From: Stenotrophomonas sp. WZN-1
GTDB lineage: Bacteria; Pseudomonadota; Gammaproteobacteria; Xanthomonadales; Xanthomonadaceae
Direction: 5' to 3'
Length of the DNA stretch: 64,000 nt
Assembly: GCF_002192255.1 (NCBI RefSeq)
Contig: NZ_CP021768.1
Location: forward strand, 1,196,001 to 1,260,000
In this document: one piece after another, positions 1-64,000 of the stretch
Layout: each line of letters opens with the position of its first letter
Position numbering within the stretch: position 1 is the first letter of the stretch
Translations under genes and position numbers: made by a program
Notes under the pieces: model-generated
The model's input: only the letters and a program-made list of their open reading frames with translations
What the model was told of the DNA's origin: nothing
The model's database searches: none

Positions 1-380
1 CGATCAATGATGGCCATGGCCACGATGCAGGCGATGCAGTGCTGGTGCAGGTGGCGCAGTTGCTGCAGCGCCATCTTCGCCGCAGCGACAGCATTGCCCG
101 CTATGGCGGCGAGGAGTTTCTCGTATTGCTGGCCGACGGCGATCTGGCCGGCGGCCGCCAGGTGGCCGAGTCGCTGCGGGCGGCACTGCAGCAGCTGGAG
201 ATCGTACTGGTTGGCGGCAAGGTGCTGCGGGTCACCGCCAGCTTCGGTGTGGCCGAGGGCGGCACCGACGCGCTGGGCTGGCGCACGTTGCTGCGCGCTG
301 CGGATGCGGCCATGTACCAGGCCAAGGCGCAGGGCCGCGATCGCGTGCGCGTGGCCGGCGGTGGCCGCATCGCGCGCTGA
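1..380 (+). CDS. GGDEF-domain diguanylate cyclase, C-terminal part
   Basis: The window opens inside this gene, so only about 125 C-terminal residues are visible; the frame begins at base 3 and ends in TGA. The translation starts INDGHGHDAGD and contains RYGGEEFLVLL, the signature and active-site loop of a GGDEF domain, then the usual end of the domain (RAADAAMYQAKAQGRDRV). The GG(E/D)EF loop is intact, so the domain should make cyclic di-GMP from two GTP. No RxxD inhibitory site is obvious in the visible part. The N-terminal sensor or membrane region lies upstream of the window, so the input signal cannot be judged. Confidence 0.9.
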   Translation, partial: INDGHGHDAGDAVLVQVAQLLQRHLRRSDSIARYGGEEFLVLLADGDLAGGRQVAESLRAALQQLEIVLVGGKVLRVTASFGVAEGGTDALGWRTLLRAADAAMYQAKAQGRDRVRVAGGGRIAR

Positions 381-386
381 ACAGCC

Positions 387-893
387 TCAACCGATACGGG
401 CATGCACCCGGCGCAGCGTGCGTGCGATCATCCGGCGCGCGATCGGACGCGGAACCGCCATCCCCCGCCAGCGCAGCGCGCCCACCCGGAACGTGGCGCT
501 GGCGGTCGCCAGCACCTTGCCGGCCGGGTCGGTCAACCAACCACGGGTGAAGGCGATGCTGCCCTTGCTGTGTTCGACTTCACCCCAGCCGATGATCCGC
601 CCGGGGCGCGCGGGGCTGACGAAACTTGTCTTGGATTCCACCGTGACTGCGATGCGGTTGGCTGGCAGCGTGGCGTAGATCGCAGGCCCCATGCAGTCGT
701 CCAGCATCGCCGAGAGGAAGCCGCCCTGCACGTTGCCCATCGGGTTGGTCAGTACCGGGCCGGCATCGAATTCGACCTGGATGCGGCGCCGTGCATCGTC
801 GTAGTCGACGAAGCGCCAGCCGAGCAGGGTGCCTGCCTGGGACGGTGGCAGTTCACCGTTGACCACGCTGTAGAAGATCGATTCGGGATCCAT
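387..893 (-). CDS. PaaI-type hotdog-fold thioesterase
   Basis: A 168-residue protein of the PaaI/YbgC-like hotdog superfamily, which hydrolyses acyl-CoA thioesters. The middle carries NPMGNVQGGFLSAMLDD, matching the conserved HGG-type substrate loop with Gln in place of His, followed by TVESKTSFVSPARPG, the usual strand with the Lys/Arg CoA-binding region. I start at the ATG at 893 (MDPESIFYSVVNGELPP), because the open frame further upstream is arginine- and cysteine-rich and unlike the family. It is convergent with the GGDEF gene, 6 bases away. The substrate is unknown. Confidence 0.85.
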   Translation of the reverse strand: MDPESIFYSVVNGELPPSQAGTLLGWRFVDYDDARRRIQVEFDAGPVLTNPMGNVQGGFLSAMLDDCMGPAIYATLPANRIAVTVESKTSFVSPARPGRIIGWGEVEHSKGSIAFTRGWLTDPAGKVLATASATFRVGALRWRGMAVPRPIARRMIARTLRRVHARIG

Positions 894-930
894 GGGGAGC
901 CTCGATGAAAGGGGAGGGAGGAAGAACGCG

Positions 931-1365
931 TCAGGGCAGCGCCAACAGCGCCAGCACGAATCCGATGACGGACAGCACCACCACGGTGGCACCAGCGGGT
1001 ACGGGCGTACGCGCACCGGTACGCCGCCTCACGCCGGAGGCGACCAGTACCGGCGGCACGGTGGCGACCAGGCAGAACATCTGGAACGCCAGCAGCTGCG
1101 GCAGTGCGAAGTGACCACCGAAGAAGATCAGCCAGGCCAGCATCACGCCGGCGCCGGCCAGTGCGATCCAACCGGCGCCGACCACGCGGATGAGGGCCAT
1201 CACCAACACCTGCATGCGTGGTTCGACCTCAGCCCACGGCATGCCCACGGCCTGCCCGTGGTAGGGCATGAAGTCGGAGCGTTTCAGGTAGGCCGCAGCA
1301 AACAGCGAGACAATGGAGAACACCAACAGGTAGCAGCCGAACGCGAGCCAGGCGAACAGGTCCAT
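931..1365 (-). CDS. Small integral membrane protein, unknown function
   Basis: A 144-residue hydrophobic protein starting MDLFAWLAFGCYLLVFSIVSLF. Four membrane segments can be seen, roughly residues 4-24, 52-78, 84-108 and 122-143. The loop between the first and second carries the charged, conserved-looking stretch RSDFMPYHGQAVGMPWAEVEP. I do not recognise a characterised family. The start at 1365 is chosen because the first membrane segment begins there; the frame extends further upstream without a plausible start. It lies just upstream of the thioesterase gene on the same strand and may share its transcript. Confidence 0.7.
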   Translation of the reverse strand: MDLFAWLAFGCYLLVFSIVSLFAAAYLKRSDFMPYHGQAVGMPWAEVEPRMQVLVMALIRVVGAGWIALAGAGVMLAWLIFFGGHFALPQLLAFQMFCLVATVPPVLVASGVRRRTGARTPVPAGATVVVLSVIGFVLALLALP

Positions 1366-1630
1366 GTCGAGGCCTTGGGGTTGCGGAGAGGAGCCCGATC
1401 GGATGCGCCTCGGGATTGCGCGATTCTCGGGGAGTCCCCTGTTAGCTGCGTGTCGCGCCCAGCTGTGGCCGTTCTCCATCCACTTTTAACGTCGCAGCGG
1501 TGACGCGGCAGCCATCACAATCGATGCGTGACGCCCATCGCAATGGCAAGCTGAGTGCAGGCGGTTTCTTTCATTCCCGTGGTAGACGCGCCCCCCTGGA
1601 CTGGCCGCTCGCAGCTTCGAGGACATTGCC

Positions 1631-2068
1631 ATGCCCCTCCGCCCCGTTGTCGCCACTGCATCACAGAACCCGGGCGGTGCGCGGCGTCATCCTTCCGTTG
1701 CGGCCGGCATGAGCCCGGTGCCTGCCTTCACTGGTGGTGGGGCAGGTTGGAGCATCGAGATTGCTTCCACCGGCCAGGGTAACCACGACGCCAGCCTCAG
1801 CGCCGATGGCCGTATTCCCAAGGGCACGCTGCGCGATCCTGGCCAACCGGCCGACGCTCCCGGTCCGCTGATCGTGCTCAACGGGGAGCTTGGCAGGCAA
1901 TCGGCCATCGTCGAGATCAAGCGCAAGTCGTGCCGCAATGCTGAAGGTGTGGACACCCTGGCCAGCGTGCAGGTGACGATGGCAAATGAACGCAGCTTTT
2001 CGTGTGGATCGAGGCTGGTGCCAAAGGCAGACGAATCGACAGTCCTCGGGCCTCCTCTGGGGGGCTGA
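1631..2068 (+). CDS. Hypothetical protein, HslJ/COG3650-like C-terminal half
   Basis: A 145-residue open frame. From about residue 38 it reads WSIEIASTGQGNHDAS, and later LIVLNGELGRQSAIVEI, KRKSCRNAEGVDTL and RSFSCGSRL. That pattern of strands with two spaced cysteines resembles the small exported HslJ/COG3650-type domain found in envelope lipoproteins. Members normally have a signal peptide or lipobox, but the first 37 residues here (MPLRPVVATASQNPGGARRH...) look like neither. The gene may therefore be a 5'-damaged remnant or have a wrongly placed start; an in-frame ATG also exists near 1709. Family assignment is tentative. Confidence 0.42.
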   Translation: MPLRPVVATASQNPGGARRHPSVAAGMSPVPAFTGGGAGWSIEIASTGQGNHDASLSADGRIPKGTLRDPGQPADAPGPLIVLNGELGRQSAIVEIKRKSCRNAEGVDTLASVQVTMANERSFSCGSRLVPKADESTVLGPPLGG

Positions 2069-2202
2069 TCGCGGGGGCACGCTGCGGATGGTCGCTGTGA
2101 GAGTGCCGGGTGCCGAGGCGTGAAGAAGCCAGCAAGGACTGTCCACTTCCTGCTCACCGCCTTGGGCAGACGCTCGACATCCACCGGTTGAAGGAACTAC
2201 CC

Positions 2203-2634
2203 ATGACCCGCCTCACCCTGCCCGAACTGGCCAAGAAAATGGCTGGCATTGATTTCAGCATGCTGCAGACCCACGCCGGTGGAGAGATTGCCGGTCGCCC
2301 GATGAGCAACAACGGTGACGTGGACTATGACGGTGACAGTTGGTTCTTCACCACGGAAGGCACCGACATGGTGCGCGAGATTGAAGCTGACCCCGCGGTT
2401 GCGCTGGATTTTTCCGGCAGCAAGTCACTGCTGGGCAAGCCACCGCTGTTCGTGCACGTCCAAGGCAGGGCCGCATTGATCCGGGACAGGGGGGTGATGG
2501 CACAGCACTGGGTGAAGGATCTCGAGCGATGGTTTGAACAGGGGGTGGATACCCCGGGGCTGGTACTGATCCACGTACGAGCCATCCGCGTGCATTACTG
2601 GGATGGCGAGGACCAGGGCGAAATCGCAGTCTGA
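2203..2634 (+). CDS. Pyridoxamine 5'-phosphate oxidase-like flavin-binding protein
   Basis: A 143-residue protein of the general-stress-protein-26/PNPOx-like split-barrel family (MTRLTLPELAKKMAGIDFSM...). It contains AGRPMSNNGDVDYDGDSWFFTTEGTD, the strand-turn-strand that binds flavin phosphate in these proteins, and ends IRVHYWDGEDQGEIAV. Members bind FMN or F420-like cofactors and usually have no proven reaction; a role in stress or in small-molecule reduction is inference. The ATG at 2203 follows a GAAGGA ribosome-binding sequence, so the longer upstream frame is not used. Confidence 0.85.
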   Translation: MTRLTLPELAKKMAGIDFSMLQTHAGGEIAGRPMSNNGDVDYDGDSWFFTTEGTDMVREIEADPAVALDFSGSKSLLGKPPLFVHVQGRAALIRDRGVMAQHWVKDLERWFEQGVDTPGLVLIHVRAIRVHYWDGEDQGEIAV

Positions 2635-2728
2635 CCCGGGGGAGGGGGGCCGGCGGCTACCGCAGTCGTTGCGCGCCGCACCCGGGCTTTGCCATCCTCC
2701 CTGCTGGTTTCCGTACCGTGGAGTTCCA

Positions 2729-3310
2729 ATGCGCCCTGCCTCCTGGCTGATCCTGGCCCTGCTGCCCGCTCTGGCGGTGGCGCAACCCGCGCGTGCTCCC
2801 AAGGCCAAGGCCCCGGCGCAGGATCCCTTCAGCGAGTTGTTCGATACCGCCTGCATGCAGCACATCGGTGCGCCGGTGCGTCTGCAGTCGTTGATGGAAT
2901 CCAACGGGCTGGCACCGCTGCAGCCGGCCGAGGCGGCAACTTTGCTGCAGGGGCAATCGGGCGTGGCCTGGATGGTGCCGTTGGCCAGCGGCCGCTATGC
3001 GGTCAGCTGGGCCGACGATGGAACCTGCACGGTGTACGCGGAGAAGGCCGATGCCGCGGTGGTGCAGAAGGGCTTCGCACGGCTGGTGCAGGCGGCGCCG
3101 AAGCCGTTGCAGGCGCGTTCGCTGCCGGGCCGTGGGCCGTTGTCGGCCGACCAGGTGGCGATCCAGTATGGCTGGGCCACGCCCGGCCAGGCCAAGCTGC
3201 AGGCGCGCTTCCGGCTGGTCACGCGGCAGTCGGCCGAGGCCGGCGTACAGGCGATGGCTTCGGTGACGCCGGGTGAAGCGATGCTCGAGCAGAGCACGCC
3301 TGGGCCCTGA
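2729..3310 (+). CDS. Exported hypothetical protein (NMCC_0638-like)
   Basis: A 193-residue protein with a clear signal peptide (MRPASWLILALLPALAVAQP, cleavage after AVA). The mature part has DPFSELFDTACMQHIGAP near its start and a later cysteine in DDGTCTVYAEKAD, which could pair in the periplasm. The overall pattern recalls the NMCC_0638 family of small (lipo)proteins, but no lipobox cysteine is present, so I expect a soluble periplasmic protein. Function is unknown. It starts about 94 bases after the flavin-binding protein gene, on the same strand. Confidence 0.72.
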   Translation: MRPASWLILALLPALAVAQPARAPKAKAPAQDPFSELFDTACMQHIGAPVRLQSLMESNGLAPLQPAEAATLLQGQSGVAWMVPLASGRYAVSWADDGTCTVYAEKADAAVVQKGFARLVQAAPKPLQARSLPGRGPLSADQVAIQYGWATPGQAKLQARFRLVTRQSAEAGVQAMASVTPGEAMLEQSTPGP

Positions 3311-3355
3311 TCGGGATCACTCAGCGCGATTCAGCCTTTCATGCGGGATGTGGTA

Positions 3356-3370
3356 TATCGTTTATCGATA
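3356..3370. promoter_or_regulatory. Inverted repeat upstream of DUF2975/Xre pair
   Basis: TATCG-TTTAT-CGATA forms an exact inverted repeat (5-bp arms, 5-bp spacer) in an AT-rich patch about 45 bases before the TTG start at 3415. The downstream Xre-type protein is the obvious candidate to bind it in autoregulation; that link is inference. Confidence 0.45.
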
Positions 3371-3414
3371 AATCCACCCCGGGGCGGCGAGGCCACCCCA
3401 ATCCCGGAGGCCGC

Positions 3415-3963
3415 TTGACCGCTCGTCCCGCCCGCGCCAGACCCGCGCGAGGCCTGTTCACCCTGGCCCAGGCCGCTGTACAGGCCGTCCGGGCGATGTG
3501 CTGGCTGGGCATCCTGGCCGCACTGCTGGCCGTGCCACTGGTCGCCCACGACCGCCGCTGGCTGCTCGACAGCGTCCATGACACCGATGCCGCCGCCGCG
3601 CACGGCAACGACCTGTTCCTGCACTTCTGCCTGGGCCTGGGCGCGATCGTCGCGCTGCTGGTGCTGTGCCTGCTGTTCCTGCGCCATCTGCTGCGGCTGC
3701 TGAGGTCGGCGGCGCGCGAGCGGCCGTTCACCCACGCCAATGCACAACGCCTGAAACGCATGGCGTGGCTGATGCTGGCGATGGAGCTGCTGTCGATCCT
3801 GATCGGTGCCTACGCGGCCTGGATGGGCCCGGACTTCACCTGGATGGAGGTGGGCGGCGGCATGTCGATCACCGGTCTGGTGGCGGTGCTGATGCTGTTC
3901 GTGCTGGCACGCGTGTTCGCCGTGGGCGCAGCGATGCGCGATGACCTTGATGGTGTCATTTGA
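3415..3963 (+). CDS. DUF2975 membrane protein
   Basis: A 182-residue protein with four membrane segments (about residues 25-45, 66-90, 118-140 and 150-172), the arrangement of the DUF2975 family. The loop RSAARERPFTHANAQRLKRMAW between helices 2 and 3 is typical. DUF2975 proteins are usually paired with a small YozG-like Xre regulator, as here: the stop codon overlaps the next start as TGATG. I place the start at TTG 3415, which has CGGAGG a few bases upstream; the protein is then of family length. Function is unknown; it may sense a signal for the regulator. Confidence 0.82.
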   Translation: MTARPARARPARGLFTLAQAAVQAVRAMCWLGILAALLAVPLVAHDRRWLLDSVHDTDAAAAHGNDLFLHFCLGLGAIVALLVLCLLFLRHLLRLLRSAARERPFTHANAQRLKRMAWLMLAMELLSILIGAYAAWMGPDFTWMEVGGGMSITGLVAVLMLFVLARVFAVGAAMRDDLDGVI

Positions 3964-4187
3964 TGGCGATCATCATCACCCTGGACCGCATGCTGCAGGA
4001 ACGGGGCATGACCCTGTCCGAGCTGGCCGGGCGCATCGACATCACCCTGGCCAACCTGTCGATCCTGAAAACCGGCAAGGCGCGCGCCATCCGCTTTTCC
4101 ACGCTGGATGCGATCTGCCGCGAGCTGCAGTGCACGCCCGGCGACCTGCTCGGGCATGATCCGGCGCAGTTGCAGGACGCCGACTGA
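3963..4187 (+). CDS. YozG-like Xre-family regulator
   Basis: A 74-residue protein that is almost entirely one helix-turn-helix: MAIIITLDRMLQERGMTLSELA, then GRIDITLANLSILKTGKARAIRF and the closing STLDAICRELQCTPGDLL. This matches the short Xre/YozG regulators found next to DUF2975 proteins. The ATG at 3963 overlaps the DUF2975 stop by one base, so the two are translationally coupled. It probably represses or activates its own operon through the dyad near 3356-3370 (inference). Confidence 0.88.
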   Translation: MAIIITLDRMLQERGMTLSELAGRIDITLANLSILKTGKARAIRFSTLDAICRELQCTPGDLLGHDPAQLQDAD

Positions 4188-4230
4188 ATGATTGCTCTTT
4201 TCCCTTACCTACTGACGAAACGGACCTGAA

Positions 4231-5772
4231 ATGGAATGGTTGGCTGACCCCTCGATATGGATGGGCCTTGCAACCCTGGTCGTGCTGGAGATCGTTCTCG
4301 GCATCGACAACCTGGTGTTCATCGCGATCCTTGCCGACAAGCTGCCGCCGCACCAGCGCGACCGCGCGCGGGTGATCGGCCTGGCGCTGGCGCTGCTGAT
4401 GCGGCTGGTGCTGCTGGCGGCGCTGGCCTGGATCATGAAGTTGACCGAGCCGCTGGTCACCTTGTTCGACCACAGCTTCTCCGGGCGTGACCTGATCCTG
4501 CTGGGCGGTGGCCTGTTCCTGCTGTTCAAGGGCACCATGGAGCTGCACGAACGGCTGGAAGGCCGCGGGCATCACGAGGATGGCAAGAAGGTCTATGCCA
4601 GCTTCACGATGGTGGTGGCACAGATCGTGGTGCTCGACGCGGTGTTCTCGCTGGACTCGGTGATCACCGCGGTGGGCATGGTCGACAACCTGGGCGTGAT
4701 GTACGCCGCGGTGACCATCGCGATGGCGCTGATGCTGGTGGCCAGCAAGCCGCTGACCCGCTTCGTCAACAAGCATCCTACGGTGGTGGTGCTGTGCCTG
4801 GGCTTCCTGCTGATGATCGGTTTCAGCCTGGTGGCCGAAGGCCTGGGCTACAAGATTCCGAAGGGCTATCTGTACGCGGCGATTGCCTTCTCGATCCTGG
4901 TCGAAGCGTTCAACCAGTGGGTGCGCTTCAATCGCGAGCGCAACGAGCGCCGCCAGCCGTTCCGCCAGCGTACCGCCGATGCCGTGCTGCGCATGCTGGG
5001 CGCGCGCCCGGCCAACGGCCACGCCGACGAAGGCGTGGACGAGCAGGTGGACGCCGACGAGCGCCTGCAGCCGGCCGAACACGAGATGATCCGCAGCGTG
5101 CTGGGCCTGGCCGATCGACCGGTGTCGAGCGTGATGACCGTGCGCGCCGACGTGCAGTGGATCGACCTGGCACGTCGGCAGGAAGATGTGGTGGCGCGCC
5201 TGGTGGCGTCACCGCATACCCGCCTGCTGGTCGGCGATGGTGACCTGGACAGCCTGCGTGGCGTGGTGCAGAGCCGGGATGTGCTGGCCGACCTGTTGCA
5301 GGGCAAGCCGCTGCAGCTGGAAGGCAACCTGCGCGAACCGCAGTACGTCCTGTCCAGTGCCAGTGCGCTGCAGGCGCTGGAACTGATCCGCCAGCATCCG
5401 GTGCCGCTGGCGGTGGCGGTGGACGAGTACGGCAGCGTGGAGGGCCTGGTGACCGCCAACGACCTGCTGGCGGCGATTGCCGGTGACCTGGTCGATACCC
5501 AGGACGAGCGCTATGGCGTGGTCGCACAGGGCGAGGATCAGTGGGAGGCCGACGGTGCGCTGACCCTGGACGACCTGCAGCGATTGGCGGGCGTGTCGCT
5601 GCCGCGCAGTGCCGACTACATGACCATCTCCGGCCTGGTGCTGGAGCAGCTGGGCCGTCTGCCGGACATCGGAGATGCGGTGGAGGCGGCCGGCGTGCGC
5701 ATCACCGTATTGGCGATGGAGAAGCGCCGCATCGCCCGCCTGCGGGTGGAGCGCCTCGACGGAATGGCTTGA
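4231..5772 (+). CDS. TerC-CBS-CorC/HlyC fusion membrane protein (YoaE/YegH type)
   Basis: A 513-residue protein. Residues 1-235 are a TerC domain of about seven membrane helices, with the conserved acidic motifs [15 protein letters not shown] and [15 protein letters not shown] that are thought to handle divalent metal (manganese, calcium) at exoenzyme loading sites. Two CBS domains follow (about 290-415; [16 protein letters not shown] and [15 protein letters not shown]), then a CorC/HlyC transporter-associated domain (about 430-508). Length and order match E. coli YoaE/YegH. Metal export or metalation of secreted proteins is the likely role, by analogy with TerC. Only 43 bases separate it from the Xre gene. 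Confidence 0.9.
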
Positions 5773-5786
5773 CCCACCTGTTGTTG

Positions 5787-5845
5787 CAGCGCCGGGCCCA
5801 TGCCCGGCTGCATGTTGAGAAGACGGGCATGGGCTCGGCTCTACA
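5787..5845. repeat. Stenotrophomonas-type palindromic repeat pair
   Basis: Two facing hairpins (GCCGGGCCCATGCCCGGC and its partner GGGCATGGGCTCGGCTCTAC) fill most of the gap between the TerC-like and phosphoesterase genes. They belong to the GTAG-starting palindrome family that recurs across the window. Confidence 0.75.
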
Positions 5846-5893
5846 CAACACTGCCGGCAACCGTCACCATGGCCGGCCCGCTTTCTTTCCAGG

Positions 5894-7030
5894 ATGGTTG
5901 CAGTGCTGAGTACGATCGGTTTGTTGATGGGCCTGTATGTGGCCTGGCGCCTGTTCTGGCCGCTGCGCATGCCCGCTGCATTGAAGGTCGTGCTGTCGCT
6001 GCTGCTGGTGGGCGTTGCCGTGCAGCTGCGCATCGTCGCCACCTTCTGGGGTACGACGGCGTCGCCCGAGATCCCCAAGCTGGCCATCGCGACGTTGGCC
6101 ACGGGTTCGACTGCCGTACTGCTGCTGGCGCTGGTGATGCTGGTGCTGGACGCCGGCCTGCTGCTGTCGCGCCTGTTGCGCTGGCCACGTGCGGTAGCCG
6201 CCATGCGCACGCGGCGTCTGCGACCGGTGGCCGGCGTGCTGGCACTGCTGGTCAGTGGTTATGGTGTCAGCCAGGGCATGGCGGTGCCCAAGCCCCGGCA
6301 GATCGAGGTGAGCATCGCCGGATTGCCGGCCGCGTTCGACGGCTATCGCGTGCTGCAGCTGACCGACATCCATGCCAGCCGCCTGCTGACCGGTGACTGG
6401 GTGCGCAGGGTAGTGGATGACAGCAACGCACTGACGCCGGACCTGATCGTGATCACCGGCGATCTGATCGACGGCAGTGTCGAGGCCCGCCGTGACGACG
6501 CGCGCCCGCTCGCGGACCTGCGGGCGCCGGACGGTGTCATCGCCATCACCGGCAACCACGAGTATTACGCGCAGTACCAGGCGTGGATGCAGGCGTTCCG
6601 CGCGCTGCACATGCAGGTGCTGGAGAACAGCCACCTGCAGGTACGACGCGGTGATGCAGCGCTGACCATCGCCGGGGTCACCGACCCGGTGGCGGCGCGC
6701 TATGGCCTGCCACTGCCGGATCTGGAGACCGCACTGGCTGGCGCCGATCCCATCGCGCCGGTGATCCTGCTCGACCATCGCCCGCGCAATGCACGCGAGG
6801 CGGCCGCGCGTGGCGTGAAGCTGCAATTGTCCGGGCATACCCACGGCGGGCAGATCATCGGCATGGACCAGCTGGTGAAGCGTGCCAACGGTGGCTATGT
6901 TTCCGGACGCTACGACGTGGATGGCATGACCCTGTACGTGAGCAATGGTGCAGGCCTGTGGGCGGGTTTTCCGGCGCGCATCGGCGTACCGTCTGAGATC
7001 ACCCTGGTGACGCTGCGCCGCGCGCCGTAA
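5894..7030 (+). CDS. Membrane-anchored metallophosphoesterase (YaeI-like)
   Basis: A 378-residue protein. The first 125 residues hold about four membrane helices; a calcineurin-like phosphoesterase domain follows with all metal-binding blocks visible: TDIHAS near 155, VITGDLIDG near 185, ITGNHEYY near 216 and SGHTHGGQ near 312. Related proteins (YaeI, LpxH-like) cleave phosphodiesters in lipids or nucleotides on the cytoplasmic or periplasmic face; the substrate here is unknown. A GTG at 5903, three codons in, is an alternative start; neither has a strong ribosome-binding site. Confidence 0.85.
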   Translation: MVAVLSTIGLLMGLYVAWRLFWPLRMPAALKVVLSLLLVGVAVQLRIVATFWGTTASPEIPKLAIATLATGSTAVLLLALVMLVLDAGLLLSRLLRWPRAVAAMRTRRLRPVAGVLALLVSGYGVSQGMAVPKPRQIEVSIAGLPAAFDGYRVLQLTDIHASRLLTGDWVRRVVDDSNALTPDLIVITGDLIDGSVEARRDDARPLADLRAPDGVIAITGNHEYYAQYQAWMQAFRALHMQVLENSHLQVRRGDAALTIAGVTDPVAARYGLPLPDLETALAGADPIAPVILLDHRPRNAREAAARGVKLQLSGHTHGGQIIGMDQLVKRANGGYVSGRYDVDGMTLYVSNGAGLWAGFPARIGVPSEITLVTLRRAP

Positions 7031-7038
7031 CCGGAAGT

Positions 7039-7079
7039 GGGGTCAGATCCCTTTGCCCTGGGGAAAGGGATCTGACCCC
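7039..7079. repeat. GGGGTCAGATCCC hairpin element, copy 1
   Basis: Exact dyad with 16-bp arms: GGGGTCAGATCCCTTT, a 9-base loop, then AAAGGGATCTGACCCC. It sits between the phosphoesterase gene and the next gene on the same strand. The same sequence recurs at 7519 and 45878. Confidence 0.85.
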
Positions 7080-7099
7080 CGACAACTCTGGAAAGACCC

Positions 7100-7504
7100 A
7101 TGGCCCATCCCTGCGCACCGATGGAACGCCTGATCCGCGCCAATGCCGATGAGATCAACCGGCTCAGCCAGGTGATCCGCGATACCGCGGGTACACGCTG
7201 GCGTGGGCCGGAGGAGCGGGAGCGGCACGCTGCGGCCTGTGCAGAATTCCGCCAGAACTACGAGCGTCTGGCGTTTCCGGGCGGCTATGCCAACGCGTTG
7301 AATCGGCTGGCCGAACACGATCCGAATACGCTGGATGTCGCGCTGACCTTCCTTGAAGTGCGGCCGTATTTCTTCCGGTCCGGATACATGTGGAAGACGT
7401 TGCTGAAGCGCGTGCAACGGGTAGCCATGGGGACGAAGCAACACGCGCGGCTGCAGAAGATCCTCGATGCGTATGCTGCCTATCGCGCCACACGCAACGG
7501 CTGA
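7100..7504 (+). CDS. Conserved hypothetical protein, alpha-helical
   Basis: A 134-residue, arginine- and alanine-rich soluble protein (MAHPCAPMERLIRANADEIN...) predicted to be mainly helical. No signal peptide, membrane segment or catalytic motif is visible. The stretch SGYMWKTLLKRVQRVAMGTKQHARLQKILDAY near the C-terminus is strongly basic. The gene is flanked on both sides by copies of the GGGGTCAGATCCC hairpin. The ATG at 7100 is preceded by GGAAAGA. Its codon pattern fits the neighbourhood, so I think it is real, but I do not recognise the family. Confidence 0.65.
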   Translation: MAHPCAPMERLIRANADEINRLSQVIRDTAGTRWRGPEERERHAAACAEFRQNYERLAFPGGYANALNRLAEHDPNTLDVALTFLEVRPYFFRSGYMWKTLLKRVQRVAMGTKQHARLQKILDAYAAYRATRNG

Positions 7505-7518
7505 TGGGGCGGCATGAC

Positions 7519-7559
7519 GGGGTCAGGTCCCTGCGCCTTTGGCAAAGGGATCTGACCCC
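7519..7559. repeat. GGGGTCAGATCCC hairpin element, copy 2
   Basis: Imperfect dyad: GGGGTCAGGTCCCT on the left and AAAGGGATCTGACCCC on the right, lying between two convergent genes. Left-arm substitutions suggest an older or drifting copy of the element at 7039. Confidence 0.8.
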
Positions 7560-7565
7560 GGCCCG

Positions 7566-8204
7566 TCAGGCCGCCCGCAGCGGCGGCCGCGCATGCGCAC
7601 TTCGACGCAGCACTTGCGCCCGCTTGGCGATCCAGCGCACCACGAAGGCGGTGAACAGCAGCGCCGACGGCACCGCATACCAGAAGTTGCCTGGCACGCG
7701 CTTGAAGTACGAGTAGGTGAACACCGCCGCGATGATCCACATGCCGGTCAGGTGCAGGCGACGCCAGGCCGTGGGTCCCATGCGGCGGGCGATTCCCCGG
7801 TGCGAGGTGATGGCCAGCGCCAGGATGGCGAGGTAGCCCACCGTGCCCGGGAGGTTGGCCAGCGCTGAGCGTGCTGGCCAGAACGCCGGGTTGAGGATGC
7901 CGAAACTGGTGATGGCGATTGCGTGCAGCAGGTGCGAGAACGCGAAGGACAGGCCGATGATGCGCCGCTCGCGCAGCAGGAATCGAGTGAACGGGCCGGG
8001 CAGCAGGGTGGCGAAGGAGGATGCCGTGAATGCCGCCAGGAACAGCAGGAACGATGTGCGGGCGGTGAGCCGGATCGCCGCGCGGCTGCCTTCGGCTGCA
8101 TCGGGATACAGGGCGAAGGCGGTCAGTGCGAACGCGATCAGGACCACGCCGATGGCTACGAACAGGCGCCAGCCGTGCAGCAGGGGGGGATTGGAAAGGG
8201 CCAT
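7566..8204 (-). CDS. Ferric reductase-like transmembrane protein
   Basis: A 212-residue protein with about six membrane helices. Histidines that could bind haem lie in helices at AFSHLLHAIAIT and TAWRRLHLTGMW, as in the ferric-reductase-like/MsrQ (YedZ) fold. Family members pass electrons through haem b across the inner membrane. I start at the ATG at 8204 (MALSNPPLLHGWRLF), with CGAGG upstream. It is last in the MNIO cluster direction but is separated from hvfC by 83 bases holding two palindromes, so it may or may not share the transcript. A redox partner for that cluster is inference. Confidence 0.78.
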   Translation of the reverse strand: MALSNPPLLHGWRLFVAIGVVLIAFALTAFALYPDAAEGSRAAIRLTARTSFLLFLAAFTASSFATLLPGPFTRFLLRERRIIGLSFAFSHLLHAIAITSFGILNPAFWPARSALANLPGTVGYLAILALAITSHRGIARRMGPTAWRRLHLTGMWIIAAVFTYSYFKRVPGNFWYAVPSALLFTAFVVRWIAKRAQVLRRSAHARPPLRAA

Positions 8205-8229
8205 GATCAAACCTCGAAGTAGGGGATGG

Positions 8230-8284
8230 GTAGTGCCGGCCGCTGGCCGGCCAATGAAGGGGTAGTGCCGGCCGCTGGCCGGCA
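8230..8284. repeat. Tandem GTAGTGCCGGCC palindromes
   Basis: Two head-to-tail copies of GTAGTGCCGGCCGCTGGCCG(GC) separated by 10 bases. In most other places in this window the copies face each other; here they are direct. Confidence 0.8.
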
Positions 8285-8287
8285 CCT

Positions 8288-9022
8288 TCAACAGTCGTTC
8301 GGCACAACCAGCACGCCCGCCGCGCACAGCTCGCCCAGAACGGGCAGGCAGACCACGCGCAATGCGTCCGTTGCCACGCCATGTGTTTCGGACAGCACCT
8401 GAAGTGCCTCATCCACCGGCGCGCCGTCGTCACCGAAGACCGATAGCAGCGCGTAGGCCAGCGGTGACAGTTCCTCGGCCTGCAGGCTGAAATCGGCGAG
8501 GCGCTGGATCACCAGCAGCGTGGGCGCTGCGCTCGATACCGGTTCCAGCGCCTCGTCCACATGTACCGGCCATTGGTAGCCAAGCACCCGCACCAGCGGC
8601 GAGACCGCCAGCACATCACTGTCCACCGGAACGCGGTGCGGCGAACGCCCGGCGGCGCGCGCTTCAATGTGCAGCGACTGCTGCGTGCTCTCGTAGTGCG
8701 CCAGTTCCGCTGCCCAGGCCGGTAGTGCCAGCGCGTCCTGCATCGCCAGCCAGGCCGCGAATTCGCCAGCGATCTGTGGGAACAACGGGGTGCGGCAGGT
8801 GTGGCTGGCGTAGTACTGCTCCACGGTGTCGCGCCAGCGCGGCATGCCCAACTGGTGCTGCAGGCGTGGCAGGGTGCCAGCCAGCAGGGTGTCCAGGCTG
8901 TCGATGCACAGGCGACGGTACACCGCCAGCCGGCGCGCCTCGACGCCATCGGGTGCGGGCATTGATGGGTCGCGCACATGGTCGGCCCAACGCCGTTGCA
9001 GGGTGGCCAGCGACTCAGCCAT
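8288..9022 (-). CDS. hvfC: HvfC/BufC family partner of MNIO maturase (DUF2063)
   Basis: A 244-residue protein. The N-terminal half ([20 protein letters not shown], then [27 protein letters not shown] and [17 protein letters not shown]) is the DUF2063 domain that accompanies DUF692 enzymes; the C-terminal half carries the less conserved part typical of HvfC/BufC. These partners are thought to bring the precursor peptide to the DUF692 enzyme. The ATG at 9022 overlaps the hvfB stop by 8 bases, so the two are coupled, and the long arginine-rich upstream frame is only the shadow of hvfB. Confidence 0.88.
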
Positions 9023-9872
9023 GGGCCACCTCGGGCCAATGTGCCTCGGCCTGTGCCTCGGCCTGTGCCTGGCGGATCTGCGCGACCTCAGCCAGCAACT
9101 CGGCCAGTGGCGGGAAGTTGAAGTCGCGTTCGAGCAGGGTGGGGCGCACGCCAACCCGCGCATAGGCCTCGCGCAACAGCGCCCAGACCACGCCTTTCAC
9201 CGGCGCACCGTGGGTATCGATCTTGAAGCCATCGTCTTCATCGAAGTGGCCCGCCACATGCAGCGAGGCGACCCGCCGGGCCGGCACGCGGGCCAGGAAT
9301 TCGAACGCGTCGTAGCCGTTGTTGCAGGCATTGACGAAGACGTTGTTGACGTCCAGCAGCAGGTCGCAGTCCGCCTCGGCGAGCACGGCATTGATGAAGT
9401 CGATCTCGCTCATCTCCGCACCGGCAACGGCGTAGTAGGAAATGTTCTCCACGGCGATGCGTCGGCCCAGCATGTCCTGCACCTGGGCGATGCGGCCGGC
9501 GACATGGTGAATGGCCTCGGCGGTGAACGGCAGAGGCAGCAGGTCGTAGACATGGCCGCCGGCGGCGCAGTAGCTCAGGTGTTCGCTGTAGAGCTGCACC
9601 TGATGCAGGTCGAGGAAGGCACGCGTCTGGGCCAGCAGGGTGCGGTCCAGCGGATCAGGACCGCCCAACGACAGCGACAGGCCATGGCAGGTCAGGGGGT
9701 GGCGTTCGCTCAACCTGCGCAGCGCTGCACCGTGTGCACCGCCGACGCCGATCCAGTTGTCGGGCGAAACTTCGAGGAAGTCGATGGCACCGGCCGGCAT
9801 GGCCAGCAGTTCGTCGATCAGGCCACGGCGCAGGCCAAGACCGGCGGCATTGGAAGGCAGGGGCAGGGTCAT
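9015..9872 (-). CDS. hvfB: DUF692 multinuclear non-haem iron oxygenase (HvfB/BufB type)
   Basis: A 285-residue TIM-barrel DUF692 protein. Metal-ligand regions are visible as [42 protein letters not shown] and [11 protein letters not shown]. Enzymes of this family (MbnB, HvfB, BufB) use two or three iron atoms and oxygen to turn peptide cysteines into oxazolone/thioamide or thiooxazole groups that bind metals. Its likely substrate is the Cys-rich product of the gene just upstream. The C-terminus has a short QAEAQAEA tract encoded by a 12-bp tandem repeat. The 54-base gap to hvfA suggests one operon. Confidence 0.92.
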
Positions 9873-9926
9873 GACGGATACTCCGGAGAGGGCGCCGCCT
9901 CGGAGGCGGCGCCGGTTGAACGTCGA

Positions 9927-10403
9927 TCAATCGGCAACGCGGGAGAACAGGCCCTTCGGCATCGGCTTGCCGTTGGCGGTGTAGACGCTGCGCAGGTAGT
10001 CGTGTGCTTCCTGCTCGCTGATGTAGCCGTCGTGGTCGGTGTCGATGCGGTCGAACTCGGCGGCACGCTTGGCGGCCACGGCGTTGAACTCGGCACGCGA
10101 GACCCGGCCATCGTGGTCGCGGTCGGTGCGGGCAAACGAGGCGTCGCCGCACTTGCCTTCGCCACACTGGCCCTCGGCCACCTTGGCCTTGCCGGCGGGC
10201 TTGCCGGTGGCGGTCTTGTTGGCCCCGCACTTGCCTTCGCCGCACTTGCCTTCGGCGGCAGCGCTCATGGCCACGGCACTGATCGCCAGCGGCTGGGTCG
10301 CCGCGGCCTGGCCGGCCAGCAGCAGGCCACCGGCCAGGGCGATGCCGATGGCACCGATGCGCGGCAGGCGGGAAGAGGGGGTGTTCTTGGTCGAGACGGA
10401 CAT
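9927..10403 (-). CDS. hvfA: HvfA-like RiPP precursor fused to two EF-hands
   Basis: A 158-residue exported protein. Residues 1-36 are a long signal peptide (hydrophobic core IGAIGIALAGGLLLAG). Two cysteine blocks follow, EGKCGEGKCG at 51-60 and EGQCGEGKCG at 77-86 (Cys54, 59, 80, 85), the motif modified by DUF692 enzymes. Residues 94-105 (DRDHDGRVSRAE) and 121-132 (DTDHDGYISEQE) are two canonical EF-hand loops. Known HvfA/bufferin precursors bind copper or other metals after modification; the added calcium-binding pair is unusual and may control folding or release. The ATG at 10403 has a strong AAGGAGT site. Modification is inferred, not seen. Confidence 0.88.
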   Translation of the reverse strand: MSVSTKNTPSSRLPRIGAIGIALAGGLLLAGQAAATQPLAISAVAMSAAAEGKCGEGKCGANKTATGKPAGKAKVAEGQCGEGKCGDASFARTDRDHDGRVSRAEFNAVAAKRAAEFDRIDTDHDGYISEQEAHDYLRSVYTANGKPMPKGLFSRVAD

Positions 10404-10503
10404 GGTGGTGACTCCTTGCGAAAGCACGCGGGGCGTGCGGGATGGACGCCGCTTGAAGGCGACGGAAACGAAGGGAAGAAGCGCGGTGAAGGGGCGGAGC
10501 GGA

Positions 10504-11148
10504 TCAGGCGTTGCGGCGACGGCGCAGTACGTGACCCACCAGCAGCACGCCGCCGAGCAGGGCGCCACCGAAGCCGATACCGGGCAACAGCGCGGCAACC
10601 GGCAGCAGCAGGGCGATCAGGCTGACACCCCAACCCAAGCCGTCATTGCCAACGGGGGCGTGCTGCGAGCCGGCCAGCAGCCGGTCGACGCTGAGTGCGC
10701 CACCGCCGTTGAGGATCAGTGGCAGCAGCATGGCCAGGAACAGCAGCGGCAGCTTGAAGTTGCCGTAGCCCTGGTCGGTGATTGCATAGCCCTGCCAGAG
10801 TTCGCCCAGGCCGTTCCATTGGTCGGGCCAGTGCACGGCGGCGATGGCGACCACGGTCAGCACCCAGAAGATGTAGGCCACCGAGCGCGTGGCCAGGCCG
10901 AGCAGCAGCATCACTGCACCCACCAGTTCCAGCCAGGTGGCCAGCTGCCAGTTCAGTGATGCGGGCAGGGTGGAGAACGGGAAGGGGAAGCGACCTTCCA
11001 GGTCGGCGAACCAGTTCTGGCCGCCCAGCTTCTCGCGGCCGGATTCAAAGAACTCCCAGGCCAGCAGGGTGCGCAGCGCCAATGGCGAGAGCCAGCGGCC
11101 GACAGCGTCCAGGCGGGGGGTGTACACGGAAGAGGCGGTGCTGATCAT
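10504..11148 (-). CDS. hvfX: DoxX-family membrane protein (HvfX type)
   Basis: A 214-residue DoxX-like inner-membrane protein with at least four helices. It shows [23 protein letters not shown] near the N-terminus and [20 protein letters not shown] in the second helix, both typical. DoxX proteins of the HvfX type are encoded with hvfA-hvfB-hvfC and are thought to help the modified, metal-binding peptide. Here the gene is first in the operon; hvfA follows after 100 bases. The C-terminus ends in a basic tail VLRRRRNA. The start at 11148 ([14 protein letters not shown]) fits family length. The promoter must lie in the 340-base divergent region upstream. Confidence 0.86.
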
Positions 11149-11262
11149 GGTGGTGTCCTGCGGGCCAGTGGTCGATGGAGTCCATTCCAGGCGGCGCAGG
11201 TATCGGCAACGTGTGCCGTTGCCCGGGGTTTTGTCAGCGACTGTGGCTGCGGCCGGGGTTCG

Positions 11263-11276
11263 TACAGTCAGATACA
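11263..11276 (+). promoter_or_regulatory. 14-bp motif, copy 1 (TACAGTCAGATACA)
   Basis: First of three copies of TACAGT-NN-GRTACA, lying 115 bases upstream of hvfX. On the other strand the motif reads TGTA-N6-TGTA, a direct repeat with one-turn spacing, the sort of site used by OmpR-type regulators. The binder is unknown. Confidence 0.5.
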
Positions 11277-11368
11277 AAGACGATGCGTTGATGCAATCGG
11301 GGCGATGCGCGCCCGCATGCGGGGAGCGATATCCACCCGGCAGCGCCCGGCCCGGCGCGGCGGCCGAA

Positions 11369-11382
11369 TGTATCCCACTGTA
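11369..11382 (-). promoter_or_regulatory. 14-bp motif, copy 2 (inverted)
   Basis: Plus-strand TGTATCCCACTGTA is the inverted form of the motif at 11263. It faces copy 3, whose first base lies 31 bases further on, close to three helical turns, so both could be bound on one face of the DNA. Confidence 0.5.
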
Positions 11383-11399
11383 GAAACCCGCCTGGGCCC

Positions 11400-11413
11400 T
11401 ACAGTCCGGTACA
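11400..11413 (+). promoter_or_regulatory. 14-bp motif, copy 3 (TACAGTCCGGTACA)
   Basis: Third copy, 76 bases before the alpha/beta hydrolase start at 11489, in the same orientation as copy 1. Copies 2 and 3 form an inverted pair near the hydrolase; copy 1 is nearer hvfX. Confidence 0.5.
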
Positions 11414-11488
11414 ACTCCGCGCCGCGGAGAAACAGCGCCGATACACCGGCAGGCGGAAATGGCCACTCCCAACACCGGACTGCCACCC

Positions 11489-12283
11489 ATGATCCGTACC
11501 TCGTTGCTCGCCGCCGCTCTCGCCCTTGCCGGCGCCGCCGCCCCGGCCTTCGCTGCCCAGGCCGATACCACTGCACCGCCCACCGTCATCCTGGTGCACG
11601 GCGCGTTCGCCGATGGCTCCAGCTGGAGCAAGGTCATCAGCACGCTGCATGACTGGAAGCTGCCCGCGGTGGCCGTGCAGAATCCGCTCACCTCGTTGGC
11701 CGACGACGTCGCCGCCACCCGCCGCGCAATTGCCGCTGCGCCCGGCAAGGTGGTGCTGGTCGGCCACAGCTGGGGTGGCACGGTCATCACCGAAGCCGGC
11801 AATGACCCGAAGGTGCAGGCGCTGGTGTACGTGGCGGCCTTCGCACCGGATGCAGGCCAATCTTCGGCGCAGCAGGGCGAAGGTTTCCCGGTCGGTCCGG
11901 GCCTGGCCCGACTGCAGGAGAAGGATGGCTACCTGACCTTGCCGGCCGATGCCATTGCCCAGGACTTCGCGCCGGACGTGATGAAGAAGTCGGCTGCACT
12001 GCTGTACAGCACGCAGGTCCCGTTGAAGGCCAGCGCGCTGGGCGAGGTGGTGAACGTTGCGGCGTGGCGCAGCAAGCCGAGCTGGTACGTGCTCAGCCGC
12101 GATGACCGCATGCTGTCGCCGCAGCTGCAGGCCGCGACCGCACGTCGCATCGGTGCACAGCTGCAATCGATCGGCAGCAGCCATGTGTCGCTGCTTTCGC
12201 ATCCGGCGCAGGTGGCCGACAGCATCCTGGAAGCGGCAGGGGTGAAGCCGGCGGAACTGCCGCTGGCCGAGCAGGGGGGCTGA
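11489..12283 (+). CDS. Exported alpha/beta hydrolase
   Basis: A 264-residue protein with a signal peptide ([22 protein letters not shown]) and an alpha/beta-hydrolase fold: [14 protein letters not shown] forms the oxyanion-hole strand, [12 protein letters not shown] carries the nucleophilic Ser, SRDDRMLSP the likely Asp, and [10 protein letters not shown] the catalytic His. The sequence resembles small EstC/salicylate-esterase-like hydrolases. The substrate is unknown; location is periplasmic or secreted. It is divergent from hvfX and followed after 3 bases by the thioredoxin-like gene, so those two form an operon. Confidence 0.85.
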
Positions 12284-12286
12284 GCG

Positions 12287-12832
12287 ATGGCCGCACTGCG
12301 AGGGTATGCACTGCCGCTGTTGCTGGGGCTGCTGGGCGGAGCGGCGTTGTTGCTGGCATGGCCCGGCGCCGATGCCGGCGCGCAGCCGCTCGATGCCGCA
12401 CCGATGGCGGGGTTCGACGGTGGCGGGCCCTGGCACAACAGCTCCCCGCTCACACTGAAGCAGTTGCGGGGGCAGGTGGTGCTGGTCGAGTTCTGGACCT
12501 ACACCTGCAGCAACTGCCTCAACGTGGCGCCGTATGTCCACCAGTGGCACGCACGGTACGCGTCGCAGGGCCTGAAGGTGATCGGCGTGCATACGCCGGA
12601 GTTCGCCTATGAAGGGCTGCCCCGCAACGTGCGCAGGGCCATCGCACGGTTGGACATCACCTGGCCGGTGGTGCAGGACAACCAGTACCGGATCTGGAAC
12701 GCCTGGGACAACCGTTTCTGGCCCGCGCTGTACCTGCTCGACCGGCAGGGGCGGGTGGTCTACCGCCATTACGGCGAGGGCGACTACGCACGTACCGAAA
12801 GCGAGATCCAGCGCCTGCTGGCCACCCCCTGA
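12287..12832 (+). CDS. Membrane-anchored TlpA-like thioredoxin
   Basis: A 181-residue protein with an N-terminal membrane anchor (residues 5-27) and a thioredoxin fold of the TlpA/ResA and DipZ-C-terminal kind. The active site is FWTYTCSNCLNVAPYV, a CxxC pair facing the periplasm, and the cis-proline region reads NRFWPALYLLD. Such proteins reduce or oxidise disulfides or haem-binding cysteines. It begins 3 bases after the exported hydrolase. Being divergent from the Cys-rich hvf cluster, it could keep that peptide's thiols reduced, which is inference. Confidence 0.87.
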   Translation: MAALRGYALPLLLGLLGGAALLLAWPGADAGAQPLDAAPMAGFDGGGPWHNSSPLTLKQLRGQVVLVEFWTYTCSNCLNVAPYVHQWHARYASQGLKVIGVHTPEFAYEGLPRNVRRAIARLDITWPVVQDNQYRIWNAWDNRFWPALYLLDRQGRVVYRHYGEGDYARTESEIQRLLATP

Positions 12833-12890
12833 GCCGCGCTACCATGGCTACGCCGCGCGGCGCTGTCCCCCTGCCTTCATCGAGAACGCA

Positions 12891-13631
12891 ATGAACCCTG
12901 TACCGCACATCCTGGTCGTCGACGATGACAGCGAGATCCGCCAGATGCTGGCCGACTACCTGCAACGCAACGGCCTGCGCGTGAGCCAGGCCGACGGTGG
13001 CCGGGCCATGCGCGCACTGATGGATACCCATGCAGTGGACCTGGTGGTGCTGGACGTGATGATGCCGGGCGAGGACGGCCTGAGCCTGTGCCGCAACCTG
13101 CGTGCCGGCAAGCATCGGGCGGTGCCGGTGGTGCTGCTGACCGCACGCGACGACGAGACCGACCGCATCATCGGCCTGGAAATGGGCGCCGACGACTACG
13201 TGACCAAGCCCTTTTCCTCGCGCGAACTGCTGGCACGCATCAACGCGGTGATTCGTCGCACCCGGATGCTGCCGCCGAACCTGCAGGTGAGCGAAGCCGG
13301 TCGCCAGCTGGCCTTCGGTGCCTGGCGCCTGGATACCACCGCGCGCCATCTGCTGGATGCGCAGGACACTGCGTATCCGCTCAGTGGCGCCGAGTTCCGC
13401 CTGCTTCGCGTGTTCCTCGATCACGCCAATCGGGTGCTCAGCCGCGACCAGCTGCTCAGCCTCACGCAGGGCCGCGATGCCGAACTGTTCGACCGCTCGA
13501 TCGACCTGCTGGTCAGTCGCGTGCGCCAACGGCTGGGGGACGACGCACGCGAGCCGACCTACATCAAGACCGTGCGCAGCGAAGGCTATGTGTTCAGCGT
13601 GCCGGTGCAGTTGCTGGGGCCGGACGAATGA
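12891..13631 (+). CDS. OmpR-family response regulator
   Basis: A 246-residue two-component regulator. The receiver domain (1-120) has the acidic pair in ILVVDDDSEIR, the phosphorylated Asp55 in LVVLDVMMPGEDG and the Lys in DDYVTKPFSSREL. The C-terminal winged helix (about 145-240) has DRSIDLLVSRVRQRLGDD and YIKTVRSEGYVF, typical of OmpR/PhoB DNA-binding domains. The start at 12891 gives the usual length. The gene overlaps the next gene by 4 bases (ATGA). The TGTA-N6-TGTA repeats at 11.3-11.4 kb are possible targets (inference). Confidence 0.93.
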   Translation: MNPVPHILVVDDDSEIRQMLADYLQRNGLRVSQADGGRAMRALMDTHAVDLVVLDVMMPGEDGLSLCRNLRAGKHRAVPVVLLTARDDETDRIIGLEMGADDYVTKPFSSRELLARINAVIRRTRMLPPNLQVSEAGRQLAFGAWRLDTTARHLLDAQDTAYPLSGAEFRLLRVFLDHANRVLSRDQLLSLTQGRDAELFDRSIDLLVSRVRQRLGDDAREPTYIKTVRSEGYVFSVPVQLLGPDE

Positions 13632-14941
13632 ACACCGGCGCACGCCGTCCACGCTGGCCGCGCACGCTGTCGGCGCGGCTGCTGCTGGTGCTGCTGGGCG
13701 GGCTGGCGCTGGCCCACGCGCTGTCTTTCGGCCTGCTGTTCTTCGAACGCTACCAGTCCACCCGCAGCATGATGCTGCGCAACCTCGATGAAGACGTGGC
13801 CGTGAGTGTCGCGCTGCTGGAGCACCTGCCCGCGGACCAGCGCGATGCGTGGGTGCCGCGGCTGGAGCGGCGCACCTACCGTTACCTGCTGCGCCCGGCT
13901 GCGGCCGGGCCGGGGCTGCAGACTGATCGTGCACGCCAGGTCACCGCGATCATCGACGACAGCCTGCAGCATCGCTATCCGTTGCAGGCGCGCCAGGTAG
14001 CTCGCCTGCCGGAGCGGTTCGAGGTGGAACTGCACCTGCATGACGGCACACCGTTGACCATTGAAGTCACTCCGTCGGGCCTGCCGCTGGCGCGCTGGCT
14101 GCCCGCCGTGCTGCTGGTGCAGCTGGCGTTGCTGCTGGTGTGCGCGTGGCTGGCGGTGCGCCTGGCCATGCGCCCGCTGCAGCAGCTGTCGCAGGCGGTG
14201 GAACAGCTGCAGCCGGGCAAGGACGGGCCGGCACTGCCTGAAGATGGTCCTGCGGAAGTAGGCGGTGCGGCGGCCGCACTCAATGCACTGCAGGCACGCA
14301 TTCGTGGCCATGTCAGTGAGCGCCTGCAGATCCTCGCAGCGATCTCGCACGATCTGCAGACCCCCATCACGCGCATGAAGCTTCGGGTGGAGAGCCTGCC
14401 TGAAGACAGCACCCAGCAGCGACTGCTGGCCGACCTCGACCACCTTGGGCAACTGGTGCGCGAAGGCGTGGCCTATGCGCGCAGCAGCCACGTCGCCAGT
14501 GGCGCGCCGGTGTCGATGGACTTGGGTGCGTTCCTGGCCAGCGTGGTCGGCGACTACGAGGACATGGGCAAGCCGGTCAGTGGTGGTGCGCCCGCTGGAC
14601 TGGTCGTGCAGACCTGGCCGCAGCCGCTGCGCCGGGTGGTCGGCAATCTGGTCGACAACGCGTTGCGCTACGCCGGTGCCGCCGAGATCGAGGCGGGCCG
14701 CGATGAGGCCGGAAGGGTGTGGATCGGAATTTCCGACCGTGGCCCCGGCATTCCCGAGGGCCAGCTGCAGGCAGTGCTGGCGCCGTTCCATCGGCTGGAG
14801 AGCTCGCGCAACCGCGATACCGGCGGCACCGGCCTGGGCCTGGCCATCGCGGTGCAGCTGGTGCAGTCGCTGGGCGGCTCACTGCGGCTGCACAACCGCG
14901 AGGGCGGCGGTTTGCGGGCGGAGCTGCAGCTGCCGGGGTAA
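13628..14941 (+). CDS. EnvZ-like sensor histidine kinase
   Basis: A 437-residue kinase. Membrane helices at about 17-38 and 154-177 bracket a periplasmic domain of about 115 residues; a HAMP region follows (RPLQQLSQAVEQL). The H-box is AAISHDLQTPITRMKLR (His near 240), the N-box is VVGNLVDNALRYAG, and the G boxes are ISDRGPGIPEG and DTGGTGLGLAI. It is the partner of the OmpR-type regulator, with which it overlaps. The periplasmic sensor has no recognised ligand motif. The location beside the hydrolase, thioredoxin and hvf genes suggests an envelope or metal-stress signal; that is a guess. Confidence 0.92.
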   Translation: MNTGARRPRWPRTLSARLLLVLLGGLALAHALSFGLLFFERYQSTRSMMLRNLDEDVAVSVALLEHLPADQRDAWVPRLERRTYRYLLRPAAAGPGLQTDRARQVTAIIDDSLQHRYPLQARQVARLPERFEVELHLHDGTPLTIEVTPSGLPLARWLPAVLLVQLALLLVCAWLAVRLAMRPLQQLSQAVEQLQPGKDGPALPEDGPAEVGGAAAALNALQARIRGHVSERLQILAAISHDLQTPITRMKLRVESLPEDSTQQRLLADLDHLGQLVREGVAYARSSHVASGAPVSMDLGAFLASVVGDYEDMGKPVSGGAPAGLVVQTWPQPLRRVVGNLVDNALRYAGAAEIEAGRDEAGRVWIGISDRGPGIPEGQLQAVLAPFHRLESSRNRDTGGTGLGLAIAVQLVQSLGGSLRLHNREGGGLRAELQLPG

Positions 14942-14957
14942 CGGGCGCGGTCAGAGC

Positions 14958-14976
14958 ATCCACGCATGGCGTGGAT
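14958..14976. repeat. Short palindrome ATCCACGC-ATG-GCGTGGAT
   Basis: Perfect 8-bp arms around ATG, just after the kinase gene. A degenerate relative occurs at 38830-38847; both are followed or preceded by GTAG/CTAC, as in the other palindromes of the window. Confidence 0.7.
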
Positions 14977-15049
14977 CTACAGCATTCCTGCACCGCCCGG
15001 GAATCGGCGATCATCTGCAGCGAGTGTTGAAACCAGGGAGCACCACGCA

Positions 15050-16060
15050 ATGCAGGGAACGCATCATTCAATCCGGCGCCTACGCTACGCCGCGTTGCTG
15101 ATCGCCGCGCTGCTGCTGGCGGCCTGCCAGCGCACGCCTGACCTGCCGGCCGAGGCGCCCACTGCAGACACGCCGGTTGTCGCGCCAACGGCCGCCACCG
15201 ATCTCTCCCCGCTGCTGGATGCCCTGCCGATCTGCGCGCTGGACGGCTGGTACATCGATCAGCAAACCGACCGCCCGGCCCACCCCTGGTTGGCTGCGAA
15301 CGCACCGAAGTCCTGCAAGGAGGACGAGGAGAACGAGATCGCCACGTTCTGCGTGCAGGGGCAGTGGAAGGGGTTGCCGGTGGAAGAGGTGATCCTGCCG
15401 ACGATGACGTTCGTCTCGTTCCGTGGGGCCAGGATCGGCCTGCCGTTGGAGAAGGCGCGTTCAATCGCCCGCCAGCACCTGGGGCAGGACTTCCCGGGTG
15501 GTGTGGCTTACGAAGCGGGCCGTGAGCCGAAGCTGCTGGCCGACCCGGAGGATGCGCAGTATTCGTGGCTGCTGTGCAGCACCCCGGAACTGGGCCACGA
15601 CGCGGACAGCGCGGGAAGCATCAGCTATTCCGGCATGAACCTGCCCTACGACCACGACGGTTGCAGCTACCGCTACAGCCCGGTCGACTTCTGCGATGCG
15701 CAGCACCGCGCCGCCATCGAAGATGCCCTCCAGACCCGGAAACCCGATTTCAACCAGCACTATCTGCTGGTGCAGGTCGATGATCGTCCCGAGTACTTCC
15801 AGCGCACGCTGGTGCTGGTCGATACCCGCACGGGCAGGGCGACGCCATTGCCGTTCGATGCCTTCACCGGGCCAGCAGGGAAAGGCGGAGATGCCACCGG
15901 CTACGGGACACTGGAAACGGGCGTGGACCAGCCGCAGTTCTGCCTCGAGGGCGCGTTGCTGGTCTACCGCGTGTTCGAGGAGGGGCGCTTCTGCTTCGGC
16001 TTCGACGGCGAGCATTTCACCGGGCATGAAACCCAGTACATGCAGGCGACGGACAGCTGA
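15050..16060 (+). CDS. Lipoprotein of unknown function
   Basis: A 336-residue protein with a lipoprotein signal (YAALLIAALLLAACQRT, lipobox Cys near residue 26). The mature part begins with a Pro/Ala/Thr-rich linker, then a globular domain with about nine more cysteines (for example LPICALDGWY, ATFCVQGQW, WLLCSTPEL and FCFGFDGEHF), suggesting several disulfides. No enzyme motif is apparent. It should be an envelope lipoprotein facing the periplasm. Upstream, 108 bases separate it from the kinase gene, so it is probably an independent unit. Confidence 0.75.
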   Translation: MQGTHHSIRRLRYAALLIAALLLAACQRTPDLPAEAPTADTPVVAPTAATDLSPLLDALPICALDGWYIDQQTDRPAHPWLAANAPKSCKEDEENEIATFCVQGQWKGLPVEEVILPTMTFVSFRGARIGLPLEKARSIARQHLGQDFPGGVAYEAGREPKLLADPEDAQYSWLLCSTPELGHDADSAGSISYSGMNLPYDHDGCSYRYSPVDFCDAQHRAAIEDALQTRKPDFNQHYLLVQVDDRPEYFQRTLVLVDTRTGRATPLPFDAFTGPAGKGGDATGYGTLETGVDQPQFCLEGALLVYRVFEEGRFCFGFDGEHFTGHETQYMQATDS

Positions 16061-16141
16061 TGACCGGTATTTCACCCCGGCCATGCCACCCTGCTTCAAA
16101 CCTGCGCAACCGGGATCGAGGCTGTTGAAGGCGAATACGCA

Positions 16142-17401
16142 ATGACCGCGGCGCGGCAGCGCTCGATGTGGGTGGCCGGCCTGTCCACGGTGGTGGAGTG
16201 GTACGACTTCACCCTGTACCTGTACTTCGCCACGGTCTTGTCGCGCGTGTTCTTCGGCGGTGGCGAGCAGGCGCTGCTGGTCACCCTGGCCGGCTTCGCG
16301 GTGTCCTACCTGATGCGCCCGCTGGGCGCGCTGTGCTTCGGCCACCTGGGCGACCGCTTGGGCCGGCGCTGGATGCTGCTGGCGTCGATGGCCTTGATGG
16401 CGGCGGCGATGCTGGCCACTGCGCTACTGCCGACTGCGGCCACGGCAGGTACCACGGCGGGCGTGCTGCTGCTGGTGTTGCGCTGCGTGATGGCCTTTTC
16501 GGTGGGCGGCGAGTACACCGGGGTGGTGGCGTACCTGCTGGAAAGCGCACCGGCGCGGCGACGTGGCCTGGTGACCTCGCTGGCCTCGGCGGCTAGTGAA
16601 GTAGGCGCACTGCTGGCGGTGGCGATCTCGGCGCTTACGGTTGCGCTGCTGCCCACCGCGCAGCTGGACAGCTGGGGCTGGCGTATTCCGTTCTTCGTCG
16701 GTGCGGCACTGGCACTGGTGATCCTGGTCGCGCGCTCGGGCATGCACGAATCGCCGGAGTTCGAGCGACAGCGCCGCGAAGGCAGCATTCCGGCTACACC
16801 GCTGCGCCACGTACTGCGTAACCACCCGCTGGCGGTGGCACGCACCTTCGCGATCTCGGCGCTGGGATCGATCACCTACTACGTGGGCATCACCTATGTG
16901 CCGGCGTTCCTGCATGCACAGGGCCACGACGAGGGCGATGCATTGTGGCTGTCTACGATTGCGGCAGTCGCGGTCATCGCGATCACGCCATTGTGTGGTG
17001 CCTTGTCCGATCGCGTAGGGCGTCGGCCGATGCTGCTGGGCCTGACCCTGCTGGCAGCGCTGCTGCCGCTGTCCCTGTTCGCGTGGATGGCGCAGGCAAC
17101 GGCGCTGGGCATCGCGCTGGCGGCGGTGCTGCTGGCCTGTGTAGCCGGTGGTGTGAGCGCGGTGGCGGCCCCGGCCACGGCCGAGCAGTTCCCGGGCGAG
17201 GGCCGGGTCAGCGGGCTGGCACTGGGGGTGACCATGGCCACCGCCTTCTTCGGCGGGGCAACGCCATGGCTGGCGCAGTGGTGGGTGGAGCGCAGCGGGT
17301 GGGCAGCGGCACCGGGTGCGATGATCGCGCTGGTGGCGGTGCTGGTGCTGCCGGTGCTGTGGACCCTGCCCGAGACGGTCCCGGGCAGGGCCAAACGCTA
17401 G
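16142..17401 (+). CDS. MFS transporter, metabolite:H+ symporter (MHS) family
   Basis: A 419-residue carrier with 12 predicted membrane helices. The start (STVVEWYDFTLYLYFATVLSR) is the hallmark of the MHS/ProP branch, which has VEWYDF in helix 1. GHLGDRLGRRWMLL is the A-type motif in loop 2-3, and LPETVPGRAKR ends the protein. Family members take up organic acids such as citrate, alpha-ketoglutarate and shikimate, or compatible solutes such as proline, with protons; the substrate cannot be named here. It is convergent with the nucleoside hydrolase gene, only 4 bases away. Confidence 0.9.
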   Translation: MTAARQRSMWVAGLSTVVEWYDFTLYLYFATVLSRVFFGGGEQALLVTLAGFAVSYLMRPLGALCFGHLGDRLGRRWMLLASMALMAAAMLATALLPTAATAGTTAGVLLLVLRCVMAFSVGGEYTGVVAYLLESAPARRRGLVTSLASAASEVGALLAVAISALTVALLPTAQLDSWGWRIPFFVGAALALVILVARSGMHESPEFERQRREGSIPATPLRHVLRNHPLAVARTFAISALGSITYYVGITYVPAFLHAQGHDEGDALWLSTIAAVAVIAITPLCGALSDRVGRRPMLLGLTLLAALLPLSLFAWMAQATALGIALAAVLLACVAGGVSAVAAPATAEQFPGEGRVSGLALGVTMATAFFGGATPWLAQWWVERSGWAAAPGAMIALVAVLVLPVLWTLPETVPGRAKR

Positions 17402-17405
17402 CGGG

Positions 17406-18353
17406 TCAGACCTTCAGGGTCTGCTCGATGTCGGCCAGTACCGCGGCCGCATCCACGCCAATGGCAATCGACTGCACCACGTGGCCGTCCCACACGCTGG
17501 GGCCGAACGCCAGGCCTTCCGGCTTGGGAATCGTCATGCCGCGGGCAACGCCGTCGGTGGCCACGCGCACGCTGGCGCGCTCGAACTGGAACAGTTCCGG
17601 GCGGGTCAGCGCGATGCAGGCGCAGCAGTCGTGCACGACCATGCCCTTGTGGCCGGCCTGCAGGTAGAAGTCGACGTAATCCTGCGACAGCGCACGCACC
17701 AGCTCGGCATCGGCGCCGCCGATCGCAGCCAGCGTGTCCAGGCCGTCACGGTCCATTTCCACGCGGGTGGTCACGTCCAGGCCGATCGCGGTGACCGGCC
17801 AGGTGGCGGTGAATACCACGTCGGCGGCTTCTGCATCGCCCCAGATATTGGCCTCGGCGGCCGGGGTGATGTTGCCGTTGACGTGGAAGGCGCCGCCCAT
17901 GATCACCACGCCGCGCACCAGGCCGGCGATGTCCGGGGCCTGCTGCAGGGCCAGGGCCAGGTTGGTCATTCGACCGACTGCGACCAGGGTCACTTCGCCC
18001 GGATGGGCGCGGACCAGGTCGATGATCAGCTGGTGGGCCGGGCGCGCGTCGGCGGCCACGTCCAGTTCGGCCGGCACCGGGTGATTGCCCAGCCCGTTGT
18101 GGCCGTGGATGTGCACCGGCCAGGCTTCCGGAGTGGCTTCCGGTTGCAGCGGGCCTTCGGCACCGCGCGCGACCGGGGCGGCAAAGCCCCAGGCCTGCTT
18201 CAGGTACAGCGCGTTGTGCGTGGTCGATTCCACCGAGGCATTGCCGAAGGTGGTGGTGACGCCGACCAGGTCGATCTGGGCGTGCTTGTGCAGGTACAGC
18301 AGGGCCAGGGCGTCGTCGACGCCCGGGTCGGTATCGAAAATGACTTTCAGCAT
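17406..18353 (-). CDS. Inosine-uridine preferring nucleoside hydrolase
   Basis: A 315-residue nucleoside hydrolase. The N-terminus MLKVIFDTDPGVDDALALL holds the aspartate cluster (Asp9, 13, 14) that binds calcium and activates water. VAVGRMTNLALAL, IMGGAFHVNGNITPAAEANIWGDAEAA and the C-terminal HD region (VVHDCCACI) complete the active site. It splits the N-glycosidic bond of ribonucleosides for salvage. It lacks a signal peptide, so it is cytoplasmic. The promoter must lie in the 150 bases between it and the divergent small-protein gene. Confidence 0.92.
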   Translation of the reverse strand: MLKVIFDTDPGVDDALALLYLHKHAQIDLVGVTTTFGNASVESTTHNALYLKQAWGFAAPVARGAEGPLQPEATPEAWPVHIHGHNGLGNHPVPAELDVAADARPAHQLIIDLVRAHPGEVTLVAVGRMTNLALALQQAPDIAGLVRGVVIMGGAFHVNGNITPAAEANIWGDAEAADVVFTATWPVTAIGLDVTTRVEMDRDGLDTLAAIGGADAELVRALSQDYVDFYLQAGHKGMVVHDCCACIALTRPELFQFERASVRVATDGVARGMTIPKPEGLAFGPSVWDGHVVQSIAIGVDAAAVLADIEQTLKV

Positions 18354-18504
18354 GTTGTTGTTCTTCTTCTTCCGTGTGGTGCGGGGGGCGCCGACGGCCG
18401 CGGGGCAGGCCAGCGCGCCCTACATTGTCCCATCTTCATGACAGGCAGGGCCATTGCCGGGGTGGCAGGCCATAATGCCCCCAGTCCAGGCACGGAGCCG
18501 CCGA

Positions 18505-18825
18505 ATGCTGATCGTTGCCCTTCTGCTGGTCCTGCTGGTGCTGGGCCTGAACGTGGTGGCTACCGTGGTGATCGTCAGGCGTGATGGCCTGTCGGCGGGC
18601 GGCCGGACGGTGCAGTTGCTGCTGGTCTGGCTGCTGCCGCTGGTCGGTGCGATCCTGTGCATGGCGGTGGCCACGGCCGATGGCTCGGGAAGCCGGGGGG
18701 ATGGCGGCGGAAGCCATGACACCTCCGTTGGCTGTTCCAGTGACAACCACAGCCATCACAGCTACAGCAGCGCCGACTGCAGCAGTGATGGTGGTGGGGG
18801 TGACGGCGGCAGCTGCGGCGATTGA
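18505..18825 (+). CDS. Small membrane protein with Gly/Ser/His/Cys-rich tail
   Basis: A 106-residue protein. Two membrane helices (about 2-24 and 35-56, LLLVWLLPLVGAILCMAVA) resemble a PLDc_N-like anchor. The rest is low-complexity: Gly/Ser-rich with NHSHHSYSSADCSSDG in the middle and GGDGGSCGD at the end, giving three His and three Cys in the tail. Such a tail could bind metal, but this is inference from composition. The frame could start earlier at 18454, but the first hydrophobic segment and family-like start favour 18505. I do not recognise a named family for the tail. Confidence 0.65.
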   Translation: MLIVALLLVLLVLGLNVVATVVIVRRDGLSAGGRTVQLLLVWLLPLVGAILCMAVATADGSGSRGDGGGSHDTSVGCSSDNHSHHSYSSADCSSDGGGGDGGSCGD

Positions 18826-18831
18826 GGCCTC

Positions 18832-18917
18832 TGTAGAGTCGAGCCATGCTCGACTGCCCTTCGTTCCAACGCCGCGATGCCTGATCGAAAAGCAGTCGAG
18901 CATGGCTCGTCTCTACA
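18832..18917. repeat. Facing palindrome pair (TGTAGAGTCGAGCC type)
   Basis: TGTAGAGTCGAGCCATGCTC faces GAGCATGGCTCGTCTCTACA across about 40 bases. Each half is itself a hairpin, and together they could form one long cruciform. It lies between a plus gene and the convergent regulator gene. Confidence 0.78.
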
Positions 18918-18935
18918 AAGGCGACGACAGCCCGC

Positions 18936-19655
18936 TCAGCCGCCGCCTTCGGTCGGCAACGGCGCTGGTACGTTCAGCAGCCCGCCCGCCGCCACATAGG
19001 CGGCCAGTGCCTGGCCCTGGCTGAGCAGATGGCGTTCCATGGTGCGTTCGGCAGCCTGCGCGTCGCGGCGGCGGAAGCACTCCATCAACTCGCGGTGTTC
19101 GGCCAGTGACTGCGCGGTGCGGCCGGGGGTCAGCAGCTGGCGGCCGCGATGCATCTTCAGGATGCGGTGCAGGTCGTGGGTGATGCGGATCAGCCACGGG
19201 TTGCCCGCGTAGTGCTGCACGGTTTCGTGGATCAGGTAGTTGTTGCGGTAGTACTCGGCGATGTTGCCTTCGGCCGCCGCCGCCTCCATCGCTGCATGCA
19301 GGTCTTCCAGCTGCTGCACGCCGGCGTCGTCGATGTGCTTGACCGCCTCATGCGCGCAGCGGCCTTCAAGCATCGCCATCACCGGGAACAGCTGGTTGAG
19401 GTCTTCCAGCGTCAACCGGGTGACCCGGCTGCCACGACCGGCATCGATCTGCACCAGGCCTTCGGCGGCCAGCAGCTTCAGCGCCTCACGCAGGGGCGTG
19501 CGGCTGATGCCCAGTTCTTCGCACAGCGCGGGCTCGTCGATCCACTCGCCCGGCGGCAGCCGGTAATCGTAGATGCGCTCGCGCACATGTTCGGCCACCT
19601 CTTCATACAGGGGCGCGCGCTTCTTTGGTGACCGCGGGGCAGGGGCAATGGCCAT
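18936..19655 (-). CDS. GntR-family regulator, FadR (FCD) subfamily, probable malonate regulator
   Basis: A 239-residue regulator. Residues 15-85 form the GntR winged helix (YEEVAEHVRERIYDYRLPPGE, then EELGISRTPLREALKLLAAEGL). The C-terminal all-helical FCD domain carries the metal/effector-binding histidines in IHETVQHYAGN and AEHRELMECF. FadR-type regulators close to malonate genes (MatR, MdcY) respond to malonate or malonyl-CoA; here the gene follows the carrier gene at the far end of the mdc genes, supporting that role by inference. Residues 1-14 are basic (APAPRSPKKRA). The start at 19655 gives family length. Confidence 0.85.
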   Translation of the reverse strand: MAIAPAPRSPKKRAPLYEEVAEHVRERIYDYRLPPGEWIDEPALCEELGISRTPLREALKLLAAEGLVQIDAGRGSRVTRLTLEDLNQLFPVMAMLEGRCAHEAVKHIDDAGVQQLEDLHAAMEAAAAEGNIAEYYRNNYLIHETVQHYAGNPWLIRITHDLHRILKMHRGRQLLTPGRTAQSLAEHRELMECFRRRDAQAAERTMERHLLSQGQALAAYVAAGGLLNVPAPLPTEGGG

Positions 19656-19674
19656 GGAGGAAGTGTACCGCCAG

Positions 19675-19750
19675 GTAGTGCCGGCCGCTGGCCGGCAACC
19701 CATGATCGCTGGATGGCTTCATGAGATTGCCGGCCAGCGGCCGTCACTAC
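19675..19750. repeat. Facing GTAGTGCCGGCC palindrome pair
   Basis: GTAGTGCCGGCCGCTGGCCG and the facing copy CCGGCCAGCGGCCGTCACTAC enclose about 30 bases, between the regulator and carrier genes. The distal copy has one change in the outer arm. Confidence 0.8.
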
Positions 19751-19760
19751 CGTTGGGTGG

Positions 19761-21128
19761 TTACATCCAGCCCGGCACCACGAACACCAGCCAGGCCAGC
19801 AGCGGCCCCAGCGCCACCACCAGGCCGCTGTAGACCAGGAAGCGGCGGAACAGGGTCTCGCGTTCTTCCTTGGCGGCCGAGGCCACCACCAGTGCGCCAT
19901 TGGTCGAGAACGGGCTGACATCGACGATGGTGGATGACACCGCCAGCGCGCAGATCACGCCGGCGGCGCTGAGGTGGCCCTGCATCAGGAACGGCACCGC
20001 CAGTGGAATCGTCGCGCCCAGCACCGCTGCCGATGAGGCGAATGCGGAGACGATGCCACCGACGTAGCAGACCAGCAGCGCTCCGAGCAGCGGGATGCCG
20101 ATGTCGGAGACACCGTTGCCGATGAAGTCCACCGCGCCGGCATGTTCCAGCACGCCGATGTAGGTCACCACGCCGCAGATCAGCAGCACGGTGGACCAGC
20201 TGATGCCATCGACCGCACCCTTCTGGCTCTGCGGGGACAACAACGCCAGTGCCACCGCCACGGTGATCGAGACCAGGCCAACGTTGAGGTTGTAGATCAA
20301 CGCCGCCACGCCCAGGCCCAGCAGGCCGATCAGGGTGAACAGCCGCTCGCGGGTCAGGCTCACTGCATCCAGTGCGACCGGATCATTGGACAGGGTGCCG
20401 CCACCGGCAGCAACCAGCGCACCATGGCCTTCGATCGCGAACTGGCGCGACGATGCCTGCGGGCTACCGGCCATCGCCAGCTCGGCAGTGCCGAGCGTTC
20501 CTGCTGCGGTGATCGAGCCACGGCGCAGCAGCGCGATGCCACCGAAGGCGAAGAAGCAGATCGTCGCCATCATGAAGTTGAAGCCCAGGCTGGTCAGGAA
20601 CACCGCCATCTCGGTCACTTCCAGCCCGGCCTTCTGCACCACGCCGTTGGTGATGCTGCCGTACACGCTGATCGGCGAGAAGCCACCCGCCTGCGCGCCA
20701 TGGATGACCAGCAATCCCATCATCAGCGGATTGATGTTGTACTGCTTGGCAAAGCGCAGGGCGACCGGGCCGATGATCGCAACCGCCGCCGGGCCCAGCG
20801 CACCGAACGCGGTGAGGACCGCGGTGATCACGAACATCACCCACGGAATGGCCACGATATGGCCGCGCACGGCTTTTACTGCCCAGTGCACCAGCAGGTC
20901 GATGGTGCCGTTCTTCTGCGCGATGGCGAACAGGTAGGTGATGCCGACCAGGGTCAGGAACAGATCGCCGGGAAAGCCGGCCAGGACTTCCTTGCCCCCC
21001 ATGTCGACCCACAGCCCGCCGATGATGAAGGCCAGCGCGAAGGCGACGGCTCCCATGTTGATCGGCATCGCGGTGGCGACGATGAACATGATCACCAGAC
21101 CGATGATCGTTGCGATTTGTGGACTCAT
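19761..21128 (-). CDS. MatC-like malonate/dicarboxylate carrier
   Basis: A 455-residue membrane protein with about 12 helices. The first 150 residues (INMGAVAFALAFIIGGLWVDMGGKEVLAGFPGDLFLTLVGITYLF) match the MatC N-terminal dicarboxylate carrier domain, and SSTIVDVSPFSTNGALVVA near the C-terminus is the second conserved transport motif of this ion-transporter superfamily. Rhizobium MatC takes up malonate, and the neighbouring malonate decarboxylase genes make malonate the likely substrate. It replaces the MdcLM pair present in some other bacteria. The gene is 104 bases downstream of mdcH on the same strand. Confidence 0.88.
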   Translation of the reverse strand: MSPQIATIIGLVIMFIVATAMPINMGAVAFALAFIIGGLWVDMGGKEVLAGFPGDLFLTLVGITYLFAIAQKNGTIDLLVHWAVKAVRGHIVAIPWVMFVITAVLTAFGALGPAAVAIIGPVALRFAKQYNINPLMMGLLVIHGAQAGGFSPISVYGSITNGVVQKAGLEVTEMAVFLTSLGFNFMMATICFFAFGGIALLRRGSITAAGTLGTAELAMAGSPQASSRQFAIEGHGALVAAGGGTLSNDPVALDAVSLTRERLFTLIGLLGLGVAALIYNLNVGLVSITVAVALALLSPQSQKGAVDGISWSTVLLICGVVTYIGVLEHAGAVDFIGNGVSDIGIPLLGALLVCYVGGIVSAFASSAAVLGATIPLAVPFLMQGHLSAAGVICALAVSSTIVDVSPFSTNGALVVASAAKEERETLFRRFLVYSGLVVALGPLLAWLVFVVPGWM

Positions 21129-21232
21129 GCGCCCTCCCAGACACGTGACTCACGTACAGCGCGGATGGAGACCCGCCATCCCGGGGTAAGGCGACGTACG
21201 GCGTGTTGCGTGATGCGTACTGCTCGAACCCG

Positions 21233-22153
21233 TTATTGCAGCCGCTCCAGCGCACTGCGGACCCATGCCGCGGCGCCTTCGAGGCTCTGGAACTCTTCCA
21301 CCGCGCGCACCTCGCAGCACGGATAGGCCGGCGCGACCATGCGCGCCAATGCATTGCCCGGGCCCAGCTGCAGGAAAACCCGCGCGCCACGCTCGAAAGC
21401 CTGGCGCATCACCTGCGCCCATTCGATGGTCTGTGCCAGCTGTGCCGACAGCGTCTGCACCACTGCGGCGCGCTCCCGCACAGGGCGGGCATCGACGCCG
21501 GCCAGCAGGGGCAGCTGCGGCGACTGCACCTGCGCTGCTGCCAGGACGGCGGCAAACGGTGCCACTGCGCCGGCCAGCAGCGGCGTGTGCGCGGGCACAT
21601 GGACCGGCAACGGGCGGATTTCCGCGCCGCACGCCTGCGCGTCTACCGCCAACGCATACAGCGACGGCCGTGCACCACCTACGATGAAGTGGTCATGGCC
21701 ATTGGCGATCGCGATGAAGGCGCCATGCGCATCGCACAAGCGCTGGGCCGCAGTGCGGTCCAGTCCCAGTACTGCCTGGAGCCCGGCGTCATCGGGGCTG
21801 GCGGCATCCATCAGCCGCGCGCGCCGCGCGGATAGTGCCAGGCAGGTGGTGGTGTCGAAGCTGCCGGCGATGGCATGCGCGGCGAGCTCGCCGATGCTGT
21901 AGCCCGCGATCACCGCCGGCGTTGGCAAGCCATCGCGCAGGCCCTGCCAGTGCGCCAGGCTGGCTGCGCACAGCAGGGGCTGCGCCTGCACATTGTCGAA
22001 GCGGTCGCCGGCGGCCGCGGCGGCGAATACATCGCGGCCCAGCAGTTCGCACGTGGCGTCAAGCACCGGCCGCGCGGCAGCAAGGTCGCGCACGTGATCG
22101 AACATCGCCGCATGCTGCGCGCCCTGTCCGGGGCAGAGCAGGGCAAGGCTCAT
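21233..22153 (-). CDS. mdcH: Malonate decarboxylase, malonyl-CoA:ACP transacylase subunit MdcH
   Basis: A 306-residue FabD-like acyltransferase. LLCPGQGAQHAAMF is the N-terminal oxyanion motif, and GYSIGELAAHA holds the nucleophile Ser86 (Tyr replaces the usual His before it). VHVPAHTPLL carries the catalytic His and LGPGNALARM ends the fold. MdcH loads the first malonyl group from malonyl-CoA onto the MdcC carrier, priming the decarboxylase. The start codon overlaps the mdcB stop (ATGA). It is the last mdc gene before the carrier. Confidence 0.92.
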   Translation of the reverse strand: MSLALLCPGQGAQHAAMFDHVRDLAAARPVLDATCELLGRDVFAAAAAGDRFDNVQAQPLLCAASLAHWQGLRDGLPTPAVIAGYSIGELAAHAIAGSFDTTTCLALSARRARLMDAASPDDAGLQAVLGLDRTAAQRLCDAHGAFIAIANGHDHFIVGGARPSLYALAVDAQACGAEIRPLPVHVPAHTPLLAGAVAPFAAVLAAAQVQSPQLPLLAGVDARPVRERAAVVQTLSAQLAQTIEWAQVMRQAFERGARVFLQLGPGNALARMVAPAYPCCEVRAVEEFQSLEGAAAWVRSALERLQ

Positions 22154-23007
22154 GTGCCCTCCTGCTGCAACAGGAACAGGTTGCAGGCAAGCAGGTCGGC
22201 GCTGCCACCGGGGCTCAGGTGACGCGCGACGAAGGCATCAGCGACGAGCTTCAGGCGTGCGCGCCAGTCCGGTGCAAATGCACCGTCCGTGGCAAGGAAA
22301 TCCTGCGCCTGCTGCTGCGCCCAGCGCAGGCCTTCCGCACCACCGCGATGCAGCAGGTTGAGGTCGTCGGTGTGGGCGACCAGCTGCATCAGCGTGTGGC
22401 ACATCGCGGCCTCGCGCGTCAGCCCATTGGCCAGCGCATGGCGCAGGCTGGGCAGCGCCACCTCGCGCAACAGCGGGTAACCGGCGGCGGCCTGTTCGCG
22501 CACGCCAGGCACCTTGTGCAGGGCGCGCGCACGTTGGCCCGGGCTGCCTGCATCCAGCGGCGCACGTGCGAAATCCGCAGCCCAACGACGTACCTCCAGG
22601 CAGACCTGCTCCCCGGTGGCGGCATGGCCCAGGCGGGAGCGACAGGCAGCGGCGGCCGCCACCAGCAGGCCGAGACTGAAGATCGCACCGCGATGGGTGT
22701 TGACGCCCGCGGTTGCGCGCAGCATCGCCGCTTCGGCCGCGATACCTTGCTGGCGCAGCGCATCGAACGGAGATTCCGTAGCGCCGGCGCGGGCCACGGC
22801 GGTGAAATAATGGCGCAGCGCAAACAGGCTGCGCAGGAACGTGCCCGCATCCATGTCGTGATGGCTGCCGCGATCGAACGGTGTAACCAGTCCCGGTTTG
22901 GGTGCCAGGGCCAGTTCTGCATGCAGGCTGGCAACGGCCAAGCGGCCCAGGCGTGCGCAGTCCACGGCCGAATGGGGTTGGGCCGCGCTGTGCACGACAG
23001 CGTTCAT
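22150..23007 (-). CDS. mdcB: Triphosphoribosyl-dephospho-CoA synthase MdcB
   Basis: A 285-residue CitG/MdcB-family protein. ELALAPKPGLVTPFDRGSHHDMDAGTFLRS is the highly conserved N-terminal signature, with GVNTHRGAIFSLGLL following; VAHTDDLNLLHRGG and the C-terminal GGSADLLACNLFL complete the family pattern. The enzyme joins ATP ribose and dephospho-CoA to make the precursor of the MdcC prosthetic group, which MdcG then attaches. The ATG at 23007 overlaps the mdcG stop at 23004 by 4 bases. Confidence 0.93.
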   Translation of the reverse strand: MNAVVHSAAQPHSAVDCARLGRLAVASLHAELALAPKPGLVTPFDRGSHHDMDAGTFLRSLFALRHYFTAVARAGATESPFDALRQQGIAAEAAMLRATAGVNTHRGAIFSLGLLVAAAAACRSRLGHAATGEQVCLEVRRWAADFARAPLDAGSPGQRARALHKVPGVREQAAAGYPLLREVALPSLRHALANGLTREAAMCHTLMQLVAHTDDLNLLHRGGAEGLRWAQQQAQDFLATDGAFAPDWRARLKLVADAFVARHLSPGGSADLLACNLFLLQQEGT

Positions 23008-23645
23008 GCGGCTACCCCGGCGGCGTTGAACAATGCTTCGCGCAGTTCCAGTGCAGCGCCGTCGGCGCGCTTGACCAGCACCTCGCGGCTGCGCCCGGCA
23101 AACTCGCGCCAGTTCACGGCGCCGCCGTCGGCCAGCCACAGTTCGCCATCGACGCGACGGCCGTACTCGGTTTCCCATGCCTGCAGGCTCGCGACCAGCC
23201 TGTCGGCCTGCGCTGCGCTGCCAGCCTGCCACAGCAGGTCGATGTCCGAGCGCGCATGCACGTAAGGCAGATGGCTGAGCAGCTGCCAGGCAAATGCACC
23301 GAATACACGTGCTGGGGCGATGGTCTGCAGTGCCTGCAGTGGGTGTTGCCATTCCACTGGCAGGTTGCCTTCAAGCACCGCCCGCAGCGTTGGCGGAGCC
23401 TCGGTCCGCAATACGTCCTGCAGCGGCACGCGCAAGGCGAGGCGCAGCTTGCCCTCCATCGGAGGCAGCGGTACGCCGAGGCGCAGGCGGGGATCGGCAT
23501 CGTCGGCGGCGCGCCGGGCGACGATGGCCGGCAGACCCTGCGCAAACCAGTCGACCAGGCGCGGCTCATGCGCAGAGATGTCCGCCTGCCAGCCGGCGTG
23601 CGCTGACAGCCAGACCAGCGTATGGCGGGGCAGCCGCTCAGGCAT
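23004..23645 (-). CDS. mdcG: Phosphoribosyl-dephospho-CoA transferase MdcG
   Basis: A 213-residue nucleotidyltransferase. ARSDIDLLWQA contains the two aspartates of the NTP-transferase active site, and the N-terminus (RHTLVWLSAHAGW) and GGAVNWREFAGRSREVLVKR match MdcG. It transfers the triphosphoribosyl-dephospho-CoA moiety made by MdcB to a serine of the MdcC carrier, releasing diphosphate. It overlaps mdcE upstream by 8 bases and mdcB downstream by 4, so the genes are tightly coupled. Confidence 0.92.
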   Translation of the reverse strand: MPERLPRHTLVWLSAHAGWQADISAHEPRLVDWFAQGLPAIVARRAADDADPRLRLGVPLPPMEGKLRLALRVPLQDVLRTEAPPTLRAVLEGNLPVEWQHPLQALQTIAPARVFGAFAWQLLSHLPYVHARSDIDLLWQAGSAAQADRLVASLQAWETEYGRRVDGELWLADGGAVNWREFAGRSREVLVKRADGAALELREALFNAAGVAA

Positions 23646-24348
23646 CGCCCTGGCTCACGGCTGCAGCCACGCTTGCGGATAGTGTGCGCCCACCACGTTC
23701 GGCACCCCGCGCGGCGCGGCGGTCGTCTTCGGCGGGCGTGCGCAGCGCCTGAAGCAGGTGCGTGGCCAGATCGCCATCCCATAGCGATTCCACCGCACCC
23801 ATCGCCACGTAGTTCTCCACACCCGGCGCGAATACCGGCGAGGCCTGGCTCAGTGCCTGCAGCTTCTCCAGCGGCTGCTTGGTCACCCTTGCCATCGCGC
23901 GCAGGTCCATTACCCGCACCTGCGCATCGGGCAGGGCGTGGATATGGTCGGCCATCAAGCCGAACGACAGGAAGCCGCCGCTGACCGACTCGCCGTAGAC
24001 CAGGGTCACCAGCCGTGCACCCCGTCGGCGTGCCAGATCCAGCGTCTGCGCCAGGTGCGCGAAGTAACCGTTGATGCCAAGCAGTTCGTCACGGCGTGCC
24101 AGGCGTTGGCCGGCGGTGTCGACCAGCATCACGATCGGACGCTGTGGATGCGCGGCGGTGCTGGCCAGCACGGTTTCAGCCAGTGTCAGCGCGTGGTCCA
24201 CGCCCACCTCAAGCTTGTCGGCGGTGCCGATTACGGTCACGTCGCCGTCGTCGGTGGTGGCGGTTCCGGTCAGTACCGAGCCCTCCACGGCAACGGCGTG
24301 GCCACGTGGGAACAGGGCATCGAGCAGCGCGTGCAGCGAAAGGCTCAT
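23638..24348 (-). CDS. mdcE: Malonate decarboxylase gamma subunit MdcE
   Basis: A 236-residue crotonase-like carboxyltransferase subunit. VTVIGTADKLEVGVDHALTLAETVL and MLVDTAGQRLARRDELLGIN are typical of MdcE, and YGESVSGGFLSFGLMADHI forms the acyl-enzyme oxyanion region. With MdcD it decarboxylates the malonyl group carried by MdcC, leaving an acetyl group. The C-terminus (AARGAERGGRTLSASVAAAVSQ) is disordered-looking. The ATG at 24348 overlaps the mdcD stop by 4 bases. Confidence 0.92.
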   Translation of the reverse strand: MSLSLHALLDALFPRGHAVAVEGSVLTGTATTDDGDVTVIGTADKLEVGVDHALTLAETVLASTAAHPQRPIVMLVDTAGQRLARRDELLGINGYFAHLAQTLDLARRRGARLVTLVYGESVSGGFLSFGLMADHIHALPDAQVRVMDLRAMARVTKQPLEKLQALSQASPVFAPGVENYVAMGAVESLWDGDLATHLLQALRTPAEDDRRAARGAERGGRTLSASVAAAVSQGDA

Positions 24349-25253
24349 GGCAGGCTCCGATCGGCGGTGGCGGCGAGGAAATCGTCGGTGTCCAGCAGCG
24401 GCAGCCGCTCCGGCGCGGCGATGCCCTGCAGCGACCAGATCTCAAAACCATCGCGGCACCCGCCCCAGGCCTGCACGCGTGCCTTCAGTGCAGCATGGCG
24501 TTCATGCAGCGCATTCAATGCCGCATCGGCATCGGTGCTGGCGGTATCCGGCTGCAGCGCATTGAATGCCGCTTGCGCAAAGGCCTCGATGGCATCGGGT
24601 ACCAGTGTCTGTGCCTGGTCGATCAGGTAGCGGTGCTTGCCACCGGTCACCCGCCAGACCAGCGCGCGGTCGCGGGAGTCGAATTCCTCCACGCCGCGAA
24701 CGGTTTCGATCACTTCCGGTCCGGACAGTGACAGCCGGCCTTCCTCGGACATGATCACCGTGCTGCAGCAGCGGGCCACGATGCCCATGCCACCGAACGC
24801 GCCGTTGCCGCTGCCGATCAGTGCCACCACCGGCACGCCTGCAGCGCGCGCATCCAGCGTGGCGCGCATGATCTCGGAAATGGCGATCAGCCCCGCATTG
24901 GCCTCGTGCAGGCGTACGCCGCCGGTATCGAGCAGCAGCAACACGCCGTCGGGCCGGGTCGCCGCTGCACGGCGCAGCAGGCCGGTCAGCTTGGCACCGT
25001 GCACTTCGCCGACGCCGCCGCCCATGAATTCACCCTGCTGCGCGGCCAGCAGCACTCGCTTGCCGCGCAGCGTGGCTTCACCGACGACGATGCCGTCGTC
25101 GAACGCTGCCGGCTGGTCCAGCTGCGCCAGGTGCGGGCTCATCATCCGTCGCGCAGGGCCCAGCAATTCCCGGAACGATCCGGCATCGACCAGCCCGGCG
25201 ATACGCGCGCGGGCGTCGGCTTCGTAGTAGCTGTGGCGCTGTACGCGGTTCAT
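24345..25253 (-). CDS. mdcD: Malonate decarboxylase beta subunit MdcD
   Basis: A 302-residue carboxyltransferase-type protein. RHSYYEADARARIAGLVDAGSFRELLGP is the usual start, GVLLLLDTGGVRLHEANAGLIAISEIMRA the central acyl-binding loop, and GSGNGAFGGMGIVARCC an oxyanion glycine cluster. It forms the decarboxylating pair with MdcE. I use the ATG at 25253 (MNRVQRHSYY), which overlaps the mdcC stop; the longer frame upstream is an arginine-rich shadow of mdcC. Confidence 0.93.
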   Translation of the reverse strand: MNRVQRHSYYEADARARIAGLVDAGSFRELLGPARRMMSPHLAQLDQPAAFDDGIVVGEATLRGKRVLLAAQQGEFMGGGVGEVHGAKLTGLLRRAAATRPDGVLLLLDTGGVRLHEANAGLIAISEIMRATLDARAAGVPVVALIGSGNGAFGGMGIVARCCSTVIMSEEGRLSLSGPEVIETVRGVEEFDSRDRALVWRVTGGKHRYLIDQAQTLVPDAIEAFAQAAFNALQPDTASTDADAALNALHERHAALKARVQAWGGCRDGFEIWSLQGIAAPERLPLLDTDDFLAATADRSLP

Positions 25254-25570
25254 GGCGTACCTCCAGCGAGCAGCGTTTCCACCGCCTGGTCCAGGCGCAG
25301 GCTGACCACCGCCGGCGTGGCGCCGGCATCGTTGATCGAGATGCGTACATCGCGCAGCGGATGGCGCCGTGCGAAATCGCCGATCACCGCCTCCCATACG
25401 CGGCCAAAGCCCTGCGCGGCGGTGATGATGCGCACCGTCATCGCGCCGTCCAATGCGGCTGGTTCCAGCAGGATTTCCAGGTTGCCCGAGGCCAGTACGC
25501 CGACCAGTACCGCATCGCGCGGGAATTGCACCGGGGTGCGTCCTTCGAATCGATAGTCGAGGGTTTCCAT
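25250..25570 (-). CDS. mdcC: Malonate decarboxylase acyl carrier protein MdcC
   Basis: A 106-residue carrier protein. VGVLASGNLEILLEP holds Ser28 in the SG(N/D)LE motif to which the 2'-(5''-phosphoribosyl)-3'-dephospho-CoA arm is attached by MdcG. The rest (MTVRIITAAQGFGRVWEAVIGDFARRH) fits the family, and length is normal. MdcC shuttles acetyl and malonyl groups between MdcA and MdcD-MdcE. It follows mdcA after 10 bases. Confidence 0.93.
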   Translation of the reverse strand: METLDYRFEGRTPVQFPRDAVLVGVLASGNLEILLEPAALDGAMTVRIITAAQGFGRVWEAVIGDFARRHPLRDVRISINDAGATPAVVSLRLDQAVETLLAGGTP

Positions 25571-25580
25571 GCTCAGCCCC

Positions 25581-27224
25581 TTACCAGTTGCGGAAGCGCT
25601 TGGGCGGGTCGTACAGGCCGCCGGACCAGCGCACCAGATCCTTCACCGAACGTGCCGCCAGCAGGTCGCGGCTGGCATCGCGCACGGAGATGCCCAGGTC
25701 ATCCGGGCGGCGGATGACGCCGCGGTCGCGCAGGTTCTCCACCATCGCGCGGTCGCGTCCCAGGCCCACGGCGGTATAGCCGGACACGCCGCGGATCGCC
25801 TGTTCGCGTTCTTCCGGGCTGCGGCACAGCAGCAGGTTGGCGATGCCTTCCTCGGTCAGCACATGGCTGACGTCATCGCCGTAGATCATCACCGGTGGCA
25901 GCGGCATCTCCGCGCGTTCGGCCAGTTCCCAGGCATCCAGGCGTTCGACGAAGGCCGGTGCCATGTGCTCGCGGAAGGTTTCCACCATCTGCACCACCAG
26001 CTTGCGGCCACGCGGCATCTCACCGGGGCGCGCGGCCTGCTGGCCGGCCTTGATCCAGGCGTCGCTGGCATGGCGGCGGCCGCGTGCATCCGAGCCCATG
26101 TTCGGTGCGCCGCCGAAGCCGGCGATGCGGTCGCGGGTGGCAGTGGAACTGTTGCCCTGCAGGTCGATCTGCAGGGTGGAGCCGATGAACATGTCACACG
26201 CATACAGGCCGGCGGTCTGCGAGAACGCGCGGTTGGAGCGCATCGAGCCATCGGCACCGGTGAAGAACACATCGCTGCGCGCGGCGATGTACTTCTCCAT
26301 GCCCAGTTCGGAACCGAACGAATGCACCGACTTGACGAAGCCCGATTCGATCGCCGGAATCAGTGCCGGGTGTGGATTGAGCGCCCAGTGCTGGCAGATC
26401 CTTCCCTTCAGCCCGAGCGATTCGGCGTAGGTCGGCAGCAGCAGTTCGATGGCGGCGGTGTCGAAGCCGATGCCATGGTTGAGGCGGTTCACGCCGTACT
26501 CGGCGTAGATGCCCTTGATCGCCATCATCGCCATCAGCACCTGGATCTCGGAGATCTGCGCCGGGTCGCGGGTGAACAGCGGTTCGATATGGTTCGGCTT
26601 CGGCGCCTGCACCACGAAGTTGACCCAGTCGGCGGGGATATCGACGCGGGGGAGGGTGTCGACGATCTCGTTGACCTGAGCGATGACGATGCCGCCGCCA
26701 AACGCCGTGGCCTCGACGATCACGGGGGTGTCTTCGGTATTCGGCCCGGTGTACAGGTTGCCGTGCCGATCCGCGGCCTGTGCTGCGACCAGGGCCACGC
26801 GCGGGGTCAGGTCGATGAAGTAGCGGCCGAACAGCTCCAGGTAGGTGTGGATGGCACCGATCTGGATGCGGCCCTCGGCCACCAGGTTGGCCAGCCGCAC
26901 CGACTGCGGGCCGGAAAACGAGAAGTCCAGTTTCGAGGCGATGCCGCGCTCGAACACGTCCAGGTGCGAGGGCAGCGACAGCACCGACTGCACCATGTGC
27001 AGGTCATGCACCCGCGCCGGATCCAGGTCGGCCAGGGCCTGGGCGAGGAAATCGGCCTGCTTCTGGTTGTTGCCCTCCAGGCAGACCTTGTCGCCGGGCT
27101 CCAGCAGCGCATGCAGCAGCTCGCCGACATCGGCGGCGCCGACCTCATGGCCGCGTGCCCAGGGCGAAGCACGCTCCAAGCGCGCCTGACGGCTGCGTTC
27201 CAACGTATCCCAGCTCGGGTTCAT
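25581..27224 (-). CDS. mdcA: Malonate decarboxylase alpha subunit MdcA
   Basis: A 547-residue CoA-transferase-like subunit, normal length for MdcA. VCLEGNNQKQADFLAQAL, VNRLNHGIGFDTAAIELLLPTYAESLGLKGRIC and IGSTLQIDLQGNSSTATRDRIAGFGGAPNMGSDARGRRH are strongly conserved family blocks. It exchanges the acetyl group on MdcC for malonate, making malonyl-MdcC and free acetate. It is the first gene of mdcA-C-D-E-G-B-H. The ATG at 27224 is preceded by GGAAG; upstream lies an AT-rich promoter region. Confidence 0.94.
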   Translation of the reverse strand: MNPSWDTLERSRQARLERASPWARGHEVGAADVGELLHALLEPGDKVCLEGNNQKQADFLAQALADLDPARVHDLHMVQSVLSLPSHLDVFERGIASKLDFSFSGPQSVRLANLVAEGRIQIGAIHTYLELFGRYFIDLTPRVALVAAQAADRHGNLYTGPNTEDTPVIVEATAFGGGIVIAQVNEIVDTLPRVDIPADWVNFVVQAPKPNHIEPLFTRDPAQISEIQVLMAMMAIKGIYAEYGVNRLNHGIGFDTAAIELLLPTYAESLGLKGRICQHWALNPHPALIPAIESGFVKSVHSFGSELGMEKYIAARSDVFFTGADGSMRSNRAFSQTAGLYACDMFIGSTLQIDLQGNSSTATRDRIAGFGGAPNMGSDARGRRHASDAWIKAGQQAARPGEMPRGRKLVVQMVETFREHMAPAFVERLDAWELAERAEMPLPPVMIYGDDVSHVLTEEGIANLLLCRSPEEREQAIRGVSGYTAVGLGRDRAMVENLRDRGVIRRPDDLGISVRDASRDLLAARSVKDLVRWSGGLYDPPKRFRNW

Positions 27225-27250
27225 CGACCGGCTTCCGATTGGCGTTGAAA

Positions 27251-27281
27251 TAATTACGGCATAATTATGAAGGGCGTGCAA
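27251..27281 (-). promoter_or_regulatory. Probable mdc promoter/operator
   Basis: In otherwise GC-rich DNA, TAATTA occurs at 27251-27256 and 27262-27267, 11 bases apart, making a short dyad (ATAATTACGGCATAATTAT). On the minus strand TTGCAC at 27281-27276 could be a -35 box and TAATTA at 27256-27251 a -10 box, with a long 19-base spacer. The dyad is a plausible site for the GntR/FadR-type regulator; unproven. Confidence 0.45.
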
Positions 27282-27295
27282 CCCGCGGTGCAGCA

Positions 27296-27324
27296 AATGA
27301 AAGGGCCCGCACGGAGGCGGGCCC
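27296..27324 (-). terminator. Terminator after siderophore receptor gene
   Basis: On the minus strand, GGGCCCGC-6 bases-GCGGGCCC is followed by TTTCATTT. It lies 90 bases downstream of the receptor stop and just before the mdc promoter, so it would keep receptor transcription out of mdc. Confidence 0.65.
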
Positions 27325-27361
27325 ATTCAGGTAGTCCACGACTGTGGGTCGTGGCGGAGGG

Positions 27362-27382
27362 CGTGCCGACCAACGGTCGGCA
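27362..27382. repeat. GTGCCGACC-AAC-GGTCGGCAC palindrome
   Basis: Perfect 9-bp arms. Relatives occur at 44552 (GTGCCGACCGTTGGTCGGCG) and, as GTACCGACC forms, at 57092 and 57128. Confidence 0.75.
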
Positions 27383-27413
27383 CCCACCTGGCACCCAGCG
27401 GTTCGCGGGACGC

Positions 27414-29606
27414 TCAGAACTTCCAGCGCAGGCTGGCCGAGACGAAACGCGGTTCGCCGAAGTTGTTGTAGTCCAGGTTGGCCCAGTAGGTCTTGTCCAG
27501 CGCGTTGCGCACGCTCAGGGTCGCGGTCCAGTTATCGCTGATGCGGTAGTTGGCGTTGAACTGCACCAGTGAGTAGGCCGGCTGGTTCACCGTCACCGTG
27601 CCTCCCAGCGGGTAGGCAATGTTGTAGCCCTGCACCTTGCTCTGCCACTGCACGCCACCGCCGATGCTCAGGCGCTTGAATGCGCCGCGCAGTTGCAGCT
27701 GGGTGTTGAGCTGCAGCAGGTCCTCGGGCGGATTGGCGTACAGCAGGTCGGTGGCGGCGCGGGTCACTTTGACGTGGGTGTAGCCGGCATTGACCGTCCA
27801 GCCCGGCAGGATCTCGCCGTTGACATCCATCTCCCAGCCGCGCGCCTTGGTGCCGTTGATGCCGATGTAGGCCGAGCTGCCGTCGCTCAGCGTGCCTTCC
27901 GGCACACTCATGTCGCGCACCGCATAGTTGTCCTGCTTGGCCTCGAACACTGCAGCGTTCGCGGTCAGGCGGCCATCGAACCACTGCGTCTTGATGCCCG
28001 CTTCCAGATTCGAGCCCTGCACCGGTGCCAGCAGGTTCTCGTTGCGGTCCTTGTAGTTCTGCGGATTGAAGATCTCGGTGTAGCTGGCGTAGGCCGACAC
28101 ATTCGGCGTGATCTCATAGACGAGGCCCACGTACGGGGTGATCTCATCGCTCACCTTGTAGGCACCGCTGGTGCCGGTGTAGACGCCGGCGGCGTTGTAC
28201 GAGCGGCTGAGGGTTTCCCAGCGGCTCAGGCGTGCACCGGCAATCAGCGAAAGCGGATCGGCCAGGCGCAGGCGGGTGGCCAGGTAGACGCCGCTCTGCG
28301 TGGTCTTGGCCACGCGACGTGCACCGGTGCGGGTGTAGGTCACCTCGGAAATGTCGCCGTTCCAGTTGAACACGTTGGGGATGTAGTAGCAGCGCTCACG
28401 CCCGCAGGTTGCCCAGTCGCCCGGGAAGTTCAGTGCCAGGGTGTTGGTGGTGCCTTCCAGGTCCGACCATTGCGCGCCGACGGTGAGGTCGTGGTCGCGG
28501 CCGAACAGCGGGAAGCTGCCGGTCAGGTAGGCATCGACATTGCGGCGGGTGTCCTTCGAATCACCGGCGGCGGCACGCAGATAGATGCCCGAGCCGGTCA
28601 CCGGGTCCGGGTTGCCGGTGCCGTACAGGCGCACGTTCTGCACGTTGCCGCGGGTGTAGGCGGTGTTGATCTTCAGCAGCCAGTTGTCGCCGAAACGCTG
28701 TTCCAGGTTGGCGAACGCGGTGCTGCTCTCGCGCTTCCAGTAGCTCCACTTCGGCGACAGGTTGGTCGAGCGCGCCAGATGGGCGAAATAGCCCTGGTTG
28801 TCGAAGAACGCCACGGTGCCCCAGGTCGAACCGGTCGGGTTGTTGTCCTGGGTCTGGTAACCGACGGTGACCGTGGTGCTGTCGGTGACATCGCCCTCCA
28901 GCACCGCCATGCCGGCCATCTTGTTTTCCTTGTAGCGGTCGTAGTACAGCCCACGATCGGTGTAGGCGGCGACCACGCGGCTGCGGAAGCGGCCGTCATC
29001 GGTCAGTGGCGCGGTCACATCAGCCTCCATGCGGCGGTAGTCCCAGCTGCCGGCGCTGACCGCGAACGACGCATCGAATTCCTTGCCCGGGCGCTTGCGC
29101 AGCAGGTTGACCGTGGCCGACGGCACACCGGCGCCGCTGAGCAGGCCGTTGGCACCACGGATCACTTCGATGCGATCGTAGAAGGCGGTGTCGTACTCCT
29201 GGTTGGTGGAGCCGCTGTAGGTGGGAATGCCGTCGACCTGGAAGTCGGTGATCGCGAATCCGCGCGCGTAGTACAGCGGGCGCTGCGTGTCATAGAAGGA
29301 CACGCTGACGCCGGTCACGTTGCGCATCACATCGTTGATGCTGAACAGCGATTCGTCCTGCAGGCGTTGCAGGCTGATCGCGGTGGCCGACTGCGGCGTT
29401 TCCTGCAGGGTGATCGGCAGGCGCGTGGTACTGGCCGGCGGCGCCGACTGCTCGGCACGCACGCTGACCCGGTCCAGGGTCTTGGCGTCGGCTGCGCCAC
29501 CAGTGGCGGCGAACGCGCTGGGCGTGGCCAGCAGGGTCAACGACGAAAGCAGGGCGGCCGGCAGCAGCGCGCGGCGGGGCAGGCGGTTATCGAAGGTCAG
29601 GCACAT
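27414..29606 (-). CDS. TonB-dependent siderophore receptor, FhuE/FpvA type
   Basis: A 730-residue outer-membrane receptor. After a signal peptide (LLPAALLSSLTLLATPSAFA) comes a plug domain: TLQETPQSATAISLQRLQDE, VTGVSVSFYDTQRPLYYARGFAITDFQVDGIPTYSG and EVIRGANGLLSGAGVPSATVNLLRKRP. The barrel ends in the outer-membrane signature LRWKF. The RGF..VDGIP pattern is that of FhuE/FpvA-like receptors for hydroxamate-type iron chelators. It lacks an N-terminal STN signalling domain, so it does not control a sigma factor. A possible Fur site lies upstream. The start at 29606 precedes the signal peptide. Confidence 0.9.
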   Translation of the reverse strand: MCLTFDNRLPRRALLPAALLSSLTLLATPSAFAATGGAADAKTLDRVSVRAEQSAPPASTTRLPITLQETPQSATAISLQRLQDESLFSINDVMRNVTGVSVSFYDTQRPLYYARGFAITDFQVDGIPTYSGSTNQEYDTAFYDRIEVIRGANGLLSGAGVPSATVNLLRKRPGKEFDASFAVSAGSWDYRRMEADVTAPLTDDGRFRSRVVAAYTDRGLYYDRYKENKMAGMAVLEGDVTDSTTVTVGYQTQDNNPTGSTWGTVAFFDNQGYFAHLARSTNLSPKWSYWKRESSTAFANLEQRFGDNWLLKINTAYTRGNVQNVRLYGTGNPDPVTGSGIYLRAAAGDSKDTRRNVDAYLTGSFPLFGRDHDLTVGAQWSDLEGTTNTLALNFPGDWATCGRERCYYIPNVFNWNGDISEVTYTRTGARRVAKTTQSGVYLATRLRLADPLSLIAGARLSRWETLSRSYNAAGVYTGTSGAYKVSDEITPYVGLVYEITPNVSAYASYTEIFNPQNYKDRNENLLAPVQGSNLEAGIKTQWFDGRLTANAAVFEAKQDNYAVRDMSVPEGTLSDGSSAYIGINGTKARGWEMDVNGEILPGWTVNAGYTHVKVTRAATDLLYANPPEDLLQLNTQLQLRGAFKRLSIGGGVQWQSKVQGYNIAYPLGGTVTVNQPAYSLVQFNANYRISDNWTATLSVRNALDKTYWANLDYNNFGEPRFVSASLRWKF

Positions 29607-29724
29607 GGTGGGCTCGAAGCGTGGAGGCGGGGAGGGGCGGCAACAGTCGTCCAGCACCCGGGGCGGCGGCTTCGGGCACGGTCAGGTCCGTCTGGGGGCG
29701 AGGCGCGGTCACTGCGCAGGACGC

Positions 29725-29744
29725 AAATGTAAATAATTCTTAAC
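29725..29744 (-). promoter_or_regulatory. Possible Fur box of the receptor gene
   Basis: Minus strand GTTAAGAATTATTTACATTT, about 120 bases before the receptor start, resembles the AT-rich 7-1-7 Fur consensus (GATAATNATTATC) loosely. A second AT-rich stretch, GAGAATTGTAATG, lies just upstream. Iron control fits the gene's role, but the match is imperfect. Confidence 0.4.
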
Positions 29745-29800
29745 AACATTACAATTCTCGTCATTGTGCGCAGGGTTCCCGGCACGGGGCATCGCTTTCC

Positions 29801-29860
29801 GTAGAGCCGAGCCATGCTCGGCTGCTTTTTGCCGGAGCCGAGCATGGGCTCGGCTCTACA
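29801..29860. repeat. Facing GTAGAGCCGAGC palindrome pair
   Basis: GTAGAGCCGAGCCATGCTCG faces GAGCATGGGCTCGGCTCTAC over a short T-rich centre (GCTTTTTGCC). The two hairpins are near-perfect complements. Confidence 0.8.
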
Positions 29861-29933
29861 GGCGGTAGCCTGCCCAAACGCGAACGGCCACCCGAAGGTG
29901 GCCGTCCGTCTGCATCGAAAGGAACCTGCGGGC

Positions 29934-31622
29934 TTACAGCGCCTGCAGTTCCTCGTTGGCATTGCGCTTTTCCTTGGCCGGCGCCGGAACCGCCGCCGGA
30001 GCGGGCGATGCCGCGTTCGCGTCCACCGGCACCTCCAGGTACGGCAGCTGCAGGGTCTGGCTGGTCAGCGTACGGATCTCATTGACCAGCGCGGCGCTGT
30101 CGTTGAGCTTGCGCCCGTACGACGGCACGATCTCGCGCAGGCGGGTTTCCCAACCGGCCTTCATCTGCTCGGGGAAGGCCTTGGCCATCAGGTCCAGCAT
30201 GATCGGCGGTGAGGTCGACGCACCCGGCGACGCGCCGAGCAGGGCGGCGAGGGTGTGGTCCTTGTCGGTCACGATCTCGGTGCCGAACTGCAGCACCGGG
30301 CCCTTCAGCGGATCACGCTTGATGATCTGCACGCGTTGGCCGGCGGTGACCAGCTTCCAGTCGCCCGGCTTGGCATTGGGGAAGTACTTGACCAGTTCGG
30401 CCTGGCGATCGGCATCATTCAGGCGTGCCTGGCCCATCAGGTACTGCACCAGGTCCAGGTTGTCCTTGCCCACTTCCAGCATCGGGCCGACGTTGTTGTG
30501 GGTGACCGACGAGTACAGGTCCCACCACGAGCCGTGCTTGAGGAACTTGGTGCTGTACAGCGCGAACGGCCCGAACAGGACCACCGGCTTGCCGTCCAGC
30601 TTGCGCGCATCCAGGTGCGGCACCGACATCGGCGGCGAACCGGTCTCGGCCATGCCGTAAGCCTTCACGCCATGGCGCGAGGTCACGTCCTGGCCCTGGA
30701 AGGCAAGAAACTGGCCGCCGACCGGGAAGCCGGCGTAGTCCTTCGATTCCGGGATGCCCGACATCTGCAGCAGCTTCAGCGCGGCACCACCGGCACCGAT
30801 GAACACGAAGCGGGCGTGGGTGGTGGTCTCGGTGCCGGCCTTGAGGTCCTTCACCGTCACGTTCCAGCTCTTGTCGGCGTTCTGCCGCAGCGCGCTCACT
30901 TCGTGGTTCAGGTGCAGGCTGAAGTTCGGGCTGCGCTGCAGGCCGGTGGTCAGCTGGCGGGTGATCACACCGAAGTTGACGTCGGTACCGAGCGGCATCC
31001 AGGTCGCGGCGACCTTCTGCTTCGGGTCACGGCCTTCCATCAGCAGCGGGGCCCACTGCTTGATCTGTGCCGGATCCTCGGAGTACTGCATGCCGTAGAA
31101 CAGCGGGTTCTTCACCAGGGCCTGCTGGCGCTTGTGCAGGTAGGCGATGTTGTCATCGCCCCAGACGAAGCTCATGTGCGGGGTCGGGTTGATGAAGTCG
31201 CTGGGCTGGCTCAACCGGCCTTCCTTCACCTGGTGCGACCAGAACTGGCGCGAGACCTCGAACGATTCGGCGATGCCGACCGCGCGCTTGGTCTCGATGC
31301 TGCCGTCGGGCAGTTCCGGGGTGTAGTTCAGTTCGGCGAACGCCGAATGGCCGGTGCCGGCGTTGTTCCAGCCGTCGGAGCTTTCGCCGGCGACGCCGTC
31401 GAGGCGTTCGTAGACCTGGATGTTCCAGTCCGGCTGCAGTTCCTGCAGGTAGGTGGCCAGGGTGATGCTCATGATGCCGGCGCCGACCAGCACAACATCG
31501 ACGGGCTTGTCGTTGCTGGCAGCGGGCACCGAGCGCTGGGTCAGCGGCCAGTACAGGAACAGCGCGGCGGCCAGCAACAGCAGCACGAGCAGGGCGAGCA
31601 GGGCCTTGCCAAATTTCTTCAT
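29934..31622 (-). CDS. mqo: Malate:quinone oxidoreductase with N-terminal membrane anchor
   Basis: A 562-residue flavoprotein. [20 protein letters not shown] is the FAD-binding Rossmann motif; [47 protein letters not shown] and [20 protein letters not shown] are characteristic of Mqo. It oxidises malate to oxaloacetate and passes electrons to quinone. Residues 5-27 are a hydrophobic anchor ([19 protein letters not shown]), which many Mqo proteins lack, and the C-terminus is an Ala/Pro-rich tail with KEKRNANEE. The start at 31622 includes the anchor, as MKK and the hydrophobic run follow at once. Confidence 0.92.
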
Positions 31623-31804
31623 GGGGGCGGGATCGTTGGCGGAGGGGAGGAGTTCAGGATGCGCATGGGGCAGGGAAAGGGCGTGAAGAAACAACGCCTT
31701 GCAGCATCCATCCGCGATTCTAACCGGATCCGGTCCGTTTTTGATGCAACGCAGCATCCGACGTTTCGCGGCACCGTCACGCGAAGCGCCGGGCCACGCC
31801 CGGC

Positions 31805-32251
31805 TCAGACCAGCTCGAGGATCTCGTCACCGGCCTCATCGATCTCGCCGGTCGGGCGCCAGCCCAGGCGGCGGTAGAAGCCATGCGAGCGCGAACGCGG
31901 GTCGGCCGAGCAGGCCAGGAACAGCCGGGTGTGGCCAGCATCGCGGGTCAGGCTCACCACCTCCTGCAGCAGCTGGCGGCCGATGCCGCGGCCCTCGTAC
32001 TCCGGCAGCAGCGCCAGCACCAGCACCTCGCCGCTGTCGCGGTCGGCGAAGCAGTAGCCGGCCATGCGCTCGCCTTCCCAGGCAACGCGGCCGATCGAAT
32101 CGCCGTGGGCAATGCCGGCCGCCCAGTTGTCCTCGGTGATGCCCAGTTCCGCCAGCTGGGTGGCATTGAAGGCATTCTCGCGGGTGCGCCCGCGCAGGTC
32201 GATGCAGGCAGCGGCATCCTCGGGGCGTGCATCGCGGACGAATACAGGCAT
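31805..32251 (-). CDS. GNAT-family N-acetyltransferase
   Basis: A 148-residue GNAT protein. [42 protein letters not shown] contains the acetyl-CoA pyrophosphate loop (Q/RxxGxG/A as EGRGIG), and [13 protein letters not shown] is the usual C-terminal strand-helix. The acceptor substrate is not predictable. The start at 32251 ([16 protein letters not shown]) matches the family's N-terminal strand. It is transcribed towards mqo and separated from it by 182 bases in which I see no gene. Confidence 0.87.
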
Positions 32252-32348
32252 GCAGGGCATCCTTGCAGTGATCGGCCCGCCAGTATCCGCATTGCGCATG
32301 GACCCGGTGTGTAGGCCTGATGGAGAGTATGGAGCGCCTGCAACCGGG

Positions 32349-32933
32349 TCAGTCACTGCCAACGGTGAAGTACTCCACGACGAAGTAGCCGATCTGGTAG
32401 GCCAGCGTTGCCAGCACAAGGCGCAGCTGTGCGCGGCGGCTGCGCAGCCACCCGCCGAGTACCGCCACCGCCAGCATCAGCACGGCATGCAACGGGTACG
32501 CGGTTCCCAGCAGCTTCCAGCGGCTGCTGCCCTTGATGCCGGTATCGATCAGGTCGAGCAGGGTCAGCGCAGCAATCACGCTGAAGATCCAGCGCCGGCG
32601 CTGCATCAGGTAGTTTCCGTAGCTGCCGTATTCGCGCAGATCGTCGGGAAACAGCAGCGCGCACAGCAGGAACCAGGTCGCGCAGTAGACGATCACGAAC
32701 AGGTAGGTTTCGAACGTCCAGCGGTGCACCTCGATGAGGCGGAATTCCCACCACCAGAAGGTCACCAGCGATATCAGCGTCCATGCCACCCAGCCAAGGT
32801 GCAGTGCAGAGCAGCCGCGGCGCTGGGGATGCTCGATGATCTGTGCCAGGCCCTTGAGCACGGTGGTGATCGACAGGCCGAGGATGATGCCCATCACCAC
32901 CCGGATGTGCAGGAACAGCGGATCGGTCTGCAT
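32349..32933 (-). CDS. Membrane protein of unknown function
   Basis: A 194-residue protein with about six membrane helices (for example VVMGIILGLSITTVLKGLAQII and ETYLFVIVYCATWFLLCALLF). The loop EHPQRRGCSALHLGWVAW and the charged DDLREYGSYGNYLMQRRRWIF are the only polar features. I know of no function for it. The start at 32933 (MQTDPLFLHI) is the last ATG before the first helix. It is 97 bases upstream of the GNAT gene. Confidence 0.68.
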   Translation of the reverse strand: MQTDPLFLHIRVVMGIILGLSITTVLKGLAQIIEHPQRRGCSALHLGWVAWTLISLVTFWWWEFRLIEVHRWTFETYLFVIVYCATWFLLCALLFPDDLREYGSYGNYLMQRRRWIFSVIAALTLLDLIDTGIKGSSRWKLLGTAYPLHAVLMLAVAVLGGWLRSRRAQLRLVLATLAYQIGYFVVEYFTVGSD

Positions 32934-33006
32934 CGCGGCGCTCCGTGTCGGATGCCTCGATGCTGGCACAACAGGGCAGTCAGGAACGGACCCCGGTCAC
33001 GCGGAG

Positions 33007-33092
33007 AAAAAAGGGGACGGAGGGGATTAAGTCGTATAAGGCCAATACGACTTGTAGGGCAGAAGCGACTTAATCCCCTCCGTCCCTTTTTT
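33007..33092. repeat. Long A/T-ended hairpin element
   Basis: An 86-base dyad. Left arm AAAAAAGGGGACGGAGGGG(ATTAAGTCG) at 33007-33034 pairs with (CGACTTAAT)CCCCTCCGTCCCTTTTTT at 33066-33092, with one extra G. A second hairpin, GTCGTAT..ATACGAC, lies inside (33031-33051). It could act as a terminator in both directions. It separates two minus-strand genes. Confidence 0.8.
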
Positions 33093-33103
33093 GCTGATCA
33101 CCG

Positions 33104-34009
33104 TCAGCGCTTGCGCCGAATCAGCGCCGAGGACGCGTCCAGTACCGCGCGGGTCAGCAGCGCCATGGTCTGCACGTCGCCCTTCCAGTGCTGCCAGTAC
33201 AGCGGCACGTCTTCCCACGCGCGCTGCCGTACGTACACCAAGCGACCGGCATCCAGGTGCCGTTTGACCAGCGGCAATGGGTTCATGGTCCAGCCCATGC
33301 CGCCCAGGTTGGCCTGCACGAACGCGCGGGTGGAGGGAATCCACCAGGTCGGTGCGGTGCTGGCCAGGTCGTCGCCGGCCATGCGCCGGGCAAAGCGCGA
33401 CTGCATTTCGTCCTTGCGGTTGAACACCAGCACCGGTGCCTGCGCCAGCGCCTGTGCGGTCACGCCCTTGGCGAAATGCCGCTCGCGGAATTCGGGGGTA
33501 CAGGTCGCCGCGTAACGGATGCTGCCCAGCGCGTGGATCTGGCAGCCCTGCACCGGCTCGTCCAGTGTGGTCACCGCGCCCAGCACCGTGCCCTGGCGCA
33601 GCAGTTCGACGGTGTGGTCCTGGTCCTCCACGCGCAGGTCCAGGGTGGTGCCGGTGCTCTGTGCGAACTGCGCGGCGGCCTGCGGGAACCAGGTTTCCAG
33701 GCTGTCATGGTTCACCGCCACCGGGATGCTGGCCTGGGGCAGGTCTTCGTCGGCCAGGCCCATCCGGTGCAGCGCATCGTGTTCGAGCAGGGCGGTCTGT
33801 TCGGCCAGCTGCACCAGCACCTGGCCCTCGGCGGTGGCGGTGGCCGGGGTGCCGCGCTTGACCAGCAGGCGCCCGACCCGGTCCTCCAGCGCCTTGACCC
33901 GCTGCGAGATGGCCGAGGGCGTGACATTCAGCGACTGCGCGGCGCGGTCGAAGCTGCCTTCGCGGATCACCGCGGCCAGGGCGCGCAGCTGGGCATGGTC
34001 GATACGCAT
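33104..34009 (-). CDS. LysR-family regulator, ArgP/LysG type
   Basis: A 301-residue LysR regulator. The N-terminal helix-turn-helix is MRIDHAQLRALAAVIREGSFDRAAQSLNVTPSAISQRVKALEDRVG; the effector domain fits ArgP/IciA/LysG (VPVAVNHDSLETWFPQA-like SIPVAVNHDSLETWF, and WIPSTRAFVQANLGGMGWTMNPL). These regulators sense lysine or arginine and switch on an exporter gene next to them, as here: a LysE-type gene is divergent at 34146. The start at 34009 is the standard MRIDHAQL. Confidence 0.9.
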   Translation of the reverse strand: MRIDHAQLRALAAVIREGSFDRAAQSLNVTPSAISQRVKALEDRVGRLLVKRGTPATATAEGQVLVQLAEQTALLEHDALHRMGLADEDLPQASIPVAVNHDSLETWFPQAAAQFAQSTGTTLDLRVEDQDHTVELLRQGTVLGAVTTLDEPVQGCQIHALGSIRYAATCTPEFRERHFAKGVTAQALAQAPVLVFNRKDEMQSRFARRMAGDDLASTAPTWWIPSTRAFVQANLGGMGWTMNPLPLVKRHLDAGRLVYVRQRAWEDVPLYWQHWKGDVQTMALLTRAVLDASSALIRRKR

Positions 34010-34145
34010 CGAATTAAGCTCCGCTAATGTTGGTTTAGAAAGTTTAGCTCGTCTTTTTCATGTTGCGGCGCGACAATGGCGCTCGTTCCGGTGCTGTCCG
34101 CCTTCGCGAGGCACCGTCCCCCAGCAATACAAGGCAGTGAATCCC

Positions 34146-34781
34146 ATGTTCTCGGTCATCTCCGCCAGCACCGGCCTCGGTGCCTGGTTCTCTGGTGCAG
34201 CCACCGGCATCGGCCTGTTCGCCGTGGTCGGGGCCCAGAGCGCCTTCATTCTGCGCCAGGGCATCCTGCGCAAGCACATCGTGCCGGTGGTCGCTACCTG
34301 CGCGGCCATCGATGCCATCTTCATCTTTGCCAGCGTGGCCGGCCTGCGCACGCTCACTTCGGCGCTGCCGTGGCTGACCACCGCCGTGCTGTGGACCGGT
34401 GTCGCGTTCCTGGCCTGGTATGCGATGAAGTCGGCACGCCGTGCGATCGCCGGCGGCGGTGGCATGGGCGAGGCTGACAGCGACGACGGCAGCCGCCGCG
34501 CGGTGCTGATGGCCGCAGTCGGCTTCTCGCTGATCAATCCGCACTTCTGGCTGGACATGATGGTGATCGGCTCCATTGCTGAGAACTTCGGCAACGCCCG
34601 CATGGCCTTCGCCGCCGGCGTGGTCACCGCCAGTTGCCTGTGGCTGACCGCGCAGGGCCTCGGTGCCCGCCTGCTGGCGCCGCTGTTCACCAAGCCCAGC
34701 ACCTGGCGCGTGCTCGACGGCACCATCGCCGTGATCCTCAGCATCCTGGCCCTCATGTTGGCGGTGCGCGGGGTCCACTGA
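34146..34781 (+). CDS. LysE/ArgO-type amino-acid exporter
   Basis: A 211-residue inner-membrane exporter with about six helices. GLFAVVGAQSAFILRQGILRKHIVPVV is the LysE/ArgO signature and SLINPHFWLDMMVIGSI the central helix motif. It should export basic amino acids (arginine, lysine) to prevent build-up. It is divergent from the ArgP-type regulator over 136 bases rich in TTAG/AATT steps (GTTTAGAAAGTTTAGCTC near 34029), the likely control region. The ATG at 34146 is chosen over in-frame upstream codons that read into the regulator's control region. Confidence 0.9.
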   Translation: MFSVISASTGLGAWFSGAATGIGLFAVVGAQSAFILRQGILRKHIVPVVATCAAIDAIFIFASVAGLRTLTSALPWLTTAVLWTGVAFLAWYAMKSARRAIAGGGGMGEADSDDGSRRAVLMAAVGFSLINPHFWLDMMVIGSIAENFGNARMAFAAGVVTASCLWLTAQGLGARLLAPLFTKPSTWRVLDGTIAVILSILALMLAVRGVH

Positions 34782-34835
34782 CCCGGCGCACGCCCCCCGA
34801 ACCCACGTCCTGACTCTCTCTCCAAGGTAGTGGCA

Positions 34836-34868
34836 ACGACGGCACCGGCAACGGTGCCGTCGTCTTTT
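34836..34868 (+). terminator. Terminator after LysE-type gene
   Basis: ACGACGGCACC-GGCAAC-GGTGCCGTCGT, an 11-bp perfect stem, followed by CTTTT. Confidence 0.8.
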
Positions 34869-34944
34869 CCGGCTCTGGCGGGAAACGCACGGCCCTGCCT
34901 AGAATCGGCCACCAGGACAAGGTGTCCACAGGAGCAGGGGAAGG

Positions 34945-36933
34945 ATGCACAAGACGATTCTGGCGGCCGCACTGGCCGTCATCGGGGGCGTTGCCGCAGG
35001 CAGCGTGGGGGCGGTGGACCTGACGCAGTACCTGCGTCGCGAGACCTTCACCGACATCAAGATTTCGCCGGGGGGCGAATACGTGGCGGCAACGGTGCCG
35101 ATGGAGGACGCCACCGCGATCGCCGTGCTGCGGTTGAAGGACAAGCAGATGGTCGGCAGTTTCCGGCCACCCAGCCGCAACCACGCGCAGGAATTCGACT
35201 GGGTCAGCAACGAGCGCCTGCTGATCGGCCTGGCCCAGAAGTGGGGCTCGCTCGACCAGCCCAATCCCACCGGCGAACTCTATGCCATCGATGCCAACGG
35301 CAATCGCGGCGAACTGCTGGTGGGCTATCGCGTGGAGAGCAACGGCCCGGGAACCCGCATCCAGCCGAAGAAGGTCGAAGCAGTGGCCGCCTTCCTGGCC
35401 GACGACCTGCCGGGCGACGAGCGCAACGTGCTGGTCACTGTGTGGCCGCTGGCCGAGGATCCGTTCACCCGCGTCGATCGCATGGATGTGACCAGTGGTC
35501 GTCGCTCGCGCGTGGCGTCCTCGCCGGTACGGCGCGGCGAGTTCACCACCGACGGCGCGGGCGAGGTCCGCTTCGTACACGGCTCGGGCAGCGACAACAT
35601 CAACAAGCTGTACTTCCGCGAACGCAGCGGCGACAGCTGGAAGCTGATCAACGATGAGGCAGTCAGCAAGCGCATCGAAACCGCCCTCGGCTTCTCGGCC
35701 GATGACAGCCTGGCCTATCTCAACGTCGAGCAGACCCAGGGCCCGGATGCGATCGTCAGCTGGAACCCGCAGACCGGCGAACGCGCCACGCTGCTGCGCG
35801 ACGAGGTGGTCAACCCGTACCGCATCATCCACCGGCCTGGCACCCATGTGCCGGTTGGCGCGCTGTACCTGGGCGATACGCCACGCACCCGCTTCTTCGA
35901 TGAAGGTTCGGCCGATGCGCGGCTATACCGCAGCCTGGAGGCGGCCTTCGGCGGCGCGGTCTACATCACCTCCAGCACCCGCGATGGCCGTGTCGTGCTG
36001 GTGGAAACCTGGTCGGGCACCAATCCCGGCGACTTCTACGTGTACGACACGGTGGCGCGCAAGGCTGACCACCTGATCAGCCGCAGCGACTGGATCGACG
36101 TGAACCGCAGCGCCAGCGTGAAGCCGATTGCACTGAAGGCGCGCGACGGGCTGCCGCTGCATGGCTTCCTGACCCTGCCGGCCGGCAGCGACGGGCGCAA
36201 CCTGCCGATGGTGGTGATGCCGCATGGCGGCCCGTTCGACATCTTCGATTCGGGCCAGTACGACCGCGAAACACAGATGCTGGCCGCCGCCGGCTATGCC
36301 GTGCTGCAGGTCAACTTCCGCGGTTCGGGCAACTACGGCCGGGCCCACACCCAGGCCGGTGCGCAGCAGTGGGGCGCGGCGATGCAGGACGACGTCACCG
36401 ATGCCACCCGTTGGGCGATCAGCGAAGGCATCGCCGACGGCCGTCGCATCTGCATCTATGGCGCCAGCTACGGGGCCTACTCGGCGATGATGGGGGCCGC
36501 CCGCGAACCTGGCTTGTACCAGTGCGCGGCCGGCTATGTCGGTGTCTACGACCTGCCGATGATGTACACCCGCGGCGATATCCAGGACCGCGGTTCAGGC
36601 GTGACCTACCTGCGCGAATGGCTGGGGGATCCGGCCAAGCTGGGCGCGGTGTCGCCGGTGAACCTGGCCGAGCGGATCAAGGTGCCGGTGTTCCTCGCGG
36701 CCGGTGGCGAAGACAAGCGCGCGCCGATCCAGCACACCGAGCGCATGGAAGCGGCGCTCAAGCGCGCCGGCACGCCGGTGGAGAGCCTGTACTACAAGAC
36801 CGAAGGCCACGGCTTCTACACCGAGGCCCATCGCAGCGAGTACTACGACAAGCTGCTGGCGTTCCTGGCGCGCAGCCTGGGTGGCAAGACCGCCACGATT
36901 GCGCCCGCGGCCGGCAAGGACAAGGCGCCCTGA
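34945..36933 (+). CDS. Exported S9 family peptidase (prolyl oligopeptidase type)
   Basis: A 662-residue serine peptidase. A signal peptide (ILAAALAVIGGVAAGSVGA) precedes a beta-propeller-like region (about 30-400), then an alpha/beta-hydrolase domain: VMPHGGPFDIFDSGQY, YGASYGAYSAM with the Ser near 508, AGGEDKRAPIQHT with the Asp near 592, and EGHGFYTE with the His near 620. It should cleave short peptides in the periplasm, probably dipeptides or acyl-aminoacyl peptides. The ATG follows GGGGAAGG. It is convergent with the POT transporter gene, which fits peptide use. Confidence 0.9.
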   Translation: MHKTILAAALAVIGGVAAGSVGAVDLTQYLRRETFTDIKISPGGEYVAATVPMEDATAIAVLRLKDKQMVGSFRPPSRNHAQEFDWVSNERLLIGLAQKWGSLDQPNPTGELYAIDANGNRGELLVGYRVESNGPGTRIQPKKVEAVAAFLADDLPGDERNVLVTVWPLAEDPFTRVDRMDVTSGRRSRVASSPVRRGEFTTDGAGEVRFVHGSGSDNINKLYFRERSGDSWKLINDEAVSKRIETALGFSADDSLAYLNVEQTQGPDAIVSWNPQTGERATLLRDEVVNPYRIIHRPGTHVPVGALYLGDTPRTRFFDEGSADARLYRSLEAAFGGAVYITSSTRDGRVVLVETWSGTNPGDFYVYDTVARKADHLISRSDWIDVNRSASVKPIALKARDGLPLHGFLTLPAGSDGRNLPMVVMPHGGPFDIFDSGQYDRETQMLAAAGYAVLQVNFRGSGNYGRAHTQAGAQQWGAAMQDDVTDATRWAISEGIADGRRICIYGASYGAYSAMMGAAREPGLYQCAAGYVGVYDLPMMYTRGDIQDRGSGVTYLREWLGDPAKLGAVSPVNLAERIKVPVFLAAGGEDKRAPIQHTERMEAALKRAGTPVESLYYKTEGHGFYTEAHRSEYYDKLLAFLARSLGGKTATIAPAAGKDKAP

Positions 36934-36939
36934 GCCGAA

Positions 36940-36974
36940 GGGCGGCGGATGATCGTTCCGCCGCCCTGGTTTTC
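36940..36974 (+). terminator. Terminator between S9 peptidase and POT genes
   Basis: AGGGCGGCGG-8 bases-CCGCCGCCCT followed by GGTTTT. It sits between convergent genes and may serve the plus-strand peptidase mainly. Confidence 0.7.
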
Positions 36975-36988
36975 CGCAGGCGCGGGGC

Positions 36989-38743
36989 TTACTTCACCCC
37001 GTGCATCATCTTCTTCAGCAGCGGCGCGGCGATGAACGCTGCCAGCGCGCAGCCCAGCCCGATCCACATCAGCAGCCAGAACAGGTGCGCATAGGCGCCG
37101 GCGGCGGCCACCATGTCCAGCGATTCGCCTTCCGGCACCTCGATCGCGGCCAGCTTGCCGAACAGCGCGGCCAGCGTTTCCGAGAATGCGGTGGCCAGGA
37201 ACCAGGTGCCCATCATCAGGCTCATCACCCGCGGCACGGCCAGCTGGGTCACCGCCGACAGGCCGACCGGCGACAGGCACATCTCACCGCTGGCCAGCAG
37301 GAAGTAGGCCAACACCAGCCACCACACGCTGGCCATCTCGCCCGTGGCGCCGACCTGCTGCGCCGCCAGCGCCAGCGGCACGAACGACAGCGCACCAATC
37401 GCCAGTCCCCAGGCTGACTTCACCGGCTTGCCCGGTTCCCAGCCGCGGCGGTCCATCCACGTCCATAGCGCGGCAAAGGCCGGCGCCAGCAGCACCAGGA
37501 ACAGGCCGCCGAGGTAGGTCAGCGAGCCTGCGGTCTGCGGAATCACCAGGCAGTCGCGCACCAGCAGCACCAGCATCAGTACGACGATGGCGGCGAAGAA
37601 CGTGCGCGGCGCGGCCGAACCCGGGCGCCGTTCGGACAGGCGCGCGCTGACCACGAAGCCCAGCGGTGCCAGCAGCAGCGAGATGATCGACCACGGCAGC
37701 GGGGTACCGCCGGTGATCACCAGCGCAGGCACGATGTCCTTGGTCAGCAGCCGATCGGTGAAGGTCACCCAGGAGCCGTAGGACTGCTCGTACATGGTGA
37801 AGAACACCAGCGCCATGAAGATCAGCACCATCAGCGCGATCATCTGCTGGCGCTGCACCGGCGTGCACTTGCTGCCGGTGAACCAGGCGAACCAGACCAG
37901 CACGCCGCCCAGCACCACCAGCATCAGCATCAGCGCCAGGCTGATTTCACCGCCCAGCGCGAACGCACCATTGCCGGCGGCCCACATCAGCCACGCCACC
38001 GGCAGTACGCCGAGCACCGCGCACAGATAGATGAGCCATTCGCGCGGCAGGCCGAGCACCTTCTGCTTCAGCGCGGCCGGCTGCGGCGGCTCGGCGTGGC
38101 CCTGCAGGTACTTCTGGCCCCACAGGAACATTGCCAGGCCGGCCAGCATGCCGATGCCGGCCGCGCCGAAACCGTACTTCCAGCCATAGGCCTCGCCGAG
38201 GAAGCCACACACCAGCGACGAGAACAACGCGCCGAGGTTGATGCCGGCGTAGAACAGCGAGAAGCCCGAATCACGGCGCGGGTCGTCCTTGGCGTACAGC
38301 TTGCCGACGATGGTGGAGATGTTCGGCTTCAGGAAGCCCACGCCCATGATGATCAGCGCCAGCGACAGGTAGGTCACGGCCAGCGCCGAGGTGTCGCGCA
38401 CCACTTCGCCGTTCACCCGGTACGCCGCGTGGCCTTCGAAGGCCATGCCAAGGTGGCCGAGCACCAGCAGGATGCCGCCGAACAGCACCGCCCGCCGCAT
38501 GCCCAGCCAGCGGTCGGCCAGCATGCCGCCGAACACCGGGATGCAGTACACCAGGCCGCCGTAGGCGCCAAGCAGGTCCAGGCCTGCCTTGTCACCGAAC
38601 AGGTGGTACTTGGTCAGGTACAGCAGCAGCAGCGCCTTCATGCCATAGAAGGAGAAGCGCTCCCACATTTCGGTGAAGAAGCAGACGTAGACACCCTTGG
38701 GGTGGCCCAGGAAGTCGTCGGAAGCAGAGGCGGCAACGGTCAT
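36989..38743 (-). CDS. POT-family proton-dependent oligopeptide transporter
   Basis: A 584-residue transporter with about 14 membrane helices. FFTEMWERFSFYGMKALLLLYL carries the ExxERF(S)xYG motif for proton coupling, and the FYAGINLGALFSS motif is the PTR2 signature. It imports di- and tripeptides with protons. Length is at the upper end for the bacterial family. It lies between two exported S9 peptidases (34.9 and 42.4 kb), which could supply its substrates. The ATG at 38743 is the standard start (MTVAASASDDFLGHPKGV). Confidence 0.92.
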   Translation of the reverse strand: MTVAASASDDFLGHPKGVYVCFFTEMWERFSFYGMKALLLLYLTKYHLFGDKAGLDLLGAYGGLVYCIPVFGGMLADRWLGMRRAVLFGGILLVLGHLGMAFEGHAAYRVNGEVVRDTSALAVTYLSLALIIMGVGFLKPNISTIVGKLYAKDDPRRDSGFSLFYAGINLGALFSSLVCGFLGEAYGWKYGFGAAGIGMLAGLAMFLWGQKYLQGHAEPPQPAALKQKVLGLPREWLIYLCAVLGVLPVAWLMWAAGNGAFALGGEISLALMLMLVVLGGVLVWFAWFTGSKCTPVQRQQMIALMVLIFMALVFFTMYEQSYGSWVTFTDRLLTKDIVPALVITGGTPLPWSIISLLLAPLGFVVSARLSERRPGSAAPRTFFAAIVVLMLVLLVRDCLVIPQTAGSLTYLGGLFLVLLAPAFAALWTWMDRRGWEPGKPVKSAWGLAIGALSFVPLALAAQQVGATGEMASVWWLVLAYFLLASGEMCLSPVGLSAVTQLAVPRVMSLMMGTWFLATAFSETLAALFGKLAAIEVPEGESLDMVAAAGAYAHLFWLLMWIGLGCALAAFIAAPLLKKMMHGVK

Positions 38744-38829
38744 CGACGGCGGGGACAGCGGAAAGGGCGCGATTATAGGCCTGCAGCCGCGGGTACGCCC
38801 GGTAGCGCCGTGCCAGCTTCCAGTAGTAG

Positions 38830-38847
38830 ATCCACACCATGCGTGGA
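38830..38847. repeat. Degenerate ATCCAC..GTGGAT palindrome
   Basis: GTAG-ATCCACACCATGCGTGGAT-GG, a relative of the hairpin at 14958 with one damaged arm. Confidence 0.55.
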
Positions 38848-38866
38848 TGGCCGCCCGATTGATGGC

Positions 38867-40015
38867 CTACAGGTACCGCAACCACGCCAGATCGCGCCTT
38901 CGTGCCTTGAACCGCGCGAACGCCCGCGTCGGTGGATACATCGCCACCGCCAGTGCACAGGCCACCAGCATCAGGCCGCTGACCGAATCCAGCGCATACA
39001 GCTCGCCGTCGGTCGGGCCCCACACCGCCAGCGCCGCCAGGTACAGCCCCTTCAGCACATACAAGTGCAGCAGGTAGAAGAACATCGGTGCTGCACCAAT
39101 GTCGGCCAACGGCCGCAGCGCACGCGCCACTGGCGGCCACTCGTACAGGCGCAGCAGCAACAGTCCCACGCCCAGGGTCAACAGCAGGAACTGCAATGAC
39201 GGCGGGTACTTGGTAACGTTGAAAATGCTCAACCACGTGCGCAGCGTGGTGGTCTGGTACGACCAGGGAGCATCCCCGTACTGGTTTGCGAACCGCAGCA
39301 GCGCGAACAGGACCAGCGCGCCGATGCCTGCGCACAGCAGCCAGTGCCGACGCTGCTCTGGCACCCGCTCACGAGCGAACCAAGGGCCCATCAGGTATCC
39401 CAGCGCGATCACCCCGAGCCACGGCAGTACCGGATAGGAGGTGCGTAGCCGCAGCGTACCAGCCTCGATCCAGTCGCGCTGGTGCAGCACTTTCCACAGC
39501 GTCGCGAACACGCCATCGCCCTCCACGCGCACCGCATCGAGCAGGTTGTGCCCTGCCACCAGCAGCACCGCCAGCACCAGCAAGGCCCGCCGCGGCAGCC
39601 ACAACAGGCCGGCCAGCGCCATCATGCTGAGGCCGATGGCCCAGATCACCTGCAGATAGATCGTGTCCGGCGGGAACTGGAAGGTCCAGGCGAAGTTCAC
39701 CAGGGTCAGTTCCAGCACCACCAGGAACAGGCCGCGCTTGAGCAGGAAGGCGGCGGTGGCCCGGCGCGGGTCCGCCTGGCGCTGGCCGTACAGCCAGGCC
39801 GACAGCCCGGTGAGCAGCACGAATACCGGCGCACACAGGTGGGCCAGCAGACGGCAGGCGAACAGCGCAGGGGAGACCGTCGACGCGTCCATCGAATCGC
39901 CCACCTGATGCTGCAGGAAAAAGGTCTCGCGCACATGGTCAAGCAGCATCAGCAGCATTACGGTGCCGCGCAGCTGGTCGATGGAGGCCAGGCGAAGTGA
40001 GGGGGAAGGGGGCAT
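38867..40015 (-). CDS. DUF1624/heparan-alpha-glucosaminide acetyltransferase-like membrane protein
   Basis: A 382-residue membrane protein with about ten helices. RLASIDQLRGTVMLLMLLDHVRETFF near the N-terminus is the DUF1624/HGSNAT signature with the conserved DHVRE. Other polar features are RTSYPVLPWLGVIALGYLMGPWF and NVTKYPPSLQFLLLTLG. Human HGSNAT transfers an acetyl group across the lysosomal membrane; bacterial relatives are thought to acylate cell-envelope sugars, but substrates are unknown. A small dyad (40044-40056) lies about 30 bases upstream of its start. Confidence 0.83.
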   Translation of the reverse strand: MPPSPSLRLASIDQLRGTVMLLMLLDHVRETFFLQHQVGDSMDASTVSPALFACRLLAHLCAPVFVLLTGLSAWLYGQRQADPRRATAAFLLKRGLFLVVLELTLVNFAWTFQFPPDTIYLQVIWAIGLSMMALAGLLWLPRRALLVLAVLLVAGHNLLDAVRVEGDGVFATLWKVLHQRDWIEAGTLRLRTSYPVLPWLGVIALGYLMGPWFARERVPEQRRHWLLCAGIGALVLFALLRFANQYGDAPWSYQTTTLRTWLSIFNVTKYPPSLQFLLLTLGVGLLLLRLYEWPPVARALRPLADIGAAPMFFYLLHLYVLKGLYLAALAVWGPTDGELYALDSVSGLMLVACALAVAMYPPTRAFARFKARRRDLAWLRYL

Positions 40016-40043
40016 TCGATGCGGCAGGATCAGGAAATATTAA

Positions 40044-40056
40044 GATATAACATATC
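40044..40056. promoter_or_regulatory. GATAT-AAC-ATATC dyad
   Basis: A 5-bp-arm dyad in an AT-rich patch 29 bases before the DUF1624-type start, also upstream of the divergent OPT gene. It shares TTAAGATAT with the larger dyad at 55755 upstream of the SPFH gene, so one regulator may bind both; that is a guess from sequence only. Confidence 0.4.
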
Positions 40057-40213
40057 GTTTGCGGCGAGCCCAGCCGCACTTTGCCGGGTCGGTCGGTTGC
40101 CGGTTCACGCGCGGGCCCATTGCGCTGCAGCACATGCCCCATCCTTTGGCAGGCTGGACTTGATCTGCCCTGAACGCTAGCGTGGCAGGGATTTTTTGCC
40201 AGCAGGGGCTTCC

Positions 40214-42178
40214 ATGAACCACGACGCTGCGCCCAAGCAGCTCACCTTCCGCGCAGTGGCCCTGGCCATCGTGCTGGCGGTGGTGCTGTCGGCCGCAAAC
40301 GCCTACCTCGGTCTGTTCGCAGGCCTGACCATCGCCACCGCCATTCCCGCCGCGGTGATTTCCATGGGCGTGCTGCGCCTGCTGGGCGGTGGCTCCATCC
40401 TTGAAAACAACATCGTGCAGACCGGTGCCTCGGCCGGTTCGTCGATCGCCGCCGGTGTGATCTTCACCATCCCCGCGCTGGTGATCATGGGCTACTGGCC
40501 GGACTTCAAGTACTGGTGGGTGCTGGGCATCGCCGGCCTTGGCGGCCTGCTGGGCGTGCTGTTCTCGGTGCCGCTGCGCCGTTCGATGATCGTCGAAGAC
40601 CCGCTGCCGTTCCCGGAAGGCAAGGCTGCGGCCGAAGTGCTCAAGGCTGGTGAGAATCCGGGCCCGGGCCTGAAGATCCTCGGCCTGTCGGCGGTGATAG
40701 GTGCCTTCGTCAAGCTGGCCGCGGAAAGCGGCATGCGCCTGATTCCCGATGCCTGGGCCACCTCGGCCTATGTCGGCAGTTCCAAGGTCACCGCCTTCAT
40801 CGGCACCAACCTGTCGCCGGCATTGCTGGGCGTGGGCTACATCGTCGGCCTCAACGTCGGCATCGTGGTGGTGTCCGGCTCGATCCTGACCTGGCACATC
40901 GCCATCCCGATCTACCAGGCGTTCTTCATGAACACCGATCCGGCACTGGCCGCGTCGGTGGCCGCTGCTTCCTCCACCGAGGCCGCGTTCGCCATCTGGG
41001 GCGCGAAGATGCGCTACCTGGGCGTAGGTGCGATGCTGATCGGTGGCATCTGGACCCTGATCTCGCTGCGCAAGTCGCTGCTCAACGGCGTCAAGAGCGG
41101 CTTCGCCGCGGCCCGCAAAAGCGGTGGCCCGGTGCTGGCGCACACCGAGCGCGACCTGCCGATGAAGTGGATGCTGGTCGCCCTGGTGGTGTTCGTGCTG
41201 CCGCTGCTGGCCCTGTACCAGGCCATCGTCGGCCAGTGGCACGTGTCGATCCCGATGACCCTCATCATGATCGTCGCCGGCTTCCTGTTCGTCTCGGTCT
41301 CGGCCTACCTGGCCGGCCTGATCGGTTCGTCCAACAACCCGGTCTCGGGCATCACCATCTCCACCATCCTGTTCGCCTCGGCCGTGCTGGTCGTGCTGCT
41401 GGGCAAGGATGGCCTGCAGCCGGTCGGCGCCTTCGGCGCGCCGCTGGGCGCGGTGGCCGCGATCATGATCGGCGCGGTGGTGTGCTGTGCTGCAGCGGTC
41501 GGCGGTGACAACCTGCAGGACCTCAAGGCCGGCTACATCGTCGGTGCCACTCCGTGGAAGCAGCAGCTGATGCTGGGCATCGGTGCGTTCTCGTGCGCGC
41601 TGATCATGGCCCCGGTGCTGAACCTGCTGGCCACCGCCTACGGCATCGGCGTGAAGTCCGAACTGCACCCCAACGCGCTGGCTGCGCCGCAGGCCAACCT
41701 GATGGCCTCGGTGGCCAAGGGCCTGTTCGGTGGTGAACTGCCGTGGACCTTCATCGGCATCGGTGCCGTGGTCGGCGCCGCCATCATCGCCTTCGACAGC
41801 TGGCTGAAGTCGCGCAACGCCCGCTTCCGCGTGCCGGTGCTGGCCGCCGCCATCGGCATCTACCTGCCGCTGGAACTGATGGTGCCGATCTTCCTCGGCG
41901 GCCTGATCGCCTACCTGGTCGAGCGCTTCCACAAGGTGCGCGCCGATGACGAAGAAGGCCGCGACCGCGTGCACAAGCCGGGCGTGCTGTTTGCTGCCGG
42001 CCTGATCACCGGCGAGGCACTGATGGGCATCGCCATCGCGATTCCGATCGTGGTCAGCAGCCGCGCCGACGTGCTGGCCGTCCCGTTCCACCTGCCGGGT
42101 GCACAGTGGATCGGCCTGGCCGTGCTGTTCGTGGTCGGCTGGCTGATCTACCGCACCGGCAAGCGCGCCGTGGCGTAA
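40214..42178 (+). CDS. OPT-family oligopeptide transporter
   Basis: A 654-residue protein with about 16 membrane helices. FRAVALAIVLAVVLSAANAYLGLFAGLTIATAIPAAVISMGVLR and GGSILENNIVQTGASAGSSIAAGVIFTIPALV are the OPT signature blocks; EDPLPFPEGKAAAEVL and VGGDNLQDLKAGYIVGATPWKQQ also match. Bacterial OPT proteins import peptides or metal-chelate complexes with protons. The start at ATG 40214 (MNHDAAPKQL) is favoured over TTG 40196 six codons earlier. It is followed by an S9 peptidase gene in the same direction, but a terminator stands between. Confidence 0.92.
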   Translation: MNHDAAPKQLTFRAVALAIVLAVVLSAANAYLGLFAGLTIATAIPAAVISMGVLRLLGGGSILENNIVQTGASAGSSIAAGVIFTIPALVIMGYWPDFKYWWVLGIAGLGGLLGVLFSVPLRRSMIVEDPLPFPEGKAAAEVLKAGENPGPGLKILGLSAVIGAFVKLAAESGMRLIPDAWATSAYVGSSKVTAFIGTNLSPALLGVGYIVGLNVGIVVVSGSILTWHIAIPIYQAFFMNTDPALAASVAAASSTEAAFAIWGAKMRYLGVGAMLIGGIWTLISLRKSLLNGVKSGFAAARKSGGPVLAHTERDLPMKWMLVALVVFVLPLLALYQAIVGQWHVSIPMTLIMIVAGFLFVSVSAYLAGLIGSSNNPVSGITISTILFASAVLVVLLGKDGLQPVGAFGAPLGAVAAIMIGAVVCCAAAVGGDNLQDLKAGYIVGATPWKQQLMLGIGAFSCALIMAPVLNLLATAYGIGVKSELHPNALAAPQANLMASVAKGLFGGELPWTFIGIGAVVGAAIIAFDSWLKSRNARFRVPVLAAAIGIYLPLELMVPIFLGGLIAYLVERFHKVRADDEEGRDRVHKPGVLFAAGLITGEALMGIAIAIPIVVSSRADVLAVPFHLPGAQWIGLAVLFVVGWLIYRTGKRAVA

Positions 42179-42185
42179 GGGAAGA

Positions 42186-42258
42186 GTAGTGCCGGCCGCT
42201 GGCCGGCAATCCCGGAATCCCGTGATACCCCTGGTTGCCGGCCAGCGGCCGGCACTAC
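42186..42258. repeat. Facing GTAGTGCCGGCC palindrome pair
   Basis: GTAGTGCCGGCCGCTGGCCG and GCCGGCCAGCGGCCGGCACT are exact complements enclosing about 28 bases, immediately before the OPT terminator. Confidence 0.82.
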
Positions 42259-42259
42259 C

Positions 42260-42290
42260 GCAAACCGCGCTACGGCGCGGTTTGCCTTTT
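42260..42290 (+). terminator. Terminator after OPT transporter gene
   Basis: GCAAACCGCGC-TACG-GCGCGGTTTGC followed by CTTTTC. Confidence 0.8.
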
Positions 42291-42391
42291 CTGGCGAAGG
42301 CATCGCCCCGTCCCCGGCCATGACCGATGGCCTTGGCAGCCCCGGCCGCCCGGGCCTACCATCGGTTTTTTGCCGTCCTGCGGAGACCCCG

Positions 42392-44470
<2,079 letters not shown>

Positions 44471-44479
44471 TGACTGCAG

Positions 44480-44508
44480 CGCCGCCCTTCGGGGCGGCGT
44501 TTTTGTTT
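44480..44508 (+). terminator. Terminator after S9C peptidase gene
   Basis: CGCCGCCC-TTCG-GGGCGGCG followed by TTTTTG, ten bases after the stop. Confidence 0.85.
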
Positions 44509-44551
44509 CACCATCTGCTTTACCGGTGGGGGCGGATGTTCCCGCCGGTGG

Positions 44552-44609
44552 GTGCCGACCGTTGGTCGGCGCACCTCCAGCCAACAGCAGCCGGCCAGCG
44601 GCCGGCTCT
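44552..44609. repeat. Two adjacent palindromes
   Basis: GTGCCGACCGTTGGTCGGCG(CAC) at 44552-44574 is followed by CAGCCGGCCAGCGGCCGGCT near 44588-44609. These are copies of two different hairpin families of this window. Confidence 0.7.
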
Positions 44610-44624
44610 ACCCAGAGCGCCTGC

Positions 44625-45869
44625 ATGCCCTCGACCGCCCTGATCCAGAACGACATCGTCGTCTTCGGTTTGATCGCCGCCACCCTTGGCGCCGTGTTCT
44701 GGACCGCTTCGCGCGAGCAGGGGCTGTGGAAACGCTTCTACACTTTCGTGCCGGCGCTGCTGCTGTGCTACCTGATTCCCGGCATCTACAACACCGTCGG
44801 CCTGATCGACGGCCAGAACACCAGGCTCTACAACCCGATCGCGCGCGACATCCTGTTGCCGGCCGCGCTGATCCTGCTGACTCTGGCAGTGGACATCAAG
44901 GGCATCCTGCGGCTCGGCCCGAAGCTGGTGCTGATGTACCTGGGCGCCTCGGCCAGCATCATGCTCGGTGCGGTGGTGGCGTTCCTGGTGATGCGCGCGC
45001 TGCATCCGGAAACGGTGGCCGGTGATACCTGGGCCGGCATGGCCGCGCTGGCGGGTAGCTGGATCGGCGGCGGTGCCAACATGCTGGCGATGCGCGAAGT
45101 GTTCGACGTCAACGCCACCACGTTCGGCCAGTTCGCGGTGGTCGATGTCGGTGTCGGTTACGTGTGGATGGCCGCGCTGATCTTCCTGGCCGGACGCGCA
45201 GCGAAGATCGACGCGCGCAGTGGTGCCGATACCTCGGCCATCGATGAACTGAAGGAGCGCATCGCGCGCTTCCAGGCCGAACATGAGCGCATTCCCAGCC
45301 TCACCGACCTGATGCTGATCGTCGCGGTGGCTTTCGGTGGCGTCGGCCTGTCGCACGCGATCGGCGCGCCGCTGGCGGCCTGGTTCAAGGCCAACGTCAG
45401 CTGGGCCCCGCAGTTCAGCCTGGACGCGCCGTTCGTGTGGGTGGTGGTGCTGTCGACCACGCTGGGCCTCAGCCTGAGCTTCACCCGTGCCCGCAATCTG
45501 GAAGGGGCGGGTGCGTCGAGGCTGGGCTCGCTGCTGCTGTACTTCCTGATCGCCTGCATCGGCATGCAGATGGATCTGCTGGCGTTGCTGGACCGCCCGT
45601 GGCTGTTCCTGCTCGGCCTGATCTGGATCGCCGTGCACATCGTGCTGCTGTGGTGCCTGGGCAAGCTGCTGAAGGTGCCGTTCTTCTATTTCGCCATCGG
45701 TTCGCAGTCGAACATCGGTGGCCCGGCCTCGGCGCCGGTGGTGGCGGCCGCGTTCCATCCGGCGCTGGCGCCGGTGGGCGTGCTGCTGGGCACGATGGGC
45801 TATGCCACCGGCACCTACCTGGCCTACATCGTCGGCATCACCCTGCGCGCGCTGGCCGGGCAAGGCTGA
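44625..45869 (+). CDS. DUF819 family membrane protein
   Basis: A 414-residue protein with about ten to eleven membrane helices. LLCYLIPGIYNTVGLI, AALAGSWIGGGANMLAMREVFDVN and FFYFAIGSQSNIGGPASAPVVAAAFHPALAPVGVLLGTMGYATGTYLAY are highly conserved in DUF819 (YjcL-like) proteins. The last two, rich in Gly, Asn and Ser, resemble substrate-binding hairpins of transporters; a transport role is assumed for the family but not proven. The start at ATG 44625 (MPSTALIQND) is after the palindromes, so earlier in-frame starts are unlikely. Confidence 0.85.
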   Translation: MPSTALIQNDIVVFGLIAATLGAVFWTASREQGLWKRFYTFVPALLLCYLIPGIYNTVGLIDGQNTRLYNPIARDILLPAALILLTLAVDIKGILRLGPKLVLMYLGASASIMLGAVVAFLVMRALHPETVAGDTWAGMAALAGSWIGGGANMLAMREVFDVNATTFGQFAVVDVGVGYVWMAALIFLAGRAAKIDARSGADTSAIDELKERIARFQAEHERIPSLTDLMLIVAVAFGGVGLSHAIGAPLAAWFKANVSWAPQFSLDAPFVWVVVLSTTLGLSLSFTRARNLEGAGASRLGSLLLYFLIACIGMQMDLLALLDRPWLFLLGLIWIAVHIVLLWCLGKLLKVPFFYFAIGSQSNIGGPASAPVVAAAFHPALAPVGVLLGTMGYATGTYLAYIVGITLRALAGQG

Positions 45870-45877
45870 TGGGTGTT

Positions 45878-45917
45878 GGGTCAGATCCCTTTTGCGCCGC
45901 AAAAGGGATCTGACCCC
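45878..45917. repeat. GGGGTCAGATCCC hairpin element, copy 3
   Basis: GGGTCAGATCCCTTTTGCG-CC-(GC)AAAAGGGATCTGACCC, a perfect dyad between two convergent genes. Its arms are longer than those of the copies at 7039 and 7519. Confidence 0.85.
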
Positions 45918-45930
45918 GGTCCACGATGCG

Positions 45931-46410
45931 TTACGCCACCGGCAACCCTCGTTCGACCAGCCACGCCTTCGCGTCTTCGGCGTCCTGCTCGAACCACGCC
46001 TTCGTAGACCCCAACCGATACGTATACCCCCAGGCATCCATGTCGGCCATCAGCCGCTGGCTGCCGACACCGGGCAGCTGCCCGGCCAGCACGATCTGCA
46101 GGTAGCAGGTCGCGTCTTCCTCGGCCACCGAGTCGGTGGCATCGGTATGCACCTGCGCACGCCGCTCCGGCGGCAGCACGATCAGGTGGCAGGCTTCGTG
46201 CAGCATCGAGTGCACCGGCGTGTCATCGCGCACGTACACGTTGCTGGCGATGATGCCCGCCTCGGGCTCGCCCCAGTAGCTGCCGGGAATCGGTTCGCCG
46301 GCTGCCACGTGGTGCAGCCGAAGGCCGTGCGCGGCGAGCAGGCACTGCGCATCGGCGAAGGCGATGTCGCCCACGCAGGTGATGTCCACGGCGGTCGTCG
46401 TATCGGTCAT
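45931..46410 (-). CDS. Hypothetical protein with HExxH motif
   Basis: A 159-residue soluble protein. TPVHSMLHEACHLIVLPPERR holds an HExxH sequence (HEACH) in a helix, the zinc site of many metallopeptidases; the third ligand could be one of the later Glu residues in VAEEDATCYLQIVLAG. The N-terminus DITCVGDIAFADAQCLLAAHGLRL is not a signal peptide. It may be a cytoplasmic zincin-like enzyme or a relative of IrrE-type proteases, but the substrate is unknown. It lies 46 bases after minE on the same strand; whether it belongs to that unit is uncertain. Confidence 0.7.
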   Translation of the reverse strand: MTDTTTAVDITCVGDIAFADAQCLLAAHGLRLHHVAAGEPIPGSYWGEPEAGIIASNVYVRDDTPVHSMLHEACHLIVLPPERRAQVHTDATDSVAEEDATCYLQIVLAGQLPGVGSQRLMADMDAWGYTYRLGSTKAWFEQDAEDAKAWLVERGLPVA

Positions 46411-46456
46411 GCGGGTCAGGCAGCCCCGCCCATGCAGGCACGGGCGGGGCAGGGGA

Positions 46457-46717
46457 TCAGGGTTTGTCCGGGCCTTCAGGCAGGGCCACGGATATGTCCA
46501 GCACGTCGTGCTGGCCATCCTTCACCAGGTCGACCTTCACCGCATCGACGTCGATGTTCACGTACTTCTTGATCACTTCCAGCAGCTCGCGCTGCAGCAG
46601 CGGCAGGTAGTCCGGGCCACCACGGTGGCTGCGTTCCTGCGCGATGATGATCTGCAGGCGGTTCTTGGCGGTTTCGGCGGTGGTCTTCTTCGCTTTGAGG
46701 AAATCAAACAGGCCCAT
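46457..46717 (-). CDS. minE: Cell-division topological factor MinE
   Basis: An 86-residue Min[22 protein letters not shown] is the membrane-targeting and MinD-contact region, [14 protein letters not shown] [15 protein letters not shown] the anti-MinCD stretch, and [20 protein letters not shown] the start of the C-terminal topological domain. It drives pole-to-pole oscillation of MinCD so that the FtsZ ring forms mid-cell. It starts 2 bases after the minD stop. Confidence 0.97.
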
Positions 46718-46719
46718 GC

Positions 46720-47529
46720 TTACCCTCCGAACAGCTTGCTGAAGAAGCCCTTCTTCTCGACGTTGGTGAAGCGCATCGGGCGTTCTTCGCCGAGGATGCG
46801 CGCGACGGCGTCTTCATAGGCCTGGCCGGCAGCGGATTCGACATCCAGGATGACCGGCTCGCCCTTGTTGGAGGCGTTGAGCACGTCGCCCGATTCCGGA
46901 ATCACGCCGATCGCCTTCAGGCCGAGGACTTCCTCGACGTCGGCGATGCTCAGCATTTCGCCGCTTTCCACGCGCAGCGGGGTGTAGCGGGTCAGCAGCA
47001 GGAAGGCCGGCACGTCCTGGCCGGACTCGGCCTTGTGGGTCTTCGAGTCGAGCAGGCCGATGATGCGGTCGGAGTCGCGCACCGACGACACTTCCGGGTT
47101 CACCACCACCACCGCGCGGTCGGCGAAGTACATCGCCAGGAAGGCGCCCTTCTCGATGCCGGCCGGGGAGTCGCAGATGATGTAGTCGAAGCCGTCGGCG
47201 GCCAGATCCTTCAGCACCTTGCCCACGCCTTCCTGGGTCAGTGCGTCCTTGTCGCGGGTCTGCGAGGCGGCCAGCACGTACAGGTTGTCGAAGCGCTTGT
47301 CCTTGATCAGGGCCTGCTTGAGGGTGGCTTCGCCGTGCACGACGTTGACGAAGTCGTACACCACGCGGCGTTCGCAGCCCATGATCAGGTCGAGGTTGCG
47401 CAGGCCGACGTCGAAGTCGATCACCGCCACCTTCTTGCCGCGCCGCGCCAGGCCGCAGGCCAGGCTCGCACTGGAAGTGGTCTTGCCGACGCCGCCCTTG
47501 CCGGAGGTGACTACGATGATTTCAGCCAA
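46720..47529 (-). CDS. minD: Septum-site determining ATPase MinD
   Basis: A 269-residue ParA/MinD ATPase. [29 protein letters not shown] is the deviant Walker A motif with both Lys11 and Lys16; [44 protein letters not shown] includes the Walker B-like strand. The C-terminal [11 protein letters not shown] is the amphipathic membrane-targeting helix. The start is TTG at 47529, supported by AGGAGAAG just upstream and by MinD alignments (LAEIIVV). It recruits MinC to the membrane and is stimulated by MinE. Confidence 0.96.
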
Positions 47530-47564
47530 AGGACTTCTCCTGATGATTCTGTTTGGGTGCTGCG

Positions 47565-48353
47565 TCAGTCCAGCGCAGCGATCTTGATCTGGTCCTGTTC
47601 CAGCCACACCTGGACGGCCTTGCCGCGCAGGTTGTCCGGGACATCGTCCAGCACCTTGTAATGGCCTGCAATGGCGACCAGTTCCGCATGGAAATCACGG
47701 CAGAAAATACGCGCCGCGGTGTTGCCCTGGGCCCCTGCCAGCGCGCGGCCGCGCAGGGTGCCGTAGATATGGATGCTGCCATCGGCGATGACCTCGGCGC
47801 CGGCGCCGACGGTGGCCATCACGGTCAGGTCGCAGTTTTCCGCGTACAGCTGCTGGCCCGAACGCACGTTGCCCAGCTGCATGCGGCCCGGCTGCGGTGC
47901 AGCAGCGTCGGCCACCTTGGCTACCGGCGTTGCCGGGGCCGGCTTCGGTTCGGCACGGGCCGCGCGGCGCGGTTCCGGTGCGGGCGGCGGCGGGGCCGGC
48001 TCGGCCTCGGCACGCTCGTACTGGGCGCGGAACTTCGCCAACAGCGGCAGGCCGAGCTGCTGCGAGAGCAGGTCGACCGCACTGGTGCCGTAAGCCAGTG
48101 CCACCGGCAGCACACCCGCACTGCGCAGGCCGTCGACCAGCGCCTGTGCGGTCGCCACATCCGGCACCTGGCTCAGGCCGCCGAAGTCGAGGATCACCGC
48201 AGCGCGGCCGAACAGCTTCGGTGCACGGGTCACGCGCTCGCGCATTTCCTGCACAAGGCGTTCGACATCAAGGGTACGGATGCGCAGGTTGGCAACGCCC
48301 ACCTGGCCGATCTTCAGTTCACCCGCCTGTTCGTAATCGAAATTCACCGCCAC
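47565..48353 (-). CDS. minC: Septum-site determining inhibitor MinC
   Basis: A 262-residue MinC. The N-terminal domain (DYEQAGELKIGQVGVANLRIRTLDVERLVQEM) blocks FtsZ polymerisation; a Pro/Ala-rich linker (about 120-155) leads to the beta-helical C-terminal domain (VRSGQQLYAENCDLTVMATVGAGAEVIADGSIHIYGTLRGRALAG), which binds MinD. I place the start at GTG 48353 (VAVNFDYEQ), two bases after the upstream stop, because xanthomonad MinC proteins begin at this point; an ATG at 48410 would overlap the GNAT gene by 55 bases. Confidence 0.92.
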   Translation of the reverse strand: MAVNFDYEQAGELKIGQVGVANLRIRTLDVERLVQEMRERVTRAPKLFGRAAVILDFGGLSQVPDVATAQALVDGLRSAGVLPVALAYGTSAVDLLSQQLGLPLLAKFRAQYERAEAEPAPPPPAPEPRRAARAEPKPAPATPVAKVADAAAPQPGRMQLGNVRSGQQLYAENCDLTVMATVGAGAEVIADGSIHIYGTLRGRALAGAQGNTAARIFCRDFHAELVAIAGHYKVLDDVPDNLRGKAVQVWLEQDQIKIAALD

Positions 48354-48355
48354 GC

Positions 48356-48952
48356 TCAGGTCCCCGTCGGCCGCTGTGCCTGCGCCGGCAACTGCCGCGC
48401 GCGTGTCCATGCCATATCCGGCAGCTTGTCGCCGTAGGTCTCCTGGACCCACGGGTAGCTGCACAGTTCCTTGGCCAGCATGCTGGCACGCACATCGACC
48501 TGCGGCATGGTGTTCTGGCCCAGCTCGCGGAAGCCGAAGCTGCCGTGGAAGAGCAGGGCGGCATCGGCGCCATGGTCGAGGAAGACTTCGCAGGTCATCT
48601 GCGGGTAGCGCAGCTCGGCGAAGCTCTGCGCGTCGGCATAGAACGCACGGCCGACACCACCGCCACGACGGCGGCTGGCGACCACGATGCGGTCGATATA
48701 GAAGAACGGGGTGTCCAGCTGCTGCTTGAACCAGGCGAAATTGCTGCTGTCGTGCTGGCTGTCGCTGCCGAAGCCGATCAGGAAGCCGGCCAGGTTGCCG
48801 TCGCGCTCGGCGACGCGGAAATACTCAGCGGTTTCATAGAACAGGCGCAGGCGGGCCGCATCCAGGGGAAGGATGGCCAGGCCAGCGTTGTTGTTCAAAG
48901 CCAGGACGGAATCGAGCTCGTGCTCGCGCACGTCGCGGATGACAATCGACAT
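48356..48952 (-). CDS. GNAT-family acetyltransferase upstream of minC
   Basis: A 198-residue GNAT protein. VVASRRRGGGVGRAFYADAQSFAELRYPQMTCEVFLDHG includes the acetyl-CoA loop (RRRGGGVGRA), and FHGSFGFRELGQNT the C-terminal part of the fold. MSIVIRDVREHELDSVLALNN is the usual first strand and helix. Its acceptor is unknown. Its stop is two bases from the minC start, so the two must be translated together; whether it acetylates a division protein is a question raised only by position. Confidence 0.88.
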   Translation of the reverse strand: MSIVIRDVREHELDSVLALNNNAGLAILPLDAARLRLFYETAEYFRVAERDGNLAGFLIGFGSDSQHDSSNFAWFKQQLDTPFFYIDRIVVASRRRGGGVGRAFYADAQSFAELRYPQMTCEVFLDHGADAALLFHGSFGFRELGQNTMPQVDVRASMLAKELCSYPWVQETYGDKLPDMAWTRARQLPAQAQRPTGT

Positions 48953-49102
48953 TGTGACTCCGTGGGGTAACGCGGTTGGTCCATCAAGGGACCCTGCGCA
49001 CGATTATTGCATGCCCGGGGTGGGCTGCGGCATGAACAGGCGACCGGGCAGGCATGACTTCCGTGGGGTGCGGTGCGCAGGCGTGGCCCGTAGAGTGCTG
49101 GC

Positions 49103-50299
49103 ATGTTGGGAGTCCTCAGCCATACCCGCGTCCTCCGCCTGGCCGGCCTGTTCACCTGGGTCATGGTCGGCCTGCCGCTGGCGTACTCGCAGTTCGAGAA
49201 CCTGCACAGCCGTGGTGACATGGGCGGTTGGGCGATCCTGCTGTTCGTCGCCTACCTGTCCTTCGGCACCGCCTACTACTGGCTGACCCGCATCCTGCGC
49301 AGCGACAGCCACACCAGCTGGCTGGACCGCGGCCTGCTGCTGTTGCTGACGGTCTCGGCGCTGGGGGTCAGCTTCCTCAGCGGTTCGGGCCTGGGCAGCA
49401 TCCTGATGATGGTGGCCGCCGGGGTCATCCCGTGGATGCTGTCGGTACGGCTGGGGGTGCTGTGGCTGCTGGTCAGCCAGCTGGCGGTGGCGCCGGTCTA
49501 TTACATGCTGCTGCGCTTCCCGCTGTTCGAAGCGGTGATGCAGTCACTGCTGTACGGCGGCTTCTCCATGTTCATCTTCGTGACCAGCCTGGTCGCGCGG
49601 CAGCAGACCGAGGCCCGCGACGAGCAGCGCCGGCTCAATTCGGAACTGCGCGCCACCCGTGCCCTGCTGGCCGAGAGCGCGCGGGTCAATGAGCGCACCC
49701 GCATTTCGCGCGAGCTGCATGATCTGCTGGGCCACCAGCTGACCGCGCTGACCCTGAACCTGGAAGTCGCTGGGCACCTGGCCGAGGGCCAGGCGCTGGA
49801 TCACGTGAAGCGCTCGCACGCGCTGGCCAAGCTGCTGCTGGGCAATGTGCGTGAGGTGGTCAGCCAGCTGCGCGAGACCGGCGCCATCGATCTGGCCGCG
49901 GCGTTGCGCCCGCTGACCGAGAACGTGCCCTCGCTGGACATCCAGCTGGAAATCGAGGATCCGCTGAATGTGGAGGACCCGCAGCGGGCCCACGTACTGC
50001 TGCGCTGCACCCAGGAGATCATCACCAACGCGGTGCGCCACGCCGGCGCCCGCCATCTGTGGATCAAGGTGTACCGTGAAGCCCCCGACCGGGTGGTGGT
50101 GGAGGCCCGCGACGACGGCGTCGGCGCGGATATGGTCAACGTGGGCAATGGCTTGCGCGGCATGCGCGAGCGCCTGCAACAATGTGGTGGCCAGCTGCAG
50201 ATCGAAACCCGTCCCGGTGAAGGCTTCCGGCTGCGGGCGACGGTGCCGGCAACGGTGCTGGTGGCGGCCCTTACCAAGGTTCCTGAAGGAGTGCGTTGA
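49103..50299 (+). CDS. DesK-type sensor histidine kinase
   Basis: A 398-residue kinase. About six membrane helices (15-165) form a membrane-embedded sensor, as in DesK. A coiled region follows (ARQQTEARDEQRRLNSELRATRALL), then the HisKA_3 box ERTRISRELHDLLGHQLTALTLNLEVAGH (His near 206) and a HATPase domain with QEIITNAVRHAGARHLWIKV and DDGVGADMVNVGNGLRGMRERL. It lacks a periplasmic sensor domain, so it probably senses membrane state or an internal signal. It overlaps the regulator gene by one base (TGATG). Confidence 0.92.
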   Translation: MLGVLSHTRVLRLAGLFTWVMVGLPLAYSQFENLHSRGDMGGWAILLFVAYLSFGTAYYWLTRILRSDSHTSWLDRGLLLLLTVSALGVSFLSGSGLGSILMMVAAGVIPWMLSVRLGVLWLLVSQLAVAPVYYMLLRFPLFEAVMQSLLYGGFSMFIFVTSLVARQQTEARDEQRRLNSELRATRALLAESARVNERTRISRELHDLLGHQLTALTLNLEVAGHLAEGQALDHVKRSHALAKLLLGNVREVVSQLRETGAIDLAAALRPLTENVPSLDIQLEIEDPLNVEDPQRAHVLLRCTQEIITNAVRHAGARHLWIKVYREAPDRVVVEARDDGVGADMVNVGNGLRGMRERLQQCGGQLQIETRPGEGFRLRATVPATVLVAALTKVPEGVR

Positions 50300-50940
50300 T
50301 GATTCGCGTCTGCCTGGTCGACGACCAAACCCTGGTGCGGCAGGGAATCCGCTCCCTGCTGGCGCTCGACGACGGCATCGAGGTGGTGGCCGAGGCCGGC
50401 GACGGCCGGCAGGCGGTCGAGCTGATACCGCAGGTGCGCCCCGACGTGGTGCTGATGGACATGCGCATGCCGGTGATGTCCGGGCTGGAGGCGCTGCAGG
50501 TGCTGTCGCGGCAGGAACAGTTGCCGCCGACCATCATCCTCACCACCTTCGACGACGATCAGCTGGTGCTGGCCGGGCTCAAGGCCGGTGCCAAGGGCTA
50601 TCTGCTCAAGGATGTCACCCTGGCGCAGCTGGTGGGTGCCATCCGCACCGTGGCCGACGGCGGTTCGCTGGTGCAGCCGGCGGTGACCCAGCGCCTGCTG
50701 TCCGGCCTGGAGCACATGCGCAACGAGTTCGTCAGCCTGGACCGCCCGGACCCGTTGACCGACCGCGAGACCGAGATCCTGCGGCTGATGGCCAGCGGCT
50801 TCTCCAACAAGGAGATCGCCAACTCGCTGGGCGTGGCCGAAGGCACCATCAAGAACCACGTGTCCAACATCCTTTCCAAGCTGGGCGTGCGCGACCGTAC
50901 GCGTGCCGTACTGAAGGCGTTCGAACTCCAGCTTGTCTGA
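50299..50940 (+). CDS. NarL/FixJ-family response regulator
   Basis: A 213-residue regulator. IRVCLVDDQTLVRQGI has the acidic pair; VRPDVVLMDMRMPVMSGLEAL holds the phosphorylated Asp near 53; KGYLLKDVTLAQL is the region around the conserved Lys. The LuxR-type helix-turn-helix at the C-terminus reads LTDRETEILRLMASGFSNKEIA, then NSLGVAEGTIKNHVSNILSKLGVRDRTRAV. It is the partner of the DesK-type kinase. The ATG at 50299 is preceded by GAAGGAG. Targets are unknown. Confidence 0.94.
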   Translation: MIRVCLVDDQTLVRQGIRSLLALDDGIEVVAEAGDGRQAVELIPQVRPDVVLMDMRMPVMSGLEALQVLSRQEQLPPTIILTTFDDDQLVLAGLKAGAKGYLLKDVTLAQLVGAIRTVADGGSLVQPAVTQRLLSGLEHMRNEFVSLDRPDPLTDRETEILRLMASGFSNKEIANSLGVAEGTIKNHVSNILSKLGVRDRTRAVLKAFELQLV

Positions 50941-51174
50941 GGAAAACCGTTCAAGTACAACGACTTGGATGGTGGTCGGGGGTTTCCGCCAAGGTTGCCC
51001 CCTACTTGCCGGGCAGCGGTATGCGTTACCCTTCGAATTCTTTGTCCATACAAATACGCAGCCGGCAGGGAAACCGGTGCGCCAATCCCGATAAACAATG
51101 CCCGCGAAGCCTGCTAGGATTGGCGCTTCGCTTCAATCAACCCGGCCGTGGGATCGGCCCCGGAGACTCTCTGA

Positions 51175-52248
51175 ATGACCCGTATTATCGAGTTCCTGAT
51201 CGCCTTGGGGATCGTGGCTGGCCTGTTCGTCATCATTGGCGTATGTCTGCCGGGCGAGCGTCACATCACCGAAAGCATCGAGACCAACCGCAAGATGACG
51301 ATCGTGTACGACACGGTCAGCAGCCTGCGCCGCTTCAAGGACTGGAACCCGCTGGTACTGCGCGATCCCGCCGTTGAACTGAAGCTGTCCGGCCCGGCCT
51401 CCGGTACCGGTGCCACCCTCGACTTCACCTCCAAGGACCTGGGCACCGGTTCCTGGAAGATCACCGAAGCCGAAGAGAACAAGCGTGTTGTGATCGCCAT
51501 CGAAGACGCCACCAAGGGTCACGACAAGGTCACCACCTTCAACCTGGAGCCGACCGGCAAGGGCGGTCGCAACGTCAAGATCACCCAGGACTACTCGGTG
51601 AAGTACGGCTTCGACCTGTTCGGCCGTTACGCCGGCCTGTATGTCAGCCGCCAGATCGGCGACGACATCAAGATGGGCCTGTCGCGCATGGCCAACATGC
51701 TCGCCACCGTGCCGAACGTGGACTACCGCACGCCGGAAGCCCCGCTGACCGATCTGGCCATCGTTGAAGTGCCGGCCGAGAACCTGCTGGTCGTCAATGC
51801 CGGCAACGTGGACCGCGGCCAGGACACCATCACCAAGTCCATCAAGGACAACCAGGAGTGGATCAAGCGCGTGATGGAGGCCAATGGCCTTGAAGCCGCC
51901 GGTCCGTTCCGCATCATCACCACCGACTTCGGCCAGGAGAAGTACGCCTTCGACATCGCCCAGCCGGTGAAGAAGAAGGGTGCTGAAGGTACTGCTGCCG
52001 ACGAGCTGACCGTCAAGATCGACGGCGGCGCTCCGGTCAAGTACGTGCACGTTGCTCCGCACCGTTCGGCGCATGCGGCCTACACCGGCCACATGGCGGG
52101 TCTGGACGTGGCCCGCAACGGCCTGCGCGCCTGGGCCGTGACCTCGGGCAACGAAGTCATCGACCGCCCGTACGAAACCTGGAAGGATGGCATCGACAAG
52201 TCGTTCACTCCGGAAGCGACCTACGACATCTACTGGGCCGTCAAGTAA
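51175..52248 (+). CDS. SRPBCC/polyketide-cyclase-like membrane-anchored protein
   Basis: A 357-residue protein. A single N-terminal membrane segment (residues 5-26) is followed by an SRPBCC-type lipid-binding fold (about 30-175; TIVYDTVSSLRRFKDWNPLVLRDP and RNVKITQDYSVKYGFDLFGRYAGLY), then a second half (about 180-355) resembling a GyrI-like effector-binding domain (VKYVHVAPHRSAHAAYTGHM, RAWAVTSGNEVIDRPYETW). Ligand and role are unknown; the anchor suggests action at the inner membrane. The ATG at 51175 is the first codon before the hydrophobic run. The gene ends at a strong terminator. Confidence 0.82.
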   Translation: MTRIIEFLIALGIVAGLFVIIGVCLPGERHITESIETNRKMTIVYDTVSSLRRFKDWNPLVLRDPAVELKLSGPASGTGATLDFTSKDLGTGSWKITEAEENKRVVIAIEDATKGHDKVTTFNLEPTGKGGRNVKITQDYSVKYGFDLFGRYAGLYVSRQIGDDIKMGLSRMANMLATVPNVDYRTPEAPLTDLAIVEVPAENLLVVNAGNVDRGQDTITKSIKDNQEWIKRVMEANGLEAAGPFRIITTDFGQEKYAFDIAQPVKKKGAEGTAADELTVKIDGGAPVKYVHVAPHRSAHAAYTGHMAGLDVARNGLRAWAVTSGNEVIDRPYETWKDGIDKSFTPEATYDIYWAVK

Positions 52249-52281
52249 GCCTCGGCTGACCCATGTAGTGTTGGACACGAA

Positions 52282-52312
52282 AACGCGCCGCTCATTGCGG
52301 CGCGTTTTTTTT
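52282..52312 (+). terminator. Terminator after SRPBCC-type gene
   Basis: AACGCGCCGC-TCATT-GCGGCGCGTT followed by T6; a classic intrinsic terminator 33 bases after the stop. Confidence 0.92.
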
Positions 52313-52352
52313 CATCTGGCGCCCGGCAAGGGGCGCTGCGCAAGGAGCCTTC

Positions 52353-52724
52353 ATGTTCAACCTGGAACGTCGCGCACGTAAGCCTTCCCTGCTCGCCTGC
52401 CTGGGGGCGCTGTTGGCCGCTGCCTCGATCGGCTTGTCCGCCTACGCTTCGCATGGCGTGGCCGATCCGTTGGCGCAGCAGCATCTGAACATGGCGGCGC
52501 TATATGCGTTCGCGCATGGTGCAGTACTGGTGGCACTCGGGCCGCGCGCGCACGGGGCGATCGCGCATCTGGCGCTGTACGTGCTGCTGCTGGGCGTGTT
52601 GCTGTTTTCCGGCAGCCTGGTGGGCGGGGCGCTGTGGCAGTGGCCGACGCGGATGGCACCGATCGGTGGCACCAGCATGATGGCCGGATGGGTGTTGCTG
52701 GCGATCAATGCGTTGAGGCGGTGA
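52353..52724 (+). CDS. DUF423 family membrane protein
   Basis: A 123-residue protein with four membrane helices of the DUF423 (YgdD-like) family: LGALLAAASIGLSAYASHGV, QHLNMAALYAFAHGAVLVAL, YVLLLGVLLFSGSLVGGALW and APIGGTSMMAGWVLLAINAL. The conserved ASHG and FSGSL motifs are present. Function is unknown. The ATG follows AAGGAGCC. It is a single gene between a terminator and a repeat-rich stretch. Confidence 0.85.
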   Translation: MFNLERRARKPSLLACLGALLAAASIGLSAYASHGVADPLAQQHLNMAALYAFAHGAVLVALGPRAHGAIAHLALYVLLLGVLLFSGSLVGGALWQWPTRMAPIGGTSMMAGWVLLAINALRR

Positions 52725-52740
52725 CAGCAATCCGGGGAGG

Positions 52741-52809
52741 AGCCGAGCATGGCTCGGCTCTACATGGGATTTGCGTCGGCAGCTTTGTAGAGCCGAGCCA
52801 TGCTCGGCT
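52741..52809. repeat. Facing GCCGAGCATGGCTCGGC palindrome pair
   Basis: AGCCGAGCATGGCTCGGCTC(TACA) and (TGTA)GAGCCGAGCCATGCTCGGCT are exact complements around a 21-base centre. Confidence 0.82.
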
Positions 52810-52885
52810 TCGAGCGAAGCGACCCGCTTTTGTCTTTGCTCTCTTGTTCCATTCCGTGGCGGACGCACACGGAAACTGTCAGAGG

Positions 52886-52985
52886 CCGGGCGGGTGGGCT
52901 GGGCAGGGGTATCCGCGCCATGGATGGCGCGGCTAAGCCTCCAGGGACGGATTCACGGCGTCCCCTGCCCAGCCTACCCGCCCGG
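52886..52985. repeat. 100-bp structured inverted-repeat element
   Basis: Arms of 24 bp (CCGGGCGGGTGGGCTGGGCA plus GGGG, and the complement at 52962-52985) pair with one mismatch around a 52-base centre. The centre contains its own hairpin, CCGCGCC-ATGGAT-GGCGCGG (52913-52932), then GGGACGGATTCACGGCGTC. The nested structure looks more like a folded RNA or repeat unit than a simple terminator. Confidence 0.7.
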
Positions 52986-53025
52986 ACAGCTCCATGAATT
53001 TCGCCGTGCAGCCGCCACGAGGGGC

Positions 53026-53835
53026 TCAGCCGTTGGCCGGTCTCCAGCACCAGTGCCAGGGTTCATAGACGATGCCGTGCGGGTTGCCGCGCGGGTAGCT
53101 CAGCTGAAACCCGTGCCCGCCCGCGTGTGCCTGCAGCCACGCGAACGCGTCGGTGGCTTCGAAGGTCTCTTCGGCGGCAGCATCGCCGGGCGTACCAATG
53201 TCCAGCGCGTGGCCGCTGTGGTGTTCACTGAAACCTGGCGCGGCATTGACCTTCAGGATCTCGGCCACGCTCAGTCCGCGCGCCCGCTTCCGTTCGAAGA
53301 TGCCCAGCTGGTAGGCATGGCTGCGGAAGCCGGAGATTGCATCCAGTGCGATGCCATCCCGCGCGGCGTGCAGGCGCATCCGTCGCCAGCCCTGGGCGGC
53401 GCCACGGCGCAGCCAGAGTGGGCGGCTGAACCGGTCGCGGCCAGCGAAGTGCAGAAGGCACGGTTCGGCTTCCAGCGGCAGGCCGCTGTCATCGGCATAG
53501 CGCTGCACATCCAGGCCAAGCTGTTGCAGCCGTTGCTGCAGCCCGGCCAGCGGCAGCCAGTGTTCTTCCAGCGCAGCGCCGAACGGACGTGCCGCCACTG
53601 CATCCAGTAGTGCCAGTGCGTCCTCGACCCCGGGCTCGCGCGGCAGGCGCGGTACCATCGAATGCACGCCGTGCGGCAGTGTGGCCGCCAGGTAGCGGCC
53701 ATCACGCTTGCGCCGCAGCACCCATCGCGCCTGTGACAGCAGGCGCGCGTCCAGGTTGCTGCGCGCGCGCAGCAGGTCCGCAGGCCACAGTTCGATGGCC
53801 TCGGTATTGATCAGCAGGGGCGGGCGTCGTTGCAT
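53026..53835 (-). CDS. M15B D-alanyl-D-alanine carboxypeptidase-like protein
   Basis: A 269-residue VanY-type peptidase. The metal site is seen as ISGFRSHAYQLGIFE, SEHHSGHALDIGTPGD (His-x6-Asp pattern) and YEPWHWCW, all intact. Family members trim the terminal D-Ala from peptidoglycan stems using zinc. The N-terminal 120 residues are an extra arginine-rich domain (RARSNLDARLLSQARWVLRRKRDGRYL) and there is no clear signal peptide, so export is uncertain. It is transcribed in the same direction as the PH-domain gene, 9 bases after it. Confidence 0.88.
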   Translation of the reverse strand: MQRRPPLLINTEAIELWPADLLRARSNLDARLLSQARWVLRRKRDGRYLAATLPHGVHSMVPRLPREPGVEDALALLDAVAARPFGAALEEHWLPLAGLQQRLQQLGLDVQRYADDSGLPLEAEPCLLHFAGRDRFSRPLWLRRGAAQGWRRMRLHAARDGIALDAISGFRSHAYQLGIFERKRARGLSVAEILKVNAAPGFSEHHSGHALDIGTPGDAAAEETFEATDAFAWLQAHAGGHGFQLSYPRGNPHGIVYEPWHWCWRPANG

Positions 53836-53844
53836 CGGCGCAGC

Positions 53845-54438
53845 TTACTGCCGCAGCACCGGCGCGGCCACCTTGCGCAGTGCGTCCAGCAGCACCTGCG
53901 GCCGGTCCAGGCTGAGCAGCAGCGTGCTGCCATCGCTGACCGGCAGGGCGAGAACGCGCGCGCGGTCGGTGACCAGGGCGAACCCCTTGCCGCCGCCCTG
54001 CAGGCGGAAGTGGCCGGAGTAGAAGCCCGGCATCGCATAGCCGTTGGTCTTGAAGCGGATGCCATAGCGGCGGTCGCGGCTGAGATCGACCACCTCGGCC
54101 TGGTCCAGCCGCAGCTGTGCGACCGGCACGCGCCGGTGGTACATCGTCGAACGCACGTCCAGCACGTCGCCGGCCAGTTCCACCCGGCGGCGAAAGAAGG
54201 CCGCGCCCAGCCCGATGCCGAGGGCCGCAATCACCAGCAGGCTCCAGGCGGCGCTGCCGCCCATCCGGAACCAGGGCGGCGATAGCGTTACTTCGATCCA
54301 GGGCGCCGTCGCCGGTGCCTTGTACAGCTGCGCATACAGGCAGGCCCCGAAGGCGGCGAGCAGGGGCAGCACGATCCACAGCACGCGCAACGGCGAACTC
54401 TCGGCGACCTCGTACTGTTTCGGGTCGCTGGCGCCCAT
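53845..54438 (-). CDS. Membrane-anchored PH-domain protein
   Basis: A 197-residue protein with two membrane helices (about 17-39 and 62-82) followed by a bacterial PH-like fold: VELAGDVLDVRSTMYHRRVPVAQL, DLSRDRRYGIRFKTNGYAMPGFYSGHFRLQGG and FALVTDRARVLALPVSDGSTLLLSLDRP. Bacterial PH-domain proteins often sit near SPFH or envelope-stress genes, as here. Function is unknown. The ATG at 54438 is 3 bases after the DUF4177 stop, so these are one transcript. Confidence 0.8.
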   Translation of the reverse strand: MGASDPKQYEVAESSPLRVLWIVLPLLAAFGACLYAQLYKAPATAPWIEVTLSPPWFRMGGSAAWSLLVIAALGIGLGAAFFRRRVELAGDVLDVRSTMYHRRVPVAQLRLDQAEVVDLSRDRRYGIRFKTNGYAMPGFYSGHFRLQGGGKGFALVTDRARVLALPVSDGSTLLLSLDRPQVLLDALRKVAAPVLRQ

Positions 54439-54441
54439 GGC

Positions 54442-54621
54442 TCAGGCTTCCTTCTTGAACACCAGCATCGCCGGGCGCATCGGCGCCGGGATGATGACAT
54501 TGACCAGCTCCCAGCCCAGTTGGCCCTGGCGGGTCAGTTCGCTCTGGATGTCCTCGGCCTTGAGCAGGCCCATCATGGACGTCTTGACCTCGATGGTCTG
54601 GTAGCTCCAGCGCTTGCTCAT
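54442..54621 (-). CDS. DUF4177 small protein
   Basis: A 59-residue protein ([18 protein letters not shown], then [23 protein letters not shown] and MLVFKKEA). The pattern of a strand, a helix with QGxxGWELV, and a last strand ending in FKK is that of DUF4177. Function is unknown. Its ATG overlaps the stop of the upstream ribbon-helix-helix gene by 4 bases (ATGA). Confidence 0.85.
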
Positions 54622-54797
54622 TCCTTGTCCTCCGGCGGTGGGGTGGGTTTTGGCAGGCGTCCTGCCCTGCGCAGGGCGTCGCGCAGCACGTACTCGATCT
54701 GCGCATTGAGGCTGCGCAGCTCGTCGTCAGCCCAGCGCTGCGCGGCGGCCAGGACGTCGGCGTTGATGCGCAGCGGATAGGCTTTCTTCTCACTCAT
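54618..54797 (-). CDS. Arc/ribbon-helix-helix DNA-binding protein
   Basis: A 59-residue protein: [20 protein letters not shown], then [22 protein letters not shown]. This is the Arc-like ribbon-helix-helix pattern: the first strand supplies DNA contacts, and [19 protein letters not shown] forms the second helix. It lies between the SPFH and DUF4177 genes and probably controls the operon or modulates its products; no toxin partner is evident. The tail [17 protein letters not shown] is proline-rich. Confidence 0.88.
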
Positions 54798-54842
54798 GCA
54801 AGCTCCTGGCGGGGCGGTGGGGCGCCCCGTTGCGAGGGTGGT

Positions 54843-55724
54843 TCAGTACAGTGAACCGGCGTTGACGATCGGCTGGGTGCCGCGGTCCGAGCACAGCACG
54901 GTCAGCAGGTTGCTGACCATGTGCGCCTTGCGTTCCTCGTCCAGCTGCACCACGCCGTTCTTCTGCAGTTCGGCCAGGGCCATCTCGACCATGCCGACCG
55001 CACCGGCCACGATGCGCGTGCGTGCGGCGATCACCGCGTTGGCCTGCTGCCGCTGCAGCATCGCCTGGGCGATTTCGGCGGCGTAGGCGAGGTGGCTGAT
55101 GCGCGCGTCGATCACCTGCACGCCGGCATCGGCCAGGCGCTCGGCCAGCTCGTTCTTCAGGTGCTGGGAGATCTCGCTGGCATGGCTGCGCAGGGCCAGC
55201 TGGCCGTCCTCATGCTGGTCGTACGGATAGCTGGTGGCCATCGCGCGCAACGCAGATTCGGACTGGATGTGCACGAAGCTCTCGTAATCATCCACGTTGT
55301 AGACCGCCTCGGAGGCATCGACCACCTGCCAGACGATCACCGCGGCGATTTCGATCGGGCTGCCATCGAGCTCGTTGACCTTCAGCTTGCCGCTCTCGAA
55401 GTTGCGCACGCGCTGGCTGACCCGGCGCTTGGCATAGAAGGGGTTGTTCCAGCGCAGGCCGTTGTCCTTCACCGTGCCCACGTACTTGCCGAACAGGCTC
55501 AGCACCGCCGCCTGGTTGGGCTGGATGGTGTACAGGCCGGCCAGGATGAACACGCCCAACGCCACCAGCAGGGCGCCCAGCAGCATCAGCAGCAGGTTGG
55601 GCGAGCCGGTGCTGGCATTGGCCGCAACGCCGACCACGAACAGGGCGGCGCCGGCGAGGCCGACGAGCAGGGCGCCGGCCAGCGTGCCGAGGCCGTTGAG
55701 CGAAGACAGCGACTTCTCTTTCAT
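54843..55724 (-). CDS. SPFH/band-7 domain membrane protein
   Basis: A 293-residue SPFH protein. Two N-terminal membrane helices (about 10-34 and 43-66) precede the band-7 domain ([60 protein letters not shown]...[23 protein letters not shown]). It then has a long helical region ([53 protein letters not shown]). Such proteins form membrane microdomain scaffolds. It is first in an operon with RHH, DUF4177 and PH genes, 45 bases before the RHH gene. A GATATCA dyad lies about 30 bases upstream. Confidence 0.88.
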
Positions 55725-55754
55725 GGCGGTACGTCCTTGAGGGTTGGAAATTAA

Positions 55755-55771
55755 GATATCAAAGTGATATC
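55755..55771. promoter_or_regulatory. GATATCA-AAG-TGATATC operator-like dyad
   Basis: A perfect 7-bp-arm dyad with 3-base spacer, 31 bases upstream of the SPFH start and in AT-rich DNA otherwise absent here. It is a strong operator candidate for the SPFH operon. Its binder could be the RHH protein encoded in the operon or another regulator. Confidence 0.6.
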
Positions 55772-55861
55772 AGATCGGGGCGACCGTTCGTCGGATGCCA
55801 TGGCCGGGGTGCCCGGCCAGCTAGAATGCCCACCCGCCTTCACATTGCTGCTGGAACCGCC

Positions 55862-57049
55862 ATGGCCAAGCTTGGAACTCCGTTGTCCCCCTCTGCCACC
55901 CGCGTGCTGCTGCTGGGCTCGGGCGAACTCGGCAAGGAGGTGGCCATCGAGCTGCAGCGGCTGGGCGTGGAAGTGATCGCCGCCGACCGCTATGCCGATG
56001 CCCCGGCCATGCAGGTCGCGCACCGCTCACACGTGATCGACATGCTCGATGCGATGGCCCTGCGTGCCCTGATCGCCCAGGAGCAGCCGCACCTGGTGGT
56101 GCCGGAGATCGAGGCCATCCATACCGAGACCCTGGTCCAGCTGGAGCAGGAGCAGGGCCTGCGGGTGATCCCGACCGCGCGCGCTGCCCGCCTGACCATG
56201 GACCGGGAGGGCATCCGCCGCCTGGCCGCCGAGACCCTGGGCCTGCCGACCTCGCCGTACCGCTTCGTCGATACCGAAGCCGAATACCGCGCCGCCGTGG
56301 CTGCCATCGGCCTGCCGTGCGTGGTCAAGCCGGTGATGTCGTCCTCGGGCAAGGGCCAGAGCACCCTGCGCAGCGAGGCGGACATCGCCCCGGCCTGGGA
56401 GTACGCGCAGACCGGTGGCCGCGCCGGTGCCGGTCGCTGCATCGTCGAAGGCTTCATCGACTTCGATTACGAGATCACCCTGCTGACCGTGCGCCATGCC
56501 GGCGACACCTCGTTCTGTGCGCCGATCGGCCATCTGCAGAAGGACGGCGATTACCGCGAAAGCTGGCAGCCGCAGCCGATGTCGAGCAAGGCGCTGGCGC
56601 GTGCCGAAGAGATCTCGCGTGCGATCACCGATGACCTCGGTGGCTGGGGCCTGTTCGGCGTCGAGCTGTTCGTGAAGGGCGACGAAGTGTGGTTCAGCGA
56701 AGTGTCGCCACGCCCGCACGACACCGGCCTGGTGACGCTTGTTTCGCAGGAACTGAGCGAGTTCGCGCTGCACGCGCGCGCCATCCTCGGCCTGCCGATC
56801 CCGGTGATCCGCCAGAGTGGCCCGTCGGCATCGTGTGCACTGCTGGCACACGGCGAAGGCGTGCCGTACTTCAACAACGTCGCCGCCGCGCTGCAGGTGC
56901 CGGACACCGCCGTGCGCCTGTTCGGCAAGCCCAGCGTGCATGGCCATCGCCGCGTCGGCGTGACCCTGGCGCGCGCGGAAACCATCGACGAAGCGCGTTC
57001 GATCGCACGTGATGCCGCCGACGCGATCGGCGTCGAACTGCGCCCGTAA
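55862..57049 (+). CDS. purT: Formate-dependent phosphoribosylglycinamide formyltransferase PurT
   Basis: A 395-residue ATP-grasp enzyme. [41 protein letters not shown] is the PurT/PurK N-terminal domain, [15 protein letters not shown] the ATP-binding loop, and [28 protein letters not shown] the metal-binding core. It makes formyl-GAR from GAR, formate and ATP in purine synthesis, without folate. The ATG at 55862 ([14 protein letters not shown]) is chosen; it is divergent from the SPFH operon, 137 bases away. Confidence 0.95.
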
Positions 57050-57053
57050 AACG

Positions 57054-57192
57054 GTAGCGCCGGGCCATGCCCGGCGACCCCATTTCGGTGGGTACCGACC
57101 GTTGGTCGGTACTCGTTATCCCGGTAGGTACCGACCGTTGGTCGGTACTCTCTCCGTGTAGTCGACTAACAGTCGACTCTACCCAGTCGACT
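57054..57192. repeat. Cluster of four different short palindromes
   Basis: GTAGCGCCGGGCCATGCCCG(GC) at 57054-57076; GTACCGACCGTTGGTCGGTA(C) at 57092-57112 and again at 57128-57148; AGTCGACT at 57160, 57171 and 57185. All lie between purT and the converging gene, within about 140 bases. Confidence 0.78.
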
Positions 57193-58398
57193 CTACCGCA
57201 CGTCCACCCACACCAGGTGGTGGTCGCTACCGTCGGCGATCTTCGCTTCCGGGCTTTCATTGGCCGGCCAGAAGATGCCGCTGCCGACGTACTCGAAACC
57301 GGTCGAAGGCAGCACGTAGTCCAGGCGCATGGTGCCGGACTTCGGGCCGAAATCGCCGGTGGCGTGGAACGGTGCGCCCTTGCGCTCGATGCCCTTGGCC
57401 GCGTAGGCCAGGCTGGTCTGCTCGCCACCGATGCTGCGCGGGGTGGGGTAGCGCAGCACACGGGCGTTCTCGATCAGTTCGACGATCGCCTCATGGCGGC
57501 CATCGCCGTCGACCGGGTCGTTGTTGAGGTCGCCGAGGATCACGAAGCGTGCGTCCTGCGCCAGGCCGCCGCACTGGCCCTTGTCGTCGCACAGCCACGG
57601 CTTGTCACCCTTGGACAGGTATTCCTGCCACAGGCGCAGTTCGTCGTGGTTGCGCGCGGCGTTGCGCTTTTCCGGGCCGTCGAACACCGGCGGAGTCGGG
57701 TGCGAGACCAGCGCGTGGACCACGCCGGCCGGGGTCTTCACCGGCACGTCCCAATGCGACTTCGACGACAGGCGCAGCTGCGACCACACGTGGTCGTTGT
57801 AGAAGCTCTTGCCGGTGCGCGGATCGATCGGACGGATCGCACCCGGCATCGCGCTCCACTTCAGCAGCTGGAAGCTGCGCACCTTGGCTTCATCGATCGG
57901 GTAGCGCGACAGCACCAGCATGCCGTACTGGCCCGGGTGCAGGCCGTAGCCCCAGGCATCGTTGCCGCGGCTGCGGCCTTCGCCGCCGACCACGCCGTTG
58001 TTGTCCAGGTCCAGGCCGCTGGGCACGCCGGTATTGACCGGCGCCAGGTAGCGGTAGGCGAAGTGCAGCGGCTTGCCGCCACCGGGCTGGGCGACGTCCA
58101 GGTAGCGCTTCTGGAACAGGTCGGCGGCGCGATGCGCATCGTCGAAGTCGAATTCGTTCAGCAGCACCAGGTCCGGGCGCACCTGCTGCAGTACCGCAGC
58201 GATCTTGCGCGCGTGCTCGCTGTCACCTTCCAGCTCCTTGATCAGGCCACCGGTCTCATCGGAGTACAGCGAGGTGTTGTATGTGGCCAGGCGCAGTGCG
58301 CCGGACGGCTTTTCGGTCATCGCGGGGGACGTGGCGAAGGCGGGGGCGGTGGCGCCGCAGAGCAGGGCCAGGGCGAGGATCAGGGGTTTGGCGTTCAT
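57193..58398 (-). CDS. Exported endonuclease/exonuclease/phosphatase-fold protein
   Basis: A 401-residue protein. The signal peptide (PLILALALLCGATAPAFA) is followed by an EEP domain: LRLATYNTSLY, PDLVLLNEFDFDD (catalytic Glu), VILGDLNNDPVDGDG (Asp/Asn pair), MRLDYVLPS and ADGSDHHLVWVDVR (final His). These are the active-site blocks of DNase I-like hydrolases. Relatives act as phosphoesterases, alkaline phosphatases or nucleases outside the cytoplasm; substrate unknown. The insert NTGVPSGLDLDNNGVVGGEGRSRGNDAWGYG is a calcium-like Asp/Asn loop. Confidence 0.88.
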   Translation of the reverse strand: MNAKPLILALALLCGATAPAFATSPAMTEKPSGALRLATYNTSLYSDETGGLIKELEGDSEHARKIAAVLQQVRPDLVLLNEFDFDDAHRAADLFQKRYLDVAQPGGGKPLHFAYRYLAPVNTGVPSGLDLDNNGVVGGEGRSRGNDAWGYGLHPGQYGMLVLSRYPIDEAKVRSFQLLKWSAMPGAIRPIDPRTGKSFYNDHVWSQLRLSSKSHWDVPVKTPAGVVHALVSHPTPPVFDGPEKRNAARNHDELRLWQEYLSKGDKPWLCDDKGQCGGLAQDARFVILGDLNNDPVDGDGRHEAIVELIENARVLRYPTPRSIGGEQTSLAYAAKGIERKGAPFHATGDFGPKSGTMRLDYVLPSTGFEYVGSGIFWPANESPEAKIADGSDHHLVWVDVR

Positions 58399-58436
58399 GG
58401 GCCGTATTGTGCACCCGGCCCGGTGTCAGCGGTTTG

Positions 58437-59192
58437 TCAGCGCCCGTCCAGATCCTTGTCGAAATCGTGCCAGCGGCGACCGTCGTAGGCCTCCAGCGGA
58501 TGGAAGCGGCGCTTGTAGTCCATCTTCTGGTGGCCGCGGATCCAGTAGCCCAGATACACGTGTGGCAGGCCCTCGCGACGCGCCCATTCAATCTGCTGCA
58601 GGATCGCGAAGGTACCCAGCCCGCGCGCGGCGTGGTCCGGGTCGAAGAAGGTGTAGACCGCCGACAGGCCGTGCTCGGTGACGTCGGTCACCGCCACCCC
58701 CAGCAGTTGGCTGGGCTGGCCGTCGTGGCCGGGCAGGCGCATCTCCATGAAGCGGGTGTGTGACCAGCTGCCGATCAGGAACTGCTCGAACTCGTGCGGG
58801 CCGTGGTCGTCCATGCCGCCGTTGGCGTGGCGGTGGGTGAGGTAGCGGTGGTACAGCGCGAACAGGTCGTCGCGGGCGGTGGCGGCGGTGATCCGCACCT
58901 CCAGGTCGTCATTGCGGGCGGCACAACGGCGCTGGCTGCGGTCCGGGGCGAAGCGCGCCACCGGGATGCGCACCGCCACGCAGGCCTGGCAGTGCGCGCA
59001 ATGCGGCCGGTAGACCAGGTCGCCGCTGCGGCGGAAGCCCCAGCTCAGTGCCAGCGGGTACAGGCCGCCAAGGCGGCGATCGTGCGGATCCAGCACCAGG
59101 TCGCGCGCCACCCGGTCCGACCAGTACCCGCAGGGGTGCTCGCCGGTCTGGAAAAGTCGCAGTTCGTCGTCTCTGTCGCCATGTATCGCCAT
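58437..59192 (-). CDS. bpt: Aspartate/glutamate leucyltransferase (Bpt)
   Basis: A 251-residue Bpt/arginyltransferase-like protein. [26 protein letters not shown] is the conserved N-terminal domain, [17 protein letters not shown] the cysteine-rich central part, and [28 protein letters not shown] the C-terminal signature. It transfers leucine from tRNA to proteins starting with Asp or Glu, marking them for ClpSP degradation. The start at 59192 ([12 protein letters not shown]) fits alignments; two codons further upstream is another ATG. The stop lies 38 bases from the nuclease-fold gene's start. Confidence 0.94.
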
Positions 59193-59348
59193 GGGCACAG
59201 CATAGCCCCAGCCTGTCGCAGTGGCGGCGACTGTCCGCCGGATGAATGGAACCGGCAGCGGCGTCAACCGATGTCGCGCCCGGGCGTTGTTGTCTCCCGA
59301 GGGTGAAGTGATCGCCCCGACGCAATTCCCATCCCCAGGAGTGACCCC

Positions 59349-59909
59349 ATGATCCGTACCCCCCTGCTGCTGGCCCTGCTGCTCGGCACCTCCGCTTCCG
59401 GTATCGCGCTGGCGGCCGACACCCCGACCACGCCGGCGCAGCGCCCGGCCAAGCTGGACACCAACGGCGACGGCGTGATCGACCGCAGCGAGGCCGCTGC
59501 CAACCCGCGCCTGGCCGCGAAGTTCGACGAGCTGGACAAGAACAAGGACGGCAAGCTCTCGCGCGATGAGCTGCCGCGCTGGCAGCATGGCCGCCGTGGC
59601 CACGGCGGTGAGCGCTGGGCCAGGCTGGACGTCAACAAGGATGGCCGCATCAGCCGCGAGGAAGCCAAGGCCGACCCGCGCCTGGCCGCGCGCTTCGACC
59701 AGCTCGATCTCAACAAGGACGGTTACCTGGACAAGGCCGACCGCGAACTGCGCATGAAGCAGCGCCGTGACGCCTGGTTCGCTGCCGCTGACACCAACAA
59801 GGACGGCCAGCTGAGCAAGGCCGAGTTCGATGCGGCCAAGGGCCCGATGCACGGTGGCCCGCGCCACGGCGGTCCGCGCGATGGCGCCGCGCCGAAGCCG
59901 CAGCGCTGA
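59349..59909 (+). CDS. Exported EF-hand protein
   Basis: A 186-residue protein with a signal peptide ([19 protein letters not shown]) and five EF-hand-like loops: [48 protein letters not shown] and [12 protein letters not shown]. All have Asp at 1, 3 and 5 and Gly at 6; four end in Glu and one in Asp. It should bind calcium in the periplasm or outside. Spacers carry basic, His-rich runs ([27 protein letters not shown]). Partner unknown. The hvfA product in this window also carries EF-hands. Confidence 0.88.
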
Positions 59910-59929
59910 GGTTCAACGCAGTGAATGAG

Positions 59930-59958
59930 GACAACGCCGGCGCACTGCCGGCGTTGTC
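59930..59958. terminator. Bidirectional terminator
   Basis: GACAACGCCGGC-GCACT-GCCGGCGTTGTC, a perfect 12-bp stem between the convergent EF-hand and sigma-factor genes. Its flanks lack a long T run, so efficiency is uncertain. Confidence 0.6.
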
Positions 59959-59960
59959 CG

Positions 59961-61178
59961 TTACAGGCGGCCGCTGCGCATCAGCGTATACACCACCAGA
60001 CCGATAACGAATACGTTCGCCCCGATGATGCCTGTGCGCCCATACATGGATTCGTATTTCCAGTTGGTTCCACTGCGACCGCGCCGCGCCGAATCGCGCG
60101 CGATCATTGGTGCCATCACGCGCTGCAGCGACACCAGACACTGGTAGTTGACCACCCCCAGGCCCAGTGCCAACAGCAGCAACTGGCTCCACATCGGGAC
60201 CTGAAGCAGCGCCGCCAGCAGCATCACCAGGCACCAGGCCAGGCCCGTACCGGTGTTGAGGCGCACAAAGCCTCGCACCTGCGTGCGTTCTTGTTCGGTT
60301 TCGGCATATGACATCAGGAAGCGGGCACCGAGATAGCTGCCGACCGCGCCGCCCACCACGCCGCCGGCGATGGCTCCCCAGCTTTCGACGGGCAGCACGT
60401 GCAGCTGGCCCAGCGTGGCAGTCAGCGAGCCCATCGCAGTGCCGCCCGCAACGCTGGCACCGCCGAGGCCAAGCTTGCTGCCGCCGATGCCCACACCGGT
60501 GCCGAGCAGCACCGCAGCACTGGCCGTGCCGGGTGCGGCCACCAGTACCATCGACACCACGGCGGTGGCGAACGCGGCGCTCGGCGCGCTGCTGCGCGCG
60601 AATTCACCGAAGCGCTGCAGCAGGCCGTCGCGCACCAGGGCGCGTGCGCGCGACAGACGCTTGCGCACGGCGGCGTCACTGAGCCCAAGCAGGTCGGCCA
60701 CCTGCTGCGAGCGTTGGCCTTCGCGGTAGTACAGCAGCAGGACTTCGCGGCTGTCCGCCGGCAACGCGGAAATGATGTCCTCGGCGGCGATTTCCTCTTC
60801 CACCCGTTGCAGGCGGTCGGCCGCGCCCGGGCCCGGGTCGGCGGCCATGCCCATCGCCACTTCGGCAGCCTCGCCGGTCAGTGGCCGGCCGCGCTGCGCG
60901 CGCAGCCAGTCGCGGGCCAGGTTGCGGGTGATCTGCCGCAGCCACGGCAGGAAGCTGGTCGAGCTGCGCAGCTGGTGCAGCTGCTGCCAGCCCTTCACGA
61001 ACGCTTCCTGGGCGATGTCCTCGCTGGCCTGGCGGTCGCGGGTAATGGCCAGCGCGATGGCGGTGACCGTGTTCTGGCAGGCCAGCACGATGCGGCCATA
61101 GGCATGCTGGCAGCCGCCGGCGGCGGCCGGCAGTTCGCGTTCCAGGGTCTGGTCGATCGATGCGGCGAACGTCGTCAT
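59961..61178 (-). CDS. ECF sigma factor fused to C-terminal membrane domain
   Basis: A 405-residue protein. Residues 1-190 are an ECF sigma factor: region 2 (YGRIVLACQNTVTAIALAITRDRQASEDIAQEAFVKGWQQLHQL, then FLPWLRQITRNLARDWLR) and region 4 (ALPADSREVLLLYYREGQRSQQVADLLGLSDAAVRKRLSRARALVRD). About residues 205-405 hold five or six membrane helices, including a Gly/Ala-rich pair (TGVGIGGSKLGLGGASVAGGT) and VLPVESWGAIAGGVVGGAVGSYLGA. No separate anti-sigma gene is adjacent. The membrane half may tether or restrain the sigma domain (inference). The start at 61178 is after GGAGAGCCGCC. Confidence 0.85.
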   Translation of the reverse strand: MTTFAASIDQTLERELPAAAGGCQHAYGRIVLACQNTVTAIALAITRDRQASEDIAQEAFVKGWQQLHQLRSSTSFLPWLRQITRNLARDWLRAQRGRPLTGEAAEVAMGMAADPGPGAADRLQRVEEEIAAEDIISALPADSREVLLLYYREGQRSQQVADLLGLSDAAVRKRLSRARALVRDGLLQRFGEFARSSAPSAAFATAVVSMVLVAAPGTASAAVLLGTGVGIGGSKLGLGGASVAGGTAMGSLTATLGQLHVLPVESWGAIAGGVVGGAVGSYLGARFLMSYAETEQERTQVRGFVRLNTGTGLAWCLVMLLAALLQVPMWSQLLLLALGLGVVNYQCLVSLQRVMAPMIARDSARRGRSGTNWKYESMYGRTGIIGANVFVIGLVVYTLMRSGRL

Positions 61179-61251
61179 GGCGGCGGCTCTCCTGCTGGGA
61201 TTGTGTCCCATGACGGAGCCGCGTGCCGGATGTGACCGGTCATTTGTCACG

Positions 61252-61342
61252 GTAGCGCCGGGCCATGCCCGGCGGCTTTTCTACAGGGCGACACGGCCGC
61301 TGATGCAGGCCGCTGCGCTCGCCGGGCATGGCCCGGCGCTAC
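61252..61342. repeat. Facing GTAGCGCCGGGC palindrome pair
   Basis: GTAGCGCCGGGCCATGCCCG(GC) and (GC)CGGGCATGGCCCGGCGCTAC are exact complements, about 47 bases apart, at the start of the sigma-factor gene. Confidence 0.82.
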
Positions 61343-61351
61343 CGCATCCGG

Positions 61352-61861
61352 TTACTTCGCGGGCTGGATGCGGACCCGGGCTTCTTCCTCTTCCGGTGCG
61401 GCTTGCGGGGCCGGTTGCCCCTGCTGCGGCTGCGCCTGCGGGGCAGGCGCCGGAGCCGTCGGAGCCGGGACACCGCGATGGCGCAGGCCGATCACCAGCG
61501 CCACGCCGGCGATCACCACCAGCAGGGCGATGCGGATGCGCCAGGCCCAGCTGCGGCCACGGCTGCTCTGTTCCGGCGCGTCGCGGAAGGCGAATTCGGC
61601 GGTCGGATGGTCGCGGCGGGTGGTGTCGAGCAGACGCGCCTCGCGCAGGATTTCACGCGCGCGCGGCTGGTCGTCGGCGCGCACGATCCACACCGCTGGA
61701 TAGGCGTTGGCGTTGCCCAGGTCGGTATAGCTGAACTGGCCGCGGCGGCGGGTCTTGTACGAGCGCCCGTTGGTCACCTTGACGTCGATGCCATGCTCGC
61801 GCAGGAGCTCGGCGACGCCTTCGACGGTTTCCACGCGCTGGCTGCTGAAGATCTGGCGCAT
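61352..61861 (-). CDS. DUF2007-type signal-transducing protein with C-terminal anchor
   Basis: A 169-residue protein. The N-terminal part (MRQIFSSQRVETVEGVAELLREHGIDVKVTNGR, then YPAVWIVRADDQPRAREILREARLL) has the beta-alpha-beta pattern of the DUF2007/putative signal-transducing family. A single membrane segment (about 112-130, IALLVVIAGVALVIGL) is followed by a Pro/Ala/Gln tail ending VRIQPAK. This looks like the 'pathogenicity-like' proteins annotated in xanthomonads, a name of little meaning. Its ATG is 4 bases from the tesB stop, so the two are co-transcribed. Confidence 0.78.
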   Translation of the reverse strand: MRQIFSSQRVETVEGVAELLREHGIDVKVTNGRSYKTRRRGQFSYTDLGNANAYPAVWIVRADDQPRAREILREARLLDTTRRDHPTAEFAFRDAPEQSSRGRSWAWRIRIALLVVIAGVALVIGLRHRGVPAPTAPAPAPQAQPQQGQPAPQAAPEEEEARVRIQPAK

Positions 61862-61865
61862 CGGA

Positions 61866-62786
61866 TCAATCCTTGGCCGGCACGGCGGCGGCCGCTGCCT
61901 GGTCGGGAACCACGCGGATCAGGCCTTCCTGCGCGGTGCTGGCCACCAGCACGCCATTGCGGGTGAAGAACTGGCCGCGGGCCAGGCCGCGCGAATCCTG
62001 CGCGCTGGGGCTGTCCAGCGAGTACAGCAGCCAGTCGTCGGCGCGGAACGGGCGGTGGAACCAGATCGCGTGGTCGAGCGAGGCCATCTGCACGTGCGGG
62101 TGGTAGTAGCTGATGCCGTGCGGGAAGGTTGCAGTGCCCAGCAGGTGGAAGTCGGAGGCGTAGGCCAGCAGCGCCTGGTGCAGCTCCGGCGCATCTCCGA
62201 CCGGCTCGCTCAGGCGCAGCCACACCTGGTGGTACGGCGGGCGCTTGGGTGGGTTCAGTTCGTCACGCGGGTAGACGTGGCGGAACTCGAACGGGCCGCC
62301 GCGCGACAGCCAGCGTTGCACCTTGATCGGCAGGCGTTCCAGTACTTCGGCCGGCAGCGGCCGGTTCGGTTCGATGTCTTCCGGCTGCGGCACTTCGGGC
62401 ATCTTGTGCTGGTGCTCGGCGCCGGTCTCGGCCTGCTGGAACGAGGCCGCGCAGAAGAAGATCACCTTGCCGTGCTGGATCGCGGTGACCCGGCGCACCG
62501 AGAAGCTGCCGCCGTCGCGGGTACGGTCCACGTCGTAGACGATCGGGTGGTCGATGTTGCCGGCGCGCAGGAAGTAAGCGTGCAGCGAGTGCACGTGGCG
62601 GCCGTTGTCGACCGTGGCCTGGGCTGCGGCCAGCGCCTGGCCCAGCACCTGCCCGCCGAACACGTACTTGGTGCCGATGTCGCGGCTCTGCCCGCGGAAC
62701 AGGTTGTCCTCCAGCCGCTCCAGCGTGAGCAGGTCGATCAGCTCGGAGACGACGGGTTCGGGCGTGTCGTTCAAGGGGGCGGCCAC
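61866..62786 (-). CDS. tesB: Acyl-CoA thioesterase II TesB
   Basis: A 306-residue double-hotdog thioesterase, normal length. LEDNLFRGQSRDIGTKYVFGGQVLGQALAAAQATV and VHSLHAYFLRAGNIDHPIVYDVDRTRDGGSFSVRRVTAIQHGKVIFFCAASFQ are strongly conserved; the C-terminal hotdog has ASLDHAIWFHRPFRADDWLLYSLDSPSA. The catalytic Asp/Gln/Thr set (D in SLDHAIWFH) is present. It hydrolyses medium- and long-chain acyl-CoA. It is upstream of the DUF2007-type gene in the same direction. Confidence 0.94.
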   Translation of the reverse strand: MAAPLNDTPEPVVSELIDLLTLERLEDNLFRGQSRDIGTKYVFGGQVLGQALAAAQATVDNGRHVHSLHAYFLRAGNIDHPIVYDVDRTRDGGSFSVRRVTAIQHGKVIFFCAASFQQAETGAEHQHKMPEVPQPEDIEPNRPLPAEVLERLPIKVQRWLSRGGPFEFRHVYPRDELNPPKRPPYHQVWLRLSEPVGDAPELHQALLAYASDFHLLGTATFPHGISYYHPHVQMASLDHAIWFHRPFRADDWLLYSLDSPSAQDSRGLARGQFFTRNGVLVASTAQEGLIRVVPDQAAAAAVPAKD

Positions 62787-62835
62787 AGCAGTGAAAGTGG
62801 GCCTGATTATACCGGTGCAGCCCGGCCCATCATCG

Positions 62836-62862
62836 GTAGTGCCGGCCAGCGGCCGGCACTAC
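62836..62862. repeat. GTAGTGCCGGCC palindrome, single copy
   Basis: GTAGTGCCGGCC-AGC-GGCCGGCACTAC, a perfect 12-bp-arm hairpin between enoyl-CoA hydratase and tesB. Confidence 0.82.
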
Positions 62863-62866
62863 CGGT

Positions 62867-63643
62867 TTACTTGCCGAGGCGGGCCACCAGTGCCTGCAGC
62901 GCGTTCTGCGCATCCGGGGCGAACCAGGCCTCGACGAAACGGTCGAGCTGGATCAGGTCCGGCTGCAGCGCCACGTGCAGGTCCGCACGGGCAATCGCAC
63001 GGGTCAGCAGCATCGGCTGGCGCGGCTGCTTGAGCAGGTTCTGCAGCCAGGCCACGGCACGCGCCACCACCAGGTCGCCTTCGGCCAGCTCGTCCACAAG
63101 GCCGATCTGCACCGCCTGTTCGGCCGGTACCAGCGAACCGGTGGTCAGCAGGACGCCGGCGCGGTGCACGCCCACCGCACGGCGCAGCAGGCGCTGGATG
63201 CCCTCCGGTGCGATCAGGCCCACCTGCACCTCGTTCAGGCCGATGGCATACGGCCGCGACGGGTCAGCGCTGCGCGCCATTACCCGGTAGTCGCAGCACA
63301 GGGCCAGTACGCAGCCACCCGCCGGGGCGTGGCCGGTGATCGCCGCGACCACCGGGATGCGGCTCTCGGCCAGTGTGCGCACGGCGCCAAAGAAGGCGTT
63401 CCAGGTGTCCAACAGCTTGTGCTTGTCATCGCCGTGCGAGAGCAGGTGTGGCACGTCCATGCCGCCGGTGAAGATGCGCTCGCTGCCCGACAGTACGATG
63501 CCATGCGCGTCTTCGGCCATGGCCAGCTCGATGGCATGGATCAACTGCCGGCACAGTTCGGTGTCCAGTGCGTTGACCGGCGGCCGCGCCAGGCGCAGTT
63601 CGCGGATGGGGCCATGGTTGATCACCTCGATGAGCGTCGTCAT
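62867..63643 (-). CDS. Enoyl-CoA hydratase/isomerase family protein
   Basis: A 258-residue crotonase-fold protein. IRELRLARPPVNALDTELCRQLIHAIELA and IVLSGSERIFTGGMDVPHLL are the CoA-binding parts; VVAAITGHAPAGGCVLALCCDYRVMA forms the oxyanion region and NEVQVGLIAPEGIQRLLRRAVG follows. The catalytic Glu positions of enoyl-CoA hydratase (E near the end of helix 3 and in NEVQVG) are only partly matched, so it may be an isomerase or another acyl-CoA-acting enzyme. The ATG at 63643 is standard. It is divergent from the copper chaperone gene. Confidence 0.88.
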   Translation of the reverse strand: MTTLIEVINHGPIRELRLARPPVNALDTELCRQLIHAIELAMAEDAHGIVLSGSERIFTGGMDVPHLLSHGDDKHKLLDTWNAFFGAVRTLAESRIPVVAAITGHAPAGGCVLALCCDYRVMARSADPSRPYAIGLNEVQVGLIAPEGIQRLLRRAVGVHRAGVLLTTGSLVPAEQAVQIGLVDELAEGDLVVARAVAWLQNLLKQPRQPMLLTRAIARADLHVALQPDLIQLDRFVEAWFAPDAQNALQALVARLGK

Positions 63644-63677
63644 GCTGCGGTCTCGTTGCGAAGAAGGAACCCGGGCG

Positions 63678-64000
63678 ATGATAACCAAACCATTCGTTGG
63701 CGTACTGTTGGTTCTGTGTGCGGCCGCAGCATGGGCCTCCGCCGCGGAATCTGGCTGCGTCACGGTGGAGCAGGGTTGGGCGCGGCTGCCACCGAATCCG
63801 GCGATGCCGATGACCGCCGGCTATGGCGTGATCCACAACGGCTGCAGCAAGGCGGTGGCGATTACCGGCGCGACCAGCAGCAGCTTCGATGATGTGTCGC
63901 TGCACGAGACCACGATCGCGGATGGGGTCAGCCGGATGCGCGCAATCGAGCGACTGCCGCTGGCGCCGGGTGCACGTGCCGAGCTCAAGCCCGGCGGCCT
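63678..64000 (+). CDS. PCu(A)C-type periplasmic copper chaperone, 5' part
   Basis: The window ends within this gene; about 107 residues are visible. After a signal peptide (PFVGVLLVLCAAAAWASAA) come VTVEQGWARLPPNPAMPMTAGYGVIHN and ITGATSSSFDDVSLHETTIADGVSRMRAIERLPLAPGARAELKPGG. This is the PCu(A)C pattern, with the copper-binding His and Met of HExx..M (SLHETTIADGVSRMR). It would carry copper to cytochrome oxidase or other sites. The ATG at 63678 is 34 bases from the divergent hydratase start. Confidence 0.88.
   Translation, partial: MITKPFVGVLLVLCAAAAWASAAESGCVTVEQGWARLPPNPAMPMTAGYGVIHNGCSKAVAITGATSSSFDDVSLHETTIADGVSRMRAIERLPLAPGARAELKPGG

Follow-up and report, generated by a model that had tools for sequence, protein, structure and literature searches.

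A probable counterpart of EfhP in Stenotrophomonas: an EGKCG/EF-hand precursor encoded in a cassette with its own BfmRS-type genes

What kind of protein carries EGKCG cysteine blocks and a pair of EF-hands in one chain, and what might calcium do for such cysteines? We addressed this question for a minus-strand gene of Stenotrophomonas sp. WZN-1 located at positions 9927–10403 of the window, that is, of the whole 64 kb stretch of DNA analyzed. The translation, the Pfam and NCBIfam models, and the homologue alignment assign its 158-residue product as an EfhP-type chimaeric precursor consisting of a putative signal peptide, two Cys blocks, and two EF-hands. An AAGGAG ribosome site lies ahead of the ATG. 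The N-terminus, judged by eye, contains R12/R15, a hydrophobic stretch at residues 16–31, and A33-A-A35 as a putative cleavage site; residues 1–35 (10299–10403) thus resemble a Sec-like signal peptide with predicted cleavage after A35, and the chimaera is probably secreted. On the same strand follow Cys block 1, EGKCGEGKCG (residues 51–60, 10224–10253; Cys54 and Cys59), Cys block 2, EGQCGEGKCG (residues 77–86, 10146–10175; Cys80 and Cys85), EF-hand loop 1, DRDHDGRVSRAE (residues 94–105, 10089–10124), EF-hand loop 2, DTDHDGYISEQE (residues 121–132, 10008–10043), and a tail motif NGKxxP (residues 144–149, 9957–9974). All four cysteines sit in E-G-x-C-G, and the third of these motifs has Gln at its position 3; Cys85 precedes loop 1 by 9 residues.

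Both halves of the protein were recognized by family models. The NCBIfam model NF050137 ('KCGExKCG_twice', described as HvfA family RiPP metallophore) scored 35.2 against a cut-off of 19.5, with its best stretch at residues 51–87. The Pfam models EF-hand_6 (37.9 bits, cut-off 25), EF-hand_5 (37.9, cut-off 25.9), and EF-hand_7 for the pair (38.3 bits, cut-off 30) all matched, and D1, D3, D5, G6, S9, and E12 are present in both loops, so that the canonical Ca2+ positions 1, 3, 5, 9, and 12 are filled. A chance EF-hand match or a chance reading frame is ruled out by the Pfam scores, the 1,126 homologous matches, and the conservation of the ligands. Several other assignments were rejected: with the HvfA equivalog model (NF050188) the chimaera reached 30.2 bits (cut-off 95) and with the XopAW effector model (NF041410) 31.3 (cut-off 120), and no match to DUF2282, the bufferin domain, was found with Pfam at E ≤ 1e-3. 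Lanmodulin, rejected as well, resembles the chimaera in a weak match to the EF region (NF053806, 20.4 against a cut-off of 135). To our knowledge, lanmodulin has no EGKCG block and HvfA has no EF-hands.

The downstream gene, separated from the chimaera gene by 54 bp, encodes an MNIO (DUF692) maturase of the HvfB family (9015–9872, minus strand) that matches PF05114 with 342.7 bits (cut-off 25), the HvfB-family model NF003818 with 410.4 (cut-off 360), and PDB entry 3bww with an E value of 3.1e-72. It is accompanied on the minus strand by genes for an HvfC-family partner (DUF2063/PME1; 8288–9022; NF050145, 187.4 against 142), a ferric-reductase-like transmembrane protein (7566–8204; PF01794, 34.1 against 28), and a DoxX protein of the HvfX family (10504–11148; NF050144, 133.6 against 80); the starts of these three were chosen here, and the scores come from scans with longer starts. 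The order of the minus-strand genes is DoxX, chimaera, MNIO, HvfC, and the ferric-reductase-like protein.

A second type of EGKCG precursor, with two C-terminal EF-hand_5 domains, was described in 2025, and EfhP was cited in the discussion as an example of Ca2+ signalling (PMC12452194). These Buf_EGKCG|EF-hand_5 chimaeras share with the WZN-1 protein a short EGKCG domain, two C-terminal EF-hands, and MNIO, DUF2063, and DoxX genes, the EGKCG motifs being scored here by NF050137 and not by the profile of that paper. A few of the published clusters also hold a ferric reductase, and the WZN-1 gene is not different in kind. The terms two-component, histidine kinase, and response regulator are absent from the text of PMC12452194. 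A sequence-only reading of this gene had described a product of 158 residues with a signal peptide, four cysteines in EG(K/Q)CGEGKCG blocks, two EF loops, and a DUF692 gene downstream; this description is accurate according to the sequence and the Pfam and NCBIfam models, the signal being judged by eye. Its view of an HvfA-type precursor joined to an EF-hand pair beside HvfB/HvfC also agrees with the family models; its view that the combination was undescribed has to be given up in the light of the 2025 paper and of a report from 2024 (PMC11559002). Its further suggestions, a modified-cysteine metal site and calcium control over folding, export, or metal release, may apply to this protein, and neither is reported in the literature accessible to us. 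The EGKCG/EF-hand fusion is already known, and what is new here is the cassette with its own two-component system, the regulatory boxes, the fixed Cys–EF spacing, and a sandwich form.

The 2024 report concerns EfhP (PA4107) of P. aeruginosa, in which four EGKCG repeats were noted and dual sensing of Ca2+ and Fe was proposed; its title states that EfhP controls the regulation of iron uptake by calcium. EfhP binds Ca2+ selectively (13.7 µM) with a Ca2+-dependent rise in hydrophobicity, and binding is lost when positions 1 and 12 are both changed; these biophysical data were obtained on protein made in E. coli (PMC9132961), and PA4106 is absent from the text of that paper. The genes efhP, PA4106 (DUF692), and PA4105 (DUF2063) were presented in 2014 as one predicted operon, and a table in the same paper lists iron-uptake proteins that were lower or missing in efhP mutants (PMC4053335). 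EfhP links calcium to iron uptake and to stress responses.

Following the proposal made for EfhP, the WZN-1 protein could be a dual Ca2+/iron sensor in which the EGKCG cysteines stay unmodified and serve to bind Fe or a cluster. The iron-uptake proteins affected in efhP mutants speak for this, as does the activation of siderophore genes by BfmRS under osmotic stress, reported in a paper from the available text of which copper is absent (PMC10924945). We nevertheless consider it improbable that the cysteines stay free; conversion of the cysteine motifs into metal-binding groups by the partner enzymes is very likely. In the genus, the chimaera was found at E ≤ 1e-20 in 27 of 91 genomes (own included), and in every one of the 27, as read from the coordinates, an MNIO match on the same strand starts 80–92 bp beyond the chimaera match. 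Two MNIOs are present in 26 of these genomes and one in the remaining genome, compared with one in 52 and none in 12 of the 64 genomes that lack the chimaera. EGKCG is also the motif modified in oxazolin and fontiphorin, where the repeats carry 5-thiooxazole (oxazolin having been revised from oxazolone-thioamide); FonBC needed two repeats, and among the variants reported for position 3, which do not include Gln, Ala, Arg, and Thr were tolerated and Phe and Glu were poor (PMC12668002). Oxazolin HvfA, fontiphorin, and the captophorins, all 5-thiooxazole metallophores, resemble the WZN-1 chimaera in their EGKCG motifs and HvfB/HvfC-type enzymes; unlike in our case, the EF-hand is absent from the text of PMC12668002. 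Finally, DUF692, PA4106, and RiPP do not occur in the text of PMC11559002, and the Ca2+/Fe proposal was therefore made without the maturase in view. The published literature accessible to us contained no report of a cysteine modification in an EF-hand member, or of a mass determined for a chimaera that had been co-produced with its MNIO.

To describe the conservation of the chimaera, the 1,126 of 1,810 candidates that matched at E ≤ 1e-3 were ranked, and the query was aligned with the best 120, a set of nearest homologues from which the sandwich forms differ. Where named, the listed proteins are called 'HvfA family RiPP metallophore' or 'EF-hand domain-containing protein', and they come from Stenotrophomonas, Lysobacter, Pseudomonas, Cupriavidus, and others. 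EF loops were counted with a relaxed pattern in which Gly was forced at position 6 and small residue sets were allowed at positions 1, 3, 5, 8, and 12. Two loops were found in 112 of the 121 proteins and one loop in nine; Asp1 and Glu12 are invariant in both loops of those 112, although the pattern permitted other residues there. The sequence-only reading had named conserved EF loops in homologues and EGKCG plus EF-hand proteins next to DUF692 genes as checks, and it is upheld on both points by this alignment and by the adjoining MNIO in the 27 chimaera genomes of the genus. In the family, 176 of 198 genomes match, a mixed tally of chimaeras, EF-hand-only, and repeat-only proteins and not a chimaera count; we used its loci alone.

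The distance from the last cysteine to the first matched EF loop is 9 residues in 119 of the 121 proteins. In the other two it is 36, i.e., the loop spacing of 27 plus 9, which is taken as loop 1 having been missed by the pattern. Since this step is fixed while the number of cysteines per protein ranges from 1 to 8, the last Cys block appears welded to the EF pair and the other blocks come and go. The AlphaFold2 model places the first EF helix at residues 87–93, directly after Cys85-Gly86. Block means of pLDDT are 69–85 for residues 91 to 150 and below 50 for residues 39–88, the Cys region is predicted to be unstructured (mean pLDDT 56.8), and confidence is low everywhere but in the EF pair. 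Such a fixed step suggests a possible influence of Ca2+ loading on the shape of the nearest thiooxazole site. Alternatively, the EF pair may simply give solubility or Ca2+ buffering, with calcium uncoupled from the modified cysteines. We regard this as a real possibility with a somewhat less than even chance of being correct. It agrees with the predicted disorder of the Cys part and with the existence of repeat-only precursors without EF-hands, in the WZN-1 genome itself (L002) and as HvfA in H. influenzae; against it stand the kept Ca2+ ligands and the constant step of 9 beside a varying number of cysteines. Such a carrier role is compatible with the explanation that we prefer, a modified metallophore joined to a calcium-binding domain, save for its folding-and-coupling step.

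A second architecture was seen among the wider homologues, in which the EF-hand pair has EGKCG cysteines on both sides (Cys blocks–EF pair–Cys blocks; the sandwich form). Cysteines lie before and after the EF loops in 36 of 110 loci (L003–L112, some genomes being represented twice), all 36 within L020–L032 and L083–L109. The last cysteine before loop 1 is 6 residues away in 26 of the 36 and 9 in seven. The sources are Luteimonas, Pseudoxanthomonas, Vulcaniibacterium, Thermomonas, Lysobacter, Tahibacter, and some Pseudomonas. The sandwich form was not found in the available text of PMC12452194, the section of which on EGKCG precursors describes only C-terminal EF-hands.

The EF pair could also serve maturation itself, docking in its apo form on HvfB/HvfC as a C-terminal recognition domain. 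The tail motif NGKxxP, which has no known role, is kept in 116 of the 121 proteins, and in the genus chimaera and MNIO occur together and, as three genomes indicate, leave together. These observations would fit a docking function, which we still rate as improbable: the precursor of fontiphorin becomes modified although it has no EF-hands, and it tolerates Ala variants before its core (PMC12668002), and the MNIOs of chimaeras and of repeat-only precursors form no clean separate clades. In the MNIO tree, built by a quick method that left 28 of 80 inner branches open, the precursor types required 11 changes against the least possible 3. Because the tree mixes the types, no claim is made about the number of origins of the fusion. 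Seven sandwich loci (L022, L027, L029, L085, L088, L090, and L092) and two loci with the MNIO 2–3 kb upstream (L059 and L076) were entered in this tree as C-terminal, and its group counts are off accordingly.

In 32 of 80 named loci (L040–L080 and L094, nearly all of them Pseudomonas records), the chimaera has no MNIO in the stretch examined; in three of these loci (L042, L052, and L068) the stretch breaks off within 250 bp of the match, and in L080 and L094 the relaxed pattern found no EF loop. All 24 genomes holding such orphan chimaeras (from 25 of the 32 loci) have an MNIO elsewhere, which is weak evidence alone because, of 149 genomes sampled from one Pseudomonas genus, 122 also contain an MNIO, several genomes being in both sets. 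The neighbourhoods of 13 single MNIOs contained an EGKCG reading frame in one case and a BfmR-type box at ≤1 mismatch in two. Twelve of these 13 MNIOs were entered in the tree, and they belong to an 18-row clade (SH-aLRT 99) together with six MNIOs whose chimaera is either directly linked downstream or no more than 3 kb away. This placement fits a possible action of the MNIO in trans on the orphan chimaeras.

The chimaera gene of WZN-1 belongs to an accessory cassette of 7.5 kb (7489–14980). For its delimitation, the left flank was run against 12 chimaera-less genomes and the three congeners with the strongest matches (L126, L127, and L128) were compared. In all three, the window sequence matches up to 7,482–7,488 and resumes from 14,980–14,995, with only 54–68 bp between; in these comparisons, the cassette is either there as a whole or missing as a whole. 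A right-flank search using the hydrolase gene gave weak matches only, because the hydrolase itself belongs to the cassette. Outside the left boundary, at 7039–7079, lies a palindromic 41 bp repeat with 20 bp arms; several congeneric genomes contain REP-like near-copies of it on either strand, at dozens of sites.

The plus strand of the cassette encodes an alpha/beta hydrolase with a signal-like N-terminus by eye (11459–12283; PF12697), a redoxin/thioredoxin-like protein with a hydrophobic N-terminus (12287–12832; PF08534, under the ResA cut-off), and, recognized by domain models, an OmpR-type, BfmR-like response regulator (12891–13631) and a BfmS/EnvZ-like sensor histidine kinase (13628–14941). 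Between the two gene sets, as defined by the gene starts and the sequence, lies a divergent control region of 310 bp (11149–11458). The BfmR motif of P. aeruginosa is TACAA-N3-GATACA; the top three BfmR ChIP peaks are the promoters of bfmR, pa4103, and pa4107, and efhP is the gene most activated by BfmR, printed as '11, 268-fold' (PMC8025907). A motif scan revealed two boxes with 1 mismatch, TACAGTCAGATACA (11263–11276, plus strand) and TACAGTGGGATACA (11369–11382, minus strand), and a weaker one with 2 mismatches (11400–11413, plus strand). The first two are the only boxes at ≤1 mismatch in the whole 64 kb, against a mean of 0.07 in shuffles, of which 0 of 100 reached two; at ≤3 mismatches, the window holds 32 boxes versus 31.5 by chance. 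An older, longer motif, GATACAnnGC (PMC4148453), from which the published pa4103 site departs too, is not fully matched by the boxes at 11263 or 11369. In the available literature we found no publication joining BfmR with MNIO, bufferin, oxazolin, DUF692, or EGKCG.

With two canonical Ca2+ loops, a BfmR-type box (short motif, 1 mismatch), and BfmRS-like genes nearby, the WZN-1 chimaera has the sequence features by which an EfhP-type protein was recognized here. The comparison was extended to a locus (L146) whose chimaera shares 95% identity with a protein named P. aeruginosa. In this locus the chimaera, MNIO, and HvfC genes are followed by DoxX, ferric reductase, kinase, and regulator genes on the other strand, an arrangement that fits the published PAO1 locus: PA4107-4106-4105, PA4103 and PA4104, and bfmRS (PA4101-4102), with a ferric-reductase domain in PA4103 (PMC4148453). 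The identity between the cassette and L146 is 72% for the regulator, 54% for the kinase, 54% for the ferric reductase, and 63% over 139 residues for the chimaera. L146 has a single box with 1 mismatch, close to the start of the ferric reductase gene, and three with 2 mismatches, of which two precede the chimaera and one the regulator. The EfhP locus of P. aeruginosa (bfmRS, PA4103/4104, efhP-PA4106-PA4105) and the WZN-1 locus are alike in the architecture of the precursor, the DUF692 and DUF2063 partners, and the BfmR-type boxes, and both have relatives of ferric reductase, DoxX, regulator, and kinase nearby. They differ in that in WZN-1 DoxX leads the operon, the regulator genes diverge from it, and all of this lies in an accessory cassette that also encodes a hydrolase and a redoxin. 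We conclude that the locus likely encodes the Stenotrophomonas counterpart of EfhP, a secreted RiPP metallophore with a calcium-binding domain that would be under BfmRS-type control and come from a self-regulated cassette.

The boxes were then counted in the 80 named loci, many of which are from related Pseudomonas and hence not independent. A box at ≤1 mismatch was present in 16 of 17 C-terminal chimaera loci linked to an MNIO (L081 being the one without), in both loci with the MNIO 2–3 kb upstream, and in 12 of 32 orphan loci, but in none of the 23 sandwich or 6 repeat-only loci. In the first grouping, L085, L088, L090, and L092 were counted as MNIO-linked, giving 16 of 21 against 0 of 19 sandwich loci; they were moved to the sandwich group after this count, given the cysteines behind their EF loops, which removed four of the five misses. 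The MNIO-linked group as first drawn (21 loci) had 23 box matches; 200 letter-shuffled motifs gave 0.9 on average and 4 at most. Among the 30 box-bearing loci, the box lies 90–232 bp before the chosen chimaera start in 23, 570–890 bp before it (upstream of DoxX) in four, only 3.3–3.6 kb behind the chimaera in two, and on the chosen start in L036.

Within stretches of ≤5 kb a side, relatives of the kinase or regulator were found in 9 of the 17 C-terminal loci linked to an MNIO, in one of the two loci whose MNIO lies 2–3 kb upstream, in 3 of the 23 sandwich loci, and in none of the 32 orphan or 6 repeat-only loci; loci were grouped by hand, and several matches lie at the edge. The other 8 of the 17 had neither kinase nor regulator within these stretches. 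A regulator at least 71% identical to that of the cassette occurs in 21 of 21 chimaera-bearing genomes, four of them with orphan chimaeras; as the sample was confined to chimaera-bearing genomes, this is not a test of linkage. Boxes stand beside chimaeras in Stenotrophomonas, Lysobacter, Steroidobacter, Rheinheimera, and Paucimonas records, suggesting that the BfmR circuit known from P. aeruginosa is wider. The boxes before orphan chimaera genes in Pseudomonas may tie some of these to the same circuit.

Gene order, domains, conservation, cassette boundaries, and boxes, all observed here, support the assignment as an EfhP counterpart; by analogy, so do the thiooxazoles on EGKCG peptides, the Ca2+ binding by EfhP, and the BfmR control of efhP. 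As a mechanism, we infer cysteine modification, Ca2+-dependent folding after export, a choice of metal, and a coupling of the two metal sites. The BfmRS-type two-component system of the cassette would switch on the divergent promoter, and the chimaera would be made in the cytoplasm, where HvfB/HvfC would turn Cys54/59/80/85 into 5-thiooxazoles. The low Ca2+ of the cytoplasm does not suffice to load EF-hands with micromolar affinity, which would keep the chain Sec-competent; an EF-hand affinity near 10 µM, as in EfhP, suggests folding after export. Once in the periplasm, the EF pair would take up Ca2+ and fold, and this would hold the last thiooxazole in place where the first EF helix begins. 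The Cys blocks would bind Cu(I) or another soft metal in the periplasm, with DoxX, the ferric-reductase-like protein, and the redoxin as probable redox helpers.

Several observations count against this scheme. The metal proposed for EfhP is iron and not copper, 32 of the 80 named loci have no MNIO in the stretch examined, 8 of the 17 MNIO-linked C-terminal loci lack both kinase and regulator within ≤5 kb a side, L081 has no box, the Cys region is predicted to be unstructured, the boxes before the chimaera and the regulator of L146 have 2 mismatches, and the longer BfmR motif is not fully matched. In addition, the Ca2+ response of EfhP was seen with apparently unmodified protein, and Ca2+ sensing therefore need not require modification. 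A broader reading, which we offer tentatively as having perhaps the lesser chance of being true, is that proteins of the EfhP family, which have so far been studied as plain periplasmic Ca2+ sensors, are thiooxazole-modified metallophores in the cell. After export, Ca2+ loading would order the first EF helix and the last thiooxazole and thereby set the affinity of the copper or iron site, a BfmRS-type system would make both halves, the calcium control of iron uptake in Pseudomonas would be read out via the modified site, and the sandwich form would be a second solution to the same coupling. If EfhP-type proteins are indeed MNIO-modified, the binding studies on E. coli-made protein lacked part of the molecule. 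One compact cassette holds the precursor, maturase, partner, redox helpers, and regulator, which makes the EfhP mechanism directly testable.

The WZN-1 genome has a second hvf cluster at about 1.504 Mb, encoding a repeat-only EGKCG precursor of 119 aa (L002 2333–2692, minus strand) and its own MNIO, 64% identical to that of the cassette, with DUF2063-like and DoxX-like frames beside them by eye. No BfmR-type box at ≤2 mismatches was found in 3.8 kb of this cluster. A repeat-only hvf cluster was also found in a record titled Bacillus subtilis SK7B5 (L112); its MNIO pairs in the tree with the second MNIO of the WZN-1 genome, and the cluster is probably a contamination of that record. A 12 Mb contig named Cystobacter fuscus (P0016) carries a chimaera 65% identical in the alignment to that of the window, which would reflect either a transfer or a mixed assembly in this myxobacterium-named record.
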